From positions 1 to 64,000 of the forward strand of contig NZ_WOWP01000026.1 of assembly GCF_009741375.1 (NCBI RefSeq): DNA of 64,000 nucleotides, in the 5' to 3' direction. The DNA comes from Flavobacterium rakeshii. GTDB taxonomy: Bacteria > Bacteroidota > Bacteroidia > Flavobacteriales > Flavobacteriaceae. The translations under genes were made by a program, and so were the position numbers. The notes under the pieces are model-generated. The model was given only the letters and a program-made list of their open reading frames with translations, was not told where the DNA came from and searched no databases. Below are positions 1 through 64,000 of this stretch, piece after piece (the first letter of the stretch is position 1; each line of letters starts with the position of its first letter).

Positions 1-94
1 ATATAAAAATATCGGCTTAAAAATATATTTTTTGCTTTATCAAAAAAATGAAGGAAAATATTTAAAAAGCCATAGGGCAATAATCTTATTATTG

Positions 95-121
95 TATTTT
101 TGTTAGTGTCGATATGACACT
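95..121 (+). promoter_or_regulatory. acs promoter with inverted repeat in the start region
   Basis: TATTTTTG at 95-102 fits the Bacteroidetes -7 box TAnnTTTG, 43 nt before the acs ATG. I see no clear TTG -33 element at normal spacing. Directly after it, AGTGTC (105-110) and GACACT (116-121) form a perfect 6-bp inverted repeat around GATAT. Its position at or just after the expected transcription start would suit a repressor or Crp-type operator. The regulator is unknown. Confidence 0.5.
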
Positions 122-144
122 TATTAACCTAAACCGCAAGAAAA

Positions 145-2052
145 ATGAGTTACTATCAGATAAAAAGTCTGGAACAATACTTTAAACACTATAATAAGTC
201 TATTAGAGAACCACGAAAATTTTGGGATAAAATTGCCGACGAAAACTTTACCTGGTATCAAAAATGGGATAAGGTTGTAGAGTTTGACATGCAGGAGGCG
301 GAAGTTAAATGGTTTCTTAATGCAAAAGTAAACATCACTAAAAACTGTATAGACAGGCATTTAGCTAAAAGAGGGGAAAAAACCGCTATTATATTTGAAC
401 CTAATAATCCGGATGAGGAAGCACAACATATAACCTATAATGAGCTCTATGAAAGGGTTACAAAAATGGCTAATGTGCTGCGTGATCAGGGCGTAAAAAA
501 AGGGGATAGGGTATGTATATACTTACCTATGATTCCTGAACTGGCCATTACCGTACTTGCCTGTGCACGTATAGGAGCAGTACACTCGGTTATTTTTGCA
601 GGGTTTTCTGCTTCAGCTGTAACATCAAGGGTACTTGATTTACAATGTAAACTGGTAGTTACTTCTGATGGTGGTTTTAGAGGAAACAAAACCATCGATT
701 TAAAAGGAATTATTGATGAAGCGCTAGAAAAATGCCCTTGTGTAGAAAAAACTCTTGTTGTTAAACGTACTAACAGTAAAGTTAACATGAAAGAGGGTAG
801 GGATTACTGGTTACAACCATTACTGGACAATGCTCCATCTAACAATGTTGCCGAAATAATGGATGCAGAAGATCCGTTATTTATCCTGTATACATCGGGG
901 TCTACCGGTAAACCTAAAGGTATGATGCATACTACTGCAGGATATATGGTTTATTCGGCTTATACCTTTAAGAATATATTTAATTATGAAGAAAATGATG
1001 TGTACTGGTGTACTGCCGATATTGGCTGGATAACCGGACACTCCTATATAGTATACGGTCCGTTATTAAACGGGGCTACAACCGTAATATTTGAAGGAGT
1101 ACCTTCATACCCTGATTTCGGACGCTTTTGGGAGATTATTGACAAGCATAAAGTAACGCAGTTCTACACTGCGCCAACGGCAATCCGTTCACTGGCAAAA
1201 GAAAACTGGGAATGGGTAGATAAATATGATCTTTCATCCCTTAAGATTATCGGTTCTGTAGGAGAACCTATAAACGAAGAAGCATGGCACTGGTATAATG
1301 ACCACGTAGGAAAGAAAAAATCGCCTATTGTTGATACCTGGTGGCAAACTGAAACAGGTGGTATTATGATTTCGCCTATACCATTTGTAACACCAACAAA
1401 GCCTACTTATGCCACATTACCGTTACCGGGAGTACAGCCTGTACTTATGGATGAAAGACGTAATGAGATTGAAGACAATCAGGTAGTAGGTAGTTTATGT
1501 ATCAAATTCCCTTGGCCGGGTATGGCAAGAACCATTTGGGGAGATCACCAGCGATTTAAGGAAACTTACTTTACTGCGTTCCCTGGTAAATACTTTACCG
1601 GAGATGGCGCCCTTCGTGATGAAGTAGGGTATTACCGAATTACAGGTAGGGTAGATGATGTTGTAATCGTATCAGGTCATAATCTAGGCACAGCACCTAT
1701 TGAAGATGCTATTAACGAACACCCTGCAGTGGCTGAATCGGCTATTGTTGGATTCCCACACGAAGTTAAAGGTAATGCACTTTATGGTTTCATTACCCTT
1801 AAAGAATCAGGTGAAGACAGAAACAGGGATAACCTGCGAAAAGAAATTAACGAACATATATCAAGCCACATTGGTCCAATTGCTAAACTGGATAAAATCC
1901 AATTCGTTTCAGGTTTACCTAAAACGCGTTCGGGTAAGATCATGAGACGTATATTAAGAAAAATTGCCGAAGGTGACTTCTCTAACTTTGGAGATACCAC
2001 CACATTGTTAAACCCTGAAATTGTAGATGAAATAAAAAACGAAAGAATATAG
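145..2052 (+). CDS. acs: Acetyl-CoA synthetase
   Basis: AMP-forming acetate-CoA ligase, which activates acetate to acetyl-CoA through acetyl-AMP in the cytosol. At 635 aa it is a full-length family member. The P-loop-like motif YTSGSTGKPKG lies at residues 249-259, the core motif DTWWQTETGG begins near residue 397, and the C-terminal motif PKTRSGKIMRR contains Lys598, the lysine acetylated to switch Acs off in other bacteria. The ATG start agrees with the usual N-terminus. It appears to be transcribed alone, with an exported protein gene 47 nt downstream. Acetate use links it to the CoA transferase at 15.5 kb. Confidence 0.97.
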   Translation: MSYYQIKSLEQYFKHYNKSIREPRKFWDKIADENFTWYQKWDKVVEFDMQEAEVKWFLNAKVNITKNCIDRHLAKRGEKTAIIFEPNNPDEEAQHITYNELYERVTKMANVLRDQGVKKGDRVCIYLPMIPELAITVLACARIGAVHSVIFAGFSASAVTSRVLDLQCKLVVTSDGGFRGNKTIDLKGIIDEALEKCPCVEKTLVVKRTNSKVNMKEGRDYWLQPLLDNAPSNNVAEIMDAEDPLFILYTSGSTGKPKGMMHTTAGYMVYSAYTFKNIFNYEENDVYWCTADIGWITGHSYIVYGPLLNGATTVIFEGVPSYPDFGRFWEIIDKHKVTQFYTAPTAIRSLAKENWEWVDKYDLSSLKIIGSVGEPINEEAWHWYNDHVGKKKSPIVDTWWQTETGGIMISPIPFVTPTKPTYATLPLPGVQPVLMDERRNEIEDNQVVGSLCIKFPWPGMARTIWGDHQRFKETYFTAFPGKYFTGDGALRDEVGYYRITGRVDDVVIVSGHNLGTAPIEDAINEHPAVAESAIVGFPHEVKGNALYGFITLKESGEDRNRDNLRKEINEHISSHIGPIAKLDKIQFVSGLPKTRSGKIMRRILRKIAEGDFSNFGDTTTLLNPEIVDEIKNERI

Positions 2053-2099
2053 AATAACACAAATCCAACTAAAAAACTAAACAACCACCAACCAAACTA

Positions 2100-2756
2100 A
2101 TGAACAAACACTTTTTACTGCTATTGCTGCTTATATCCTTCGCCGGATTTGGGCAGCGATACGAGTTTGATACCTATACAGAGTATCAATTCTTAAAAAC
2201 AGAAAAGGCTGATGCCGAGAAAACTTTTGAATTTTCGAACTCAAAAGATAACAGTTACATACTCTCGGTACTGGATAAAGGCAAGCAGGTAACATTAACG
2301 TTCCTGCACGCTTCCGGACAAAAAGCCATTTTAAAAATGGATAAAGTCCGTTTTTTTGAAGAGGAAGATCTTATTGTTAATTGTTCTTCAACAGAGAAAC
2401 AGGATTTGACATCGGCTAAAAATGCCGTAGTGAGCTTTGATTTTCAAAAGCTTAACGATACTATAATTAAAAAAGATACGCTACAGCATTATGTAATAAA
2501 AACTGTAGATAAAAAAGCTGCTGCTGAAACAGGAGAGAGGCACTTTATAATTCAAAAAAGTACCGATTTCCATCTGCCTAATGTAACGCCCGGAACTATT
2601 CCATATTTTTGCTGGGCATCGGGTAAAGAGTTACCAAGCGGTTTATTTAGGCAAACCTATATTGTTAAAGACAGTGAGTCTATCGAAAAAATGGTTCTTG
2701 TTAAATACGAGAAGCTGAGAAAGATTCTTGTTTTAGAACGGGGATGCCAATATTAA
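2100..2756 (+). CDS. Exported protein of unknown function
   Basis: I do not recognise a family in this 218-aa protein. It begins with a clear signal peptide: MNKH, then a run of leucines and small residues ending near GFGQ, so cleavage would fall around residue 18 and leave a mature protein that starts Gln-Arg. The rest is polar, with alternating short hydrophobic stretches that suggest beta structure, and has no transmembrane helix and no Cys lipobox. It follows acs by 47 nt on the same strand and may be read from the acs promoter, though nothing links the functions. Probably periplasmic. Confidence 0.8.
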   Translation: MNKHFLLLLLLISFAGFGQRYEFDTYTEYQFLKTEKADAEKTFEFSNSKDNSYILSVLDKGKQVTLTFLHASGQKAILKMDKVRFFEEEDLIVNCSSTEKQDLTSAKNAVVSFDFQKLNDTIIKKDTLQHYVIKTVDKKAAAETGERHFIIQKSTDFHLPNVTPGTIPYFCWASGKELPSGLFRQTYIVKDSESIEKMVLVKYEKLRKILVLERGCQY

Positions 2757-2833
2757 ATTAAAATAATAGATTTGTGTTATTCTTTTTAGCTTACTTTTAA
2801 GCTATATATAGAATAGAGTAAAAAGAGAGAGTA

Positions 2834-4153
2834 ATGAGTATGGATGATTCCACTATAAATAATTTAAGGGAGGCCTTAAAATATTCACCCGATAATATCC
2901 CTTTAAAAATACATTTAGCCGAAAGCCTTTTGGCACTTAACCGTTTTGAAGAAGCCGAAAAGGAGTATAAAGAACTTTTAGGAATGCAGGACAATTCGGT
3001 AATACGTTTAGGGCTTGCTACAACCTATTACAGGCAAAAACAATATGCTACCTGTAGTGTTATACTTGAAGATTCATTAAGGTTATACCCAGACAACGTT
3101 AACCTACTTGTATTGTATGCCAAAACACTTTTAAAAGAAGACATGCATGCACAGGCAAGAGAAACCTATAAGCATGTACTGGAACTTGTGCCTGCTTTTA
3201 GAGACGAAGAACTTGATGCCGAACTGCGTGCAGGGAACATACAGATTACTGAAGATGAAATTGATGATGAGTCTGACTTTCATAAATTTTTAACTAAACC
3301 TACTATAAGCTTTAAGGATGTAGGAGGGATGGATAAAATAAAGAAGGAAATAGAACTTAAAATTATTCATCCGCTTAACCACGCCGATTTGTATAAGGCT
3401 TATGGTAAAAAAACAGGTGGAGGGATTTTGTTATATGGTCCTCCCGGATGTGGTAAAACCTATATAGCAAAGGCTACCGCCGGAGAAATTAAGGCTAATT
3501 TTATTAGTGTAGGGCTTAATGATATACTAGATATGTGGATTGGTAACAGTGAGAAAAATCTGCATGAAATTTTTGAAGTTGCCCGACAAAATAAACCCTG
3601 TGTGCTGTTTTTTGATGAAATTGATGCTCTTGGAGCCAGTAGGAGTGATATGAAAAACTCGGGCTCAAGGCACTTAATTAATCAGTTTTTACAGGAATTA
3701 GACGGTATAGAGTCTGATAACGACGGTATACTTGTACTTGGAGCTACAAATGCACCTTGGCACTTAGACCCGGCTTTTAGAAGACCGGGTAGGTTTGACA
3801 GAATAATTTTTATTCCGCCACCGGATGAGGAAGCAAGAGAATCTATTTTTGAAATTAAACTGAACGATAAGCCAAAAGAAAGTATTGATTATAAAAAACT
3901 GGCAAAATCAACTCCCGATTATTCGGGGGCAGACATTGAGGCGGTTATAGATATATCTATTGAAAGTAAACTGGAGGAGTCTTTTAAAACAGGAATCCCC
4001 GAACCTATTAAAGATAAGGATATAAGTAAGGCTATTAAAGTCCATAAAGCCAGTACTAAAGAGTGGTTTGTATCTGCCAGAAACTTTGCTTTATATGCTA
4101 ATGAATCAGGGCTGTATGATGATGTTTTATCTTACTTAAAAATTAAAAAATGA
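2834..4153 (+). CDS. TPR-AAA+ ATPase (CDC48/FtsH-type AAA domain)
   Basis: This 439-aa protein joins TPR-like helical repeats (about residues 5-130) to one classical AAA ATPase domain. It has Walker A GPPGCGKT (202-209), Walker B LFFDEID (258-264) and an arginine-finger region RRPGRFDR near 316, followed by the small helical lid. The AAA part resembles CDC48, FtsH or proteasomal ATPases, but there is no protease domain and no membrane anchor. TPRs probably recruit a client or partner. Its stop overlaps the start of the next gene (ATGA), so the two are translationally coupled and likely form one complex. The substrate is unknown; an unfoldase or remodelling role is inferred. Confidence 0.88.
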   Translation: MSMDDSTINNLREALKYSPDNIPLKIHLAESLLALNRFEEAEKEYKELLGMQDNSVIRLGLATTYYRQKQYATCSVILEDSLRLYPDNVNLLVLYAKTLLKEDMHAQARETYKHVLELVPAFRDEELDAELRAGNIQITEDEIDDESDFHKFLTKPTISFKDVGGMDKIKKEIELKIIHPLNHADLYKAYGKKTGGGILLYGPPGCGKTYIAKATAGEIKANFISVGLNDILDMWIGNSEKNLHEIFEVARQNKPCVLFFDEIDALGASRSDMKNSGSRHLINQFLQELDGIESDNDGILVLGATNAPWHLDPAFRRPGRFDRIIFIPPPDEEARESIFEIKLNDKPKESIDYKKLAKSTPDYSGADIEAVIDISIESKLEESFKTGIPEPIKDKDISKAIKVHKASTKEWFVSARNFALYANESGLYDDVLSYLKIKK

Positions 4154-5397
4154 TAACCGACGGTTTAATTCAAAAAGCAGCGCTATTATTACAGCAGGGA
4201 AGGTATAGTGAAGCAGAAAATATTTTAGGACAGTTACTTACTCAAAACCCTAACGATATTGATACACTTACGCTGTTAAGTGAAGCAAACTTTCAGCAAA
4301 AAAAATATGATAAGGCAGAAGAGTTAGTTAATAATGCTATTGCTTTAAGTCCTGATGAGAGTTCCCTTTTTTACCTAAAATCAAGGATTTATCTTTATAA
4401 AGATGAATACAAGGAAGCAGAGAAATATGCTAATACAGCTATAAGCTTACTCCCTGAAGATGAGAATAATTATGTTATTCTGTCAAATATATTATTGGCT
4501 CAAAAGAAATTTCAGGACGCACTTGATGCCGCCGACAGAGCTTTAAGTTTAGCTCCCGATAATGTATTTGCATTAAACATGAGGAGTACTGCCTTGCTAA
4601 AATTAAATAATAAAGATGAGTCTTTCAGAACTATTCAAGAGGCTTTACACGAAAATCCTAACAACGCGCACACACATGCAAATTACGGATGGGGATTGCT
4701 GGAAAAAGGAGATAAGAAAAAGGCATTAGAGCATTTTAGTGAAGCATTAAAAAATGATCCTGATAACAGTTTTGCTCAAGCCGGTATGGTTGAAGCACTT
4801 AAAGCAAGGTTTGTTTTTTACAGATTGTTTTTAAAGTATTCTTTCTGGATGTCAAACCTTACCTCTAAATACCAATGGGGTGTTATTTTAGGATTTTATT
4901 TTGGTACAAAATTTTTACAACGTGTAGCGGCAAACAACGAAACATTAAGACCATTCCTTATACCTATAATAGTACTATTGGCATTATTTGCTTTTTCTAC
5001 CTGGATAATAGGACCTGTAAGTAATTTATTTCTTCGTCTTAATTTTTATGGTAAGCACCTGCTTAGTAAGGAGGAAAAAATGTCGTCTTCACTTGTTGGT
5101 ATCTTTTTAGGAACATCAATATTAAGTGTTATAGGTTATTTTATAAGTAAAGATCAGGCTTTTTTAATACTCGCCATATTTACCTTTACCATGATGATTC
5201 CGGTTGGTAAAATATTCAATCAGCCCAGAAATATATTTTTTGGCTACAATATTATAATGTTCTTACTGGGAGGTTATGTTGTATTCCAAACTTTTGTAAA
5301 TCATATAGTACCAGATAATATAGCTATAATATACTTTTTCGGGTTTCTTGCTTTTCAGTTTCTTGGAAACTATTTTTCTATCAATCGTAAAAACTGA
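4150..5397 (+). CDS. TPR protein with C-terminal membrane domain
   Basis: The first 220 or so residues of this 415-aa protein are consecutive tetratricopeptide repeats with the usual Ala/Gly/Tyr spacing. The last 190 residues hold about six hydrophobic segments (near 240-258, 270-297, 312-331, 334-351, 362-382 and 391-409). The TPR array would then face the cytosol and the rest sit in the inner membrane. It overlaps the preceding TPR-AAA+ gene by 4 nt, which suggests that it docks that ATPase at the membrane. I know of no named family for the whole protein; the docking role is inference. Confidence 0.82.
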   Translation: MITDGLIQKAALLLQQGRYSEAENILGQLLTQNPNDIDTLTLLSEANFQQKKYDKAEELVNNAIALSPDESSLFYLKSRIYLYKDEYKEAEKYANTAISLLPEDENNYVILSNILLAQKKFQDALDAADRALSLAPDNVFALNMRSTALLKLNNKDESFRTIQEALHENPNNAHTHANYGWGLLEKGDKKKALEHFSEALKNDPDNSFAQAGMVEALKARFVFYRLFLKYSFWMSNLTSKYQWGVILGFYFGTKFLQRVAANNETLRPFLIPIIVLLALFAFSTWIIGPVSNLFLRLNFYGKHLLSKEEKMSSSLVGIFLGTSILSVIGYFISKDQAFLILAIFTFTMMIPVGKIFNQPRNIFFGYNIIMFLLGGYVVFQTFVNHIVPDNIAIIYFFGFLAFQFLGNYFSINRKN

Positions 5398-5399
5398 TT

Positions 5400-5843
5400 A
5401 TGAAAGATTTTTTTAACGAGATGTTTGAATATACTTTTCATTTTAATGAAATGGTATTAAATGCTCTTTTGTCTTCTGAAGTTACTTTACCAGAAAAGTC
5501 ATTAAAACTTATTAATCATACTATTAATGCTCATGAAATTTGGAACCACAGAATAGAGGAGAAGCCCTGTGCAACCACTGTTTGGGCAATGAGAGATTTA
5601 ACCGAACTTAAACAAATTAATAAAAACAATTACAATACTTCAATTGAAATTCTTGAGTCATATGACTTTTCTAAAGCACTAAGTTATAAAAACTCAAAAG
5701 GAGATAAGTATACTAATACCGTTAAAGACATTTTGTTTCATATAGTTAACCACTCCACATATCACAGGGGACAAATAGCCACTGATTGTAAGGAGCATGG
5801 CATTACTCCATTAGTAACCGATTATATTTTTTATAAAAGATAG
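5400..5843 (+). CDS. DinB-like family protein
   Basis: This 147-aa four-helix-bundle protein of the DinB/YfiT type ends with the family's C-terminal signature HSTYHRGQ, whose His residues together with His near residue 48 (HEIWNHR) form the usual metal triad. Such proteins are putative metal-dependent thiol transferases or hydrolases, mostly uncharacterised. It starts 2 nt after the TPR membrane protein, so it is the third gene of that operon. Its stop codon directly abuts the stop of the convergent exonuclease gene, with no spacer and no visible terminator. Confidence 0.85.
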   Translation: MKDFFNEMFEYTFHFNEMVLNALLSSEVTLPEKSLKLINHTINAHEIWNHRIEEKPCATTVWAMRDLTELKQINKNNYNTSIEILESYDFSKALSYKNSKGDKYTNTVKDILFHIVNHSTYHRGQIATDCKEHGITPLVTDYIFYKR

Positions 5844-6449
5844 TTAAATCCCAAGTTTAGATTTAAGCTTTAAAAATACCAGAGCGGTAGTATATGCATT
5901 ACCGGATGCTGTTAACCTATCGCTCTTTTTTATTTTAAGGGCATCACACACTTCATCAAGACTTACCTGAGTATCTTGTACATGATGTTGCCATCTTTGA
6001 AAAAGAGCATTGGTATCCATAAACGTATTTTTAAGTCGGCCCAGTTCAAGTCTTTTTAATGCCTGATTAATCATTTCTAAATCAAGGTTGATGTTATGGC
6101 TAACTAGTGTGGCATCTTTTATAAAGTTTAGAAACTGAATAATAGCTTCGGCTTCTACAAACTTTTCATCATCATCTTTAATAACATCACTAAATGCTAC
6201 CGAGTGTGAATTGAATTTTTCCTGTTTTATAAAAATCTCGAAAAAGTCGCCAATCTCAATGGCATTATCATTTATACCAATAGCACCAATGGAAAGAATA
6301 ACATCGTCTTTCCAGTTTAGTCCGCTGGTTTCCATATCAAAAACTACATAACGTTTATGCACTTCATGATTATCATCCTTCTCAAAATGAGCAAGGTAGT
6401 TTTTCCAAAATTGAGGTAAATTAGTTCCTATCAGCCAGTCTAATGCCAT
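5844..6449 (-). CDS. 3'-5' exonuclease, DnaQ/epsilon-like
   Basis: A DEDD-type exonuclease of 201 aa. The first motif, VFDMETSGLNWKDD, supplies Asp and Glu. The second acidic motif is in SHNINLDLEMIN, and the last, towards the C-terminus, reads RLTASGNAYTTALVFL where DnaQ has HxxxxD; the terminal His/Asp of canonical epsilon is not evident in this stretch. It is not the polymerase-associated epsilon by length or context. It begins 6 nt after the CNB-CBS-DUF294 gene ends, so the pair is co-transcribed. The same partnership is known in many bacteria. Its nucleic-acid substrate is unknown. Confidence 0.85.
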   Translation of the reverse strand: MALDWLIGTNLPQFWKNYLAHFEKDDNHEVHKRYVVFDMETSGLNWKDDVILSIGAIGINDNAIEIGDFFEIFIKQEKFNSHSVAFSDVIKDDDEKFVEAEAIIQFLNFIKDATLVSHNINLDLEMINQALKRLELGRLKNTFMDTNALFQRWQHHVQDTQVSLDEVCDALKIKKSDRLTASGNAYTTALVFLKLKSKLGI

Positions 6450-6455
6450 ATTATA

Positions 6456-8375
6456 TTAGTTGATATATGTAAGAGAAAAACGGTTTTTTAAAAGATCATG
6501 TATTTCATTTATAGGCTGAAAACAGTTTTTAAGTTTAAGCCTGTCAGATTTTGATAACTCTTTTAGGTTAAGGTATCTACCGTCAGAATTACTTATTAAT
6601 CCTTCTTCCGTCCTAAAACGCATTAATACATTAAAAGCATCGGCACAATTAGTATATAGTTCCTCATTTTCGGGTTCAAGTTCAGCCAGTTTTTTAAAAC
6701 GCTGGTATGTACCGGTAAAATCTACAAGGTTATGACTAAGAGCTAATACTCTGGCCGCATCGCCAAGAGGTTCTAAAGCTCTGTTTTTAATATCAAAAGT
6801 ATCCTTGTGTTCACCGTCATTCTCTACCAAAAACTGCCTAAAAAAGCCCAATGGGGCCGGATTTTTTAATGCATCAGCCGCAAGATAAGCAAAAAACTTT
6901 TTATTCTGTTGTATGCTTTTCTCAATATTATCTGTAATAACCTGTTCTATTTCAGGAGTTCCGTATAAAAAGTCCATATCAAAAAACAGCGTACTTAACT
7001 GAACCGTTTTCTCTTCGGGAGAGTTAATCCATATATTATATTGTTTAATCCAGTCGGTTACTGATTTACACCATTTAGGATTATTGGCCATAACATCATC
7101 GGGAGACATTTCATAACCTACATTATTAAGCATTCGTACAACCTTATCGGCAAGAACAAGAAAATAACTCTTAACCGTTTCATATTCATTAGAATCTATG
7201 TCTTCAAAAATAAGAGCGTTATCCTGATCTGTTAGTAACAACTGCTCTTTACGTCCCTGGCTACCTATGTTTAACCAAACAAAACGGGCAGGAGCAGGGA
7301 CTCCCATTTCTTCAATAGCAAGTTCAATAGCTCTTCTGGTAATTGCAATATTTATTTCGGCTACTATATTAGTTATATGAGATACCGGTATGTTTTTATC
7401 TATTGAATTCTGTATCAGCTCAGTCATCCTGTCACGAACAACTTTTAGCTCTTTGGCATCAAAAGCACGACGGGTTTGTTTTAATAACATGCCCGGAGTA
7501 TTGGCCTGTGCAGCAACTACATCATGTTCTGATATAATACCTGTTACCTGAGATTTGTCTGTACCGTCTTTTGTAACACATAAATGACCAACATTATACT
7601 TGAGCATAAGCATTTGAGCTTCGGCTACAGAAATATTTTCAGGTACAGTTATAACGGGAGCTGTCATTATCTTATCGGCTGTAATTGTTATAGGGAAAAG
7701 TCCTGTAGCTATTTTAGAGCGTAAATCTCTATCGGTCACTATACCTATAGGTAATTGGTCTTTTTGTATAATAACACTACCTATAGAGCTGGTAGACATA
7801 GTTTTAGCTATATACATAACAACATCATCCAGATTAGCTGTTATTGGGTTTTTAGTATATTTTATAGGCTGAAAATATTGTATATCTGTAGTATGTTCAG
7901 CAAATATCATGTTTTCCGAAATCAGTTTTCCGCTATGTTCCTTATCATAAGGATTACGTGTATGAGAAGCAAAACTTTGAAGAAGAAACTTTAAAACCTC
8001 CTTGTTTTCTGTTATATAAGGCTCAAATACTGCTATAGGTACAGAGCATATAATTGAGTCTTCACGCGCTTTTGCCGTCATTAAGTAATGATTTTTAGCA
8101 AAAAACGGTCTTAATCCCAATATATCGCCTTCGTCGCATTTATCCACTAAAGTTTCTTCAGCGTCTGAGGTTAATGATAAACCAACAGCACCACTCTTAA
8201 CTACATAAAAATTTTCATGTGTTTCCTCACCACCTTTAAATAGTATCTGATTCTTTTCGAGATAAATTATTTTAGATAGATTAGCTATACTAAACAATTC
8301 CTCAAAAGTCATACTACTGAAAGGGGGGAAGTGCTTTAAAAATTTAGCAACATTCTCAGCAACAGGATTTTTCAT
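6456..8375 (-). CDS. Cyclic nucleotide-binding/CBS/DUF294 nucleotidyltransferase-like protein
   Basis: A 639-aa cytosolic regulatory protein. Residues 10-125 form a cyclic nucleotide-binding beta-barrel. Two CBS repeats follow (about 172-290, with GIVTDRD and GIISEHD motifs). A DUF294 nucleotidyltransferase-like domain carries NIGSQGRKEQ and DQDNA near residues 367-385, and a DUF294 C-terminal helical domain ends the chain. The GS...D-x-D pattern is that of GlnD-like nucleotidyltransferases, so catalysis is possible. The domain order matches a known signal-integration family with unknown targets. It is followed at 6 nt by an exonuclease, which is probably its partner. Confidence 0.9.
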   Translation of the reverse strand: MKNPVAENVAKFLKHFPPFSSMTFEELFSIANLSKIIYLEKNQILFKGGEETHENFYVVKSGAVGLSLTSDAEETLVDKCDEGDILGLRPFFAKNHYLMTAKAREDSIICSVPIAVFEPYITENKEVLKFLLQSFASHTRNPYDKEHSGKLISENMIFAEHTTDIQYFQPIKYTKNPITANLDDVVMYIAKTMSTSSIGSVIIQKDQLPIGIVTDRDLRSKIATGLFPITITADKIMTAPVITVPENISVAEAQMLMLKYNVGHLCVTKDGTDKSQVTGIISEHDVVAAQANTPGMLLKQTRRAFDAKELKVVRDRMTELIQNSIDKNIPVSHITNIVAEINIAITRRAIELAIEEMGVPAPARFVWLNIGSQGRKEQLLLTDQDNALIFEDIDSNEYETVKSYFLVLADKVVRMLNNVGYEMSPDDVMANNPKWCKSVTDWIKQYNIWINSPEEKTVQLSTLFFDMDFLYGTPEIEQVITDNIEKSIQQNKKFFAYLAADALKNPAPLGFFRQFLVENDGEHKDTFDIKNRALEPLGDAARVLALSHNLVDFTGTYQRFKKLAELEPENEELYTNCADAFNVLMRFRTEEGLISNSDGRYLNLKELSKSDRLKLKNCFQPINEIHDLLKNRFSLTYIN

Positions 8376-8550
8376 AAAAAGGCGATTTAGTAACTAAAAA
8401 TACTACTTTTTAACATTCGTTGCAAAGAAATTACAATCTTATAAATCAATTGTTTGTTAAAAAAATACGCAAAAAGCTTAAAATAAAGTGAAAATAAAAT
8501 TCATCATTTAATTAATGTTATTAAATTTACAGGATTAACTTTCAAAACTA

Positions 8551-9063
8551 GTGAACATGAAAATTTCTAAAAAAATTGCAACCGTATTGTTTACTGTATT
8601 TTTTACAGTTTTAGCCAGTGCTCAGGATAAAAAACCATTAAGTCCGGCAGCATCAGCATACGGAAAAATAAATGAGGCTAACATCAATATTATTTACAGT
8701 AGCCCGTCTGTAAAAGGAAGAGAAATATGGGGCGGACTTGTTCCTTACGGTCAAGTATGGAGAGCAGGTGCAAATGCTCCAACAGTATTTGCTGTTGACA
8801 GAGAAGTTACAGTAGAAGGAAAAAAACTTCCTGCAGGTAAATATTCTTTTTACATAATTCCTGAAGAAGGAAACTTCACAATCATTTTTGGTAAAGACAG
8901 AAGCATGGCTGCTTCAAAATATGATTCTTCACAAGATCAGCTTCGTGTAACAGTTAAGCCTAAAAAGAAAACAAACCTAACTGAAAGCTTAGAGTACAGC
9001 GTTAACAGTAACAATGTAACTTTAACTTGGGAGTATCTTGAAATTCCAATCAGTGTAAAATAA
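8551..9063 (+). CDS. DUF2911 domain protein, exported
   Basis: A 170-aa protein with an N-terminal signal peptide (MNMKISKKI, then a hydrophobic run ending VLASAQ) followed by a DUF2911 domain. Family features include the conserved GRxIWGGLVPYGQVWRAGAN block near residues 55-75 and the later LPAGKYSFYIIP stretch. The family is common in Bacteroidetes and has no known activity. ATG alternatives exist at residues 1 and 3 (MNMK) with little effect. The gene stands alone with a strong terminator 20 nt after its stop. Confidence 0.88.
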   Translation: MNMKISKKIATVLFTVFFTVLASAQDKKPLSPAASAYGKINEANINIIYSSPSVKGREIWGGLVPYGQVWRAGANAPTVFAVDREVTVEGKKLPAGKYSFYIIPEEGNFTIIFGKDRSMAASKYDSSQDQLRVTVKPKKKTNLTESLEYSVNSNNVTLTWEYLEIPISVK

Positions 9064-9082
9064 TAAAGATTTTTACTTTATC

Positions 9083-9117
9083 AAAACTCCGCTTAATACA
9101 GGCGGAGTTTTTTTATT
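9083..9117 (+). terminator. Rho-independent terminator after the DUF2911 gene
   Basis: AAAACTCCGC (9083-9092) pairs with GCGGAGTTTT (9102-9111) around a 9-nt loop and runs into a T tract. Confidence 0.9.
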
Positions 9118-9310
9118 TACATATCCTTTAATAGGCTAGTCTTATTTATTATTTTATTTTACATAATGTATATTATATTTCAAATGTAATATTTAAAAAA
9201 AATAGAACAGATGGTCTATTTCATTCCTTTAATATTATATCAAAAGTCTTTATAAAACAATTATAAAATCTGTTACCTAATATTGTAACGATACTTATTT
9301 AAAGTCATTA
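9118..9310. other. AT-rich spacer without recognisable gene
   Basis: About 190 very AT-rich bases lie between the DUF2911 terminator and the candidate small RNA promoter. I find no open frame of note on either strand and no tRNA-like fold. A TTG at 9283-9285 is 25 nt upstream of the TAAATTTG box that follows and could act as its -33 element, although the spacing is slightly long. Confidence 0.5.
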
Positions 9311-9400
9311 TAAATTTGTAGCACTAATTTAAAAATTAGCATTAGTTAAATTTTACCTCTGCCGAATTTTGGGGGCAATAAACCGGCAGAGGTTTTTTAT
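9311..9400 (+). ncRNA. Candidate small RNA with its own promoter and terminator
   Basis: A perfect -7 box TAAATTTG (9311-9318) is followed about 80 nt later by a strong Rho-independent terminator, with no ORF between. The predicted transcript would start near 9325. A hairpin CTAATTT/AAATTAG lies at 9323-9338. The terminal stem ACCTCTGCCG (9355-9364) pairs with CGGCAGAGGT (9384-9393) and encloses an unusually long 19-nt loop that contains five consecutive G, followed by a T run. It cannot serve the upstream gene, which already has a terminator. It may belong to a known flavobacterial RNA family such as Flavo-1, but I cannot confirm that here. Confidence 0.45.
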
Positions 9401-9402
9401 TT

Positions 9403-11394
9403 TTAATAATTTACTAATTGTAGTAATTCAGACTCAAATCTGTTTTTTGGTAAATATTGATCTTCAAGCGCTTTTGTAAACGGAATTGCTGTTTCAATAC
9501 TACCAACACGTTTAACCGGTGCATCAAGATATTCAAAACAGTTTTCCATTATCATTGCAGATATATCACTGGCAATTCCTCCAAAAATTGTATCCTCCTG
9601 AAGTATAATTGCTTTACCCGTCTTTTTAACCGAATTATAAATAGCTTCGGTATCTAATGGTTGTAATGTTCTTAAATCCAATAAATCGGCTTTTATATCA
9701 GTATTCTTTTCTAAAACTTCCAAAGCCCAGTGCACACCGCTACCAAAAGATATAATCGTAACATCATTCCCTTCTTTAAGTAATGACGCTTTACCAAACG
9801 GTAATGTATAATAATCTTTAGGAACATCCTGATAAATACTTCTATATAAGGCTTTGTGTTCAAAGAACATAACCGGATTAGGGTCGTTTATGGCTGTAGC
9901 CAGTAAGCCTTTAGCATCATAAGGGAATGCCGGATAAACCACTTTTAAGCCTGGTGTTTTGGTAAACCAAGCCTCATTTGTTTGTGAGTGAAACGGTCCC
10001 GCCTGTACACCTGCTCCACAAGGCATTCGTACTACAACATCGGCATTTTCCTGCCATCTGTAATGAACTTTTGCTAAATAGTTTACAATTGGGTTGAATC
10101 CTGTAGAAACAAAATCGGCAAACTGCATTTCAATAACCGACTTGTATCCGTTAATGGAAAGTCCCATACCTGCAGAAACAATAGCCGATTCACATATAGG
10201 TGTATTCCTGATTCTGTCTTTACCAAACTCGTTTACAAAGCCGTCTGTAATTTTAAATGCTCCACCATATTCGGCAATATCCTGTCCCATTATCACAAGG
10301 TTATCATGACGCTCTAAAGACTGTTTTAATCCCTGCGAAATTGCGTCAATCATCCTTACATTATCAACTTCATTATTTGAGTTAACTTCCTGATATATAA
10401 ATTCTTTGTAAACATCATCTAATTCTTCACTTAATGATACTTCTATAGGTTCTTCGTTAGATGCTAACTGATAATTTTCATCAATTTCTTTTTTAAGTTC
10501 GGCCCTTATAGCTTCATCTTCTTCATCAGTAAGTAACCCTTCTTCCTTTAGGTAATTTTTATAATTATCCACCGGATCTTTAACTGCCCACATATCCATC
10601 AGTTCCTGCGGAACATACTTAGTACCACTCGCCTCTTCATGCCCGCGCATCCTGAATGTTTTAAACTCCAGTAAAACCGGACGCGGATTTTCTCTTACAG
10701 AATCTACTATTTCATTTAGTTTGTTATAAACTTCAAGTATATTGTTACCATCTATAATATGAGATTCTATACCATATCCAACACCCTTATCGGCAATATT
10801 CTCACATCTGTACTGCTCATTGGTTGGTGTAGATAGTCCGTAACCGTTATTTTCAACAACAAAAAGTACCGGTAAGTCCCATACAGCAGCGATGTTAAGT
10901 GCCTCATGGAAATCTCCCTCACTAGTAGCTCCTTCCCCTGTAAATACAGCAGTTACTTTGCCGTTATCTTTAAGCTTATTGGCAAGTGCTATACCATCGG
11001 CCACACCTAACTGCGGACCTAAATGGGATATCATTCCAATAATCTTATACTCCTGTGTTCCAAAGTGAAACGATCTGTCACGACCTTTAGTAAAGCCATT
11101 AGCTTTACCCTGCCATTGCGAGAACAATCTGTATAATGGTATATCTCTCCCCGTAAATACACCTAGATTACGATGCATTGGAAGAATGTATTCATCTTTA
11201 TTAAGTACAGAGGTTACCCCAACAGAAATTGCTTCCTGCCCTATACCGGAAAACCATTTTGATACTTTGCCCTGACGGATAAGAATAAGCATCTTCTCCT
11301 CTATCATTCTGGGCTTTAATAGCTTTTTATATAAATCAAGTAATGTTTGATCGGATAAATTTTTTCTGTCGAATTGTAGTGTGCTGGTAATCAT
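9403..11394 (-). CDS. 2-oxoacid dehydrogenase E1, fused alpha and beta subunits
   Basis: Thiamine-diphosphate-dependent E1 of a branched-chain 2-oxoacid or related dehydrogenase complex. Residues 1 to about 320 are the alpha subunit with the ThDP motif GEGATSEGDFHEA...NN. Residues of about 345-663 are the beta subunit (MGQDIAEYGG, PFHSQTNEAW, and the FGGIASDI region near the end). At 663 aa it equals the sum of both subunits. The fusion is typical of Bacteroidetes. No E2 gene is adjacent; the E3 gene lpdA lies at 36.2 kb. The substrate (isovaleryl-type, pyruvate or other) is not decided by sequence alone. Confidence 0.92.
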   Translation of the reverse strand: MITSTLQFDRKNLSDQTLLDLYKKLLKPRMIEEKMLILIRQGKVSKWFSGIGQEAISVGVTSVLNKDEYILPMHRNLGVFTGRDIPLYRLFSQWQGKANGFTKGRDRSFHFGTQEYKIIGMISHLGPQLGVADGIALANKLKDNGKVTAVFTGEGATSEGDFHEALNIAAVWDLPVLFVVENNGYGLSTPTNEQYRCENIADKGVGYGIESHIIDGNNILEVYNKLNEIVDSVRENPRPVLLEFKTFRMRGHEEASGTKYVPQELMDMWAVKDPVDNYKNYLKEEGLLTDEEDEAIRAELKKEIDENYQLASNEEPIEVSLSEELDDVYKEFIYQEVNSNNEVDNVRMIDAISQGLKQSLERHDNLVIMGQDIAEYGGAFKITDGFVNEFGKDRIRNTPICESAIVSAGMGLSINGYKSVIEMQFADFVSTGFNPIVNYLAKVHYRWQENADVVVRMPCGAGVQAGPFHSQTNEAWFTKTPGLKVVYPAFPYDAKGLLATAINDPNPVMFFEHKALYRSIYQDVPKDYYTLPFGKASLLKEGNDVTIISFGSGVHWALEVLEKNTDIKADLLDLRTLQPLDTEAIYNSVKKTGKAIILQEDTIFGGIASDISAMIMENCFEYLDAPVKRVGSIETAIPFTKALEDQYLPKNRFESELLQLVNY

Positions 11395-11486
11395 AAATGG
11401 TTTTGAATTGACTCTTCAAATGTATAAAAAATAACAATACAAGAATTAAATGTTATAATTTTAAAATTTCAATCGTTTTAGTTTAA

Positions 11487-13100
11487 TCAATGTCTGTTTA
11501 AACGTGCTTCTTCTAAATCAAGGTTGTGTTCTAATATACGTAACACTTCATCATCATATTTCTTTTCAAGTTTCAGTTTGTGTAAACCGTCTCTTCTTAA
11601 CGCAACAAGCTCTATCATTATATTACGATATAATTTCCTTACCGATGACAGTGCTTCTCTTTTCTCCTCCTCTTCCATAGTTCTTTCGGTAGCTTCAATG
11701 CTTCGTAAAAGCTGTTCTTTAACCCTTGATATAGTTTCAAATTCTTCCATTTCTTCAGCATATCTGTCATCCAAATAAGCTACCGAATCCTTTGCCAGTC
11801 GTAATCTAATCTCTTCAATCTGATCATCCAGCGGTACAAAATCATCAACTTCTTCTACTTTTAATTTAAGTAGCTTAATGATGAAAGGTAGTGTTAGCCC
11901 CTGAAAAACAAGAGTAATAAGTATTACTACAAAAGTGATAAACAATATCAGGTTTCTGTGAGGGAAAGGTTCGCCATTATCTAAGGTTAATGGTATTGCT
12001 AAGGCTGAAGCTAGGGAAACTACGCCTCTCATCCCTGCCCACCCTACCATGAAAGGTAATTTAAGTCCGGGAGATTTTTCTTTTTGGCGTATTCTTTTGG
12101 ATAATAACCTTGGTATAAATGCCGAACCGTATACCAAAACAATTCGCAATACAATAACCAATAAGGTAATTATAAGTGAATAGTAAATAGCATCTTGCAG
12201 AGTATATTGATTTTTAATACCGTCTACAATTGATGGTAACTGTAATCCTATAAGTATAAATACAAATCCGTTTAACAGGAAACCAACTGTAGCCCAAACC
12301 TCTGTAGCCTGTATTCGTGTATGGTAGTTAAGAAAATCGTGCGACCTGAACGAAAGAAATAATCCGCCACTTACCACAGCAAGTACACCACTCCATTCAA
12401 GCTGTTCGGCAACAATATACATCAAATAAGGAGCTATAAGTGTTATTGGTGTTGTAATGCTTGACGATTTTACCCAGTAACGTAGAATAAGATACAGTAT
12501 GTGCGCAATAACCAGCCCCACAAATACACCCATTACAGCAAGTGAAAAGAAATCTATAGCAGCTTCTTTAAGCACAAACTGTCCTGTTAGTACAGCTGCC
12601 AGTGCAAACCTAAATACCGTAAGTGATGCCGCATCATTAACCAAACTCTCCCCTTCCAGTATAGACAATCCTCTTTTAGGTACACTCATTCCTTTTAAAA
12701 CCGAATTGGCCGCAACAGCATCGGGCGGAGAAATAATTCCGCCAAGTAAAAATCCTAATGCCGGAGTAAAAAACGGAATTATAGCTACAGATACCAATGC
12801 TACTCCAAGCGATGTTGCCAATACAAGTCCAAATCCCATAATCATTATAGAGCGTCGCCATTTCCAAAACTGTTGCCATGAGGTATACCAGGCTGCCTCA
12901 AAAAGTAATGGTGGCAGGAATAACAGAAATACCATTTCGGGTTCTATTTTTATATCGGGCATGGCAGGTATAAAACTAATTGCCAGACCACCAATTACAA
13001 GAAAAATAGGATATGAAATTTTTAATTTCTGGCTTAACAGGTATAAAATTGCCATGGTAAAAAACAGTACCAGGATGAGCAGTAGGTTTTCATGTATCAT
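11487..13100 (-). CDS. Na+/H+ antiporter, CPA1 family
   Basis: Inner-membrane cation/proton exchanger with about 12 transmembrane helices in the first 410 residues and a cytosolic, charged coiled C-terminal tail of about 120 residues. The segment LGGIISPPDAVAAN holds the conserved PDA of the NhaP/NHE ion site, and ESLVNDAASL holds the Asn-Asp pair. I start it at the ATG at 13100 (MIHENLLLILVLFF). A further ATG at 13136 would add 12 polar residues ahead of the first helix and is less likely. It is divergent from the oxygenase gene at 13254. Expected role: pH and Na+ homeostasis. Confidence 0.92.
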   Translation of the reverse strand: MIHENLLLILVLFFTMAILYLLSQKLKISYPIFLVIGGLAISFIPAMPDIKIEPEMVFLLFLPPLLFEAAWYTSWQQFWKWRRSIMIMGFGLVLATSLGVALVSVAIIPFFTPALGFLLGGIISPPDAVAANSVLKGMSVPKRGLSILEGESLVNDAASLTVFRFALAAVLTGQFVLKEAAIDFFSLAVMGVFVGLVIAHILYLILRYWVKSSSITTPITLIAPYLMYIVAEQLEWSGVLAVVSGGLFLSFRSHDFLNYHTRIQATEVWATVGFLLNGFVFILIGLQLPSIVDGIKNQYTLQDAIYYSLIITLLVIVLRIVLVYGSAFIPRLLSKRIRQKEKSPGLKLPFMVGWAGMRGVVSLASALAIPLTLDNGEPFPHRNLILFITFVVILITLVFQGLTLPFIIKLLKLKVEEVDDFVPLDDQIEEIRLRLAKDSVAYLDDRYAEEMEEFETISRVKEQLLRSIEATERTMEEEEKREALSSVRKLYRNIMIELVALRRDGLHKLKLEKKYDDEVLRILEHNLDLEEARLNRH

Positions 13101-13197
13101 GTTATCAAAATTAGTAACTGTTTTATTATTTACCACAAAAAAATCATAGTGTTTATTACTGCTTTTATATTTTTAACTTTTACAGAAATAATTATTT

Positions 13198-13205
13198 TAC
13201 CTTTG
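13198..13205 (+). promoter_or_regulatory. Candidate -7 box for the 2OG-Fe oxygenase gene
   Basis: TACCTTTG matches TAnnTTTG and lies 48 nt before the ATG at 13254. No TTG -33 element is visible at 17-23 nt spacing. Confidence 0.45.
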
Positions 13206-13253
13206 TTATATGCTTAGAAAAGCGACAATATAAAACATCAATTAACTGAGTTT

Positions 13254-14201
13254 ATGCAAAACATCCCCAGTGTAGATTTGCGTGATTTCCTTTCGGACAA
13301 CCCGGAACGCAAGCAAAAATTTGTAAATGAAATCGGTAAGGCATACGAAGACATAGGCTTTGTAGCACTTAAAGGTCATTTTCTTGACCAGGAACTTGTA
13401 GACAGGCTTTATGCTTCTGTAAAGGATTTTTTCAATCTTCCGTTAGAAACTAAAGAACAGTATGAAATTCCGGGAATTGGCGGACAGCGTGGTTATGTAT
13501 CCTTTGGAAAGGAACACGCCAAAGGTCGTAAAGAAGGTGATTTAAAAGAGTTTTGGCATTTTGGACAGTATTTGGATCCAAGTTCAAAGTACAATGAAAT
13601 ATACCCTCCAAATGTTGATGTTAAAGAACTGGCAGACTTTAATACTGCCGGAAAAGAAACATATAAAATGCTTGAAAAAACAGGAATTTATGTTTTAAGG
13701 GCATTATCCATTTATCTGGGTATTGATGAGTTTTACTTTGACAAGTACGTATCTGAAGGAAATAGTATATTAAGACCGATACACTACCCTCCTATAACCG
13801 ATGAACCTAAGAATGCGGTAAGGGCTGCTGCTCATGGAGACATCAACCTTATAACACTACTTATGGGGGCTCAGGGACGTGGTTTACAGGTACAAAACCA
13901 TGATGGTGAATGGATTGATGCCATAGCCCAACCGGATGAGCTTGTAATTAATGTAGGCGACATGCTTTCAAGGCACACTAACAATAAACTAAAATCGACT
14001 ATACACCAAGTAGTTAACCCTCCAAGGGAGTTATGGGGTACTTCACGTTATTCCATTCCGTTTTTTATGCACCCTGTGGCTGACATGAAGCTTAACTGTC
14101 TTGAAAACTGTATCGATGAAAATAATCCTAAGCAGTTTGATGATATTACAGCCGGTGAATTTTTACATGAACGACTTGTAGAACTGGGGCTTATAAAATA
14201 A
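13254..14201 (+). CDS. 2-oxoglutarate/Fe(II) oxygenase, isopenicillin N synthase-like
   Basis: A 315-aa cytosolic oxygenase. An N-terminal DIOX_N region (about 5-115) precedes the double-stranded beta-helix core. The iron triad is His and Asp in AAHGDIN (near 198-200) plus a distal His in STIHQV (near 256). The oxoglutarate-binding RxS is RYSIPFF. These are the residues of the IPNS/flavanone hydroxylase family, which hydroxylates or desaturates small molecules; the substrate here is unknown, and penicillin synthesis is not implied. The next gene begins 8 nt after its stop. Confidence 0.9.
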   Translation: MQNIPSVDLRDFLSDNPERKQKFVNEIGKAYEDIGFVALKGHFLDQELVDRLYASVKDFFNLPLETKEQYEIPGIGGQRGYVSFGKEHAKGRKEGDLKEFWHFGQYLDPSSKYNEIYPPNVDVKELADFNTAGKETYKMLEKTGIYVLRALSIYLGIDEFYFDKYVSEGNSILRPIHYPPITDEPKNAVRAAAHGDINLITLLMGAQGRGLQVQNHDGEWIDAIAQPDELVINVGDMLSRHTNNKLKSTIHQVVNPPRELWGTSRYSIPFFMHPVADMKLNCLENCIDENNPKQFDDITAGEFLHERLVELGLIK

Positions 14202-14209
14202 AAGAGATT

Positions 14210-14557
14210 ATGGGAAAGAAATTAAATAGTTTAGAAGATCTTGGCGGATTTGTTTTTTCGACCAATAAGGATTTCGAATTTGAAAACGAAGAAACAACAG
14301 AAACTCCCGAAAATGGTGAGCAAAGACTTGAAGCCCATCTTGATAAAAAGAACCGTGGCGGTAAAATTGCCACTGTTATAAAGGGCTTTGAAGGTAATGA
14401 TGATGACCTTAAAACCTTGGCGAAAAAACTAAAAACGCTTTGTGGCGTGGGTGGTACAGCTAAAGACGGAGAAATTATTATACAGGGAAACTTTAGGGAT
14501 AAAATAATGGAGTACCTAAATAAAGAAGGTTATAAAGTAAAAAGGGTGGGCGGATAA
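14210..14557 (+). CDS. SUI1/eIF1-like translation factor (YciH type)
   Basis: This 115-aa protein has an acidic, Glu-rich N-terminal half and a C-terminal SUI1 domain. The core GGKIATVIKGFEG, then LAKKLKTLCGVGGTAKDGEI and QGNFRDKI, is the signature of YciH/eIF1 proteins, including the basic loop before it (DKKNRGGK). Bacterial members bind the small ribosomal subunit and can influence start-codon fidelity; the essential role is unproven. It follows the oxygenase by 8 nt and is probably co-transcribed. It converges on the AraC gene at 14571. Confidence 0.92.
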   Translation: MGKKLNSLEDLGGFVFSTNKDFEFENEETTETPENGEQRLEAHLDKKNRGGKIATVIKGFEGNDDDLKTLAKKLKTLCGVGGTAKDGEIIIQGNFRDKIMEYLNKEGYKVKRVGG

Positions 14558-14570
14558 TACCTCTTCCCTA

Positions 14571-15371
14571 TTACTCTAATATATTACGCCCGTTAGCATA
14601 TTCTGACGGGCGTTGTCTTAATATCCTGTAAAAGGTATTACTAAATGTAGGTAAACTGTTATACCCCACGGCAAGCGCCACATCACTTACCTGCATTTCC
14701 TTATTCTGTAATAGTTCTACCGCTTTTAGCATACGGGATATGGTAAAAAACTGAATGAATGACATCCCCATATCCTTTACAAAAATGCGATGTAGTGTTC
14801 TTGTGCTTAACCCGAATTGATTTGCCAGTCCTGAAAAAGTAATATTATCACTTAAATGATTAGCTATATAATCGGTAACCTTAATAAGACGACTGTCTTT
14901 TGCAATTGGTAATGATAATGACAGGTTAGTCCCCGATACTTCCGGTAATAAAACCTTTAATGCTTTTGCTATAACATAGTTTCGGTTATCAGGCTGTAGA
15001 TTCCCTTTCCATCTGTTAGTAAACAGTAAAAGACTCAATAATAAGTCGTTTACCGGATATATCCCTTCTTCATCATAAAAATCCAAATCATTTTTCTCTA
15101 CAGGGAAATAAAGGTTACGCATCATTACATCTTCAGAGTTAGGATGTATGCTGTGCTCTACTCCCGGCGGTATCCACATATAATGCCTTGCAGGTAAAAA
15201 GTAAGTGTTTTTTTTGGTTTTCACATACGCTATACCCCCTTCAACATATAAAAACTGAGCCTTGAAATGCGTATGTGGCGGAATAAGTAACTCCCCCATT
15301 AAATCATGATGACAATATATACTTGTATTGTCCCTATCTACTTCAGTTATATAATACTTATCTGTAGTCAT
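14571..15371 (-). CDS. AraC-family transcriptional regulator
   Basis: A 266-aa regulator with an N-terminal cupin-type sensor (about residues 10-120, HTHFKAQFLYVEGG and IPPGVEHSIHPNS) and a C-terminal AraC double helix-turn-helix (about 165-262, with LSTRTLHRIF and VALAVGYNSLPTFSNTFYR). It is divergent from the CoA transferase gene at 15528, and the 156-nt gap carries two inverted repeats, so it is a good candidate to control that gene and itself. The inducer is unknown; a carboxylate is plausible from context only. Confidence 0.92.
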   Translation of the reverse strand: MTTDKYYITEVDRDNTSIYCHHDLMGELLIPPHTHFKAQFLYVEGGIAYVKTKKNTYFLPARHYMWIPPGVEHSIHPNSEDVMMRNLYFPVEKNDLDFYDEEGIYPVNDLLLSLLLFTNRWKGNLQPDNRNYVIAKALKVLLPEVSGTNLSLSLPIAKDSRLIKVTDYIANHLSDNITFSGLANQFGLSTRTLHRIFVKDMGMSFIQFFTISRMLKAVELLQNKEMQVSDVALAVGYNSLPTFSNTFYRILRQRPSEYANGRNILE

Positions 15372-15397
15372 AAAAAGATACTGTCTTAAATGAATAA

Positions 15398-15419
15398 ATA
15401 TTTGTCTTTTACAAATATA
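15398..15419 (-). promoter_or_regulatory. Inverted repeat over the AraC gene's own -7 box
   Basis: ATATTTGT (15398-15405) and ACAAATAT (15411-15418) form a perfect 8-bp repeat with a 5-nt spacer. Read on the minus strand, 15412-15419 is TATATTTG, an exact -7 box for the AraC gene whose ATG is at 15371. A protein bound here would cover the promoter, which suits autoregulation. Confidence 0.5.
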
Positions 15420-15433
15420 CGGTCAATAAAACG

Positions 15434-15466
15434 TTTTCGTAAAATTGCCATATACAATTACGAAAA
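15434..15466. promoter_or_regulatory. Second inverted repeat between AraC and CoA-transferase genes
   Basis: TTTTCGTA (15434-15441) and TACGAAAA (15459-15466) are perfect 8-bp arms 17 nt apart. Inner arms AATTG (15443-15447) and CAATT (15455-15459) extend the symmetry with a small offset. It is located 61 nt ahead of the CoA-transferase ATG and is a candidate operator for the divergent pair. Confidence 0.45.
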
Positions 15467-15527
15467 TAGAATTATAGCACTATAATTATTTAATTATAAT
15501 CAATTTTTCGTCTAAATAAATTCGTTT

Positions 15528-17042
15528 ATGCAAATTGACAGAATAAAATATCAGGGCTACAAAGATAAGATTATAACCGCCGAACAGGCTGCCGCATTAT
15601 TTAAAGATAAGATGACTGTAGGTTCCAGCGGATTTACAAAAGCAGGCGACAGTAAAGCCGTTTTACCTGCCTTTGCCACCAGAGCTGCAAATGAAGACAT
15701 AGCGATTACACTGATTACAGGTGCATCATTAGGACATACTACAGATAGTGATTTAGCTCGTGCCGATGCTTTATATAAAAGAATGCCTTTTCAGGTAGAT
15801 TCGGTATTAAGAGAAAAAATAAACAACGGTTCGGTATTTTTTATTGACCAACATTTAAGTGAAACTGCCGAATTATTAAATAATAAACACCTCCCTCCTC
15901 TTGATATTGCTATTATTGAAGCTTCTCAAATTGACAGTCAAGGTAATATAATCCCTACTACATCAATAGGTAACTCAGCTACATTTGCAAAACTGGCAAA
16001 TAAAGTTATAATTGAAATAAATACCTCTATACCTATTAATTTCAAAGGAATACATGATATAGTTATCCCCGGTGAATATCCTGTTAGGGATATATTGCCT
16101 ATTACCAGCGTTAATACAAGAATAGGAAAAGAGTACATACATGTAGATCCGGAAAAAGTTGCCGGAATTGTATTTACAGAACTCCCTGATAGTCCGGCAC
16201 AGGAAACATCTTCAGACGATAAAACTGAGGCCATAGCCAACCATCTGATAACATTTTTTGAAAACGAAGTCAAATCAGGCAGGTTAACTGAATCGCTATT
16301 ACCATTACAGGCAGGTATTGGTAAAATAGCAAATGCGGTGCTTTCCGGCTTTTCAAAAGGAAACTTTAAGCATTTAACAATGTACTCTGAAGTGTTACAG
16401 GATAGTACTTTTGAACTTATCGATTCGGGTATTATGGATTTTGCTTCGGCTTCTTCCATAACTGTTTCAAAATCATGTTACGATCACCTTATGGCTAATT
16501 TTGATGATTACAAAGATAAGATTATTCTTAGACCACAAAACATAAGTAATGCCCCTGAAGTTATCCGCCGACTAGGAGTTATAGCTATCAATACTGCTAT
16601 TGAATTTGATATTTACGGTAACGTAAATTCTACCCATATTACAGGTTCAAAAATGATGAATGGTATTGGCGGTTCCGGTGACTTTGCCCGAAATGCATAC
16701 CTGAGCATTTTTGTATGTCCTTCAGTATCAAAACAAGATAACGCAATCTCTCATGTTTTGCCTATGGTTTCTCACGTAGACCATACAGAGCATGATGTTG
16801 ATATATTAGTGACCGAAAACGGACTGGCAGATTTGCGCGGACTTGCTCCTCGTGAACGAGCCTTACAAATAATTAATAATTGTGTTCACCCGGATTACCG
16901 TGAAGTAATACAAAGCTACTATGAAAGAGCCTGTGAACGTGGCGGACATACACCTCATTTACTGGAAGAAGCATTTTCATGGCATTTAAACTATGTAAAT
17001 AATGGCACCATGAAAGCGCTTTGTACAGCCGAGAATTCATAA
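15528..17042 (+). CDS. Acetyl-CoA hydrolase/transferase family CoA transferase
   Basis: A 504-aa cytosolic enzyme of the Cat1/AarC class, which moves CoA between carboxylates, typically succinyl-CoA and acetate. The N-terminal half has the family's KMTVGSSGFTKAGDSKAV start. SEVLQD (near residue 285) is the likely catalytic glutamate region. GIGGSGDFARN and TEHDVDILVTENGLADLRG mark the C-terminal half. The length is normal. It is divergent from an AraC regulator that probably controls it. Its role in acetate or succinate metabolism would complement acs at the left end. The exact substrate pair is not fixed by sequence. Confidence 0.92.
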   Translation: MQIDRIKYQGYKDKIITAEQAAALFKDKMTVGSSGFTKAGDSKAVLPAFATRAANEDIAITLITGASLGHTTDSDLARADALYKRMPFQVDSVLREKINNGSVFFIDQHLSETAELLNNKHLPPLDIAIIEASQIDSQGNIIPTTSIGNSATFAKLANKVIIEINTSIPINFKGIHDIVIPGEYPVRDILPITSVNTRIGKEYIHVDPEKVAGIVFTELPDSPAQETSSDDKTEAIANHLITFFENEVKSGRLTESLLPLQAGIGKIANAVLSGFSKGNFKHLTMYSEVLQDSTFELIDSGIMDFASASSITVSKSCYDHLMANFDDYKDKIILRPQNISNAPEVIRRLGVIAINTAIEFDIYGNVNSTHITGSKMMNGIGGSGDFARNAYLSIFVCPSVSKQDNAISHVLPMVSHVDHTEHDVDILVTENGLADLRGLAPRERALQIINNCVHPDYREVIQSYYERACERGGHTPHLLEEAFSWHLNYVNNGTMKALCTAENS

Positions 17043-17170
17043 TTTCCAAATGTTGCAATTTGTTTCAGTATCCCTAAAAGGCTTTATGCATTTTAGAGAT
17101 TTTTTATGCCTGTAAAAGTTTTGAGGCATATTATTCTATTATTACCTTTATCTTTTTAATAAAAGTAATA

Positions 17171-18016
17171 ATGACCACATTAAAAATAGCAGGTGTACCG
17201 GAACACTTTAATCTACCCTGGCATTTATGTATCCAGAATAACGAATTCGCTAATCACAGTATTGATTTACAATGGACTGACGTACCCGAAGGTACCGGAA
17301 AGCTATGCCAGATGCTTCGCAATGGTGAAACTGATATTGCCGTTATTTTAACGGAAGGTATTATTAAGGATATTGCTGCCGGGAACGACTCTAAAATTGT
17401 TCAGGTATATGTAGATTCTCCGCTTATATGGGGAATACACGTAGCTGTAGATTCTGCTTATCAAAACATTAACGATATTAAACAGGGTAAGGTAGCCATA
17501 AGCCGTTATGGATCGGGTTCTCATTTAATGGCTTTTGTAAATGCCGAAAATCAGGGATGGGACACCTCAAAACTTGATTTTGAAATCGTAAATACCATAG
17601 ATGGCGCTGTAGATGCATTGACCCATGGAAAAGCCGATTACTTTATGTGGGAACGATTTATGACAAAACCTTTGGTAGATAACGGTATATTTAGGCGTGT
17701 GGGCGACTGCCCTACTCCATGGCCTTGTTTTGTAATAGCCATAAGAAATGAGGTGTTACAAAATACCCCTAATGCTATAGGTACGATTCTTGAGGTAATC
17801 AATAATAAAACTGCTAGCTTTAAGGAAATTGAAAACATCGATACTGTTTTAGCCGATAAATACAACCAGAAAGTTGAAGACATAAGAGAGTGGTTAAAAC
17901 TAACCGAATGGTCACAAACGAAACTGGATAAAACTACGTTTGATAAAGTACAGGATCAGTTAGTACGCCTGAATATTATTGAGAACAAAACATCGTTTGA
18001 AGCAGTAACCGGATAA
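17171..18016 (+). CDS. Periplasmic-binding-protein-like fold, no signal peptide
   Basis: This 281-aa protein has the layout of a type 2 solute-binding protein (two lobes, with GETDIAVILTEG, GKVAISRYGSGSHLMAF and DALTHGKADYFMWER). It resembles NMT1/THI5-type binding domains. It starts directly with the fold and has no signal peptide or lipobox, and no ABC permease or ATPase gene is nearby, so it is probably a cytosolic ligand-binding protein or an enzyme derived from one. The transglutaminase gene follows at 26 nt. Ligand unknown. Confidence 0.75.
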   Translation: MTTLKIAGVPEHFNLPWHLCIQNNEFANHSIDLQWTDVPEGTGKLCQMLRNGETDIAVILTEGIIKDIAAGNDSKIVQVYVDSPLIWGIHVAVDSAYQNINDIKQGKVAISRYGSGSHLMAFVNAENQGWDTSKLDFEIVNTIDGAVDALTHGKADYFMWERFMTKPLVDNGIFRRVGDCPTPWPCFVIAIRNEVLQNTPNAIGTILEVINNKTASFKEIENIDTVLADKYNQKVEDIREWLKLTEWSQTKLDKTTFDKVQDQLVRLNIIENKTSFEAVTG

Positions 18017-18042
18017 AAACCCGGCGTTTTGTTGAAAAAGAA

Positions 18043-18975
18043 ATGGCAAAAATAAATTCCGAATCCATTAGAAAGTTTAAAAGCAAGCTTCAGGTAAAGA
18101 AGCCCTGGGATTCTATTATCATTTTTGTACTGAATATACTTATTGCCATTCCGCTTTTTATAATATTACACCAAAACCTTATTGACCCTAACTGGCCTTT
18201 ACATTTAGACAGGGTTTTAATATTTGTTGTTTTGGTTGTAGTCATTCAGCTTATTTTAAGGCTTTTAAAGACAGTTCTTATTGTTTGTATATTCTTTTAT
18301 CTTATTGCTCTTGTATATGGCTCTATTTTTGGAAAATATGGTTTTAATGCCGTTTTTGAAGACTACAGATCCATGGTATATGCAATGGCAGACAGCCCTA
18401 ATCCGCAGGATGTTATTGTATCTAAGCTACTCCCCTTCCCTAATAAATCTAAAACGCTTGATGCAATAGACTTCAATAACCCTAAGGTTAGGAATTTTGC
18501 GCTTTCTGCCACCAGAAAATACTTTAACGAGGTAAAAAGTAATAGGAAAGACAGACTGTTAATACAGTGTTTTGCTGTATTTAAGGAAATACGAAATAAG
18601 TGGAATTATGTAAACGACCCAAAAGGGCGTGAATACATAGCTTATGCCTCAGAGTCTTTACAGCATTTTTCGGGCGATTGTGATGACCACGCCATATTAA
18701 TGGCGGCCTGTATAAGAGCTATTGGCGGAACTCCACGCCTTATTCACACGGGAGGGCATTTATATCCAGAAATGCTTGTAGGTAACAAAGCCGATTTAGA
18801 AACAGCCAATTACCTTATAAAAGAAGTATTGTTTGTAAATGAAAGTCGTGGCAAGGAAATACATTACCATATAGACGAACGTGGCCAGATATGGCTTAAT
18901 TTAGACTATACGGCAATGTATCCCGGTGGTCCTTTTATGTCGGAAGAGATACTTGGAGCATTAACTCTTGAATAA
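18043..18975 (+). CDS. Membrane-anchored transglutaminase-like protein
   Basis: A 310-aa protein with two or three hydrophobic segments near residues 25-42, 54-72 and 78-98, followed by a transglutaminase-like domain. The motif SGDCDDHAILMAACIRAIGG near residues 207-226 supplies the catalytic Cys in the usual CDD context. A His in IHTGGHLYPEM and a later Asp in WLNLDYTA complete the expected triad. Such domains act as cysteine proteases or crosslinking enzymes. The side of the membrane the domain faces is not certain. Its stop abuts the stop of ung. Confidence 0.85.
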   Translation: MAKINSESIRKFKSKLQVKKPWDSIIIFVLNILIAIPLFIILHQNLIDPNWPLHLDRVLIFVVLVVVIQLILRLLKTVLIVCIFFYLIALVYGSIFGKYGFNAVFEDYRSMVYAMADSPNPQDVIVSKLLPFPNKSKTLDAIDFNNPKVRNFALSATRKYFNEVKSNRKDRLLIQCFAVFKEIRNKWNYVNDPKGREYIAYASESLQHFSGDCDDHAILMAACIRAIGGTPRLIHTGGHLYPEMLVGNKADLETANYLIKEVLFVNESRGKEIHYHIDERGQIWLNLDYTAMYPGGPFMSEEILGALTLE

Positions 18976-19641
18976 TTACCAGTTAATCTCCTTTTTAGCC
19001 TTTTCCTTTAAAAATTCATTGGTTTTACTGAAATGTTTATTACCAAACCAAAGTCCTCTGTTAGCACTTAATGGCGACGGGTGACCTGTTTCCAGTACTA
19101 AATGTCTCTGCCTGTCAATACGTGCACCTTTCTTTTTAGCAAATCCGCCCCAAAGCAGAAAAACAACATCTTTCTTTTCATCTGATATTTTCTGAATAAC
19201 AGCATCGGTAAATGTTTCCCAGCCTTTACCCTGGTGGCTTCCGGCTTCACTCTGCCTTACCGTCAAAACTGCGTTAAGTAAAAGCACACCTTGGTCAGCC
19301 CAACGCTCCAGGTTTCCTGTTTGCGGAAAAGGTTTACCTAAATCGGCCTCAATTTCCTTAAAAATATTGATTAATGACGGAGGCATTGGGATGCCGTCAC
19401 TTACCGAAAAACACAACCCATTTGCCTGTCCGGGTCCGTGGTAAGGATCCTGCCCTATAATAACCACTTCAACCTTATCAAAGGTACAATGGTCAAATGC
19501 CGAAAATATCTGGCTACCTTTTGGGTAACATGTAGCTTGGGTATATTCCTGTTTTACAAAATCTATTAAGGAATTGAAATAAGGTTTTTCAAATTGATCT
19601 GATAAAACCCCATTCCATGAAGGATGTATTTTAACCTGCAT
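18976..19641 (-). CDS. ung: Uracil-DNA glycosylase
   Basis: Family 1 UDG of 221 aa that excises uracil from DNA. Motif A GQDPYHGPGQANG begins at residue 63, with Asp65 as catalytic water activator. The C-terminal motif HPSPLSANRG near residue 187 supplies the catalytic His. I choose the ATG at 19641 (MQVKIHPSW), which matches the family N-terminus; an upstream in-frame extension to 19854 runs through the mutS2 promoter and coding start and is rejected. It is convergent with the transglutaminase gene and divergent from the MutS2-like gene. Confidence 0.96.
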   Translation of the reverse strand: MQVKIHPSWNGVLSDQFEKPYFNSLIDFVKQEYTQATCYPKGSQIFSAFDHCTFDKVEVVIIGQDPYHGPGQANGLCFSVSDGIPMPPSLINIFKEIEADLGKPFPQTGNLERWADQGVLLLNAVLTVRQSEAGSHQGKGWETFTDAVIQKISDEKKDVVFLLWGGFAKKKGARIDRQRHLVLETGHPSPLSANRGLWFGNKHFSKTNEFLKEKAKKEINW

Positions 19642-19706
19642 TATTAGTTTGGATTTTTCACAAATATAACCATTACAGATAAAAGGCTCTATAAAGCTTT
19701 TTAAAG

Positions 19707-19739
19707 TTGTATAAATAGCGTAAATATGTAGTATTTTTG
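19707..19739 (+). promoter_or_regulatory. Promoter of the MutS2-like gene
   Basis: TTG at 19707-19709 and TATTTTTG at 19732-19739, 22 nt apart, fit the Bacteroidetes TTG-N17-23-TAnnTTTG promoter. The ATG at 19763 follows 23 nt later. Confidence 0.6.
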
Positions 19740-19762
19740 TATAAAATTTGCTGAAGAATAAA

Positions 19763-21934
19763 ATGATTACCATTACAGATAAAACCCTTAAAGATTTAGA
19801 ATTTAATACCATACTTGAGACTGTTGCCTCTAGCTGCACTACAGAGAACGGCAAGGAAAAAGCTATGAATATTGCTCCCTTTAAAAATGATACGGAGCTT
19901 ATGCTGGCTTTAAAACAGACGTCTGAGTATGTTTCGTCTTTTGATAATAATAATGCACTACCTAACCACGGATTTGAATCTATTACAAACGAAATAAAAT
20001 TCCTTTCGATTGAGGACAGTTACCTTGAAGCTCCTGCTTTCAGGAAAATTTCCAATATATCAGACACCGCAAATACTCTTATTAAATTCCTTGAGAAATT
20101 TGAGGAATACTATCCTTCACTCTACAAAAGAGCTCTTGATGTTGAATACACCAAGGAAATTGTAAAGAGTATTGATAAAGTTATTGACAAGTACGGAGAA
20201 ATTAAAGATAATGCTTCTCCTGAGCTTGAGATTATACGCAAGGAAATGAATGTGGTTAAAACCAAAATTAACCAAAGTTTCGCTATGGCGTTAAGTCAGT
20301 ATAACGGCTTAGGCTACCTTGATGATATTAAGGAAAGTGTTGTTGAAAACCGCAGGGTACTTGCTGTTTTAGCAATGTACAGGCGAAAGGTAAAAGGTAC
20401 TATTATGGGCAGCTCTAAAACCGGTAGTATAACATATATTGAGCCTGAAGCGACTTTAAGATATTCCCGCGAATTGAACAACTACGAATATGAAGAGAAA
20501 GAGGAAATTAAGCGTATTTTAAAACAGTTAAGTGATATAATACGTCCTTTTGTTGCGCTATTGCAGGAGTATCAGGAGTTTTTAACTGATATAGATGTAG
20601 TTTCCGGTAAGGCTAAATATGCCCGAAGGATCAATGGACTGTTACCGAAAATTACTTCCGAAAAAAGAATGTTTTTCAGGGAAGCCTTCCATCCTATTCT
20701 TTATCTTAACAACAAACAGAAAAAAAAAGAAACCTATCCGCAAACTATTGAACTTACACCTGATAACAGGATTATAGTTATATCTGGACCAAATGCCGGT
20801 GGTAAGAGTATCACACTTAAAACAATAGGTTTGTTACAACTAATGCTACAATGTGGTTTACTAATCCCTGTACATGAGCGTAGTGAAACTTTTCTTTTTG
20901 ACAGAATACTAACAGACATTGGCGATAACCAGTCTATAGAGAACCATTTAAGTACTTATAGCTACCGCCTTAAAAACATGAATTACTTTTTAAGGAAATG
21001 TAATGATAAAACACTTTTCCTTATTGATGAGTTCGGTACAGGATCAGACCCTGAACTTGGTGGTGCATTGGCAGAAACTTTCCTTGAAGAATTTTATAAC
21101 CGTGAAGCCTTTGGTATCATTACCACTCACTATACCAATCTTAAAATGCTGGCTAACGAATTGCCTTTTGCTACAAACGCTAACATGCTTTTTGACGAAA
21201 AGTCACTTGAACCTATGTATAAGCTAATACTAGGACAAGCCGGTAGTTCATTTACATTTGAGGTAGCTCAGAAAAACGGCATACCTTTTGGACTAATAAA
21301 CAGAGCTAAAAAGAAGATTGAAAAAGGAAAAGTTCGTTTTGATAAAACAATAGCTAACCTACAAAAGGAACGCTCCAAACTTGAAAAAACCTCACAAACC
21401 CTTAAAGAAGAAGAAGGAAAAGCACGAGAGGAAAGCAAAAAAATGGAGAGTATAAACAGTAAAATTCAACAAAAGCTGGAAAGCTACCAGGAACTGTATG
21501 ACTCCAATCAGCGCCTTATTTATATGGGGCAAAAACTGGATGACATTAGTGAAAAATACTTTAACAATAAAAACAAGAAAGAGCTTATTGGCGAATTCCT
21601 TAAAATGGTAGAGATTGAAAACTCAAAGCGTAAAAAACTTACTACTAAGGAAAAGAAAGCTAAAGAAGTTGTACAGAAAAAGGTTGTTGCCGAAGTAAAA
21701 GAAAAGGTGGAAGAAATACGTAAAGAAAAGAAAGAGAAAAAAATAAAAGAACAATCTGTAGTAAAGCCAAAGGCTATTATACGAATTGGTGACAGAGTTA
21801 GAATGATTGACGGTAAAGCTGTAGGTACTCTTGATAGTATTGAAAAAAATAAAGCTACCGTAAATTACGGCATTTTCACCTCTAAGGTTGACCTTGATTC
21901 TTTAGAGCTTGTAGAAGCCATTAAAAAGAAGTAA
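19763..21934 (+). CDS. MutS2-like ATPase, without Smr domain
   Basis: A 723-aa member of the MutS2 branch: a MutS core and lever region, then the ATPase with Walker A GPNAGGKS (342-349) and Walker B TLFLIDEFGTGSDPE (near 415-429), and a long charged coiled region (about 515-665). The C-terminus is a small KOW/SH3-like segment (IRIGDRVRMIDGKAVGTLD), and the Smr nuclease domain of Bacillus MutS2 is absent. There is no MutS mismatch-recognition domain I. The ATG at 19763 is chosen over a TTG five codons earlier. The likely role is in recombination control or ribosome rescue. The DCC gene follows after one nucleotide. Confidence 0.9.
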   Translation: MITITDKTLKDLEFNTILETVASSCTTENGKEKAMNIAPFKNDTELMLALKQTSEYVSSFDNNNALPNHGFESITNEIKFLSIEDSYLEAPAFRKISNISDTANTLIKFLEKFEEYYPSLYKRALDVEYTKEIVKSIDKVIDKYGEIKDNASPELEIIRKEMNVVKTKINQSFAMALSQYNGLGYLDDIKESVVENRRVLAVLAMYRRKVKGTIMGSSKTGSITYIEPEATLRYSRELNNYEYEEKEEIKRILKQLSDIIRPFVALLQEYQEFLTDIDVVSGKAKYARRINGLLPKITSEKRMFFREAFHPILYLNNKQKKKETYPQTIELTPDNRIIVISGPNAGGKSITLKTIGLLQLMLQCGLLIPVHERSETFLFDRILTDIGDNQSIENHLSTYSYRLKNMNYFLRKCNDKTLFLIDEFGTGSDPELGGALAETFLEEFYNREAFGIITTHYTNLKMLANELPFATNANMLFDEKSLEPMYKLILGQAGSSFTFEVAQKNGIPFGLINRAKKKIEKGKVRFDKTIANLQKERSKLEKTSQTLKEEEGKAREESKKMESINSKIQQKLESYQELYDSNQRLIYMGQKLDDISEKYFNNKNKKELIGEFLKMVEIENSKRKKLTTKEKKAKEVVQKKVVAEVKEKVEEIRKEKKEKKIKEQSVVKPKAIIRIGDRVRMIDGKAVGTLDSIEKNKATVNYGIFTSKVDLDSLELVEAIKKK

Positions 21935-21935
21935 A

Positions 21936-22349
21936 GTGGAAAATTTACCTTTAAATAAAAAGATAATATTGTTTGACGGGGTATGTAATTTATGTGACTC
22001 TACCGTTCAGTTTATTATTAAGCGCGATAAAAAAGATATATTCAGGTTTGTAGCACTACAATCTGAATTAGGAGAACAAATTATAAAGCATATTGGCGTA
22101 GACCGTTCTAAAACAGATTCTATAATACTATACGAACCTGGCATAGCTTATTATTATAAAGCAAAAGCTGCAATAAAAATAGCATCAGCTTTAGGAGGGC
22201 TATTCACTTTAATGAATATATTTAGTGTTTTACCTAAATCACTATCAAACTCTGTTTATGATTATATAGCAAGAAACAGATATAAGTGGTACGGAAAAAA
22301 AGACGAGTGTATGATTCCTACTCCTGAAATGAAAGCTAAGTTTTTATAA
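21936..22349 (+). CDS. DCC-family thiol-disulfide oxidoreductase-like protein
   Basis: A 137-aa protein of the DUF393/DCC family. The hallmark DGVCNLCDSTVQFIIKRD at residues 15-32 contains the CxxC pair of a thioredoxin-like fold, and the C-terminal KWYGKKDECMIPTP is also typical. The start is GTG, one nucleotide after the MutS2-like stop, so translation is probably coupled. Family members are predicted redox proteins with unknown partners. The terminator that follows ends the operon. Confidence 0.88.
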   Translation: MENLPLNKKIILFDGVCNLCDSTVQFIIKRDKKDIFRFVALQSELGEQIIKHIGVDRSKTDSIILYEPGIAYYYKAKAAIKIASALGGLFTLMNIFSVLPKSLSNSVYDYIARNRYKWYGKKDECMIPTPEMKAKFL

Positions 22350-22387
22350 TATCAGCTACGATAAATTTAAAATTAAATAGTTAGTTA

Positions 22388-22424
22388 TAAAAAGAAAAAG
22401 CCTCGCAAATTGCGAGGCTTTATT
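22388..22424. terminator. Bidirectional terminator
   Basis: AAGCCTCGCA (22398-22407) pairs with TGCGAGGCTT (22411-22420) around a 3-nt loop. T tracts occur on both strands, so it ends both the DCC gene (+) and the T9SS cargo gene (-). Confidence 0.9.
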
Positions 22425-22451
22425 ATATGTTATTTATAATTATATAAATAA

Positions 22452-23513
22452 TTATTTTTTAACGATTTTCTTAGTAACAGTACCTTGATCAGAAGATACA
22501 TTCATTAAGTACATACCAGCTGAAAGATCAGAGATATTAACCTGAGCTTCAGATACACCGTTGAATTTAGCAGACTTAACTACTCTTCCGTTAAGGTCAA
22601 CAATCTCAACACCGTTTACAAGAATGTTTTCAGCATTAGCAATGTTGATTACATCTGATACAGGGTTTGGATAAACAGAAAACTGAGATGCAAGGAACTC
22701 ATCAGCACCAAGTACTTCAGCAACCGCTGTAACACTTAGATTATCAATTAAACCTGTTCCTGCAGCTGCATTTGTAGTTGTTTCAGTACTTCCTGAGGTA
22801 GTAGTTAAATCTACTTCAAAAGGAACTGTTTCAGTAACAGTATAAGCACCTGCAGTACCTTCTTCAATATAACCATCAACAGACCAAAGAACTAAACCTG
22901 TATTGTAGTTGTAAGAAATTTTTAAAGTCACCCAAGTGTTTTCTGGTAACATAACATTTGGCTCTTCTTCTGTACCTAATGAATAAGTGTAGTTAGCAGG
23001 CGATGTAGCTCCCTGAGGTTGTGAATAAGCAACTCCTAAAACCTCTAGGTTGTTAGTAGATACAACTATACCTCCCAAAACAGCGTTATAAGTTTCTTCA
23101 TAAATATAAACACCAATTCTGTTTAAGCTTGTACTAGCTGTACCAGTATAGTAATCATATTCTACTTCAAAAACATCATTCCCTGCAGTTCTGTTAGCCC
23201 AAAAAGTATCAGTACCTGCCTGCCACATAAATGCTCCTCCTGCACTTCCGTTAGGGCCAGTAACCTGGATAACATTTCCATTAGCTCCTCCATTATCAAC
23301 TACTTGGAAAGTATCAGCATTCATGTTTGTAGTTGTAGTTGTAGTTCCATTTTGACCTAGTACATACCAACCTCCCTGACCAGCTGTTGCACCAGTAACA
23401 TCTGTAGCTACCTGACCTACTGTTAAGTCTGAAAAATCATAAGATGACGTTTGAGCTTTAACCGTTAATAAAGAGCCGAATAAAAAAGCTCCTAAAAGTA
23501 ATTTTTTCTTCAT
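22452..23513 (-). CDS. Secreted protein with type IX C-terminal sorting domain
   Basis: A 353-aa protein with an N-terminal signal peptide (MKKKLLLGAF...VKAQ), a beta-rich central region of about 245 residues that is rich in Thr, Gly and Asn, and a type A T9SS sorting domain (about 275-353). The sorting domain has QFSVYPNPVSDVINI, GVEIVDLNGRVV and the terminal LSAGMYLMNVSS...KKIVKK. It would be exported by Sec, then carried across the outer membrane by the type IX system and attached to the surface or released. The middle looks like a concanavalin-type beta sandwich, but I see no catalytic signature. Confidence 0.9.
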   Translation of the reverse strand: MKKKLLLGAFLFGSLLTVKAQTSSYDFSDLTVGQVATDVTGATAGQGGWYVLGQNGTTTTTTNMNADTFQVVDNGGANGNVIQVTGPNGSAGGAFMWQAGTDTFWANRTAGNDVFEVEYDYYTGTASTSLNRIGVYIYEETYNAVLGGIVVSTNNLEVLGVAYSQPQGATSPANYTYSLGTEEEPNVMLPENTWVTLKISYNYNTGLVLWSVDGYIEEGTAGAYTVTETVPFEVDLTTTSGSTETTTNAAAGTGLIDNLSVTAVAEVLGADEFLASQFSVYPNPVSDVINIANAENILVNGVEIVDLNGRVVKSAKFNGVSEAQVNISDLSAGMYLMNVSSDQGTVTKKIVKK

Positions 23514-23643
23514 GATGATAGTTTTATAATTTATCGTTTCAAAAATAATAAAAAAAATATGACAAACAATTTAATTTTAACTTTTATTAATAAAATAAGG
23601 GCTATTATTTAATTTACATCATAAGTATTTAATAAATAGATAT

Positions 23644-24705
23644 CTATTTGATTATATTGTTAAGAAAGTAGAAGTCGGCTATAACCATAGCAGCCATAGA
23701 TTCGACAATAGGTACAGCTCTTGGTACAACACATGGGTCATGCCTGCCTTTACCCTGCATTTTTACAATATTCCCTGAATTATCAAGAGCATCATACTCC
23801 TGAATTAAAGTAGCAACCGGCTTAAAGGCAACTCTAAAGTAAATATCCATTCCGTTACTTATTCCTCCCTGAATGCCACCTGAAAGATTCGATTTTGTTG
23901 TACCGTCGGGATTAAAAGCATCGTTATGCTCACTTCCTTTCATTTTTGCCCCACAAAAACCACTACCATATTCAAATCCTTTTACAGCATTGATAGAAAG
24001 CATAGCTTTACCAAGCTCTGCATGGAGTTTATCAAACACCGGCTCACCAAGACCAACAGGCACATTTTGTATTACACATGTAACTGTACCTCCTACTGTA
24101 TCACCTTCTTTCCTGATTTGTCTAATATATTCTTCCATTTTAGCAGCAGTAGCCTGATCAGGGCAACGTACAGGGTTAGTTTCCGTTAATGTAAAATCTA
24201 AAGCCTGATATGGCTTATCTATAAAAATATCGCCAACAGATGACACAAAGGCATTAATTTTTACATCAGGTAAAATTTGTTTAGCAATAGCCCCTGCCAC
24301 TACTCTACTGGCAGTTTCCCTTGCAGAACTTCTTCCTCCGCCTCGATAGTCTCTAATACCATATTTCTGTTGATAAACATAATCAGCATGCGACGGACGA
24401 TATATGTCTTTTATATGTGAATAATCGGCAGATTTCTGATTTGTATTAGGTATAATAAAACCTATTGGTGTACCTGTTGTTTTACCTTCAAATACTCCTG
24501 ACAGAAACTGAACTTCATCATCTTCCTTTCTTTGTGTTACAATAGCAGACTGCCCCGGCTTTCTTCTGGCAAGTTCTTTTTGTATAGCCTTAAAATCAAG
24601 TGATATACCGGGAGGACAGCCATCAATAACACCTCCTATTGCTTCTCCGTGAGATTCCCCAAAAGTGGTAAGTTTATATACATTACCATATGTATTTCCT
24701 GCCAT
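23644..24705 (-). CDS. aroC: Chorismate synthase
   Basis: A 353-aa enzyme that converts EPSP to chorismate with reduced FMN, the last shared step of aromatic amino acid synthesis. The three family signatures are present: [16 protein letters not shown] near residue 14, RPSHADY with [20 protein letters not shown] sequence near 104-138, and the C-terminal [19 protein letters not shown]. Length and start are standard. The gene stands alone on the minus strand and is divergent from the phosphatase gene at 24844. Confidence 0.97.
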
Positions 24706-24843
24706 TTTATTTATAATCTAAGTTGATTCACAAATTTAAGCTTTTATCTCTTTTTATAACCCATTTCATACAAAACCTAAAGTTAATGTTTAATTAACTG
24801 CCAGTTTATGTTAATCAGGCTATTTTGCAATAAAACATTCTGA

Positions 24844-25674
24844 ATGAAAAAAAGAATTGTTGACATTGTTGTCCTTTCAGATGTACACTTAGGAACCTAC
24901 GGGTGTCATGCTAAAGAACTTGTGGCTTATCTATCTACAATAAAGCCAAAAACACTTATACTTAACGGTGATATAATAGACATATGGCAGTTTAGAAAGT
25001 CATACTTCCCTAAATCACATATGAAAGTTGTTAAACGTATACTTGATTTTGCCGCAAAGGGTACTACTGTATACTATATTACCGGAAATCATGACGAAAT
25101 GTTGCGAAAATTTAGCAATACCACCATGGGAAACTTCTCTATAGTAGATAAAGTTGTTTTAGAAATTGATGGCAAGAAAGCCTGGTTTTTTCATGGAGAT
25201 GTATTTGATAACTCCGTTAACCATGCTAAATGGATAGCTAAACTTGGCGGAATTGGATATGACTACCTGATACTACTTAATCGTTTTGTTAATTGGTGCT
25301 TGGTAAAAATGGGACGTGAACCCTACTCTCTTTCAAAAAAAATAAAATCGAGTGTAAAAAAAGCGGTAAAATTTATTTCTGATTTTGAAGCCATAGCATC
25401 TGATCTGGCAATCGAAAATAATTATGATTATGTGGTTTGCGGACATATACATGAACCTAAAATGGTAGTTAAAGAAAATAAGAAAGGTAGCGTTAACTAT
25501 TTAAACTCCGGTGACTGGATAGAAAATCTTACTTCGCTGGAGTATCATAATAAAGAATGGAAATTATACAGGTACATGAATGAAATTGAGGTAGACACTG
25601 AAGAAGAGAAATATAACAACGATATAAAGCTGGAAAATGAATTAATGACTGCTTTACTTTTTAATAGGAAATAA
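24844..25674 (+). CDS. LpxH-like UDP-2,3-diacylglucosamine diphosphatase family phosphoesterase
   Basis: A 276-aa calcineurin-type metallophosphoesterase. All metal motifs are present in order: SDVHLG, GDIIDIW, GNHDE, FFHGD and CGHIHEP. The insert and length place it in the UDP-2,3-diacylglucosamine diphosphatase-like group (LpxH/LpxI functional class), which removes UMP in lipid A synthesis, but several related paralogues exist in Bacteroidetes, so the substrate is not certain. It is transcribed alone, with a lipoprotein gene 55 nt downstream. Confidence 0.88.
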   Translation: MKKRIVDIVVLSDVHLGTYGCHAKELVAYLSTIKPKTLILNGDIIDIWQFRKSYFPKSHMKVVKRILDFAAKGTTVYYITGNHDEMLRKFSNTTMGNFSIVDKVVLEIDGKKAWFFHGDVFDNSVNHAKWIAKLGGIGYDYLILLNRFVNWCLVKMGREPYSLSKKIKSSVKKAVKFISDFEAIASDLAIENNYDYVVCGHIHEPKMVVKENKKGSVNYLNSGDWIENLTSLEYHNKEWKLYRYMNEIEVDTEEEKYNNDIKLENELMTALLFNRK

Positions 25675-25729
25675 TTCGCATTAATAAATTTAATTATCTT
25701 AGCCCACAAACTAACTTAATTAAACTAAA

Positions 25730-26509
25730 ATGAGAAAAAATCACTACCTATTATTATTACTCAGCTTATTTATTATTTCCTGTTCAAATGATGACGACAG
25801 CAATGGCTCTCAGGTAAACAATGCCATTCCATTATCTACAGGCAACTACTGGGTATATGATGTAAATGTAGCAGGGACTACCGGAAGAGACTCTCTTTAT
25901 ATTGCTAATGATACTGTGATAAATGCTATTACTTATAAAAAATTCAAAACTAAAGATTTCCCTATTGGCTTCTATTCAATAGCTTTAAACAATAATGCTT
26001 TAAGAAACGTAGACGGTAAGATTTTACTAAGCGGAGGTATTGACACAGGTATACCTGAAATTCCTGTAGACTTAACTGTTAGCGACTTTGTTGTTTTTGA
26101 CCCTAACGCTGTTACCGGAAGTATTCTTTCTACATTTAACGGACAAAATGAACAGGAATTAGAAGGTTTTGATGTAAATATTAGCTACGCTCTTACTGCT
26201 GAAGCAGGTGATAATTACACCTCATACTCAACTCCCGACGGACAATCATATAATAATGTAAAAGCTGTAGAAGTAAAACTAAGTTTAAAAGTAGCCGTTA
26301 CCATCCCTGACGTGCCAATTCCATTTACTATTTTACCTACACAGGATGTTTTAATTTCAACTCAGTATTATGCTAACGGAATTGGCATGATTCATACTGT
26401 AACCGACATGCAATATGAGCTTGCCGATACCTTTGGAATTGAACTTCCTTTGCCTCAATCTTTTGAAGAACATCAGGAAGAAGCTTTGTCAGTTTATAAC
26501 ATACAATAA
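25730..26509 (+). CDS. Lipoprotein of unknown function
   Basis: A 259-aa protein with a type II signal peptide: MRKNHYLL..., a hydrophobic core and a lipobox ending ISC with Cys18, followed by SNDDDSN. The acidic residues just after Cys resemble the flavobacterial lipoprotein export signal, so surface exposure is possible. The remainder is beta-rich and has no transmembrane helix. I do not recognise a named family. Confidence 0.82.
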   Translation: MRKNHYLLLLLSLFIISCSNDDDSNGSQVNNAIPLSTGNYWVYDVNVAGTTGRDSLYIANDTVINAITYKKFKTKDFPIGFYSIALNNNALRNVDGKILLSGGIDTGIPEIPVDLTVSDFVVFDPNAVTGSILSTFNGQNEQELEGFDVNISYALTAEAGDNYTSYSTPDGQSYNNVKAVEVKLSLKVAVTIPDVPIPFTILPTQDVLISTQYYANGIGMIHTVTDMQYELADTFGIELPLPQSFEEHQEEALSVYNIQ

Positions 26510-26578
26510 GCTCTCATGCCCCTAAAATAAAGATGTTAAATATTTGAAAAGAAACTATTCTTACAAAAATCAACGTGC

Positions 26579-26586
26579 TATATTTG
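26579..26586 (+). promoter_or_regulatory. Candidate -7 box
   Basis: TATATTTG matches TAnnTTTG exactly, 25 nt before the ATG at 26612. There is no well-spaced TTG upstream. Confidence 0.45.
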
Positions 26587-26611
26587 TTAAATAAATAACT
26601 AAAACAACATT

Positions 26612-27112
26612 ATGAAGAAACTATTTTTATCGGCTTTTTTACTACTTGGTTTAGTAATTAGCAGTAACGCACAGGACAGGCAAAATGCACTTGGATTAAG
26701 ACTAGGAGATAATGACGGTTTTGGGGGGGAAATATCTTACCAAAGGAACTTATCCAGCAATAACAGACTTGAGGCTGATTTAGGATGGAGAAATTCAAGC
26801 AACTATGACGCTTTTAAACTAGTTGCACTATACCAGTGGGTATGGAATATTGAAGGCGGTTTTAACTGGTATGCCGGTGTAGGTGGAGGTATAGGTAGCT
26901 GGAGTTTTGATAACGACAAACCAGGTTACTATGATGGTGATAAAGACAGTGGTGTTTTTGCTTTATTAGCTGGTGACATAGGTATTGAATATAACTTTGA
27001 TATCCCACTACAATTATCATTAGATTTTAGACCGGAGCTTTATTTTGCTGATGATTTCCGTGAAGATGATTTCGGTCCGGATATTGCATTAGGTGTAAGA
27101 TTCAAATTCTAA
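26612..27112 (+). CDS. Outer-membrane beta-barrel-like exported protein
   Basis: A 166-aa protein with a signal peptide (MKKLFLSAFLLLGLVISSNAQ). The mature part has alternating hydrophobic and polar residues, many Gly, Trp and Tyr, and ends in Phe (GVRFKF), as is typical of small 8-strand outer-membrane barrels. An Asp/Asn-rich stretch (DNDKPGYYDGDKD) probably forms a loop. Function unknown. It has its own -7 box and a strong terminator, so it is monocistronic. Confidence 0.82.
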   Translation: MKKLFLSAFLLLGLVISSNAQDRQNALGLRLGDNDGFGGEISYQRNLSSNNRLEADLGWRNSSNYDAFKLVALYQWVWNIEGGFNWYAGVGGGIGSWSFDNDKPGYYDGDKDSGVFALLAGDIGIEYNFDIPLQLSLDFRPELYFADDFREDDFGPDIALGVRFKF

Positions 27113-27132
27113 AACAATCAAAGCATATATAG

Positions 27133-27169
27133 AAAAGTCCTCTATTTTAAATTATAGAGGACTTTTTTT
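27133..27169 (+). terminator. Rho-independent terminator after the barrel protein gene
   Basis: AAAAGTCCTCTAT (27133-27145) pairs with ATAGAGGACTTTT (27154-27166) around an 8-nt loop, followed by further T residues. Confidence 0.9.
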
Positions 27170-27210
27170 ATTTATTATTTTATATTTGACTTTCAAAAAA
27201 ACAAATATAA

Positions 27211-27927
27211 ATGAAAGAAGAAATCACCTTACAGCTTGAAACATCTAATGGTAAATCAAAGGAATACAATTTTGAAGTAGACAATGTTGTATTACAAAAT
27301 GCACAAATTCTTTTAAGCAGTCCCATAACTGTAATAAAGCACGGGGGAAAAGGACTTTTAAAATCAATACTTGTATTAATAATAATTGCTATCATCAACA
27401 TTTCTTTCTTTTTATACTCCCTGATTAATGTTGCAGAAGGTAAAGCTTACACTCCTATTCTTGTTTTGTTACTTGGTCTTATTTTCACATGCTGGTATAC
27501 TTATAAAGCCTACAACTATATTTATATAAACGTTACAAGAGAAGCAATTAAGGGTTTAACCCCAATTTTAAAAAAAATATGCGGTATCGCCGTAGATGTT
27601 GTAAGTACTAATGCTAATAATGATGAAACTAAACTGGCTAAAGCCCATGTAAATGCTACCGAAATAGTAAACAAAATAAACAACCTGCCCTATCTGGTAA
27701 AAAAAATACTTATTTTTCTGTTTAACCGAATACCCTTTTCCGGCATAATAAACGAAGCATGGGATGTGATAAATTCTGGTGATAACGAAAAAGCCACAGA
27801 TGTTGTTTATGGTAAATTGAGTAGCTTTGCTAATAACAAAATATTTAATAAAAATAAATTTAACTGGATACTATGGTATATCCCGTTAAACATAATAGTA
27901 TTAGTAGTTTTAATAAAACTACTATAA
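27211..27927 (+). CDS. Membrane protein of unknown function
   Basis: A 238-aa protein with a soluble N-terminal part of about 48 residues, two adjacent transmembrane helices (near 50-72 and 77-96), an amphipathic middle region and one last hydrophobic segment at the C-terminus (near 215-237). It has no signal peptide and no catalytic motif, and I recognise no family. Terminators flank both sides, so it is its own transcription unit. Confidence 0.72.
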   Translation: MKEEITLQLETSNGKSKEYNFEVDNVVLQNAQILLSSPITVIKHGGKGLLKSILVLIIIAIINISFFLYSLINVAEGKAYTPILVLLLGLIFTCWYTYKAYNYIYINVTREAIKGLTPILKKICGIAVDVVSTNANNDETKLAKAHVNATEIVNKINNLPYLVKKILIFLFNRIPFSGIINEAWDVINSGDNEKATDVVYGKLSSFANNKIFNKNKFNWILWYIPLNIIVLVVLIKLL

Positions 27928-27928
27928 T

Positions 27929-27961
27929 AAAAAAGGGAGCTTAATAAGCTCCCTTTTTTAT
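27929..27961. terminator. Bidirectional terminator
   Basis: AAAAGGGAGCTT (27931-27942) pairs with AAGCTCCCTTTT (27946-27957) across a 3-nt loop, with A/T tracts on both sides. It serves the membrane protein gene (+) and ettA (-). Confidence 0.9.
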
Positions 27962-29653
27962 TTATCTGATAAGTTTTTTATACTTAATTCGTGTAGGCGT
28001 TAAATCAGTACCTAAACGTTTTTTCCTGTTTTCTTCATATTCAGAGAAGCTTCCTTCAAAGAAATAAACTTCAGAATCCCCTTCAAAAGCAAGGATATGA
28101 GTACAAACCCTGTCAAGGAACCAACGGTCGTGAGAAATAATAACTGCACATCCGGCAAAATTTTCTAAACCTTCCTCAAGAGCCCTTAGTGTATTAATAT
28201 CAAGGTCGTTTGTTGGCTCATCCAGTAAAAGTACGTTACCTTCTTCCTTAAGCGTCATAGCTAAGTGAAGCCTGTTTCTCTCACCTCCCGAAAGAGCCGA
28301 TACTTTTTTATTCTGTTCACTACCACTAAAGTTAAATCGGCTTAAGTAAGCTCTTGAATTAACCTGGCGACCTCCCATCATAATTAATTCCTGACCGTCA
28401 CAGAAGTTTTCCCAAATTGATTTCTCAGGATCAATGTTTGAGTGACTCTGGTCTACATAAGCAATCTTAACGGTATCTCCTACTTCAAACTCTCCTTTAT
28501 CTGGTGTTTGCTCGTCCATTATCATTTTAAAGATAGTGGTTTTACCGGCACCGTTTGGACCAATAATACCTACAATACCTGCCTGAGGTAAAGTAAAGTT
28601 TAGGTTTTCATATAAAAGCTTATCACCAAAAGCTTTTGCTACACCTTTAGCTTCGATAACATTAGTACCTAAACGAGGTCCGTTAGGAATATATATCTCA
28701 AGCTTTTCCTCAAGTTGTTTTTGGTCTTCATTCAATAACCTGTCGTAGTTTTGTAAACGGGCTTTTTGCTTTGTTTGGCGACCTTTAGCTCCCTGTCTAA
28801 CCCAGTCTAACTCACGCTCAAGTGTTTTTCTGCGTTTAGAAGCTGTTTTCTCTTCCTGCTCCAGTCTTTTAGCTTTTTGATCTAACCATGAAGAATAATT
28901 ACCTTTCCAAGGAATACCTTCACCTCTGTCAAGCTCAAGAATCCAACCTGCAACATTATCAAGGAAATAACGGTCGTGCGTTACTGCAATTACAGTACCT
29001 GCATAACGCTGTAAGTGTTGCTCTAACCACAATACACTCTCGGCATCAAGGTGGTTGGTAGGCTCATCTAAAAGAAGTACATCAGGCTGTTGAAGCAATA
29101 AACGACATAAAGCTACCCTTCTTTTCTCACCACCCGAAAGTACTTTTATAGGAGTATCAGGATCTGGAGTACGAAGTGCATCCATAGCTACTTCAAGCTT
29201 ATTGTCAAGCTCCCATGCGCCTGCTGCATCAATTTTATCCTGAAGCTCAGCCTGACGGTCCATAAGCTTCTGCATTTTGTCGGCATCCTCATATACTTCA
29301 GGTAAACCGAACATATCGTTTATTTTATTGAATTCGTCAAGTAATGCAACGGTTTCGGCCACACCTTCACGAACAATCTCAATAACCGTTTTATTTTCAT
29401 CTAACTGTGGTTCCTGCTCTAAATAGCCTACAGTATATCCCGGAGCAAAAACTACATCTCCCTGATAACTTTTATCTACACCGGCAATAATTTTTAATAA
29501 CGATGATTTACCGGAACCGTTTAGACCAAGGATACCAATTTTAGCCCCGTAAAAAAAGCTCAGGTATATATCCTTTAATACCTGTTTGTTTGCTCCCTGG
29601 TAAGTTTTACTTACTCGGGACATTGAAAATATTACTTTCTTATCGTCTGACAT
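27962..29653 (-). CDS. ettA: Energy-dependent translational throttle protein EttA
   Basis: An ABC-F protein of 563 aa with two ATP-binding cassettes and no membrane domain. Cassette 1 has GLNGSGKSSLLK (Walker A), LSGGEKRRVAL (signature) and LLLDEPTNHLD (Walker B). Cassette 2 has GPNGAGKTTIFK, LSGGERNRLHL and LLLDEPTNDLD. The linker between them (about 240-300) is basic and coiled, as expected for the P-site tRNA interaction motif. EttA binds the ribosomal E site and tunes the first elongation steps to the ATP/ADP ratio. Length and linker favour EttA over Uup. Confidence 0.95.
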   Translation of the reverse strand: MSDDKKVIFSMSRVSKTYQGANKQVLKDIYLSFFYGAKIGILGLNGSGKSSLLKIIAGVDKSYQGDVVFAPGYTVGYLEQEPQLDENKTVIEIVREGVAETVALLDEFNKINDMFGLPEVYEDADKMQKLMDRQAELQDKIDAAGAWELDNKLEVAMDALRTPDPDTPIKVLSGGEKRRVALCRLLLQQPDVLLLDEPTNHLDAESVLWLEQHLQRYAGTVIAVTHDRYFLDNVAGWILELDRGEGIPWKGNYSSWLDQKAKRLEQEEKTASKRRKTLERELDWVRQGAKGRQTKQKARLQNYDRLLNEDQKQLEEKLEIYIPNGPRLGTNVIEAKGVAKAFGDKLLYENLNFTLPQAGIVGIIGPNGAGKTTIFKMIMDEQTPDKGEFEVGDTVKIAYVDQSHSNIDPEKSIWENFCDGQELIMMGGRQVNSRAYLSRFNFSGSEQNKKVSALSGGERNRLHLAMTLKEEGNVLLLDEPTNDLDINTLRALEEGLENFAGCAVIISHDRWFLDRVCTHILAFEGDSEVYFFEGSFSEYEENRKKRLGTDLTPTRIKYKKLIR

Positions 29654-29751
29654 TATATGTAATTAGATTAATTTATTTTGTACTTAACAGCAACAAAGAT
29701 AGTTTGAAATGTAAAGATTTCAAATTACTTGCGTAGCTATTTATCAATTCG

Positions 29752-31827
29752 TTATTTTACGATTACTTCCCTAATCTTATCCAGAAGCTCTTCCTGCTTG
29801 AAAGGCTTAGAAACATAAGCATCCATACCCAGGTCAAAACACTTTTGCTGTTCACCGATTAAAGAATGTGCTGTAATAGCAATAATAGGAATACTGCTTT
29901 TTAATTCGCTCCTTATGTAGGTTGTAGTTTGATAACCATCTTTAACAGGCATTTGCAGGTCCATTAAGATAAGGTCATATTTCTTTTTCTCCAGCATATC
30001 AAGGCCTTCCTGACCGTTATTGGCAATATCAATATCAAAACCGAAGCCTTTTACAATATTTTTAGCCAAATGCTGGTTAAGGAAATTATCTTCACATAAC
30101 AATACAGAAAGTTTCCCTAAAGAATCACTAGGTTTTTTCTCAGCCTCCTGTTCTTTAATTTCCTCATCAACTCCTGCTTTTTCAAAGTCCAGTATAAAAT
30201 AGAATTCAGATCCCCTACCCGGTTTACTGTTTACACCTATTTCACCATCCATTAGTTCAACAAGCTGTTTTACGATATTAAGACCGAGTCCGGTACCGCC
30301 AAAACGACGGGTTGTACTTTCTTCAGCCTGTGTAAAACGGTCGAAAATGGCTTCAAGCTTATCTTTTTCTATACCTATACCGGTATCTTTTATAGAGAAC
30401 CTAAGTTTACAGCCAACCTCGGTTTCATCTATTTTTTTAACCGAAATGGTAACATCACCTTCTTCGGTAAATTTAATGGCATTACCGGCAAGATTCATCA
30501 AAATCTGATTAATACGCCCTTTATCCCCTACTACGGTTTCCGGCATATTGGCATCAAGGAAAAGATTAAACTCAAGTCCTGATTGTTCGGCTTTTACTTT
30601 AAGCAGGTCATAAACATGCTTTAAAGCCGACTTTAAATTGAATTTAGAGTGTTCTATAACCAGTTTACCTGATTCTATTTTAGAAAGATCAAGTATATCA
30701 TTAATAATAAGTAAAAGGTTATCTCCTGCAGTTTGAACATTAGTAACAAACTCACGTTGTTTATCGCTAAGATCTGTACGGGCCAGTAAATCTGTAAACC
30801 CAATAATAGCATTCATTGGGGTACGGATTTCATGACTCATATTAGCCATAAAACTGTCTTTTACAAAAATTGCTTTTTCGGCAACTTCCTTTGCTTTAAT
30901 TAACTCGTTTTCGACAGCTTTTCTTTCGGTAATATCATTAGCTATCTCAACATACTTAAACGGATGCCCGGATTTATCAAGAAAAGGCACAACCACAACT
31001 TCCATCCAGTATGGTTTGCCGTCTTTAGTTATGCTTTCAATTTCATTTTTCCACACATAGCCGGCACTAACAGTATTCCATAAACTAGTGTAAATACTCT
31101 CTTTATTATAACCCGTATTAGTTTCTTTAATATGAGTACCTATCAGTTCTTCTTTAGTATATCCGCTATAATCACAGGTGGTTTCATTAACAAAAGTAAT
31201 TATACCTTCTTTATCAAATATTAATATACCCGAAGTTTCATCAAGTGCAGTTTTGTAGCTTTCCAGTTCCCTGTTGACAGATTCAAGCTCTTTTTTAGCC
31301 ATTCGGGCTACTTCTTCCCTAAGATTTATATTTCTTTTTCGTATCTCCAATTGGTTCATTACATGGTGAGCCAATGTAGAAAGAGCCTTACGCTGATCTT
31401 CATCTATTTCCCTAACTACAGTATCTACAACACATATAGTACCTATATTAAATCCATCGTCTGTTTTTAAAGGAACACCTGCATAGAAACGTACCCCAAA
31501 CTCACCCTGCACATTAGCATTATCCTTAAAAATAGGGTGTTTTGTAGCATCGGGCACCACAACACATTCATCCTGCATAATTACATGCTGGCAAAAAGTG
31601 TCCTGTCTCGGCATTTCGGGAACTTCCATTCCTATCCTTGCCTTATACCATTGTCGGTCTTTATCAATAAAAGAAACTAAAGCAATAGGAGTTTTATAGA
31701 TATAAGAAGCAAGATGAACTATATCATCAAATTCTTTCTCAGAAAAGGTATCAAGTATATTATAACTACTAAGAGCCTCTAACCTTTCCTTTTCGTTGTG
31801 TGGTATAGGAAAATCATTTTTTTCCAT
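29752..31827 (-). CDS. Soluble hybrid histidine kinase (GAF-PAS-HisKA-HATPase-REC)
   Basis: A 691-aa sensor. The order is GAF (about 20-165), coiled linker, PAS with PAC (about 190-310), HisKA with phospho-acceptor His332 in NMSHEIRTPMN, HATPase (N box NLAGNAIKFTEEG and G box GGTGLGLNIVK), and a receiver domain with phospho-acceptor Asp623 in LILMDLQMP. There is no transmembrane segment, so it senses an internal signal. No response regulator or output gene lies beside it, so phosphotransfer must go to an unlinked partner. Confidence 0.94.
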   Translation of the reverse strand: MEKNDFPIPHNEKERLEALSSYNILDTFSEKEFDDIVHLASYIYKTPIALVSFIDKDRQWYKARIGMEVPEMPRQDTFCQHVIMQDECVVVPDATKHPIFKDNANVQGEFGVRFYAGVPLKTDDGFNIGTICVVDTVVREIDEDQRKALSTLAHHVMNQLEIRKRNINLREEVARMAKKELESVNRELESYKTALDETSGILIFDKEGIITFVNETTCDYSGYTKEELIGTHIKETNTGYNKESIYTSLWNTVSAGYVWKNEIESITKDGKPYWMEVVVVPFLDKSGHPFKYVEIANDITERKAVENELIKAKEVAEKAIFVKDSFMANMSHEIRTPMNAIIGFTDLLARTDLSDKQREFVTNVQTAGDNLLLIINDILDLSKIESGKLVIEHSKFNLKSALKHVYDLLKVKAEQSGLEFNLFLDANMPETVVGDKGRINQILMNLAGNAIKFTEEGDVTISVKKIDETEVGCKLRFSIKDTGIGIEKDKLEAIFDRFTQAEESTTRRFGGTGLGLNIVKQLVELMDGEIGVNSKPGRGSEFYFILDFEKAGVDEEIKEQEAEKKPSDSLGKLSVLLCEDNFLNQHLAKNIVKGFGFDIDIANNGQEGLDMLEKKKYDLILMDLQMPVKDGYQTTTYIRSELKSSIPIIAITAHSLIGEQQKCFDLGMDAYVSKPFKQEELLDKIREVIVK

Positions 31828-31959
31828 CAGTAAAGCAATGGGGTATTTTACTTAAACAAATAGGATACAATAAAGTAAAGGTAATAAAAAATATATTCTA
31901 ACATAAAATGTTAAAACATTAATTTTATTACAAATTTTTACAGGAAAAAATCTATTAAA

Positions 31960-32139
31960 TTAAACCCTGCCTTTTAAAGCATTAAAAGCCCAGGAAATAG
32001 CAAAGAAACCTATCCCAACTACCGAAAAACCAATAGCATAATCAGGATATTTTAAAACCCCCAGTAACACAAGCGCCGCCCCAATTAAAAACAATATAAA
32101 AGAAGCCCATCCGAAGATGGTGTTTTTATTCATTCCCAT
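31960..32139 (-). CDS. Small membrane protein, 59 aa
   Basis: A short gene between the kinase and holA. It reads MGMNKNTIFGW..., then two hydrophobic helices (about 10-28 and 34-54) separated by LKYPDYAIG, and ends KGRV. It has an ATG start (a second ATG two codons in), a clean stop and sensible codon use. I believe it belongs to a small flavobacterial membrane family known as CAL67264, from memory of similar sequences, so that name is tentative. Function unknown. Confidence 0.7.
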   Translation of the reverse strand: MGMNKNTIFGWASFILFLIGAALVLLGVLKYPDYAIGFSVVGIGFFAISWAFNALKGRV

Positions 32140-32190
32140 TTTGTATATTCTTTAGTACAGGATTAAGCATGCAAATATCGTGCATTTTTA

Positions 32191-33195
32191 TCAATTAAAT
32201 ATCTTAACAAGCATCTCTTTTAACAAATCGGACTGTGATATAGCATTTGCCCCTACTCCTTTACTCTTCACATCAATATCTCTTAGTGCAGCTACAATAG
32301 CACTTACTTTTTTCATAGGATAATTACGTAATGCGATATCATAGTCTTTCATAAAGTACGGATTAACCTTTAACACCCTCGCTGCATTAGCAGCGCTTTT
32401 GTCTTTAAGTCCGTGATATTGCAGTAACTGAGAAAAGAAACCGAAAACCAATCCCGTTGTCATTACAAGCGGGTTATCTTTTGGGTTTTGAGAAAAGTGG
32501 TCGGCAATTCTGTAAGCCTTTAACTGATCTCTCTCCCCTATTGCTTTACGTAATTCAAAAACATTATAATCCTTACTTATACCTATGTTTTCCTCAACAT
32601 GTTTAGGAGATATAGCAGTGCCTTTAGGCAGTATTATAATCAGTTTTTCAAGCTCATTGTTTATTTTACTCAAATCGTTACCTAAAAACTCAACCAGCAT
32701 TGCAGCCGCTTTAGGTTCAATAGTATACCCTTTCCCTGAAAGCACTCTTTTTATCCACTCTCCTACCTGATTTTCATAAAGTTTTTTGCTTTCAAATACC
32801 AGTCCGGCTTTTTCAAGCGTTTTGGTAACCTTTTTACGTTTATCCAGCGTTTTGTATTTATAAGCAAACACTAATACCGTGGTAGGCTGTGGGTTTTGGG
32901 CATAAGCCTCCAGTTTATCTATAGTACGGGAAAGCTCCTGAGCCTCTTTTACAATTACCACCTGTCTTTCGGCCATCATTGGATACCTACGGGCGCTAGA
33001 CATAACATCTTCCAGACTAACATCCTTACCATATAAAACCGTTTGGTTAAAACCCTTTTCTTCTTCAGTAAGAATATTGTCTTCAATATAATCGGTAAGC
33101 CTGTCAATATAGTAAGGCTCTTCCCCCATAAAAAAATAAATGGGCTTAATATTGCCCTGCTTAATATCGTTAACAATTTTAATTACTTCGTCCAC
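32191..33195 (-). CDS. holA: DNA polymerase III delta subunit
   Basis: A 334-aa clamp-loader subunit that opens the sliding clamp. It has the delta N-terminal AAA-like domain without a functional Walker A (IKPIYFFMGEEPYYIDR near 16-32), the VVIVKEAQEL strand-helix, the lid domain near 180-210 and the C-terminal collar domain. Length and order agree with HolA. It is divergent from the HsdR-N protein gene with a 50-nt gap. Confidence 0.93.
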   Translation of the reverse strand: MDEVIKIVNDIKQGNIKPIYFFMGEEPYYIDRLTDYIEDNILTEEEKGFNQTVLYGKDVSLEDVMSSARRYPMMAERQVVIVKEAQELSRTIDKLEAYAQNPQPTTVLVFAYKYKTLDKRKKVTKTLEKAGLVFESKKLYENQVGEWIKRVLSGKGYTIEPKAAAMLVEFLGNDLSKINNELEKLIIILPKGTAISPKHVEENIGISKDYNVFELRKAIGERDQLKAYRIADHFSQNPKDNPLVMTTGLVFGFFSQLLQYHGLKDKSAANAARVLKVNPYFMKDYDIALRNYPMKKVSAIVAALRDIDVKSKGVGANAISQSDLLKEMLVKIFN

Positions 33196-33233
33196 CGGAT
33201 AATAGTTTAATCAGTTAAAAATTAAAAAAACTA

Positions 33234-33241
33234 TACATTTG
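33234..33241 (+). promoter_or_regulatory. -7 box implying a leaderless or near-leaderless mRNA
   Basis: TACATTTG matches TAnnTTTG exactly and ends 4 nt before the ATG at 33246. If it is the promoter, transcription would start at or within a few bases of the start codon. No TTG is present at -33 spacing. Confidence 0.45.
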
Positions 33242-33245
33242 CCTT

Positions 33246-33698
33246 ATGCAAAAGCTTAATTTTCCTAATTATACTTTCCGATTCAAAAATAGTGAAAATA
33301 AAATCGCCATTTTTGATGAAATACGTAAAAAATTCATTCTTCTTACTCCCGAAGAATGGGTAAGGCAGCATGTGGTACAGTATTTACTGCTTGAGCAAAA
33401 ATACCCAAAATCGTATATTAATGTAGAGAAAGTACTTAAGGTTAACGGACTTACAAAACGATATGATGCTGTAGTTTTTAATCCTGACGGCAGTATTTTT
33501 CTTCTTGTGGAATGTAAAGCTCCCGAAGTAAAAATAACCCAGAATGTTTTTGACCAAATTGCCCGTTATAATATGGTTTTAAAAGCCAACTACATGATGG
33601 TTACAAATGGCTTAAATCATTACTTTTGCCAAATGAATTATGAAAAGGAACAATACCAGTTCTTACGTAATCTACCTGAATTTACACTCAACCAATGA
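33246..33698 (+). CDS. Solitary HsdR-N-type nuclease-fold protein
   Basis: A 150-aa protein that corresponds to the N-terminal nuclease domain of type I restriction HsdR subunits. The PD-(D/E)xK core is visible: Asp in KRYDAVVFNPDG and ECKAP in LLVECKAPEVKI, followed by QIARYN. No helicase domain, methylase or specificity gene is nearby, so this is not a restriction system. Stand-alone copies are widespread in Bacteroidetes beside housekeeping genes. A role in DNA repair or processing is possible but unproven. It overlaps the following glycosyltransferase gene by 4 nt. Confidence 0.85.
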   Translation: MQKLNFPNYTFRFKNSENKIAIFDEIRKKFILLTPEEWVRQHVVQYLLLEQKYPKSYINVEKVLKVNGLTKRYDAVVFNPDGSIFLLVECKAPEVKITQNVFDQIARYNMVLKANYMMVTNGLNHYFCQMNYEKEQYQFLRNLPEFTLNQ

Positions 33699-34690
33699 AT
33701 AATATAGCTGTAGTAATTTTAAACTGGAACGGAAAAAAACTTTTAGAGGAGTTCCTGCCTTTTGTAATTAAATATTCAGGGAACGCTGCTATATATGTAG
33801 CCGATAATGCCTCTACAGATGAGTCTGTTACATATGTAAAATCGGCTTTTCCTCAAATAAAAATTATTGAGAATATCGGAAATTACGGTTACGCTAAAGG
33901 ATATAACGAAGCCTTAAAACAGGTTGATGAAGAGATTTATGCTTTAGTAAATTCTGATATTGAAGTGACCGAAAACTGGTTACTACCAATTGCCGACTTA
34001 TTTAAAAAAGACCAAGAAACAGCTATAATTCAGCCTAAAATACTGGATTATTACAAAAGAGACACTTTTGAATATGCCGGTGCCGCCGGAGGTTTTCTGG
34101 ATAAATATGGTTTCCCCTACTGTCGCGGTCGTATTTTTGAAACGCTTGAAAAGGATAACGGACAGTATAATGATGAAACGGAGATATTTTGGGCTTCGGG
34201 GGCATGTTTTTTTATCCGTAAAAATGTGTTTTGGGAACTGGACGGACTTGACGAAGACTTTTTTGCTCACCAGGAAGAAATTGATTTATGTTGGAGAGCC
34301 TTTAATAAAAACCATAAAATAAAAGTTTGCGGAAGTTCACATGTATACCACGTAGGCGGAGCTACCTTAAAAAACACTAATCCTAAAAAGACTTTTCTTA
34401 ATTTTAGGAACTCCCTTTGGATGATGACTAAAAATTTACCAAAAGGAAAACTGATACCGGTACTTTTTATACGTTTATGTTTTGACGGAATTGCCGGACT
34501 TCGATTCGTTTTTCAGGGGAAATTTACTCATTTATGGGCAGTACTAAAAGCACATTTTTATTTTTATACCTGCCTGTTTAAATTTTTAAACAAAAGAGAA
34601 TCAAAACAATACAAAAACTACTATAAAACCAAGAGCATTGTTTACAATTATTTCATTATAGGTAAGAAAAATTTTAACAATAGTTTATAG
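33695..34690 (+). CDS. Family 2 glycosyltransferase
   Basis: A 331-aa GT-A-fold transferase that uses a nucleotide sugar to extend a surface glycan. The N-terminal VVILNWNG, the DNASTDES segment, the metal-binding NSDIEV motif and the ED-like EEIDLCWR motif near residue 195 match the rhamnosyltransferase-like GT2 group (WcaA/RfbN type). There is a possible membrane-associated hydrophobic segment near the C-terminus. It overlaps the HsdR-N gene (ATGA), which is a positional rather than an obvious functional link. Acceptor unknown. Confidence 0.9.
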   Translation: MNNIAVVILNWNGKKLLEEFLPFVIKYSGNAAIYVADNASTDESVTYVKSAFPQIKIIENIGNYGYAKGYNEALKQVDEEIYALVNSDIEVTENWLLPIADLFKKDQETAIIQPKILDYYKRDTFEYAGAAGGFLDKYGFPYCRGRIFETLEKDNGQYNDETEIFWASGACFFIRKNVFWELDGLDEDFFAHQEEIDLCWRAFNKNHKIKVCGSSHVYHVGGATLKNTNPKKTFLNFRNSLWMMTKNLPKGKLIPVLFIRLCFDGIAGLRFVFQGKFTHLWAVLKAHFYFYTCLFKFLNKRESKQYKNYYKTKSIVYNYFIIGKKNFNNSL

Positions 34691-34755
34691 TCCAACGCGT
34701 TAATATTTGCAGGAATATATATAATTTTGTTTCAAATATTAATTTTTCAAATCTT

Positions 34756-35577
34756 ATGAAAAGAACCGTTCTATTACTATCATTGGCAGCAATGACGCTG
34801 ACATCGTGTGGATCCAAAAAGAAGATTGCCGAGTTAGAAGCACAGAACAAAGAGATCCAGGATCTGCTAAATACAGCTACTATCAAGTTGAATTCTTGTT
34901 TAGCTGAAAAAAATGTTTTGACCGATCAGGTTGACTATCTTAAAAAGAACAACTCCGATCTTCATAACACAATGGCAACCCTATCATCTAAAGACGCTGC
35001 TAACGTGGAGAAATCACTTGAAATGATTAAGGAGAAAGATCTTAAAATATCAAGATTACAGGATGCTATTACCCGTAAAGATTCTGTAACATTAGCTTTA
35101 GTTACCAGCGTTAAGAGAGCTGTAGGTATCGATGATCCGGATATTGAAGTTAATGTTGAAAAAGGTGTTGTATACATCTCTATTGCTGATAAGCTTTTAT
35201 TTAAAAGCGGTAGCTACCAGGTAAGCGACAGAGCTAAAGAAATTTTAGGTAAAGTTGCAGCTATTGTAAAAGATAAATCAAACTTTGAGTGTATGGTTGA
35301 AGGCCACACTGATAATGTGCCAATTAAAAACCCTGTACTACAGGATAACTGGGACTTAAGTGTTAAGCGTGCTACTTCAATCGTAAGAATACTACAACAG
35401 GACTTTGGTATTGAACCGGGCAGGCTTGTAGCTTCAGGTCGTGGTGAGTATGTTCCTTTAGAGTCTAATGACACTGCCGAAGGACGTGCAAGAAACAGAA
35501 GAACAAGAATTCTTATTCTTCCTAAAATCGATCAGTTCTACGACATGATTGAAAAAGAAATGAAAAACCAGAAATAA
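34756..35577 (+). CDS. OmpA-family lipoprotein
   Basis: A 273-aa protein with a lipobox (LTSC, Cys18), a coiled-coil region (about 25-115) and an OmpA-like peptidoglycan-binding domain (about 140-265). The domain contains VEGHTDNVPIKN, NWDLSVKRATSIVRIL and ASGRGEYVPLESNDTAEGRA, followed by RNRRTRILI. It would tether the outer membrane to the cell wall. It is monocistronic, with a terminator after it. Confidence 0.93.
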   Translation: MKRTVLLLSLAAMTLTSCGSKKKIAELEAQNKEIQDLLNTATIKLNSCLAEKNVLTDQVDYLKKNNSDLHNTMATLSSKDAANVEKSLEMIKEKDLKISRLQDAITRKDSVTLALVTSVKRAVGIDDPDIEVNVEKGVVYISIADKLLFKSGSYQVSDRAKEILGKVAAIVKDKSNFECMVEGHTDNVPIKNPVLQDNWDLSVKRATSIVRILQQDFGIEPGRLVASGRGEYVPLESNDTAEGRARNRRTRILILPKIDQFYDMIEKEMKNQK

Positions 35578-35600
35578 TATTCAGGTTTCAAAAAATATTA

Positions 35601-35630
35601 AAGGCTGCCAAATGGCAGCCTTTTGTTTTT
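35601..35630 (+). terminator. Rho-independent terminator after the OmpA lipoprotein gene
   Basis: AAGGCTGCCA (35601-35610) pairs with TGGCAGCCTT (35613-35622) and is followed by T residues. It may also stop the small minus-strand gene at 35650. Confidence 0.88.
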
Positions 35631-35649
35631 GTGATTATTTGTCGTTGTA

Positions 35650-35850
35650 TTATTTAAACTTATTACCAAACCTAATTATACCTGAAGGCAAACTCAGCAC
35701 AATGGCAGTAATAAATATTAAAAGTAAAATAACCAGCATAAGGAAATACAACACTCCCCCTGCTGTAGTAAGATCAGGAAATTCTGCTACCGCATAAAAA
35801 GCAGTAGAGAAAAAAGCGATTGTTGACAATATTAAACTTAAAATCCTCAT
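35650..35850 (-). CDS. Small membrane protein, 66 aa
   Basis: The product starts MRILSLILSTIAFFST and contains two hydrophobic helices (about 3-22 and 31-53), then SLPSGIIRFGNKFK. It has an ATG start, and the terminator at 35601 lies beyond its stop. No family is recognised; similar short two-helix proteins are frequent in flavobacteria. It could also be a chance frame, but the hydrophobic pattern and isolated position argue for a gene. Confidence 0.55.
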   Translation of the reverse strand: MRILSLILSTIAFFSTAFYAVAEFPDLTTAGGVLYFLMLVILLLIFITAIVLSLPSGIIRFGNKFK

Positions 35851-36209
35851 AATCCTTAAATTTGTTTTGTGGGGTAAAATTGGTTAACTGGAAAAGGATT
35901 GTTCTACATGATTCCTTCACTACATTATTTTTGTAACAAATAGTTATAAAATAAATATTACAAAAACATTAAAAAGATTGATAGTCTTTTTTGGATCGTG
36001 GTTTGGTTCAACACTAGTAAAATTACAAATAAATTGTTAATCTATGTTAAGTATGACTAAATATTTTGTTATTTAATTTGTTTTTTAACCAAATTTAAAT
36101 ATTAAATATTTAATTTTTAGATAAAATGAAATAAATCCAAACATTTTATAATAAGCAAATAAATACTTATTTTCGTACGCGTAAAAATAAACCGGAAAAA
36201 TACATACTG
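35851..36209. other. Long AT-rich region upstream of lpdA
   Basis: No ORF of note. TATTTTTG at 35926-35933 with TTG at 35899-35901 (24-nt spacing) could be a plus-strand promoter. A weak AT-rich hairpin (AAAAAGA at 35971-35977 with TCTTTTT at 35985-35991) follows about 45 nt later and could end or attenuate a short transcript. Closer to lpdA, TATTTTCG (36168-36175) is a one-mismatch -7 box. Confidence 0.35.
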
Positions 36210-37598
36210 ATGAAATACGATATTATTGTTTTAGGAAGCGGTCCTGGTGGTTATGTAACCGCTATCAGGGCTTCTCAGCTAGGATTTAAAGTAGCTGTTG
36301 TAGAAAAGGAAAACCTTGGAGGTATATGCCTTAACTGGGGATGCATCCCTACTAAAGCGCTTTTAAAAAGTGCTCAGGTTTTTAACTACCTTAAGCATGC
36401 TTCTGATTACGGATTAACAGTAAAAGAGTTTGATAAAGACTTTAATAAGGTAATTGAGCGTAGCCGTGGTGTTGCCGATGGTATGAGCAAAGGTGTTCAG
36501 TTCCTTATGAAAAAGAATAAAATTGAGGTTATCTATGGTACCGGTAAAGTAAAAGCAGGTAAAAAAGTAGATGTAACCGATAAAGACGGTAAAACAAGCG
36601 AAATTAGTGCTGATCATATCATTATAGCTACAGGAGCACGTTCAAGAGAACTTCCTAACCTTCCTCAGGATGGTAAAAAAGTTATAGGATACCGTCAGGC
36701 AATGACACTACCGGAACAACCAAAATCTATGATTGTTGTTGGATCAGGAGCTATTGGTGTTGAGTTTGCTCATTTTTACAATGCGATGGGAACTCAGGTA
36801 ACTATCGTTGAATTTATGCCAAACATTGTTCCTGTTGAAGATGAAGACGTATCAAAACAATTTGAGCGTTCGCTTAAAAAAGCAGGCATCAAAATTATGA
36901 CTAACTCTTCTGTTGAAAAAGTAGACACTACCGGTAACGGAGTTAAAGCTACTGTAAAAACAGCTAAAGGAGAGGAAATTCTTGAAGCAGATATCGTTCT
37001 TTCTGCAGTAGGTATCAAATCAAATATCGAGAACATCGGTCTTGAAGAAGTTGGTATCGCTACAGACAGAGATAAAATATTAGTAAACAGCTACTACCAA
37101 ACAAATATACCAGGTTACTACGCTATTGGTGATGTTGTTCCTGGTCAGGCGCTTGCACACGTTGCTTCAGCAGAAGGTATTCTTTGTGTTGAGAAAATAG
37201 CAGGCATGCACGTAGAACCTCTTGATTACGGAAACATCCCTGGATGTACTTATGCTACTCCTGAGATTGCTTCTGTAGGTCTTACAGAAAAACAGGCTAA
37301 AGAAAAAGGATACGAACTTAAAGTAGGTAAATTCCCGTTCACAGCATCAGGTAAAGCAAAAGCTGCAGGTACTCCTGATGGTTTTGTAAAAGTTATTTTT
37401 GATGCTAAGTATGGTGAATGGTTAGGTTGCCACATGATTGGTGCCGGTGTTACCGATATGATTGCTGAGGCTGTAGTAGCACGTAAACTTGAAACTACAG
37501 GTCACGAAATACTAAAAGCAGTTCACCCTCACCCTACTATGAGTGAAGCGGTAATGGAAGCTGTTGCAGATGCTTATGGTGAAGTGATTCACTTATAA
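36210..37598 (+). CDS. lpdA: Dihydrolipoyl dehydrogenase
   Basis: Flavoprotein E3 of 2-oxoacid dehydrogenase complexes, 462 aa. The N-terminal FAD site GSGPGGYVTAIRA, the redox disulfide GGICLNWGCIPTKALLK (CxxxxC near 41-46), the NAD site VVGSGAIGVEFAHFY near 179 and the C-terminal HPHPTMSEAVMEA with the His-Glu pair are all present. It reoxidises lipoyl groups of E2 with NAD+. The nearby partner is the E1 fusion at 9.4 kb. It has its own terminator. Confidence 0.97.
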   Translation: MKYDIIVLGSGPGGYVTAIRASQLGFKVAVVEKENLGGICLNWGCIPTKALLKSAQVFNYLKHASDYGLTVKEFDKDFNKVIERSRGVADGMSKGVQFLMKKNKIEVIYGTGKVKAGKKVDVTDKDGKTSEISADHIIIATGARSRELPNLPQDGKKVIGYRQAMTLPEQPKSMIVVGSGAIGVEFAHFYNAMGTQVTIVEFMPNIVPVEDEDVSKQFERSLKKAGIKIMTNSSVEKVDTTGNGVKATVKTAKGEEILEADIVLSAVGIKSNIENIGLEEVGIATDRDKILVNSYYQTNIPGYYAIGDVVPGQALAHVASAEGILCVEKIAGMHVEPLDYGNIPGCTYATPEIASVGLTEKQAKEKGYELKVGKFPFTASGKAKAAGTPDGFVKVIFDAKYGEWLGCHMIGAGVTDMIAEAVVARKLETTGHEILKAVHPHPTMSEAVMEAVADAYGEVIHL

Positions 37599-37615
37599 GA
37601 ACTTAAATAAATAGC

Positions 37616-37650
37616 AAAAAAGGCTATCCTTATTCGGGATAGCCTTTTTT
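37616..37650 (+). terminator. Rho-independent terminator after lpdA
   Basis: GGCTATCC (37622-37629) pairs with GGATAGCC (37637-37644), flanked by A residues and a T tract. Confidence 0.88.
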
Positions 37651-37686
37651 ATTTATATTTATAACAACCAACAAACCCCAACAGAA

Positions 37687-38181
37687 ATGAAATCGAAAAT
37701 AGCTTATTTCGCATTCTTTATAATTTTCCCTTTTTGCTTTATTAGCGCTCAGGAAAAAGAACAGCAAACCGTTTTTCCTACCCCTATAGGTTATGTAAAC
37801 GATTTTGAAGGCTTGTATACTCCAGAACAGATTGAGGAGCTTGAAAAGCTAATTACTGACTTTGAAAATGAAACCACCAACGAAATTGCCATAATAACTA
37901 TTGATAACATAGAAAACTATACTGACTTTTACGAATATGCATTAGACTTATCCAAAAAATGGAGTGTTGGAAAAGCTGATAAAAACAACGGACTCATTAT
38001 TATCTTCAGTAAAACACTACGTAAAGTCAGAATAAATACCGGCACAGGTACCCAACAGGTTATTAGCGATGAATTCTGTAAAAAATTAATAGACAACTAC
38101 TTAATCCCGAATTTTAAAGCCAATAAGTACTATGAAGGTGCAAGAGAAACACTTCTTGCTTTGTTTGAAGTCTGGAAATAA
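37687..38181 (+). CDS. TPM-domain protein (YgcG/Psb32 type), exported
   Basis: A 164-aa protein with a signal peptide (MKSKIAYFAF...FISAQ) and a TPM domain (about 38-155). It has the family features NDFEGLYTPEQIEELEKLITDFENET, EIAIITI and WSVGKADKNNGLIIIFS, then RVRINTGTG. TPM domains occur in YgcG and in photosystem repair factor Psb32; some bind phosphate esters or act as acid phosphatases. There is no C-terminal transmembrane helix or glycine-rich tail, so this is a short form, probably periplasmic. Confidence 0.87.
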   Translation: MKSKIAYFAFFIIFPFCFISAQEKEQQTVFPTPIGYVNDFEGLYTPEQIEELEKLITDFENETTNEIAIITIDNIENYTDFYEYALDLSKKWSVGKADKNNGLIIIFSKTLRKVRINTGTGTQQVISDEFCKKLIDNYLIPNFKANKYYEGARETLLALFEVWK

Positions 38182-38241
38182 CCTGTTTGCTAATACTTTC
38201 ACTTATCTATAACATAGTTACCCATAGTTAATTTGTAATTT

Positions 38242-38249
38242 TACTTTTG
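38242..38249 (+). promoter_or_regulatory. Candidate -7 box
   Basis: TACTTTTG fits TAnnTTTG, 22 nt before the DUF305 gene ATG at 38272. Confidence 0.45.
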
Positions 38250-38271
38250 TTAAACTATAAATTGCAATGTA

Positions 38272-38736
38272 ATGGAAAAAGGAAACTACGGAAAGTTTTT
38301 GCTCATGCTACTGGTTTCATTTATAGTTATGTATGCCATAATGTATGCTAATGTAGCCAGTGAAGAGCATATTTATTTTAGCCTTAACCGTTTTTATATG
38401 ACAATATTAATGGTAGTACCCATGGGCTTTATTATGCTTTTATTTATGCAGCGAATGTATAAAAACCGTAAAAAGAACAATGTGATAATTATAACAGGTG
38501 TACTGCTTTTTACAGCCGCTTTTGTTATGCTGAGAACACAAACCTATATAAACGATGTACGATATATGGAAGCGATGATTCCACATCATTCTTCAGCTAT
38601 ATTATCAAGTCAGCATGCTGGTTTAAAAGATCCCGAAGTACAGGAATTATCTAAAAAAATAATCGAGTCTCAGCAAAAAGAAATCGAACAGATGAAAGCG
38701 ATGATTCAACGATTAAAAAACAGTACTGAAGAATAA
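38272..38736 (+). CDS. DUF305 membrane protein
   Basis: A 154-aa protein with three hydrophobic segments (near 8-26, 42-62 and 72-88) and a C-terminal DUF305 helix bundle, with RYMEAMIPHHSSAILSSQHA near 103-122 and then IIESQQKEIEQMKAMI. The MIPHH motif is a His/Met-rich metal site. DUF305 proteins are often found with copper or cobalt resistance genes, but none of these is adjacent here. The domain probably faces the periplasm. Confidence 0.87.
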   Translation: MEKGNYGKFLLMLLVSFIVMYAIMYANVASEEHIYFSLNRFYMTILMVVPMGFIMLLFMQRMYKNRKKNNVIIITGVLLFTAAFVMLRTQTYINDVRYMEAMIPHHSSAILSSQHAGLKDPEVQELSKKIIESQQKEIEQMKAMIQRLKNSTEE

Positions 38737-38824
38737 CTCAAGCTGTTAAAAATAGTACTACTCCCCTCCTTACTAAATATCAGATTTTTATTATATTGCG
38801 TTCTTTTAATTCGCAAGGCACTTC

Positions 38825-40291
38825 ATGAATAACATACCGGATAAGATTACCAAACAAATAAGCCTTACCCAGGCATTAATTCCAATAATACTACTTGTCG
38901 GCTTTTTAGCAGTAAACGTTTACATTTTTGAGAGTGACGCCATTAGTGGTTCCAATCAGTTTGTTTTATTAATGGGCGGAGCTTTTGCTGCTATTGTTGG
39001 GTTTATCAACAAAGTACCTTATGAAAAGATGCTTAATAAAGTATCTAAAAACATCAAATCTACAGCCGGAGCCATACTCATACTTTTACTGGTAGGATCA
39101 CTTTCGGGCACGTGGCTTGTTAGCGGTATTGTCCCTGCTATGATTTATTATGGACTTAAAATTTTACATCCCGAAATATTTCTTCCTGCCTGCGTAATCA
39201 TCTGTTCTATAATATCAATAGCTACCGGTAGTTCATGGACTACTTCAGCTACAATTGGTGTTGCTTTAATAGGAATTGGAAACACCATGCATATTAATGC
39301 AGGTATGGTAGCCGGAGCTGTTATCTCAGGAGCTTATTTTGGTGACAAGATGTCGCCACTTTCAGACACCACTAACCTTGCACCTGCTATGGCAGGAACA
39401 GACTTGTTTACCCATATAAAATATATGGCTTATACCACCGTGCCTACCTATTTAATTACACTAATACTGTTTATTATTTTAGGACTCACCCAGTCAGCAG
39501 ACGGTAGTGCTGAAAACACCCAGGCAACACTTATTGCCATTAAGGAAAGTTTCACTATCAGTCCGTGGTTATTTGTAGTACCCGTAATAGTAATTGCACT
39601 CATTGTCAAAAAAACCGAACCGCTTATCGCTTTATTAATAGGCACACTATTAGGCGGGCTATTTGCTTTAATATTTCAGCCTGAGCTAGTTGCTAAAATT
39701 GGTGGTGGTGAAAAATTGAATTTCATTTCAGGGTATAAAGGAGTAATGAATTCCATTACCATAAGCAGCACAGTAGAAACTTCAAATGAAACCCTTCAGG
39801 ATTTGTTTGAATCTAAAGGTATGGTGGGAATGCTTCCTACAATATGGCTAATTATATGTGCCATGGTATTTGGAGGTATAATGGAAGCTATTGGTGCTCT
39901 AAAAGTTATAAGTAATGCAATGCTAAAAGTTGCCAATGGTATTTTTGGGCTTTTTGCAAGTACTGTAGGGAGTTGCGTTGTCTTAAACATTACAGCTTCA
40001 GATCAATATTTAGCTATTGTCGTTCCAGGTAAAATGTTTGCCGAAGCCTACAGGGAAAAAGGATTAGCTCCTGAAAACCTTAGCCGTGCACTGGAAGACT
40101 CGGGTACTGTTACTTCAGTACTTGTACCATGGAATACCTGTGGTGCATACCAGTCGGGAGTACTTGGTGTACCTACCCTTACCTATTTGCCATATGCCTT
40201 TTTTAATATACTAAGTCCTATAATGACGCTTACCTTTGCGGCTCTTGGTATAAAAATCAGAACGTTAGCCGGAAAACTGCGTTCAACATAA
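38825..40291 (+). CDS. nhaC: NhaC-family Na+/H+ antiporter
   Basis: A 488-aa inner-membrane antiporter with about 11-12 helices. The NhaC/ArsB-type motifs are the paired SSWTTSATIGVALIGIG and GDKMSPLSDTTNLAPAMAG segments near residues 136-190 and the matching second-half repeat ENLSRALEDSGTVTSVLVPWN. It exchanges Na+ for H+. This is the second sodium/proton exchanger in the window, together with the CPA1 protein at 11.5 kb and the BCCT transporter at 49.5 kb. Confidence 0.92.
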   Translation: MNNIPDKITKQISLTQALIPIILLVGFLAVNVYIFESDAISGSNQFVLLMGGAFAAIVGFINKVPYEKMLNKVSKNIKSTAGAILILLLVGSLSGTWLVSGIVPAMIYYGLKILHPEIFLPACVIICSIISIATGSSWTTSATIGVALIGIGNTMHINAGMVAGAVISGAYFGDKMSPLSDTTNLAPAMAGTDLFTHIKYMAYTTVPTYLITLILFIILGLTQSADGSAENTQATLIAIKESFTISPWLFVVPVIVIALIVKKTEPLIALLIGTLLGGLFALIFQPELVAKIGGGEKLNFISGYKGVMNSITISSTVETSNETLQDLFESKGMVGMLPTIWLIICAMVFGGIMEAIGALKVISNAMLKVANGIFGLFASTVGSCVVLNITASDQYLAIVVPGKMFAEAYREKGLAPENLSRALEDSGTVTSVLVPWNTCGAYQSGVLGVPTLTYLPYAFFNILSPIMTLTFAALGIKIRTLAGKLRST

Positions 40292-40355
40292 GTATTCTCT
40301 ATATTTCAATAGGGATAAATGATGATGTTAGCTATAACCAAAAGCTATTAAGATC

Positions 40356-40363
40356 TATTTTTG
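40356..40363 (+). promoter_or_regulatory. -7 box of the peroxiredoxin operon
   Basis: TATTTTTG matches TAnnTTTG, 41 nt before the ATG at 40405. Confidence 0.5.
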
Positions 40364-40404
40364 CAACAAATAAAATTTATAAACCATAAAAATTAATTAA
40401 TAGT

Positions 40405-41043
40405 ATGTCTTTAGTAGGAAAAAAATTCCCAAACATTACAGTTGATGCTATCTCAGAGATGGGTGACAACCTTAAAATCAATGTATTTGAAGAAGCTGTA
40501 AACAATAACAAAAAAGTACTTTTATTTTGGTACCCTAAAGATTTCACTTTTGTATGCCCTACAGAACTTCACGCTTTCCAGGCTGCTCTTGGTGAGTTTG
40601 AAAAAAGAAACACTATCGTAATTGGTGCTTCTTGTGATACTAACGAAGTTCACTTCGCTTGGTTAAACACTCCAAAAGCTAACGGTGGTATTGAAGGTGT
40701 TACTTACCCGCTTATCGCAGATACTAACAGAAACCTTTCAAGCATTCTTGGTATTCTTGATGTTGAAACTGCAGGATACAATGAAGAAACTGACTCAGTT
40801 TTACTTGAAGGTTCTAACGTAACTTACAGAGCTACTTACCTAATCGATGAAACAGGAAAAATTTTCCACGAAAGCGTAAACGATATGCCTCTTGGTCGTA
40901 ACGTAAACGAGTACATCAGACTAATTGATGCTTACACTCACGTACAAACTAAAGGTGAGGTTTGCCCTGCAAACTGGGAAGAAGGTAAAGAAGCTATGAC
41001 TGCAGACCGTAACGGTGTTGCATCTTACCTAAGTGTAAACTAA
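40405..41043 (+). CDS. Peroxiredoxin (AhpC/Prx1 family)
   Basis: A 212-aa thiol peroxidase that reduces H2O2 and organic peroxides. The peroxidatic Cys is in DFTFVCPTELHAF near residue 52, and the resolving Cys is in GEVCPANW near residue 190, so it is a typical 2-Cys enzyme. AhpF is not adjacent; the thioredoxin-like gene 18 nt downstream is the likely reductant. Codon use is more biased than in its neighbours, as in a highly expressed gene. Confidence 0.95.
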   Translation: MSLVGKKFPNITVDAISEMGDNLKINVFEEAVNNNKKVLLFWYPKDFTFVCPTELHAFQAALGEFEKRNTIVIGASCDTNEVHFAWLNTPKANGGIEGVTYPLIADTNRNLSSILGILDVETAGYNEETDSVLLEGSNVTYRATYLIDETGKIFHESVNDMPLGRNVNEYIRLIDAYTHVQTKGEVCPANWEEGKEAMTADRNGVASYLSVN

Positions 41044-41061
41044 TAAATATTTGACGAAGCC

Positions 41062-41376
41062 ATGTTACAGGAACTTGAAAAAGACAATCTTGCAGAAATC
41101 GTATCGGCTGAACCAATTGTAATAGTACAATATTCAGCAGGATGGTGTGGTAACTGCAGAATCATGAAGCCGAAATTCAAAAAAATGGCTTCAGAGAATG
41201 AAAATATAACGTTTGTATTAGCTGATGCCGAGAACTACCCGGAATCAAGAAAACTAGCTAAAGTAGACAACCTGCCTACATTTGCTACTTTCAAAAACGG
41301 AAGCCTTGTAAACCAGGTACAAACAAACAAGTTAGACGTATTAACCGATTTAGTCAATGAAGTTACCAGTAATTAA
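41062..41376 (+). CDS. Thioredoxin-family protein
   Basis: A 104-aa single thioredoxin fold with the active site WCGNC at residues 28-32 in SAGWCGNCRIMKPKF and the cis-Pro in NLPTFATF near residue 74. The WCGNC centre differs from the usual WCGPC and may shift redox potential. Directly behind the peroxiredoxin gene, it probably regenerates that enzyme. It overlaps the next small gene by 20 nt. Confidence 0.92.
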   Translation: MLQELEKDNLAEIVSAEPIVIVQYSAGWCGNCRIMKPKFKKMASENENITFVLADAENYPESRKLAKVDNLPTFATFKNGSLVNQVQTNKLDVLTDLVNEVTSN

Positions 41377-41617
41377 GCATTTAACGCAATTTATAGAAGA
41401 TAACGATCAGGATTACATAATTGAAACCCTGGACGTACTTGAGGCACTAACCGAAGTTCCTTCTCTTAAGGATGAAGAACTTGATGTAATTGGAGAGCTT
41501 ATCTCTAACATGTATGGAGCCCTTGAGGTAAATAAATTAGTTAAAGAAGGTATGGATCGTAAAGAGGCATTAAACACATTTATGTCGCGTGTTCTCGGTG
41601 CGATTGACAAAAATTAG
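41357..41617 (+). CDS. Small conserved protein of the peroxiredoxin operon
   Basis: An 86-aa acidic, all-helical protein (MKLPVIKHLTQFIEDNDQDYI...). It begins inside the end of the thioredoxin-like gene (20-nt overlap), so it is translated with it. It has no cysteine, signal peptide or known motif. I think it belongs to an uncharacterised flavobacterial family (possibly DUF6952). The position suggests a helper in peroxide defence; that is inference. Confidence 0.8.
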   Translation: MKLPVIKHLTQFIEDNDQDYIIETLDVLEALTEVPSLKDEELDVIGELISNMYGALEVNKLVKEGMDRKEALNTFMSRVLGAIDKN

Positions 41618-41640
41618 GTTTATCATAATTTGGATAAATA

Positions 41641-41672
41641 AGCGCTTCCTGGAAACAGGGAGCGTTTTTTAT
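41641..41672 (+). terminator. Rho-independent terminator of the peroxiredoxin operon
   Basis: CGCTTCCTG (41643-41651) pairs with CAGGGAGCG (41656-41664), with one T-G pair and a GAAA tetraloop, and is followed by a T run. Confidence 0.9.
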
Positions 41673-41673
41673 T

Positions 41674-41681
41674 TACATTTG
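41674..41681 (+). promoter_or_regulatory. -7 box of the HMA-AraC gene
   Basis: TACATTTG, an exact TAnnTTTG, follows the terminator directly and lies 20 nt before the ATG at 41702. Confidence 0.5.
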
Positions 41682-41701
41682 TTTAAATATTAAACTACAC
41701 T

Positions 41702-42262
41702 ATGCAACTCTATATAAAAAATATGGTTTGTAACCGCTGTATCATGGCGGTTAGAACTGAACTCGAAGCCATAAAAGCTCCTGTAAAATCAATAGAACTG
41801 GGAGAAGTAACTATAGATGGTGATTTATCTCCCTCACAATTACAACAACTGGAAGAGTCACTTACGCGCTTAGGTTTTGAAATAATTAATGATAAGAGAA
41901 GCAGGCTTATTGAACAGATTAAAAATGAGATAATAGCTCTTGTACATCATTCGGGAGAAACCCTTAATCAGAATCTTTCATTCTGGCTCGCCGAAAAAAT
42001 GCATTATGACTATACTTACCTTAGTAACCTGTTCTCTGATATTGAAGGCACAACTATCGAAAAATATTATATAGCACAACGTATAGAGAAAGTAAAAGAG
42101 CTTTTGGTTTATGATGAAATGTCTCTTAGTGAAATTGCCGATAAAATGGGGTACAGCAGTGCAGCTTACTTATCAAGCCAGTTTAAAAAAATAACAGGCT
42201 TCACCCCTACTCATTACAAATCAATAAAAGAAACCAAACGTAAAAAAATAGACGAGCTTTAG
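41702..42262 (+). CDS. AraC-type regulator with N-terminal heavy-metal-associated-like domain
   Basis: A 186-aa protein. Residues 1-65 look like a ferredoxin-like HMA domain, with IKNMVCNRCIMAV carrying Cys10 and Cys13 at the place of the MxCxxC metal site and the second half LEESLTRLGFEII typical of HMA. Residues 80-180 are an AraC double HTH (DYTYLSNLFSDIEG, LSEIADKMGYSSAAYLSSQFKK). There is no cupin sensor. A metal- or thiol-sensing activator is the simplest reading. It sits between two peroxidase loci with no copper exporter in view. Targets unknown. Confidence 0.85.
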   Translation: MQLYIKNMVCNRCIMAVRTELEAIKAPVKSIELGEVTIDGDLSPSQLQQLEESLTRLGFEIINDKRSRLIEQIKNEIIALVHHSGETLNQNLSFWLAEKMHYDYTYLSNLFSDIEGTTIEKYYIAQRIEKVKELLVYDEMSLSEIADKMGYSSAAYLSSQFKKITGFTPTHYKSIKETKRKKIDEL

Positions 42263-42352
42263 TCTTTAAACAGTTAGCTTAAAATAGTTTTTTTATACTC
42301 TTAATGTATTTATAAAACTACAAGCACATCTTCTTCTTATAATATATTTTCT

Positions 42353-42360
42353 TACTTTTG
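42353..42360 (+). promoter_or_regulatory. -7 box of tpx
   Basis: TACTTTTG fits TAnnTTTG, 22 nt before the ATG at 42383. Confidence 0.5.
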
Positions 42361-42382
42361 TTAGCTAATCAAATCTATTAAA

Positions 42383-42880
42383 ATGGCTAATATAACTTTA
42401 GGAGGAAATCCGATAAAAACATCGGGCGAGCTGCCTCAAAACGGTACAGTTGCACCAGAATTTACACTTGTAAAAGCAGACCTTTCACCAGCTTCACTTG
42501 CTGACTTTAAAGGTTCTAAGTTAGTACTTAACATCTTCCCTAGTATTGATACAGGAACATGTGCTACATCTGTAAGAAAATTTAACGAGCAGGCCGCTTC
42601 TCTTGAAAACACAAAAGTACTTTGCATTTCACGCGACTTACCATTTGCTCAAAAGCGTTTTTGTGGTGCAGAAGGTCTTGATAATGTAATTACACTTTCT
42701 GATTTTAAAGACGGGACTTTTGGAAATAACTATGGCCTTACAATTGCAGACGGACCTCTTGCAGGATTACACTCGCGTGCTGTTGTAGTATTAGATGAAA
42801 ACGGTAACGTAAAATATACTGAACAGGTTTCTGAAATTGCAGACGAGCCTAATTATGAAAATGCTCTTGCAGCACTTTAA
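42383..42880 (+). CDS. tpx: Thiol peroxidase
   Basis: A 165-aa atypical 2-Cys peroxiredoxin of the Tpx class. The peroxidatic Cys is in [15 protein letters not shown] near residue 59, and the resolving Cys is in [15 protein letters not shown] near residue 93; both positions match Tpx. It reduces lipid and organic peroxides with thioredoxin. The next gene, dgkA, starts 12 nt after its stop. Confidence 0.95.
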
Positions 42881-42892
42881 TAATTCTCTTTA

Positions 42893-43261
42893 ATGAAGGA
42901 CAACAGGTTTATTAGCGGCAGGATTAAAAGCTTTACCTATGCTTTTAAAGGTGCCTGTAAACTTATAGCCACCGAACATAGTATAATGGTACAGGCATCT
43001 ATTGGTGTACTGGTAACCATAGCAGGGTTTTATTTTGAAATATCTGCTACCGAATGGCTTTTCCAAACTATGGCTATAGGGATGGTTTTAAGTGTAGAGG
43101 GACTTAACACTGCTGTCGAAAAAATAGCCGACTTCATTCATCCGCAATATCACGAAAAGATAGGATTCATAAAAGACATTGCAGCCGGTGCCGTATTTTT
43201 TGCGGCACTTTGTGCTGTTATAGTAGGCATAATAATTTATTACCCTAAATTTTTCTGCTGA
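42893..43261 (+). CDS. dgkA: Diacylglycerol/undecaprenol kinase family protein
   Basis: A 122-aa inner-membrane kinase with three transmembrane helices (near 38-56, 59-78 and 95-118). The catalytic motif is EGLNTAVEKIADF near residues 71-83, where the Glu and Asn are the conserved active residues. It phosphorylates diacylglycerol or undecaprenol with ATP; the Gram-positive-like length and lack of the E. coli N-terminus leave the lipid open. It is probably co-transcribed with tpx. Confidence 0.9.
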   Translation: MKDNRFISGRIKSFTYAFKGACKLIATEHSIMVQASIGVLVTIAGFYFEISATEWLFQTMAIGMVLSVEGLNTAVEKIADFIHPQYHEKIGFIKDIAAGAVFFAALCAVIVGIIIYYPKFFC

Positions 43262-43304
43262 TTTAAGGTTTTATTCTATTTTTACAAGTAGATCAAGTTT
43301 ATAA

Positions 43305-45806
43305 ATGGCAAAAAGCAACAAAAAAAATACCGATAAAAAAGAAGCTAAACCTGCTTCAGAAAAAAAGAAATTTCAACTGTCAAGATCCCAAAAGGTTTTG
43401 TTGGGAGCACTGTTTTTCCTTTTTTCCATAGCATTGTTACTTTCATTTGTTTCCTATTTCCTCTATGGTGATTTTGACCAAAGCGGACTTACGGTTTTAG
43501 GTGACAGGCAGGAAAAAGTATATAACTGGCTGGGTAAGTTTGGTGCTTATCTTGCAGATTTATTTTTATACCGTGGCTTTGGTGTAGCATCGTTTATTTT
43601 TATTCGCTTTTTCTTTTTACTTGGCTCTTATCTGGTATTAGACTTACCTGTAAGCAAACTTAAAAAAACACTTTTCTGGGATTTATATCTGGCAATAATA
43701 CTATCTGTCTTATTCGGTTTCTTCAATAGCTATCTTCCTCAATTAGGAGGAGTTATAGGGTATGAAATAAACCTTTACATGCAGGACTATCTTGCTAAAA
43801 CCGGTACATTACTAGTTTTAATTTTTGGTTTGGTTGTATTTCTTATTCTTAGAATTAAAATCTCACCCGACGCTATTAAAGCTTACTTTGAAAAAAGACA
43901 ACAGGAAAGAGAAGCCGCCGAAGAAGAAAGAAAACTTCAGGAAATGGCTGCCGAACAGGCAGAAAGCAATTTCACTGCAGCTCCACTCCCAACTAATAAT
44001 AGTACAGTTTCGGATGAACCTGAGTATGACGAGGAAAATGACCCTGAACTTGAAAACATTCAATTAAAAACTACTGAGACTAAGTCGGCTTTTGAAATCG
44101 ACAAAGAATCACTAAAACCTACCATCAGCCATTCTTCAGAAATCAACCTTAATCCTAGTGTTAAGGAAAAAGAACCTGAAGCTACAGATGACGATACTAT
44201 TAAAACCGATGACGATACTTTTGTTATTGAAAAATCGGCAGAGGAAGATGTGGTAGAAGAAAATCTGGCATCAAAACTGGTGGCCGATTTTGGAGAATTT
44301 GACCCTACCCTAGATCTTTCAAATTATCAATCACCTTCTATCGAGCTATTAAAAGAATATTCCTCTGGCGGTATAACCATCAATCAGGAAGAGCTTGAAG
44401 AAAATAAGAACCGAATTGTAGATACACTTAAAAACTACAAAATTGATATAGCGCAAATAAAAGCCACAGTAGGTCCTACTGTTACCTTATATGAAATTGT
44501 ACCCGAAGCAGGTATCAGGATTTCAAAAATCAAAAACCTTGAAGATGATATTGCGCTGTCATTATCAGCTTTAGGTATTCGTATTATAGCCCCTATCCCT
44601 GGTAAAGGTACTATTGGTATTGAAGTACCTAATAAGAACCCTACTATGGTATCTATGAAAAGCGTTATCGCTTCTCCTAAATTCCAAAATGCCGAAATGG
44701 AACTACCAGTAGCATTAGGTAAAACCATTTCAAACGAAACATTTGTAGTAGACCTTGCAAAAATGCCTCACTTACTTATGGCTGGTGCTACGGGTCAGGG
44801 TAAATCGGTTGGTTTGAATGCTTTACTTACCTCGCTACTATACAAAAAGCATCCCGCAGAGGTGAAATTTGTATTGGTTGACCCTAAAAAGGTTGAGCTT
44901 ACCCTTTTCAATAAAATAGAAAGACACTACTTAGCAAAACTCCCTGATACGGAAGACGCTATTATAACTGATAATACTAAAGTTATCAATACATTAAACT
45001 CTTTATGTATTGAAATGGATAACCGTTACACTCTCTTAAAGGATGCAATGGTTAGAAACATTAAAGAGTATAACGATAAATTTAGGCAGCGTAAACTAAA
45101 TCCGGAAAACGGACACCGCTTCCTGCCTTATATTGTACTGGTTGTTGATGAGTTTGCCGATCTTATTATGACGGCAGGTAAAGAGGTAGAAACCCCTATT
45201 GCACGTTTGGCTCAGCTGGCACGTGCTATTGGTATTCACCTTATCATTGCAACACAAAGACCGTCGGTTAACGTTATTACAGGTATCATTAAAGCAAACT
45301 TCCCAGCAAGGATTGCCTTTAGGGTAACTTCTAAAATTGACTCACGTACTATTTTAGACAGCCAGGGTGCCGATCAGCTTATTGGTCGCGGTGATATGCT
45401 TTACACGCAGGGTAACGATTTAACCCGTGTACAATGTGCGTTTGTTGATACCCCTGAAGTAGAAAAAATAACCGAATTTATAGGTTCTCAAAAAGCTTAC
45501 CCTGATGCTTACCTTCTACCTGAGTACGTAGGCGAAGAAAGTGGCACTAATCTTGATAATGATATATCTGAAAGAGATGCAATGTTCAGGGAAGCGGCCG
45601 AAGTTATTGTTACAGCACAACAAGGTTCGGCGTCATTGCTTCAGCGTAAATTAAAACTGGGTTACAATCGTGCCGGAAGGCTTATAGACCAGCTGGAAGC
45701 AGCAGGTATTGTAGGTCCGTTTGAAGGCAGTAAGGCCCGTAATGTTTTAATACCTGACCTAACAGCTTTGGAGCAATTTTTTAAGAATGAAGAAAACAAC
45801 TTTTAA
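43305..45806 (+). CDS. ftsK: DNA translocase FtsK
   Basis: An 833-aa septal DNA pump. There are four transmembrane helices in the first 185 residues, an acidic low-complexity linker (about 190-340), and the alpha/beta motor with Walker A GATGQGKS (494-501) and Walker B VLVVDEFADLI. A C-terminal gamma winged-helix domain (about 765-830) reads KOPS-type signals (LLQRKLKLGYNRAGRLIDQLE). It coordinates chromosome dimer resolution with division. The lolA-like gene follows without spacer. Confidence 0.97.
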   Translation: MAKSNKKNTDKKEAKPASEKKKFQLSRSQKVLLGALFFLFSIALLLSFVSYFLYGDFDQSGLTVLGDRQEKVYNWLGKFGAYLADLFLYRGFGVASFIFIRFFFLLGSYLVLDLPVSKLKKTLFWDLYLAIILSVLFGFFNSYLPQLGGVIGYEINLYMQDYLAKTGTLLVLIFGLVVFLILRIKISPDAIKAYFEKRQQEREAAEEERKLQEMAAEQAESNFTAAPLPTNNSTVSDEPEYDEENDPELENIQLKTTETKSAFEIDKESLKPTISHSSEINLNPSVKEKEPEATDDDTIKTDDDTFVIEKSAEEDVVEENLASKLVADFGEFDPTLDLSNYQSPSIELLKEYSSGGITINQEELEENKNRIVDTLKNYKIDIAQIKATVGPTVTLYEIVPEAGIRISKIKNLEDDIALSLSALGIRIIAPIPGKGTIGIEVPNKNPTMVSMKSVIASPKFQNAEMELPVALGKTISNETFVVDLAKMPHLLMAGATGQGKSVGLNALLTSLLYKKHPAEVKFVLVDPKKVELTLFNKIERHYLAKLPDTEDAIITDNTKVINTLNSLCIEMDNRYTLLKDAMVRNIKEYNDKFRQRKLNPENGHRFLPYIVLVVDEFADLIMTAGKEVETPIARLAQLARAIGIHLIIATQRPSVNVITGIIKANFPARIAFRVTSKIDSRTILDSQGADQLIGRGDMLYTQGNDLTRVQCAFVDTPEVEKITEFIGSQKAYPDAYLLPEYVGEESGTNLDNDISERDAMFREAAEVIVTAQQGSASLLQRKLKLGYNRAGRLIDQLEAAGIVGPFEGSKARNVLIPDLTALEQFFKNEENNF

Positions 45807-45807
45807 A

Positions 45808-46452
45808 ATGTACAAATTAATCAGGGTAATAATAGTATTTTTTATCACCTTTTCACTTAGCGCACAAAACTCTCAAAAAGCAAAACAATTGCTGGATGAC
45901 GTATCTTCTAAAATTAAAGGATACGATAATATCGTTTTTGATTTTAAGTACAGTTATACTAATCCAAACAGTAACCTAAACCAGGAAACAAAAGGAAATG
46001 TTTGTATGCAGGGAGATTTGTATATTTTAAACTTTATGGGAATTACCCGTATTTTTGACGGTAAAAAAATATATAACATTGTTCCTGAAGATGAAGAAAT
46101 AACAATTTCAAGCTACGATAGTGAGAAAAAAGATGATCTTACTCCGTCAAAAATGCTTACATTTTTTACTTCAGGATACAAATACTCTTGGGATATACTA
46201 CAAAACGTAAAAGGGCGTAAAATACAATACGTTAAACTAAAACCTACTGAGGCAAAAGACAATGTTAAAGAGATACTTATAGGTATTGATATCCAAACAA
46301 AACATATTTACAACCTTATTGAGGTAGACGACGATGGCGGTAAAACTACATTTACCATAAATTCTTTTAAAACTAATCAGCCATTGTCAAAAAATCATTT
46401 TACCTTTACCGAGAGTAAATATCCTAATTATTATATTAATAGATTAGACTAG
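45808..46452 (+). CDS. lolA: LolA-like outer-membrane lipoprotein carrier
   Basis: A 214-aa periplasmic chaperone that shuttles lipoproteins from the inner to the outer membrane. Signal peptide MYKLIRVIIVFFITFSLSAQ, then the LolA half-barrel with KAKQLLDDVSSKIKGYDNI, KGNVCMQGDLY and the FDGKKIYNIVPEDEEI strand. I place the start at the ATG at 45808, one nucleotide after the ftsK stop; an in-frame ATG at 45787 inside ftsK would give a seven-residue longer leader and cannot be excluded. The next gene is an LptF/G permease. Confidence 0.88.
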   Translation: MYKLIRVIIVFFITFSLSAQNSQKAKQLLDDVSSKIKGYDNIVFDFKYSYTNPNSNLNQETKGNVCMQGDLYILNFMGITRIFDGKKIYNIVPEDEEITISSYDSEKKDDLTPSKMLTFFTSGYKYSWDILQNVKGRKIQYVKLKPTEAKDNVKEILIGIDIQTKHIYNLIEVDDDGGKTTFTINSFKTNQPLSKNHFTFTESKYPNYYINRLD

Positions 46453-46460
46453 TTTTTCCG

Positions 46461-47936
46461 GTGAAAATTTTAGACCGCTATATCCTCAAATCGTTTATAA
46501 CGACATTTGCCACTGTATTTATAATCCTGTTCTTTATATTTATATTACAGGGTGTTTGGCTGTTTATTGCCGAATTAGCCGGGAAAGATCTTGGTGTTTG
46601 GCTGGTAATAAAATTCCTTTTGTTTTATTCTCCAAAAATGATTCCGCTTGTACTCCCCCTATCCATATTGCTGGCGAGTATAATGACTTTTGGTAGTTTT
46701 GCCGAGAATTATGAGTTTGCTGCCATGAAATCGTCCGGTATTTCATTAGGGCGTGCCATGAGAGGACTTACCATTTTTATCATTTCTCTTAGTATTGTGG
46801 CATTTATTTTTGCTAACAATGTTATTCCAAAGGCAGAATATAAGTTTGTTAACCTAAGAAAAAATATTATCCAAAGACAACCTGCAATGGCTATTGCTGC
46901 CGGTCAGTTTAATGCTATTGGCGATGACTTTAATATTAAAGTTAATAAAAAGGATGGTGAAAAAGGCGAACAGTTAACAGGCGTCACTATTCATAAAAGA
47001 AAAAAAGGCGAAGAATATGCTACGATAATCAAAGCCGAAAGGGGTTTACTTACAAGTACTGAATCATCTAACCTGCTTCAATTAGAATTGTTTGACGGGT
47101 ATTACTACGAAGAACTGAAAACTAAAAACATAAAGGATGAGAAAAAAATGCCTTTTGCAAAAAGTACTTTCAGCAAGCAAGTAATGAATATTGATCTTTC
47201 CATGCTTAATAAAAACAACATGGACGAAGAGCAAATTTCACAAACAAACAGCATGCTTAATATCAGTGAACTGAATTACACTCTTGATTCTCTTCAAAAC
47301 AGCTATACTAAAGAAACACAATCAATTCACGACAATATAGTAAAGCGGACTACAAACACACTTTCACGTGAAATAAGCACTTCTGAAAGAGATTTGAGCA
47401 ATCTTGAAAAAGAAAGAGATACGCTTAAAAAAGATAAAAGTAACTTATTGAGCTTACTTACAACTTCAAAAAAACAAAGAATACTGGATATTGCTACAAA
47501 TAATACCACGAGCAACATCACCATAATTAAAAACAGTAAAGCTGCTCAAAATGAAAGAATGAAAAACATAAATAACCACTGGCTGGCTTTCTTTGAAAAG
47601 TTTGTTATTGCCTATGCCTGTATATTAATGTTTTTTATTGGTGCTCCACTTGGTGCAATTATCCGTAAAGGAGGAATTGGTCTTCCTATTGTTTTTGCCG
47701 TTATCATATTTATAATTTTCCACTTTATAAATACATTTGGTAAAAAACTGGCTCAGGAAAACGGTATACCTCCGTTTTTAGGTTCCTGGATGTCATCTTT
47801 TGTATTGACTCCGCTAGCCATATTACTTACTTACAGAGCTACCAATGATATTGGTATGATAAATATGGATTCTATAATCCATCAAATAACTAAACCTTTT
47901 CAAAAATTATTTAAGTTAAAATCAAACGAAGAATAA
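46461..47936 (+). CDS. LptF/LptG family permease
   Basis: A 491-aa subunit of the LPS export transporter. Three N-terminal helices (within about 10-120) begin MKILDRYILKSFITTF, the classical LptF/G start. A periplasmic beta-jellyroll (about 125-265) is followed by an unusually long coiled insert (about 275-365) and three C-terminal helices. The start is GTG at 46461. Bacteroidetes often encode two such permeases; which of F or G this is cannot be settled here. It moves LPS from the inner membrane to the Lpt bridge together with the LptB ATPase. Confidence 0.9.
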   Translation: MKILDRYILKSFITTFATVFIILFFIFILQGVWLFIAELAGKDLGVWLVIKFLLFYSPKMIPLVLPLSILLASIMTFGSFAENYEFAAMKSSGISLGRAMRGLTIFIISLSIVAFIFANNVIPKAEYKFVNLRKNIIQRQPAMAIAAGQFNAIGDDFNIKVNKKDGEKGEQLTGVTIHKRKKGEEYATIIKAERGLLTSTESSNLLQLELFDGYYYEELKTKNIKDEKKMPFAKSTFSKQVMNIDLSMLNKNNMDEEQISQTNSMLNISELNYTLDSLQNSYTKETQSIHDNIVKRTTNTLSREISTSERDLSNLEKERDTLKKDKSNLLSLLTTSKKQRILDIATNNTTSNITIIKNSKAAQNERMKNINNHWLAFFEKFVIAYACILMFFIGAPLGAIIRKGGIGLPIVFAVIIFIIFHFINTFGKKLAQENGIPPFLGSWMSSFVLTPLAILLTYRATNDIGMINMDSIIHQITKPFQKLFKLKSNEE

Positions 47937-47937
47937 A

Positions 47938-49071
47938 ATGTCTGCCGAAAATATAAAACTAAATACTATAGAAGAAGCTATAGAAGATATTCGCAACGGT
48001 AAAGTAATTATTGTTGTAGATGATGAAGACAGAGAAAATGAAGGCGATTTCTTAGCTGCTGCCGATAAAGTTACTCCCGAAATGATAAACTTTATGGCAA
48101 CACACGGTAGAGGCCTTATATGTACTCCCCTAACCGAAAAACGCTGTAAGGAGCTTAATCTTCATGCTATGGTAACTAATAATACCGACAGTATGGAAAC
48201 TGCTTTTACAGTATCTATAGACTTAAAAGGTAATGGTGTTACAACAGGTATATCTGCACACGACAGAGCCAAAACTGTTGAGGCATTAATAAAGCCGGAA
48301 ACAAAACCGTATGATTTAGGTCGTCCCGGGCACATTTTCCCTCTTATAGCTAAAGAAGGTGGCGTATTAAGGAGAACAGGTCATACAGAGGCTGCTATTG
48401 ACTTTGCGAGGCTTGCAGGATTTAGTCCGGCTGGTGTTATTTGCGAAATAATGAAGGAAGACGGTTCTATGGCCCGACTGCCTGAATTATATGAAGTAGC
48501 TCAAAAATTTGACCTTAAACTGGTTTCTATTGAAGATCTTGTTGCTTACAGAATGCAGCATGATAGCCTTATCCAGAAAAAAGAGGATTTTGAGGTTGAA
48601 ACCCGTTTTGGAACCTATAGATTAAGAGCCTATCTTCAAACAACAAATAAGCAAGTACATATAGCTTTAACTAAAGGTAGTTGGAATAAAGGTGAACCTG
48701 TACTTACAAGAATAAACTCTACACAGGTAAATAACGACATTTTAGGCACTTTAACAAACGATGCCGACAGAAAGCTTGATAATATGTTTAAACGTATTAA
48801 CAAGGAAGGAAAAGGCGCTATTTTGTTTATTAACCAGGAAGTCCAACCATCTGAACTTTTAAATCGTATTAAAGAATTAAAAGAATTGCAGTCACAAGGT
48901 GTAAATAAAGCTCCTCAGGTTAAGATGGACGTGAAGGATTTTGGTATCGGTGCACAAATTTTACATGATATTGATATCTCAAAAATACGATTACTAACTA
49001 ACTCTGCACAAACAAAACGTGTAGGTATGATAGGCTATGGCTTAGAAATAAGCGAGTATGTTGAATATTAA
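47938..49071 (+). CDS. ribB: DHBP synthase with degenerate GTP cyclohydrolase II domain (RibBA-like)
   Basis: A 377-aa protein. Residues 1-205 are a complete 3,4-dihydroxy-2-butanone 4-phosphate synthase: metal site DDEDRENEGD (28-37), HGRGLICTPLT, GISAHDRAKTV and RRTGHTEAAIDFARLAG. Residues 206-377 have the GTP cyclohydrolase II fold, but the zinc and catalytic segment is lost: near 252-290 the usual cysteines are replaced (for example NSTQVNNDILGTLTNDADRK), so this half should not open GTP. It makes the four-carbon unit of riboflavin. It starts one nucleotide after the permease gene. Confidence 0.9.
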   Translation: MSAENIKLNTIEEAIEDIRNGKVIIVVDDEDRENEGDFLAAADKVTPEMINFMATHGRGLICTPLTEKRCKELNLHAMVTNNTDSMETAFTVSIDLKGNGVTTGISAHDRAKTVEALIKPETKPYDLGRPGHIFPLIAKEGGVLRRTGHTEAAIDFARLAGFSPAGVICEIMKEDGSMARLPELYEVAQKFDLKLVSIEDLVAYRMQHDSLIQKKEDFEVETRFGTYRLRAYLQTTNKQVHIALTKGSWNKGEPVLTRINSTQVNNDILGTLTNDADRKLDNMFKRINKEGKGAILFINQEVQPSELLNRIKELKELQSQGVNKAPQVKMDVKDFGIGAQILHDIDISKIRLLTNSAQTKRVGMIGYGLEISEYVEY

Positions 49072-49157
49072 GAAAAATATTTTTTTCTTAACTCAAAGGA
49101 AATGAAAGGCTTAAAAAATAATGCGATTTTTTTTTATTTTTTTTACCTGAAATGTTT

Positions 49158-49186
49158 TTGAAAACCGGAAAAGCTTTCTATATTTG
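49158..49186 (+). promoter_or_regulatory. Strong promoter of tRNA-Ser
   Basis: TTG (49158-49160) and TATATTTG (49179-49186) are 18 nt apart, an ideal Bacteroidetes promoter. The tRNA begins 32 nt later. Confidence 0.75.
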
Positions 49187-49217
49187 CACCGCAATCAGGG
49201 AATGAGAGCGACATACT

Positions 49218-49302
49218 GGAGAAATGGCAGAGCGGTCGAATGCGGCGGTCTTGAAAACCGTTGACTGTAACAGGTCCGGGGGTTCGAATCCCTCTTTCTC
49301 CG
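49218..49302 (+). tRNA. tRNA-Ser(UGA)
   Basis: An 85-nt class II tRNA. The acceptor stem GGAGAAA (49218-49224) pairs with TTTCTCC (49295-49301), followed by discriminator G302. The anticodon loop CTTGAAA places anticodon TGA at 49252-49254, the long variable arm typical of serine tRNA follows, and the T loop is GGTTCGAATCC. CCA is not encoded. Confidence 0.96.
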
Positions 49303-49328
49303 CAAAAGTTTCAAATGAAACTTAAATC

Positions 49329-49362
49329 AAAACCTCAAAGTTTAACTTTGAGGTTTTTTGTT
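49329..49362 (+). terminator. Terminator of tRNA-Ser
   Basis: AAAACCTCAAAG (49329-49340) pairs with CTTTGAGGTTTT (49346-49357) and is followed by more T residues. Confidence 0.88.
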
Positions 49363-49480
49363 TTTAATCTAGTCCTTCCATAGGGGGTGCATCGTTCCCA
49401 ATCAGTAATAGCAAATTTTATTCTTGATTATTACATTTAAAATTATTAATTTATTCTTTCCAAAAAAAACGAATCACCCC

Positions 49481-51496
49481 ATGATAAAACTCCCCAGGCT
49501 TAGAACCACATTTAATAAAGGTGTTACTCTCCCCAGTTTACTTTTTATAATTTTTATAACGCTACTATCTGCTATTTACCCTCAACTAACTGAAAATGCT
49601 TTAAACGTTATAAAAGGTTTCATATTTGTTAATCTTAACTGGGTATATGTTTGGGCAGTTACCATATTTGTAATTTTCCTTGTTTACTTAATGTTCAGTA
49701 AATATGGTAATATTAAATTGGGAAAAAATGACAGTAAACCTGAGTATAGTTTTTTCTCTTGGATTTCAATGCTTTTTGCTGCAGGTATGGGGATAGGACT
49801 AATGTATTTTAGTGTAGCCGAGCCAATGCAACATTATTCTAACGAAATATTTTCAGGAAGCCATTATATTAACAGGGCAAAAAACGCTCAGTTATACACT
49901 TTTTTCCATTGGGGCATACATGCATGGGCAATATATGGAATAGTTGGCTTATCGCTCTCCTATTTTGCTTACAGGTACAGGTTGCCTTTATCTCTAAGAA
50001 GTTGTTTTTATCCTTTACTAAAAAACAAGATAAACGGAAAACTGGGTAATGCCATTGATATTTTTGCTCTATGCAGTACTTTTTTCGGTATCACTACAAC
50101 ATTAGGGTTTGGTGTGGTACAAATTAACTCAGGACTGCAAACATTAAATATAGTATCAGATAATAGTTTTACCAATCAAATTCTAATTGTAAGTATACTG
50201 GTTACTATTTCTATTATCTCTGCTGTTGCCGGAGTTAATAAAGGAGTAAAACTATTAAGTAATATCAATATAATTAGTGTAATTATTCTTTTACTGTTTG
50301 TTTTGTTATTAGGACCAACCGTATACCTATTAGGTAGCTTTACCGAAGGTATAGGTAACTACATTAATAACTTTTTTAATCTAACCTTTAGTACTCATGT
50401 TTATGAAGAGGAAACACTGCCTTGGTTTTACAATTGGACAATTTTATACTGGGCATGGTGGATATCATGGTCACCTTATGTTGGCTTATTTATTGCTAAA
50501 ATTTCAAAAGGGCGAACAATAAGGGAGTTTATTTCTGCTGTACTTATCCTTCCTACTCTATTCAACTTTATCTGGATGTCGGTTTTTGGCAACAGTGCCA
50601 TATGGTTTGATTTACATAATGCCAAAGGAGCTCTTAGCAGACTTGCCGATAATCCTGACGCATTAATGTTTCGCTTTTTAGAATACCTGCCCTTCCCTGC
50701 TATTGTGAGTTTTTTAGTCATTGCTATTATAATCATATTCTTTGTAACCTCTGCCGACTCGGGAATATTTGTAATGAACAGCATCGCTACAAAAAACGCA
50801 AAAATTTCTCCAAAATGGCAAACTGTATTATGGGGATGCCTGCTTGCAGTGTTATCGCTTTTCCTACTAAATGCCGGAGGATTAAAGGCTTTACAAAGCA
50901 TGACATTAATAACTGCATTACCTTTTTCGGTTATTATAATATTGTTTATGATAAGCCTTACTAAAGCACTAACAATAGATCGTAATTATTATGATCGGGA
51001 ATTTTCGGTATCAACTGTTTCCTGGTCTGGGGAGTTTTGGAAAGAGCGCCTAAAGCAAATTATCTCATTTAATGATAAAAACACTGTCGATGATTTTATA
51101 GAAACAAAAGTAAAACGTGCGTTCATTGAGCTACAGGAGGAGTTTAACAGCAATGAGATTGAAACCAAAATAAATGAGTATGAAAATCCAAAGAGAGTTG
51201 AAATTGAAATTCACTATGATATAGTAAATAACTTTATTTATGGTGTAGAAAACAAATCAAGAAGTGTTTCTGAATATCTTATTAATGAAGATAACTTACC
51301 TGATATAGATGAAAACAAAACCTTTTATCCTTATGCATACTTTGGAGATGCCCGTGAAGGATATGATGTTAGACTGTTTACAAAAAATGAATTAATCTCT
51401 GATGTATTAAAACATTACGAAAGGTTTATTGAAATTATAACCGAACAGAAAAACGAAATGTTTATTAGTAGTAATAATAACCAAAAAATGAAATAG
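49481..51496 (+). CDS. BCCT-family betaine/choline/carnitine transporter
   Basis: A secondary transporter of 671 aa with about 12 transmembrane helices in the first 500 residues. The BCCT signature region (WAWWISWSPYVGLFIAKIS) is near residues 325-345, and AAGMGIGLMYFSVAEP is the glycine-rich substrate segment. The 150-residue cytosolic tail is long, as in BetT, and may sense osmotic state. I start it at the ATG at 49481 (MIKLPRLRTTF); a TTG at 49424 would only add an AT-rich leader. It takes up compatible solutes. Confidence 0.92.
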   Translation: MIKLPRLRTTFNKGVTLPSLLFIIFITLLSAIYPQLTENALNVIKGFIFVNLNWVYVWAVTIFVIFLVYLMFSKYGNIKLGKNDSKPEYSFFSWISMLFAAGMGIGLMYFSVAEPMQHYSNEIFSGSHYINRAKNAQLYTFFHWGIHAWAIYGIVGLSLSYFAYRYRLPLSLRSCFYPLLKNKINGKLGNAIDIFALCSTFFGITTTLGFGVVQINSGLQTLNIVSDNSFTNQILIVSILVTISIISAVAGVNKGVKLLSNINIISVIILLLFVLLLGPTVYLLGSFTEGIGNYINNFFNLTFSTHVYEEETLPWFYNWTILYWAWWISWSPYVGLFIAKISKGRTIREFISAVLILPTLFNFIWMSVFGNSAIWFDLHNAKGALSRLADNPDALMFRFLEYLPFPAIVSFLVIAIIIIFFVTSADSGIFVMNSIATKNAKISPKWQTVLWGCLLAVLSLFLLNAGGLKALQSMTLITALPFSVIIILFMISLTKALTIDRNYYDREFSVSTVSWSGEFWKERLKQIISFNDKNTVDDFIETKVKRAFIELQEEFNSNEIETKINEYENPKRVEIEIHYDIVNNFIYGVENKSRSVSEYLINEDNLPDIDENKTFYPYAYFGDAREGYDVRLFTKNELISDVLKHYERFIEIITEQKNEMFISSNNNQKMK

Positions 51497-51506
51497 ATTT
51501 AAACAG

Positions 51507-51533
51507 AAAAGCCGGGCTAAGCCCGGCTTTTTA
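51507..51533. terminator. Bidirectional terminator
   Basis: AAAAGCCGGGC (51507-51517) pairs with GCCCGGCTTTT (51521-51531) around TAA. It serves the BCCT gene (+) and the Fe-ADH gene (-). Confidence 0.9.
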
Positions 51534-51551
51534 ATAGTAAGAATTAAAGTA

Positions 51552-52718
51552 TTACTTTAAAACCTCTGTTTGTGCATAAACAATTCCCTCGTAACAAGCG
51601 TTGTAAATTTCTTTTAAATCTTCTACACTCGGAACTCTAGGGTTAAAGCCGGTACAAGGATCTATTAAAGCGTTGTTTGCAATGTAATCCAAGTTCTTTT
51701 CCCAATTCTCTCTTGTAATACCAAACTCACTTATTGATGAAATGTTATTTACATTTTTCCTTAAACCTTCAATTGCCTGTGCAAGCTCTTCAGCCGTTTC
51801 TAAACCTATAGCTTTTGCTATTAGCGGATATTTATTTGTAGCAGCTGCATTAAACCTAATAACGTTTGGAAGGAAAATAGCATTAGCACAACCATGAGGT
51901 ATACCATACAATGCCCCTACCTGGTGAGATAAAGAGTGTACAATTCCTAACCATGCATTATTAAATGCTAATCCGGCCATAAAAGATGCATCGTGCATGT
52001 TTTGACGTGCTTTAATATTATCGGGGTTATTAACCGCTTCTTCAAGGTTATTAAATACTATTTCAAGTCCGCCTTTTGCAAGTACATCTGCATAATTATC
52101 ATCTATATTAGATACAAATGCCTCCACGCAGTTTGTTAAAGCATCTAAACCGGTGTTTGAAGTAACATGTGCCGGCATAGAAGCGCAAATTTCACCGTCT
52201 ACTATAGCAATATCCGGAGTAAGCTCATAAGATACTATAGGATACTTAACACCTTTATCCCTATCAGTTATTACAGCAAGCCCGGTAGTTTCTGTACCTG
52301 TACCGCTTGTAGATGGTATAGCGATAAACTTAGCTTTATTTCTTAATGTTGGTACACTAAATGGTTTGATAAGACTGTCAAATTCAATATTTGGATATTC
52401 ATAAAATATCCACATGGTTTTTGCGGCATCTATAGCAGAACAGCCTCCTACACCTACAATCCAGTCTGGCTGAAATTTTTTCATTACTTCAGCACCTTTT
52501 AAACAGGTTGCAGATGACGGGTCTTCTTCAACACCATCAAATATTCTTGATTCAACTCCGGCTTCTTTTAAAAAGGCAACTGCTTTTTCTAAAGTACCAT
52601 TCTTTTTCATTGACTGTCCGCCTGTAACTATTACAGCTTTGGTACCTTTTATGTTTTTTAATTCAGAAAGACTTCCTGCACCATGAAACACCTCTCCTGC
52701 AATAAATAATTTGCTCAT
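51552..52718 (-). CDS. Iron-containing (group III) alcohol dehydrogenase
   Basis: A 388-aa NAD(P)-dependent dehydrogenase. An N-terminal Rossmann-like half has VGVGGCSAIDAAKT, and the helical C-terminal half has the metal site. The Asp in GLDALTN and the two His residues of VHSLSHQVGALYGIPHG are present, but the second ligand, His in the usual DALTH, is Asn here (AAC on the minus strand). Metal binding or activity may therefore differ. It has its own -7 box and sits beside an AraC and the SufR-like regulator. Substrate unknown. Confidence 0.9.
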   Translation of the reverse strand: MSKLFIAGEVFHGAGSLSELKNIKGTKAVIVTGGQSMKKNGTLEKAVAFLKEAGVESRIFDGVEEDPSSATCLKGAEVMKKFQPDWIVGVGGCSAIDAAKTMWIFYEYPNIEFDSLIKPFSVPTLRNKAKFIAIPSTSGTGTETTGLAVITDRDKGVKYPIVSYELTPDIAIVDGEICASMPAHVTSNTGLDALTNCVEAFVSNIDDNYADVLAKGGLEIVFNNLEEAVNNPDNIKARQNMHDASFMAGLAFNNAWLGIVHSLSHQVGALYGIPHGCANAIFLPNVIRFNAAATNKYPLIAKAIGLETAEELAQAIEGLRKNVNNISSISEFGITRENWEKNLDYIANNALIDPCTGFNPRVPSVEDLKEIYNACYEGIVYAQTEVLK

Positions 52719-52744
52719 AATAAAATTGATTTTTAAATATGAAG

Positions 52745-52752
52745 CAAAGGTA
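52745..52752 (-). promoter_or_regulatory. -7 box of the Fe-ADH gene
   Basis: CAAAGGTA on the plus strand reads TACCTTTG on the minus strand, 26 nt before the ATG at 52718. Confidence 0.45.
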
Positions 52753-52787
52753 TATTACGGCTATAAGAGCATAGTATACAAACAGGA

Positions 52788-53666
52788 CTACGCGTTATAA
52801 ATTTGCGCCAATCCCTGTTGTAGCTCAGTAGGAGTTTCGCTTAGTTTTGCTTTCACAAATTTATTCAATGCAGAAGGGGAGCTAAAACCTAAATCAAAAG
52901 CAATTTCTTTATGTGAATAATCTGAAAATAACAACTGACGCTTTATCTCGGTTAATATACGGTTATGAATAGCATTTATTGCCGTTTCTCCACAATGCTT
53001 TTTGGTTATATTATTTAATTTTTTTGTAGTAATTGATAATGAATCAGCATAATACTGAACCGTTCTTTGCTTTTTATATTGACTGTTTAAAAGCTTTTTA
53101 AAACGAATATATATTTGTTTATCGACCTCATTATGCATTAATGGCTGCTGACCATGAACCGCCTCTATTAACCCCAAAAGCATTATCTTGATGTAAAAAC
53201 GAGCCTGTTCTTTTTTAATAAGGCTTGGATAATTATAAATATCCTGAATTTGTGCAATTAAATTCAGGTTACTTTTAAACTCATCTTCAGTAAGTAATAT
53301 ACAGTTAAGCAACTGCGAAAGATTAACATTGTAGGAACTAAGTTCATTTTTTAATATATCAGAACAAAACAATACTTCTTCAAAAAGTATTATTTTACCG
53401 GCAAGGTCATCACTGGTATCACTTATATACTGAACCTGATCTGGGAAAACAATTGCTACTTTACCAGCTTTTAAAAAGTGAACCTTTTCTTCTATATGTA
53501 AAGTAGTTTTACCTTTTTCTATAATAAATATACAGAAATGATCTTTTTTATGGGGTACTGAATACTCTTTTAAAGAAGAAGAATTAAACTCAAAAACCCT
53601 AAATGAAAGGTTCTTATCTGATGGTTTTTGAATAAAACCTTTTAAATCAATTTTTTTAATGTTCAT
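52788..53666 (-). CDS. AraC-family regulator
   Basis: A 292-aa protein with an N-terminal cupin sensor (about 25-110, CIFIIEKGKTTLHIEEKVHFLKAG region) and a C-terminal AraC HTH pair (about 195-290, LSITTKKLNNITKKHCGE and AFDLGFSSPSALNKFVKA). It starts 19 nt after the SufR-like regulator's stop and so may share its transcript. The downstream neighbour is the Fe-ADH gene, its most likely target. Inducer unknown. Confidence 0.9.
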   Translation of the reverse strand: MNIKKIDLKGFIQKPSDKNLSFRVFEFNSSSLKEYSVPHKKDHFCIFIIEKGKTTLHIEEKVHFLKAGKVAIVFPDQVQYISDTSDDLAGKIILFEEVLFCSDILKNELSSYNVNLSQLLNCILLTEDEFKSNLNLIAQIQDIYNYPSLIKKEQARFYIKIMLLGLIEAVHGQQPLMHNEVDKQIYIRFKKLLNSQYKKQRTVQYYADSLSITTKKLNNITKKHCGETAINAIHNRILTEIKRQLLFSDYSHKEIAFDLGFSSPSALNKFVKAKLSETPTELQQGLAQIYNA

Positions 53667-53685
53667 GCTACATCTACCTCTTTCA

Positions 53686-54309
53686 CTATATTTCCTTAAT
53701 CAGATAAGTACATCTGTCACCTCCACTTACAATATGTTGTTTTCTTTCAACAGAAAACTTTTCTCCAAATAACTGTTGGAAATTTTTTAATTCTGATTTA
53801 CAAAAACCCTGACATTGAGTGGCAGCAGCACAAATAGGACAATGATTCTCAATTAGCAAATAATCTTTACCCTCTTTCTTCCATTCTGCCATATACCCTT
53901 CCTCTGTTCTTTTTTTAACTACAACAGAAAGTTTTTCCTCTATAGAGTTTGTTTTTTGGGTAGCCTTTTCATATTTACTGTAAACATTAGCCTCCCTATC
54001 GTTTATTAATAAATCGAGAGCATTTTCACCAAGCAGCTTTTTTATAGACTGTAATAACTGTACTGTGATTTCGGCATGAGTATCAGGGAAATTAGACAAT
54101 CCCTTATCTGTTAATGAATAATAAGTAGAAGGTCGCCCTACTCCTTCACTCACAGCAGTAGATTTAATTAAGTTATCACCAGCAAGATTAACAAGGTGTT
54201 TCCTTGCTCCTTCTTTAGTAATACTCAATTCTTCTGCAATGCTTTGTGCCGTTACCTGCCCACGCATCTTTAATAACATCAATATTTTATCTGACGGAGT
54301 CTTTTTCAT
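53686..54309 (-). CDS. SufR-like iron-sulfur transcriptional regulator
   Basis: A 207-aa regulator. Residues 5-70 form a winged HTH (VTAQSIAEELSITKEGARKHLVNL, then GRPSTYYSLTDKG in the wing). The C-terminal domain has Cys157, Cys160, Cys166 and Cys170 (NHCPICAAATQCQGFC) and Cys200 near the end (GGDRCTYLI), the layout of SufR-type Fe-S sensors. It is divergent from sodA. A CAAC-N6-GTTG palindrome lies over the sod promoter and a near-copy in front of this gene, so it probably represses both when its cluster is intact. Not proven to be SufR itself. Confidence 0.85.
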   Translation of the reverse strand: MKKTPSDKILMLLKMRGQVTAQSIAEELSITKEGARKHLVNLAGDNLIKSTAVSEGVGRPSTYYSLTDKGLSNFPDTHAEITVQLLQSIKKLLGENALDLLINDREANVYSKYEKATQKTNSIEEKLSVVVKKRTEEGYMAEWKKEGKDYLLIENHCPICAAATQCQGFCKSELKNFQQLFGEKFSVERKQHIVSGGDRCTYLIKEI

Positions 54310-54313
54310 TTAG

Positions 54314-54326
54314 CAACAAAAAGTTG
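54314..54326 (-). promoter_or_regulatory. Putative autoregulatory SufR-type operator
   Basis: CAAC (54314-54317) and GTTG (54323-54326) with a 5-nt spacer lie 4 nt upstream of the regulator's ATG. Read on the minus strand it contains AAAACAACTTTTT, the same 13 bases found in the sod operator. It sits downstream of the regulator's -7 box. Confidence 0.55.
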
Positions 54327-54344
54327 TTTTATATATATAAACTA

Positions 54345-54352
54345 CAAATATA
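54345..54352 (-). promoter_or_regulatory. -7 box of the SufR-like regulator gene
   Basis: CAAATATA reads TATATTTG on the minus strand, an exact TAnnTTTG, 35 nt upstream of the ATG at 54309. Confidence 0.5.
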
Positions 54353-54429
54353 CAAAATCATTATTAACTTCTATATTATGTAGATATAGTCATTAACATG
54401 AAAGTTACGGAATAAAATAATTAAAAAAT

Positions 54430-54475
54430 AAAACAACTTTTTAGTTGTTTTATTAAAATCAATCTTATAATTTTG
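54430..54475 (+). promoter_or_regulatory. sodA promoter with overlapping CAAC-N6-GTTG operator
   Basis: Half-sites AAAACAACT (54430-54438) and AGTTGTTTT (54443-54451) form a perfect 22-bp palindrome with a TTTT centre. Inside it CAAC-N6-GTTG (54434-54447) equals the operator form known for cyanobacterial SufR. The GTTG also supplies the TTG -33 element (54445-54447) of a promoter whose -7 box TAATTTTG is at 54468-54475, 20 nt on. A bound repressor would block polymerase directly. Confidence 0.75.
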
Positions 54476-54502
54476 CTCATACAAAACGTAATACTATATA
54501 TC

Positions 54503-55117
54503 ATGAATAAATTTGAATTACCTACATTACCATATGCATATAATGCTTTAGAGCCTCATTTTGATGAAGAGACAATGACAATTCACCATCAACGTCACCA
54601 TCAGGCATATGTGGACAATCTTAACAAGGCAATAGAAACAAACCAAAGACTGGAGCAAATAATGCCACAGGTAAGTAAGCTGAGTCCGGCAATACGCAAT
54701 AACGGAGGCGGACATTATAATCACTCATTATTTTGGAAAATATTATCTCCGTCAGCTAAAACAGAACCAACAGGAAAACTGGCAGATGAAATCAATTCAA
54801 CTTTTGGCAGTCTTGACAAACTTAAAGAAGAAATAAATAAAGCTGGGGTAACCCAATTTGGATCTGGCTGGGCATGGTTATATGTAAAGTATAACGGCAC
54901 AATAGCTATTACTGCTACTGCAAATCAGGATAATCCTTTAATGGATACACAATTAACCGACAGAGGCCTACCAATACTGGGGGTTGATGTTTGGGAGCAC
55001 GCCTATTACCTTAAATACAGAAACAAAAGAGCTGATTATCTTGATGCATTTTGGTCTGTATTAGATTGGGAAGCTGTTGAAAGAAACTACGAAGAAGCTC
55101 TTGCTAAAATTAAATAA
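54503..55117 (+). CDS. sodA: Superoxide dismutase, Fe/Mn family
   Basis: A 204-aa enzyme that converts superoxide to H2O2 and O2. The four metal ligands sit in [21 protein letters not shown], and Asp and His of [11 protein letters not shown]. The [11 protein letters not shown] block is Mn-like, although metal choice (Mn, Fe or cambialistic) cannot be read with certainty. I start it at the ATG at 54503 ([13 protein letters not shown]), not the TTG at 54473, which lies in the -7 box. It is the first gene of the redox series. Confidence 0.95.
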
Positions 55118-55155
55118 TATAAAAATTGTGTTTTTCACCCTTAGCCCTATCATAA

Positions 55156-55659
55156 ATGACAAAAAATATTTTTATCAATAAAGTAGAGGCATCGGGTATT
55201 ATAGCCCTGGACCTGATTGATTACAAACCCTCCATAATCGTAACTGAGTTTGATATAAAGAATTTGCTTTATATGAACTTAATAGTAAAAGAAAAGGAAT
55301 TCAGGGCTTTACTTTCTCAAATGGACCTTACTCACTATCAGGGTAAAGCTATTGCCTTTATATGTTCTGTTGATGCTATTATTCCTCAATGGGTTTATAT
55401 GTCGTTAGCAGAAAAGTTTGATGGGGTAGCTACTTATATCGACTTTAAGGACAAAGAGTCAATCATTGTTGATTTATGGAAAGAAAATCTCAGTAAGACA
55501 GATCTTTCCTCATATAACAATCAAAAAGTTGTTGTAAGAGCCCGGGAGGAAGTACCACCAGCTTTATACATGGCTGCCGCTTCTTTATTAAAACCTATTG
55601 TTAAAACCCTAATGTATGGTGAAATAGGTATGCCTAAAGTAATTTACAAACAACAATAA
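55156..55659 (+). CDS. DUF2480 family protein
   Basis: A 167-aa cytosolic protein. Its blocks IIALDLIDYKP, EFDIKNLLYMNLIVKEKEFR, YQGKAIAFICSVDAIIPQW and the C-terminal KTLMYGEIGMPKVIYK match, from memory, the DUF2480 family found in Bacteroidetes next to Fe-S assembly (suf) genes. That link fits the Fe-S theme here. It lies 38 nt after sodA. No catalytic motif is visible. Function unknown. Confidence 0.82.
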   Translation: MTKNIFINKVEASGIIALDLIDYKPSIIVTEFDIKNLLYMNLIVKEKEFRALLSQMDLTHYQGKAIAFICSVDAIIPQWVYMSLAEKFDGVATYIDFKDKESIIVDLWKENLSKTDLSSYNNQKVVVRAREEVPPALYMAAASLLKPIVKTLMYGEIGMPKVIYKQQ

Positions 55660-55686
55660 GCAATCTTTTATATAAAAACAGTATCA

Positions 55687-56262
55687 ATGAAAGCACTTAT
55701 ATTTAACGGAGCTCTGGAAAGGAGATCACAATCAACGTCGGGTACAATTTCCTTATATCTTGAAGAAAAACTAAAAGAATATGGTATAGAAAGCACTGTA
55801 TTTAATCTTGATGAAAGTGGGATACCCTTGTTTGATATCACTTTAACACGAACTCCTAAAGGAGCTGAGATAATGAACAGCCTTTTTAGAGAGGCCGATA
55901 TACATTTTTGGCTAGCTCCTTTATATCACGGTAGTATACCGGGTGTAATGAAAAACTGTATTGACTGGCTGGAAATTAGCTCAAAAAGTAATCCTCCATA
56001 CTTGACAGATAAAACCATAGGCTTAATATGTTGGGCCGATGGTGTACAGGCGATGCAGGGAATAAATACCATGGATGCAATCGCTAAATCATTACGTGCA
56101 TGGCCGCTTCCGTTTAATGTTCCCATAACCCGAAATTTACTTTTTACCGAAGGTAATTCATATCAAATATCACAAACCTATAAAAATAAACTGGATCTTT
56201 TGGTTCAAATTGCAGCTACTAAAACGGTAGCCTCAAATCCGTTGGTTAACAAGCTATCGTGA
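55687..56262 (+). CDS. NADPH-dependent FMN reductase family protein
   Basis: A 191-aa flavodoxin-fold protein. The FMN loop is near residues 9-20 (NGALERRSQSTSGT), with the phosphate-ring motif LAPLYHGSIPGVMKNCIDWLE near 77-97. The family reduces flavins, quinones or azo dyes with NAD(P)H. Its place between DUF2480 and Usp genes, in one direction and with short gaps, makes it part of the sod series; FMNH2 could serve Fe release or repair (inference). Confidence 0.9.
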   Translation: MKALIFNGALERRSQSTSGTISLYLEEKLKEYGIESTVFNLDESGIPLFDITLTRTPKGAEIMNSLFREADIHFWLAPLYHGSIPGVMKNCIDWLEISSKSNPPYLTDKTIGLICWADGVQAMQGINTMDAIAKSLRAWPLPFNVPITRNLLFTEGNSYQISQTYKNKLDLLVQIAATKTVASNPLVNKLS

Positions 56263-56313
56263 TTAGCAATACCCCCCAAACTTCTGGTGAAATATCACCT
56301 AAATTAAAATCTT

Positions 56314-57132
56314 ATGACCATAGTTGCCTGTACTGATTTTTCTGAAATTGCAGAAAATTCGGTTAATTACGCAGGGATAATAGCCAAAATTACCGGCAGT
56401 AAACTTATCCTATACCATTCGTACACCCTACCCCTACATGTCTCTAATACTATTTTACCCGTTACATCATTCGAAAAGCTTATAAATAACACCTATCACA
56501 AATTAGAAAAAAGGGCTCAGTCACTTAGTAAGCTACATGATATAGAAGTTGTGGCAGAATGTTCTTTCTCAGGTTTTGAGGACCAGTTGGCCTTTTTAAT
56601 AAAAAAATATCGTGCTACGTTACTGGTAATGGGAATGGCTCGTAAAAGTCTTGAACAGGACTTATTAGGCAACACCACCTCGTCAGTAATAAAAAATATA
56701 AAGATACCTGTATTTGCTGTACCCGGAGGAGTTGAATTTAACGAAGTAAAAAAAATACTTTTTGCCTGTGATACACCTCTTCTTGTTCCTCCTTCAATTT
56801 TAAAACGCATTAAAAAAACAGCTCAGAATTTAGGTGCCGAGGTGGAGATTTTAAGCATCGAAGAAGAACTTAACGAGCTGGAAGCTAATACTACCCCTAA
56901 TGAATCGTTCAATAATACCGACACCTATCTGGAAGGTATTAATTACTATTATAAAAATGTTCGCTCCAATACTGTAATTGAAACCATAAAAAAAGAAATA
57001 CAAAACATACAGGCAGATATATTAATAATGATGCCCAGGCAATATGGTTTTTGGGAAGCGTTAGTACATCGTAGCAAAACCCGAGTGATGGCTTCAGGCC
57101 TGTCAATACCTCTTTTATCCCTACCCGTATAA
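56314..57132 (+). CDS. Universal stress protein, tandem Usp domains
   Basis: A 272-aa protein with two UspA domains. Domain 1 (about 1-142) has VACTDFSE at the N-terminus and an ATP-binding-like LLVMGMARKSLEQDLLGNTTSSVIKN stretch. Domain 2 (about 150-272) begins KKILFACDTP and keeps the less conserved DILIMMPRQYGFWEALVHRSKT end. Tandem UspA proteins of this length are common in Bacteroidetes and respond to oxygen or starvation. It fits a stress operon. Confidence 0.9.
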   Translation: MTIVACTDFSEIAENSVNYAGIIAKITGSKLILYHSYTLPLHVSNTILPVTSFEKLINNTYHKLEKRAQSLSKLHDIEVVAECSFSGFEDQLAFLIKKYRATLLVMGMARKSLEQDLLGNTTSSVIKNIKIPVFAVPGGVEFNEVKKILFACDTPLLVPPSILKRIKKTAQNLGAEVEILSIEEELNELEANTTPNESFNNTDTYLEGINYYYKNVRSNTVIETIKKEIQNIQADILIMMPRQYGFWEALVHRSKTRVMASGLSIPLLSLPV

Positions 57133-57175
57133 AAGCGCTCATGTATAAAAAATATATTCTTACTAAATTAAAATC

Positions 57176-58228
57176 ATGATTGAAACAGATATTTTAATTA
57201 TTGGCGCAGGGCCAGCAGGACTTTTTACTGTGTTTGAGGCCGGACTTCTTAAAATGCGCTGTCATATTATAGACGCTCTCCCACAAATAGGCGGACAGTT
57301 ATCAGAATTATACCCCAAAAAACCAATATTCGATATACCTGGCTTCCCAAGTGTTTTAGCTGGTGGGCTAATTGATAATCTATATGAACAAATCAAGCAG
57401 TTTAAACCTGGATTTACTCTTAACGAGTATGCTATAAACCTTACTAAGATTGAAGAGAATCTTTTTGAAGTCACCACAAACAAAGGTACTGTTCATAGAG
57501 CAAAAGCAATAGTTATTGCCGGTGGTTTAGGAAGTTTTGAACCTAAAAAACCTTTAATTGACGAAATAAGTAGTTTTGAAGAAAAAGGTGTAAACTATTT
57601 TGTAAAAAATCCTGAAGATTACACCGGTAAAAATGTTGTAATCGCCGGAGGTGGAGATTCGGCTCTGGACTGGGCAATACATTTGTCTGAAATAACATCA
57701 TCACTTACACTTATACACAGAAGGAATGAGTTTCGTGGTGCTCTTGACTCAGTAGAAAAAGTAAGGTTATTAAAGCAAAAAGGGAAAATAAACCTTATAA
57801 CTCCTGCCGAAGTAACACAGTTACATGGAAATGAAACTCTTGAAGCAGTTTCAGTAGAACATGAAGGAGAAACAAAAACCATAAAAACAGACTATTTTAT
57901 ACCTCTGTTTGGCTTAGTGCCAAGGTTAGGACCAATAGCTAACTGGGGACTTGAAATAGAGCGCAATGCAGTAAAAGTAGATAATTCGACTGATTATAGT
58001 ACTAATATCCCGGGCATATATGCTGTAGGTGATATTAATACTTATCCACACAAAATGAAGCTTATTTTATGTGGTTTCCATGAAGCTGCAATGGCATGCC
58101 AAAGTATTTATCAGCGTTTAAACCCCAATAAAAAATTTGTATTAAAATACACAACCGTAAGTGGTATTGATGGTTTTGACGGAACCCGAAAAGAAGCCGA
58201 AAAACAAGTAGTAGCCAGTATTGATTAA
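57176..58228 (+). CDS. Ferredoxin--NADP+ reductase, thioredoxin-reductase type
   Basis: A 350-aa FAD/NADPH enzyme. FAD motif IIGAGPAGLFTVFE (near 7-20), then GGQLSELYPKKPIFDIPGFP, the hallmark of type 2 FNR (YumC class), and the NADPH site VVIAGGGDSALDWAIHL near 157. The second FAD motif GIYAVGDINTYP follows. It lacks the CxxC of thioredoxin reductase. Two ferredoxin genes follow it immediately (12 and 24 nt gaps), strong support for an NADPH-to-ferredoxin chain. Confidence 0.93.
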   Translation: MIETDILIIGAGPAGLFTVFEAGLLKMRCHIIDALPQIGGQLSELYPKKPIFDIPGFPSVLAGGLIDNLYEQIKQFKPGFTLNEYAINLTKIEENLFEVTTNKGTVHRAKAIVIAGGLGSFEPKKPLIDEISSFEEKGVNYFVKNPEDYTGKNVVIAGGGDSALDWAIHLSEITSSLTLIHRRNEFRGALDSVEKVRLLKQKGKINLITPAEVTQLHGNETLEAVSVEHEGETKTIKTDYFIPLFGLVPRLGPIANWGLEIERNAVKVDNSTDYSTNIPGIYAVGDINTYPHKMKLILCGFHEAAMACQSIYQRLNPNKKFVLKYTTVSGIDGFDGTRKEAEKQVVASID

Positions 58229-58240
58229 TTATTTTGACTG

Positions 58241-58564
58241 ATGAAAAATGAAATCATAATCACTGTTAAGGATTTAAAAGGCAAACATCATATACTGCAC
58301 TGCCCTACTGATATGGGATTTACGCTAAAAGACATGTGTGTTGCCTATGAACTGCCTATGGAAGCTGTTTGCGGAGGTATGGCAATGTGTGCTACCTGTC
58401 ATTGTTATATACTTAATGATATAATAGGAATACCTCAAAAGAATGATGCCGAAACAGCATTACTATCTGAAGTAATGACTACTACTGCAAACAGTAGACT
58501 AGCTTGCCAAATTCCGTTAACAAATGAGATGAACGGGCTTTATATTGAAATAGCGAGTGAGTAA
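58241..58564 (+). CDS. 2Fe-2S ferredoxin
   Basis: A 107-aa plant/adrenodoxin-type ferredoxin. Cluster ligands are in VCGGMAMCATCHC (Cys spacing C-x5-C-x2-C, with an extra Cys two residues later) and the last ligand in LACQIPL near residue 88. Acidic surface and size fit an adrenodoxin-like electron carrier. It follows the FNR gene by 12 nt and is probably reduced by it. Confidence 0.93.
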   Translation: MKNEIIITVKDLKGKHHILHCPTDMGFTLKDMCVAYELPMEAVCGGMAMCATCHCYILNDIIGIPQKNDAETALLSEVMTTTANSRLACQIPLTNEMNGLYIEIASE

Positions 58565-58588
58565 TTTTTATTTAAATTCAATTATAAA

Positions 58589-58939
58589 ATGGCTATAAAA
58601 ATAACTGATGACTGTATAAATTGTGGAGCATGTGAACCAGAATGTCCTAACACAGCGATTTATGAGGGAGCTGACGACTGGCGCTATAAAGATGGTACTA
58701 CATTAAAAGGAAAAACTACATTACAGGATGGTGTAACTATAGATGCAGAAAGTTTTCAGGAAGCACTATCTGACGATATTTATTATATAGTACCCGGTAA
58801 ATGTACCGAATGTAAAGGTTTTCATGATGAACCGCAATGTCAGCTGGTATGTCCGGTAGACTGTTGTGTGGATGATCCGGAACATAGAGAAAGTGAAGAA
58901 ACACTTCGTGATAGACAGGCTTTTCTTCACAAAGAATAA
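58589..58939 (+). CDS. 2[4Fe-4S] ferredoxin
   Basis: A 116-aa ferredoxin of the YfhL type. The first cluster site is [12 protein letters not shown] (residues 9-20, CxxCxxCxxxCP). The second is CTECKGF...[10 protein letters not shown] near 72-94, with an insertion between the second and third Cys, which is typical of that group. About 35 polar residues separate the sites. It is the last gene of the sod series, before a bidirectional terminator. Being rich in Fe-S, it would be sensitive to superoxide, which the first gene removes. Confidence 0.93.
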
Positions 58940-58974
58940 AATAAAAAACAAGTGGCAACCTAAGGGTTGCCACT
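58940..58974. terminator. Bidirectional terminator
   Basis: AGTGGCAACC (58951-58960) pairs with GGTTGCCACT (58965-58974). The T tract is best on the minus strand, which ends the hydrolase transcript; it also closes the ferredoxin gene. Confidence 0.85.
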
Positions 58975-58995
58975 CAATAAATTCTTACTTAAAGA

Positions 58996-59967
58996 TTACA
59001 GGTTATCATTAAAGAATGTTACCAGTTTATCAAATGGTATATAATCTTTACTTCCACCGTCATATAAATCTGTATGCACTGCATCAGGGATAATCATTAA
59101 TTCTTTTGGCTCAGCGGCTGCTTTGTAAGCATCCTGACTAAAGTATAAAGAGTGTGCATTTTCACCTGCTATTAAAAGTGTTGACCTTGGAGAAATTTCA
59201 TTAATATACGTTAAAATAGGCATATTCATTAATGATAGTGGCGTAGTTACCGTCCATGAACTATTAGAGTTTATAGAACGTGGATGAAAACCTCTGTCAG
59301 TTTTATAATAGTCAAAATAGCCTTTTACAAATTCCGGCTCATCACCTTTAATTTCACTAGGTAATCCCTGAGGAGCCAAAGCCGGTGTTCCGTTTTTGGC
59401 ATCTTCCCAACGTTGTAAACTCATTTGTTCCAACATTTGGGTGCGCTGCTCTGGTGTTGTTGAATCAAAGTAGCCTTTTGCATTAACCCTGGACATGTCA
59501 TACATACTGGTTGTAGCAACAGCTTTTACTCTTTTATCTGCTGCTGTAGCATTAAGGGCAAAACCACCAAAGCCACAAATACCTATTATACCCAGTTTAT
59601 CTCTGTTAACATTTTCCTGTAAACCAAGAAAATCTATAGCAGCACTAAAATCCTCAGTATTAATGTCGGGAGAAGCTACATTACGGGGCTCACCACCGCT
59701 TTCACCTGTGTAAGAAGGGTCAAAAGCTAAAACAGCAAAACCATTTTGTGCCATAACATTAGCATAAAAACCTGAAGCTTGTTCTTTAACTGCTCCAAAC
59801 GGACCACTAATTGCTAATCCCGGCAAAAGTTCGTTTCCTTTTTCTTTTGGTAAATAAAAATCACCTGTTAATGTAATTCCATATCTGTTTTTAAAAGATA
59901 CTTTATTACGAGTAACCTTATCACTTAGGTTAAAAGTATATTGCTCTGTTTTTTCTGTATTACTCAT
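58996..59967 (-). CDS. Alpha/beta hydrolase with Cys nucleophile (dienelactone-hydrolase-like)
   Basis: A 323-aa cytosolic alpha/beta hydrolase. The oxyanion region is SGPFGAVKEQASG, the nucleophile elbow is GIIGICGFGGFAL, with Cys in place of the usual Ser, and the catalytic His is in PDAVHTDLYDG near residue 299. A Cys nucleophile occurs in dienelactone hydrolases and in a YcjY-like group to which this size fits better. It is the last gene of the minus-strand series. The reaction is unknown, possibly ester or lactone cleavage. Confidence 0.87.
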   Translation of the reverse strand: MSNTEKTEQYTFNLSDKVTRNKVSFKNRYGITLTGDFYLPKEKGNELLPGLAISGPFGAVKEQASGFYANVMAQNGFAVLAFDPSYTGESGGEPRNVASPDINTEDFSAAIDFLGLQENVNRDKLGIIGICGFGGFALNATAADKRVKAVATTSMYDMSRVNAKGYFDSTTPEQRTQMLEQMSLQRWEDAKNGTPALAPQGLPSEIKGDEPEFVKGYFDYYKTDRGFHPRSINSNSSWTVTTPLSLMNMPILTYINEISPRSTLLIAGENAHSLYFSQDAYKAAAEPKELMIIPDAVHTDLYDGGSKDYIPFDKLVTFFNDNL

Positions 59968-60121
59968 AATTATTTTATTTTAATTTCAAAGTTTTTACTA
60001 TATCAATTTGATAGTACAAAGTTCGGTTAATCAAATACTTAATGAGTTACCATATTTACTTAACTTTTTACCTATATAACTGAATATTAAAACTCTAAAT
60101 AAAATCAATTCTTTTCAATTT

Positions 60122-60349
60122 CTACATTTCGTACCCCGGAGCCTTGTACAGAATATCTGTTCTTTTTTTAATGTCTACCGGGTATACTTTGTTTTTCCAT
60201 TCTTCAAGAGAAAAGTCTTCAATTGTTACCGAATAGGATTCTTCACCAAACCCTATAACACCCTGAGCTGCCTTAACAACTTCTTCCGCCAGTTTTTGTT
60301 TCTGCTCTTCGGTTTTCCCTTCTAAAAGCTTAATTTGAAAATGAGGCAT
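60122..60349 (-). CDS. Tautomerase family protein (4-oxalocrotonate tautomerase-like)
   Basis: A 75-aa subunit-sized protein. It begins Met-Pro (MPHFQIKLLEGKTEEQK), so Pro becomes the N-terminal catalytic base after Met removal. The helix EEQKQKLAEEVVKAA and strand SVTIEDF match the tautomerase fold, although the usual Arg near position 11 is not evident, so activity may differ. It starts 1 nt after the cupin gene's stop and is co-transcribed with it. Confidence 0.87.
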   Translation of the reverse strand: MPHFQIKLLEGKTEEQKQKLAEEVVKAAQGVIGFGEESYSVTIEDFSLEEWKNKVYPVDIKKRTDILYKAPGYEM

Positions 60350-60350
60350 A

Positions 60351-60749
60351 TTACTTAGTGTATTGTTCGTTAGATACTTTTTCCATCCAGGTTACAACCT
60401 CTCCGTTTACTTCTTCCTGTATAGCAATATGACTCATTGCTTTGTTAGGAGAAGCTCCGTGCCAGTGTTTTTCGTTTGGAGCAAACCATACCACATCTCC
60501 GGGACGTATTTCCTCTATTGGACCTCCTTCTCTTTGTACCCATCCTAAACCCGATTGTACAATTAAAGTTTGCCCTGCAGGGTGAGTATGCCAGGCGGTT
60601 CTTGCTCCGGGTTCAAAGGTTACTAATGCTCCAGCACCTTTTGTTATATTTTCTTTTTGTCCAAATAAAGGATCAATTCTAACTTCTCCGCTAAACCATT
60701 CATCTGGCCCTTTTACAGAGGCCATAACTCCGTTTTTTATAATTTCCAT
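60351..60749 (-). CDS. Cupin-domain protein, cytosolic
   Basis: A 132-aa single cupin. The metal motif is [17 protein letters not shown] (His-x-His) with the second-half His in EKHWHGASP. It resembles (R)-mandelonitrile lyase/YhhW-type small cupins. It is a clear paralogue of the cupin lipoprotein at 62.0 kb (shared AWHTHP, GDVV, HWHGAS and the WME...EQY end). There is no signal peptide. It is transcribed with the tautomerase gene. Confidence 0.9.
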
Positions 60750-60764
60750 ATATCTTATTTATTA

Positions 60765-60800
60765 TTGTTAAAAAATTAACGCAGACATAAAGTCTGCGTT
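60765..60800 (-). terminator. Terminator of the alcohol dehydrogenase gene
   Basis: AACGCAGAC (60778-60786) pairs with GTCTGCGTT (60792-60800) around ATAAA. On the minus strand it runs into a T-rich tract, so transcription from the ADH gene should stop before the cupin. Confidence 0.85.
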
Positions 60801-60816
60801 AGTATAAAAGAATCTA

Positions 60817-62040
60817 TTAAAATGTTGCCGCATCGATTACATAGCGATAGCGGGCTTCTTTATTTACAACTTTATCCCAGGCATCATTGATTTGATTTGC
60901 TTTAATAACCTGAATTTGGGGGCGAACACCATTGTCTGCACAATAATGTACTACCTCTTGTGTTTCAGGAATACCTCCAATTAAAGAAGAGTTAAAGTTT
61001 ACACGTGAGCTGGCAAGGGCAATGTTACTAACATTAATATTAAACCCTTCTGGCATACCTACAAAAGTAAATGTACCGAAAGGTTTTACACACGATACAT
61101 ATGGAGCTACATTAAACTGGTATGGAATTGTAGAAATCATGTAGTCCAGTTTTTTTCTGTAAGCCTGCAGATTTTTAAAATCTTTATCTACAACTATCAC
61201 TTCCTTAGCACCGAATGATTTAATGTCGGCTACTTTATCTGGTGATGTTGTGAATGCATATACTTCAGCTCCTTTAGACACAGCAAGCTTAACAGCTAAA
61301 TGTCCTAAACCACCAATACCGGCAACTCCTACTTTATCGCCAACTTTAAACTGTGCTCTCATTAAAGGAGAATAAGTTGTAATACCGGCACAAAGTAACG
61401 GCACAGCCTCTTCAAAGCTTATGTGCTGAGGTATATGTACCGCAAAATGATCTCTTACAACTATTTTATTAGAATAACCTCCTTGAGTAATACCTGTAGG
61501 CTCTGCCTGTGAAGGATAGCCATAAGTAAATACAGTTTGTCCTTTATCACAAAGGTGTTCTTCACCATGCGTACAACTGTTACACTCCATACAACTGTCT
61601 ACCATACAACCTACACCTGCCCTGTCTCCAACTTTAAATTTGGTAACATTTTTTCCTACAGCAGCTACAATCCCAACTATTTCATGACCGGGAACCTGAG
61701 GGTAAACCTGTTTTCCCCAATGTCCTTTTTCCTGATGTATATCGGAGTGACATATACTTGCAAATTTGATATCTATTAAAATATCATCATCACCTACTGG
61801 TCTGCGTTCAAATTCAAACGGACTCAGCTTTCCTGATTCATCAGTAGCAGCATATCCCTTTGTTTTAATATTTTTAGTAAAATCTGTCATATCAGTTAAA
61901 TCTAAATTATTATTTACATTATCGGCTGCAAAAGCTTCCATTTTGCTACCAAGCATTACTCCCGCTCCAGCCATTGCCGAACGTTGTAAAAAAGATCTTC
62001 TGGTGTGTTTTCCTTCCTGATTTTTATTCGTTTCTTCCAT
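60817..62040 (-). CDS. Zinc alcohol dehydrogenase with twin-arginine leader
   Basis: A 407-aa medium-chain dehydrogenase. Residues 1-38 are a Tat-like leader (TRRSFLQRSAMAGAGVML...). The catalytic zinc site CHSDIH, the structural zinc Cys set CMECNSCTHGEEHLC, and the NADP-type Rossmann motif GIGGLGHLAVKLA follow, as in the YahK/cinnamyl alcohol dehydrogenase group. It reduces aldehydes. An exported NADPH enzyme is unusual, though Tat can carry folded, cofactor-loaded proteins. The cupin lipoprotein gene ends 4 nt upstream. Confidence 0.92.
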   Translation of the reverse strand: MEETNKNQEGKHTRRSFLQRSAMAGAGVMLGSKMEAFAADNVNNNLDLTDMTDFTKNIKTKGYAATDESGKLSPFEFERRPVGDDDILIDIKFASICHSDIHQEKGHWGKQVYPQVPGHEIVGIVAAVGKNVTKFKVGDRAGVGCMVDSCMECNSCTHGEEHLCDKGQTVFTYGYPSQAEPTGITQGGYSNKIVVRDHFAVHIPQHISFEEAVPLLCAGITTYSPLMRAQFKVGDKVGVAGIGGLGHLAVKLAVSKGAEVYAFTTSPDKVADIKSFGAKEVIVVDKDFKNLQAYRKKLDYMISTIPYQFNVAPYVSCVKPFGTFTFVGMPEGFNINVSNIALASSRVNFNSSLIGGIPETQEVVHYCADNGVRPQIQVIKANQINDAWDKVVNKEARYRYVIDAATF

Positions 62041-62044
62041 AAAG

Positions 62045-62548
62045 TTAGTTTTTCACATTATTATATTGTTCATCAGTAACTGCTTCCATCCATTCCACAA
62101 TACCTTTCTCGGTATTAGGTACTATATACATTTGTTGTAAATCACTATCTTTACTTGCTCCGTGCCAGTGTCTAACATTAGGCGGACACTTTACAACATC
62201 ACCTTTATGCATTACTTCAACAGGCTGCCCTTCTATTTGATGATAACCTATACCATCTGTAATTATTAATATTTGCCCTCCCGGATGTGTATGCCAGTTA
62301 CTTCTCGCTCCAGGCTCAAAATATACATTCCCTACAAGTGTGGTATAAGTTGAGTCCATAGGAACAAGTCCATAGTTATAGGCATTTCCCGTAAAAAAAT
62401 CAGGTGAACCTTTCTCTCCCTGAGGAAAAATAAAATCTGTCTTTTCTATTGTGTTATCTTTCTGTACTATAGGGTTTTCCTTCGGCTTATTGTTGCAGGC
62501 CACAGCAGTAGAAATTAAAGCTACTACACATATTACTTTTTTGATCAT
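62045..62548 (-). CDS. Cupin-domain lipoprotein
   Basis: A 167-aa protein with a lipobox (TAVAC, Cys18) followed by a cupin of about 110 residues. Its metal motif is WHTHPGGQILIITDG and its second half has PPNVRHWHGASKD. It is a paralogue of the cytosolic cupin at 60.4 kb. The membrane-anchored form is followed 4 nt later by the Tat-leader dehydrogenase, so both products could act together in the periplasm. Function unknown. Confidence 0.88.
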   Translation of the reverse strand: MIKKVICVVALISTAVACNNKPKENPIVQKDNTIEKTDFIFPQGEKGSPDFFTGNAYNYGLVPMDSTYTTLVGNVYFEPGARSNWHTHPGGQILIITDGIGYHQIEGQPVEVMHKGDVVKCPPNVRHWHGASKDSDLQQMYIVPNTEKGIVEWMEAVTDEQYNNVKN

Positions 62549-62750
62549 AATTAAGTATTTACAAAGTAAAATCTTTCTTTAAAAAACATAACTAATTGAT
62601 TTTCACACAAATTTACTAAGCTAGTATCAGAAAAAATTATATTATACAAACCAAAAAGTAACATTATCAAACTTTTACAGTTACCAATGCCTTTTTTTAA
62701 GCCAGATGTTATTTAACTGTTTATTAAGAATTAACCTGATGCTTAAAACA

Positions 62751-63347
62751 TTATTCCAAAGGAATATCTTTAATAATTTTAGCAGGAACTCCTCCTACTA
62801 AAGTGTTTGGCTGGACATTTTTATTTACAACAGCTCCGGCTGCAATAACAGAGTTCTCACCAATTGTAACTCCGGGTAAAATTGTAGCTGCCGCGCCTAT
62901 CCATACATTATTTTTAATGATGACTTTAGCCGGGACCATTACATTACGTTTGGCGTAAGGTAACGGATGATTCTCTGAAGTTATGGTTACTCTTGGCCCA
63001 ATCATTACATTATCTTCAATAACAATCCCTCCCAAGTCCAGAAAACTGCAGGCATGGTTAATAAATACGTTTTTACCTAATACTATATGTTTACCAAAAT
63101 TGGTATGAAAAGGAGGAAATAATGTTGTAGAAGAATCAATATGCTTTCCTGTTATTTCTTCAAGAAGTAAACGAATATCTGACTTTGCAGTAGTATTATT
63201 AAGTTTTGATAAAAGAGAAAAAGTAATCTCAACCTGTTCAAATATATGTTTATACTCCGGATCATTTATAGGCACTGATTCCCCTTTAAGTAAACGATCA
63301 AAAATTGTAATTGAATTTCCGGTTTCATTACCTGTAGTATATCCCAT
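62751..63347 (-). CDS. Sugar O-acetyltransferase (MaaT/LacA type)
   Basis: A 198-aa left-handed beta-helix acetyltransferase. A short helical N-terminus leads to hexapeptide repeats (VFINHACSFLDLGGIVIED, IGPRVTITSENHPLPY with the catalytic His, VWIGAAATILPGVTIG, VVGGVPAK-like end). It transfers acetyl from acetyl-CoA to a sugar or similar hydroxyl. It is probably under control of the adjacent AraC regulator (82-nt gap). Confidence 0.9.
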   Translation of the reverse strand: MGYTTGNETGNSITIFDRLLKGESVPINDPEYKHIFEQVEITFSLLSKLNNTTAKSDIRLLLEEITGKHIDSSTTLFPPFHTNFGKHIVLGKNVFINHACSFLDLGGIVIEDNVMIGPRVTITSENHPLPYAKRNVMVPAKVIIKNNVWIGAAATILPGVTIGENSVIAAGAVVNKNVQPNTLVGGVPAKIIKDIPLE

Positions 63348-63429
63348 ATTTTCGATTTATTAAATATCACAAAATTATAGGTACTCCATATGATTCCGGT
63401 AATGATAATCAAATTAAAAATTAAACTAT

Positions 63430-64000
63430 TCAAACCTGTTCTAAACGAATAGTTTTAGGGTTTGTTCCGGTTTGCTTTTTAAAAAAATTATTGAAGTAAG
63501 TAGGATATTCAAACCCTAAGGCATATCCAACTTCACGAATATTCCAATTAGTATGTTGAAGTAAAGCTTTTGCTTCTGTCACAATACGTTCGGAAATATG
63601 AACCGAAGTAGGTTTACCTGTTATCTCTTTAACAGCTCTATTTAAGTAATTTACATGAACAGATAATACATCAGCATAATGTTGAGGGGTCCTTAACTTT
63701 AAAGGCATATCAGGAGTTTCAATTGGAAATTGACGTTCTAAAAGCTCAAAAAAGACAGATGTTAAACGAGATGTAGCATTTTTATGCTGATCGAAATTAA
63801 CCGAAGGTTCTATTTTCATAGCTTCATGCAAAATAAGATGGATATAATTCCTTATAAGATCATCTTTAAAGGAATAGTCAGTTTTTTGCTCTTCAAGCAT
63901 TTTTATAAAAATACTATTGAGAAACTCCCTCTGTTCAGAGCTTATTTTTAATACAGGTGTACCTCCCAATTTAAATAAAGGTGACTGCAATATACTTTCT
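63430..64000 (-). CDS. AraC-family regulator, 5' end beyond the window
   Basis: The open frame continues through the right edge without a start (the residues before LQSPLF read ESI), so the N-terminus is missing. The visible 190 residues hold a helical linker and the C-terminal AraC HTH pair (LSVHVNYLNRAVKEITG near 110 from the first visible residue, and VGYALGFEYPTYFNNFFKKQTG). It resembles regulators of about 290 aa with an N-terminal cupin. It is the likely local regulator of the minus-strand series. Confidence 0.88.
   Translation of the reverse strand, partial: ESILQSPLFKLGGTPVLKISSEQREFLNSIFIKMLEEQKTDYSFKDDLIRNYIHLILHEAMKIEPSVNFDQHKNATSRLTSVFFELLERQFPIETPDMPLKLRTPQHYADVLSVHVNYLNRAVKEITGKPTSVHISERIVTEAKALLQHTNWNIREVGYALGFEYPTYFNNFFKKQTGTNPKTIRLEQV

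Follow-up and report, generated by a model that had tools for sequence, protein, structure and literature searches.

A SufR-type regulator, likely mobile, faces a superoxide dismutase operon in Flavobacterium rakeshii and may work like SoxR for a one-operon superoxide response

The stretch of DNA analyzed here (the window, 64,000 nucleotides of a Flavobacterium rakeshii contig) contains a regulator gene and a superoxide dismutase gene, sod, in divergent orientation. The regulator (53686-54309, minus strand) is predicted to be a SufR-like winged-helix protein of 207 amino acids, with a lysine at position 37 and five cysteines (C157, C160, C166, C170, and C200) in its C-terminal domain, and is present as one copy in the host genome. 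The sod gene (54503-55117, plus strand) was assigned to the Fe/Mn family by profile match; its residues NNGGGHYNH...NQD presumably mark a Mn-type enzyme, and no signal peptide was apparent by eye. The downstream genes of the predicted operon, all on the plus strand, encode a DUF2480 protein (55156-55659), an NADPH-dependent FMN reductase-like protein (55687-56262), a universal stress protein identified by profile match (56314-57132), a thioredoxin-reductase-like flavoprotein with a Pyr_redox_2 match that is predicted to function as a ferredoxin-NADP reductase (57176-58228), a 2Fe-2S ferredoxin (58241-58564), and a YfhL-type 4Fe-4S ferredoxin above the NF033683 cut-off (58589-58939), which would be the last gene of the run. 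The host has three Fe/Mn SODs, among which L134 looks cytosolic and L135 carries a lipoprotein-like N-terminus, as judged by eye; all three show the G and Q residues typical of the Mn type.

Named genomes were scanned with words taken from the regulator sequence, and 70 loci with a relative were obtained, mostly from Chryseobacterium and Sphingobacterium, with neighbourhoods of up to 12.6 kb, some of them ended by contig ends. Within these neighbourhoods, SOD was present in 59 of the 70 loci, divergent from the regulator, and the DUF2480 gene, the conserved second gene of the predicted operon, was likewise found in 59, the FMN reductase in 60, the YfhL-type ferredoxin in 39, the 2Fe-2S ferredoxin in 24, and the flavoprotein in 20. 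In none of the 70 was a gene for the universal stress protein, the AraC-type protein, or Fe-ADH found. A DUF2480 gene divergent from the regulator and unaccompanied by sod was seen in L070 and L168; a search of the open literature found no paper on DUF2480.

Analysis of the intergenic region revealed two palindromic sites. Site 1, the predicted main operator (54427-54454), reads AATAAAACAACT-TTTT-AGTTGTTTTATT, 28 bp with perfect 12-nt arms around a 4-nt centre, and encloses the core CAACTTTTTAGTTG of the form CAAC-N6-GTTG at 54434-54447; the original prediction had recognized this palindrome and understated its length as 22 bp. The TTG of the right arm (54445-54447) is followed 20 nt later by TAATTTTG (54468-54475), and this TTG-N20-TAnnTTTG arrangement upstream of sod (54445-54475, plus strand) fits the Bacteroidota-type promoter consensus. 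Site 1 and the predicted -33 box of sod therefore overlap, as had been proposed. Site 2 (ATAAAACAAC-N5-GTTGCTAA, 54310-54332, minus strand) abuts the regulator start and is a predicted autoregulatory operator; its core CAACAAAAAGTTG (CAAC-N5-GTTG) was found where it had been described, at 54314-54326, leaving a gap of 4 nt to the regulator ATG. Sites 1 and 2 have 15 consecutive bases in common, in inverted orientation, rather than the 13 previously counted.

The bare CAAC-N6-GTTG motif was discarded as a genome-wide regulon marker, with 54 places in the 3.9-Mb host genome against 65 for the reversed control. Three copies lie in the window, site 1 among them; the copy at 17863 was rejected as an operator on account of its position within a coding region, and that at 58956 on account of its position in a hairpin stem between convergent genes. 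The latter stretch, CAACCTAAGGGTTG (58951-58974), caps a more extended hairpin (AGTGGCAACC...GGTTGCCACT) that probably serves as a bidirectional terminator rather than as an operator. The extended motif AAAACAAC-N6-GTTGTTTT occurred a single time in the host genome, at sod, and no further host site at one mismatch was among the matches listed; with up to three mismatches, 136 host sites were obtained against 115 in the control, so that no further host targets can be named from this motif. The sufB/sufD-type genes of the host are located on another contig (C52:18840-22107) with no bare motif near them, the places at 5105 and 51060 of that contig being approximately 13.7 and 29 kb off.

The best family match of the regulator was TIGR02702 (SufR), with an E-value of 2.9e-32 and 112.1 bits, below the cut-off of 178.8 bits, which was exceeded in none of 296 Bacteroidota genomes. 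Pfam matches were TFIIE_alpha, HTH_11, and HTH_DeoR, and neither a MerR nor an Rrf2-family match was found in Pfam or NCBIfam. The structure model had a mean pLDDT of 86 and a pTM of 0.60. The C-terminal cysteines form a signature, HCPIC-x5-CQGFC, that is the subfamily's own. C157, C170, and C200 were invariant across all groups compared: the window and the 70 named loci (71 rows), plasmids (nine rows), additional subfamily members (nine rows), a sister clade (17 rows), and L146, an actinobacterial SufR. C160 was found in 70/71, 9/9, and 8/9 of the named and window, plasmid, and further subfamily rows, respectively, and C166 in 71/71, 8/9, and 9/9; both were missing from the 17 sister-clade rows and from L146, and therefore mark the subfamily. 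For SufR itself, the comparison was confined to the TIGR02702 profile and to two sequences from Actinobacteria. As judged from these matches, the regulator is a SufR relative within a distinct subfamily below the SufR cut-off: the expected kinship was borne out, at a score under the equivalog cut-off and with a signature of its own, and the five cysteines announced as SufR-like are all there, three of them at SufR positions.

The spacing of the three invariant cysteines, C157-x12-C170-x29-C200, has a last gap two residues longer than the x27 of Mycobacterium tuberculosis (Mtb) SufR, which requires C203, C216, and C244 (x12, x27) according to the accessible portion of that study (PMC6034842). 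In Corynebacterium glutamicum SufR, residues 171, 175, 188, and 216 are the presumed ligands in the text available to us (PMC11995493), and the window regulator has no counterpart at the place of C171; in this it is unlike the C. glutamicum protein, whose presumed fourth ligand sits elsewhere. The ligand sets given for cyanobacterial SufR differ between the available sections of two reviews (PMC8593673, PMC13421787). From the cysteines alone, we infer an iron-sulfur sensor step. It is quite improbable that they form instead a zinc site or a thiol switch with no Fe-S cluster, which would make the protein a thiol- or metal-responsive repressor of the same operator. Relatives named in the accessible literature are ArsR/SmtB, DeoR or MarR. 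Searches of the PDB by profile and by fold hit chiefly the DNA-binding portion, with the zinc-responsive ZitR/AdcR as best Foldseek matches over about 110 columns and no SufR entry among the PDB profile matches, so that the fold comparison favours neither reading; C157, C170, and C200, however, stand at the positions that SufR keeps. Foldseek also returned weak matches of the C-terminal domain model to TRAPP Bet3-type chains (E 1.6e-3); these hint at a possible V4R/Bet3-like domain in SufR relatives.

A quick tree of 65 rows, with the actinobacterial SufR proteins L146 and L159 (next to sufB) as outgroup, clustered the window regulator with sod-linked Sphingobacterium rows (SH-aLRT 93), within a wider set of 11 rows around it (SH-aLRT 98), two of which are MFS-linked. 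Within the genus of the host, a full-length regulator was found in 2 of the 23 genomes listed, together with one fragment. This sparse occurrence suggests that the regulator-sod module was likely acquired by the host, and the place of the regulator beside Sphingobacterium in the tree agrees with this.

Conservation of the palindrome before orthologous sod genes that adjoin the regulator, on which the original prediction had been staked, was observed in most loci and is the principal argument against a chance occurrence. CAAC-N6-GTTG was kept in 53 of 60 sod-divergent intergenic regions (59 named loci and the window), whereas dinucleotide shuffles gave 0.1 on average; the 59 loci come mostly from Chryseobacterium and Sphingobacterium and are therefore not independent. 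All Dyadobacter, Maribellus, Prolixibacter, and Algoriphagus loci contained the motif, and among relatives the N6 spacer varied while the arms were constant. The exact motif was missing in seven regions (L060, L067, L069, L073, L078, L081, and L084), of which L060 and L084 had a near form and L078 and L081 had CAAG-N6-CTTG at the regulator start. A looser site corresponding to site 2, ACAA[CG]-N5/6-[ACG]TTG within 45 nt of the regulator start, was present in 52 of the 60 loci against 0.13 in shuffles. The promoter element TAnnTTTG followed 17-20 nt past the right arm in 56 of 65 loci with a CAA[CG]-N6-[CG]TTG site (71 examined), with a chance of 0.011 per site by letter shuffles.

The operator letters and the regulator also varied together. 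In seven Sphingobacterium loci (L070, L071, L075, L076, L077, L079, and L080) both arms were altered together to CAAG-N6-CTTG. Residue 37, a lysine in the window regulator, lies in the recognition helix (helix 32-44 in the structure model). Among 115 rows, scanned with C or G alone permitted at the variable letter and with low scores for some plasmid rows, 57 had Lys37, and 56 of these had CAAC in both arms, the remaining one (L060) having no site. Gln37 was found in 26 rows, with CAAG in both arms in 19, G/C in two, C/G in one, CAAC in one, and no site in three; mixed arms or CAAC were seen with Gln37 in L084, L083, and L168, the last being a same-genus relative with ACAAG-N6-GTTGT. The identity of residue 37, K or Q, thus appears to track the CAAC or CAAG letter of the operator, in a match that reflects one event, since K37 arose once on the tree; a statistical test of residue 37 against the operator had one independent pair and was not significant.

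These data also bear on whether the palindrome is bound by another regulator, with the SufR-like gene adjacent incidentally. An AraC-type gene does lie next door in the window, but no such gene was found in the 70 loci, the palindrome accompanies the SufR-like gene into loci devoid of sod (L070, L083, and L026), and the arm letter tracks residue 37 of the SufR-like protein in most rows, which leaves this explanation very improbable.

The picture was sparser in an unbiased sample of 395 genomes from the phylum: 30 matched the regulator at 1e-15, and 11, including that of the window, had full-length matches at 1e-45 or better. Comparison of the near surroundings of 10 full-length matches besides that of the window showed SOD divergent in five (L103, L105, L106, L109, and L110), SufA-SufB by L107, and DUF2480 by L168; the queried partner genes were not found within roughly 1.5 kb around L102, L104, and L111. 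Three of the sod-divergent members (L103, L105, and L106) are of a distant family with Phe37 and have no CAAC or CAAG palindrome. The association of the palindrome with sod-facing regulators does not extend to them, and the described operator is therefore a feature of those subfamily members that are closer to the window regulator, which slightly lowers the odds of the reading set out below.

The expectation of a flavobacterial SufR-like repressor directed to sod rather than to suf is supported by the SufR relationship, the host suf genes with no site nearby, and most loci, but needs refinement. Members were found in Bacteroidota, Proteobacteria, and two cyanobacterial genera, so that the subfamily is not flavobacterial alone, and a few of them stand with suf genes. 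The regulator of L083 (a Ferruginibacter MAG, 5977-9050) is accompanied by an FMN reductase, a SufA-type gene, and a SufB gene; that of L107, from the same class as the host of the window, is divergent from SufA- and SufB-type genes; and that of L082 follows an aminotransferase-V gene, read as a cysteine desulfurase. All three fall within the subfamily, although the branches concerned are only modestly supported and that of L083 is long, and carry a site at the regulator start, CAAC-N6-GTTG in L083 and CAAG-N6-CTTG in L107 and L082. The positions of L083 and L107 beside suf genes suggest that some Bacteroidota may use the subfamily for suf.

Plasmids yielded 36 matching records, 18 of which were opened. 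SOD adjoined the regulator in seven of them (L137, L138, L141, L144, L155, L156, and L161), and the same subfamily faces sod on alphaproteobacterial plasmids, with the gene order sod-fdxA-flavin reductase-FNR-DoxX in Salipiger abyssi and sod-fdxA-flavin reductase-DoxX in Sulfitobacter. Other plasmid regulators were located by MFS genes (L143 and L157), by efflux genes (L140), or 1.3 kb from an MFS gene (L142 and L162), and L146 and L159 are plasmid suf-linked SufR. The seven sod-linked plasmid loci have a candidate site at the start codon and a second one 35-39 nt upstream, one arm of which is often imperfect; conservation of the site at the start codon may in part be due to coding constraint.

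The plasmid neighbourhoods raise the alternative that the same repressor and operator sense nitric oxide or iron starvation, with the cluster nitrosylated or unbuilt and the operon serving iron sparing or NO defence. In Salipiger abyssi and Sulfitobacter, the regulator gene precedes one for a truncated haemoglobin, a sister SufR-like clade occurs near ScdA/hemerythrin-type and globin genes, and Mtb SufR is responsive to NO according to the title of one reference. Globin and ScdA-type queries, however, were unmatched near the regulator in 23 named loci (L064-L086), and the genes conserved alongside the regulator encode SOD, flavin reductase, and ferredoxins, with a transporter and a nitroreductase in a few loci; we regard this alternative as unlikely. 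The sister clade itself (L112-L128 from the phylum sample, for example L112, L113, L119, L120, L122, and L126) has the pattern NCP...LPC...C, and its frequent position near the ScdA/hemerythrin-type or globin genes is compatible with a possible NO-response relative of SufR.

Searches with AAACAAC-N6-GTTGTTT in 30 relative genomes gave matches in 20, with 25 sites against six in the reversed control; 16 were the regulator-sod site, three were an MFS site, and the six left equal the control level. The MFS gene (PF07690) beside a nitroreductase gene (PF00881) was found in three of 30 Chryseobacterium genomes searched, with the palindrome directly upstream of the MFS gene in all three and TAnnTTTG 18-20 nt behind the TTG. 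A copy of the regulator adjoins the MFS site in two of them (L026 and L031/L153); control of the site in C. paridis (L061/L150) would need the regulator beside sod to act from a distant locus. Of nine exact non-sod sites in relatives, eight were fetched and the ninth (G300) lies within L026. L150 and L153 are the MFS/nitroreductase site, L147, L149, L151, and L152 were rejected as lying inside a long open reading frame, and L148 was rejected as having no clear target.

We consider it likely, with a probability of roughly two in three, that the regulator is a SufR-type repressor that binds CAAC-N6-GTTG at the sod -33 box and releases it upon damage to an Fe-S cluster by superoxide or redox-cycling compounds. 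The repressor would bind as a homodimer, with recognition helices one DNA turn apart, covering the -33 box and thereby blocking RNA polymerase, while binding at site 2 would provide autoregulation. The DNA-binding form would carry a predicted [4Fe-4S] cluster held by C157, C170, C200, and probably C166, and loss or oxidation of the cluster by superoxide or redox-cycling compounds would release the repressor and open the operon. Its products (the Mn-type SOD, DUF2480 protein, flavin reductase, reductase, and two ferredoxins) would then clear superoxide and replenish the reducing power that damaged Fe-S enzymes need.

In the available sections of two reviews, oxidised holo-SufR is described as binding CAAC-N6-GTTG and losing affinity upon reduction, and iron limitation and oxidative stress as raising suf expression (PMC13421787, PMC8593673); in the latter review, SufR is confined to the suf genes and, taxonomically, to Cyanobacteria and part of the Actinobacteria (PMC8593673). 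As far as these sources extend, the window system resembles that of cyanobacterial SufR (Synechocystis sll0088) in the winged-helix N-terminus, the cysteine-rich C-terminus, the operator, and the combination of a site at the target with a second one at its own gene, weaker in SufR and, by sequence, of the N5 form here. It is unlike cyanobacterial SufR, which targets sufBCDS, in facing sod and in having the additional C160 and C166. With actinobacterial SufR it shares the Cys-x12-Cys spacing reported for Mtb Rv1460, the positions of C157, C170, and C200 in L146, and the operator CAAC-N6-GTTG described for Streptomyces avermitilis SufR in the portion available; it is unlike L146 and L159, which lie by sufB, and L146 is devoid of C160 and C166.

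SoxR/SoxRS of Escherichia coli and other bacteria controls genes for SOD, ferredoxin reductase, flavin and nitro reductases, and transporters through a single Fe-S switch; SoxR itself belongs to the MerR family and carries a [2Fe-2S] cluster. The predicted role and the operon content of the window system are akin to the SoxRS regulon; unlike SoxR, the regulator gave no MerR match and is a predicted repressor that may be ArsR/DeoR-like. IscR, of the Rrf2 family, also reads Fe-S cluster status at promoters, including those of oxidative-stress genes, as is predicted here, but the window regulator has no Rrf2 match. In these terms, the regulator is likely a SufR-type repressor with a SoxR-like role in a superoxide response limited to one operon, and is itself likely mobile. 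A wider proposal, for which the chances appear nearly balanced, is that a widespread, frequently plasmid-borne second SufR-type lineage (HCPIC-x5-CQGFC) took the SoxR role in Bacteroidota and Proteobacteria, controlling a single operon for SOD, flavin reductase, ferredoxin reductase, ferredoxins, and in some hosts a transporter and a nitroreductase, with K37 or Q37 setting CAAC or CAAG.

Among the matches listed from the open literature (titles and abstract openings), there was no report of a SufR-like sod regulator in these bacteria. In the loci analyzed here, a SufR-related subfamily faces sod in Bacteroidota and Proteobacteria, and the same operator form occurs in Bacteroidota. If the proposed regulation is true, it would offer a testable answer to SOD induction in such bacteria, it would mean that a common stress programme was reached convergently by two unrelated protein families, and the K37/Q37 switch would provide a simple handle on operator specificity.

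Two minor observations concern single genomes. In the E. coli record NZ_CP116116.1 (H26), a partial match to the regulator lies over an IS30-type transposase annotation, and this copy therefore appears interrupted. In Sphingobacterium mizutaii (L154, site at 3061), an exact AAACAAC-N6-GTTGTTT occurs about 280 nt before a DoxX gene; it was set aside as a target, given that the regulator of this host has Q37 with CAAG sites, and it may be due to chance. A DoxX gene also ends the sod operons of the Salipiger and Sulfitobacter plasmids.
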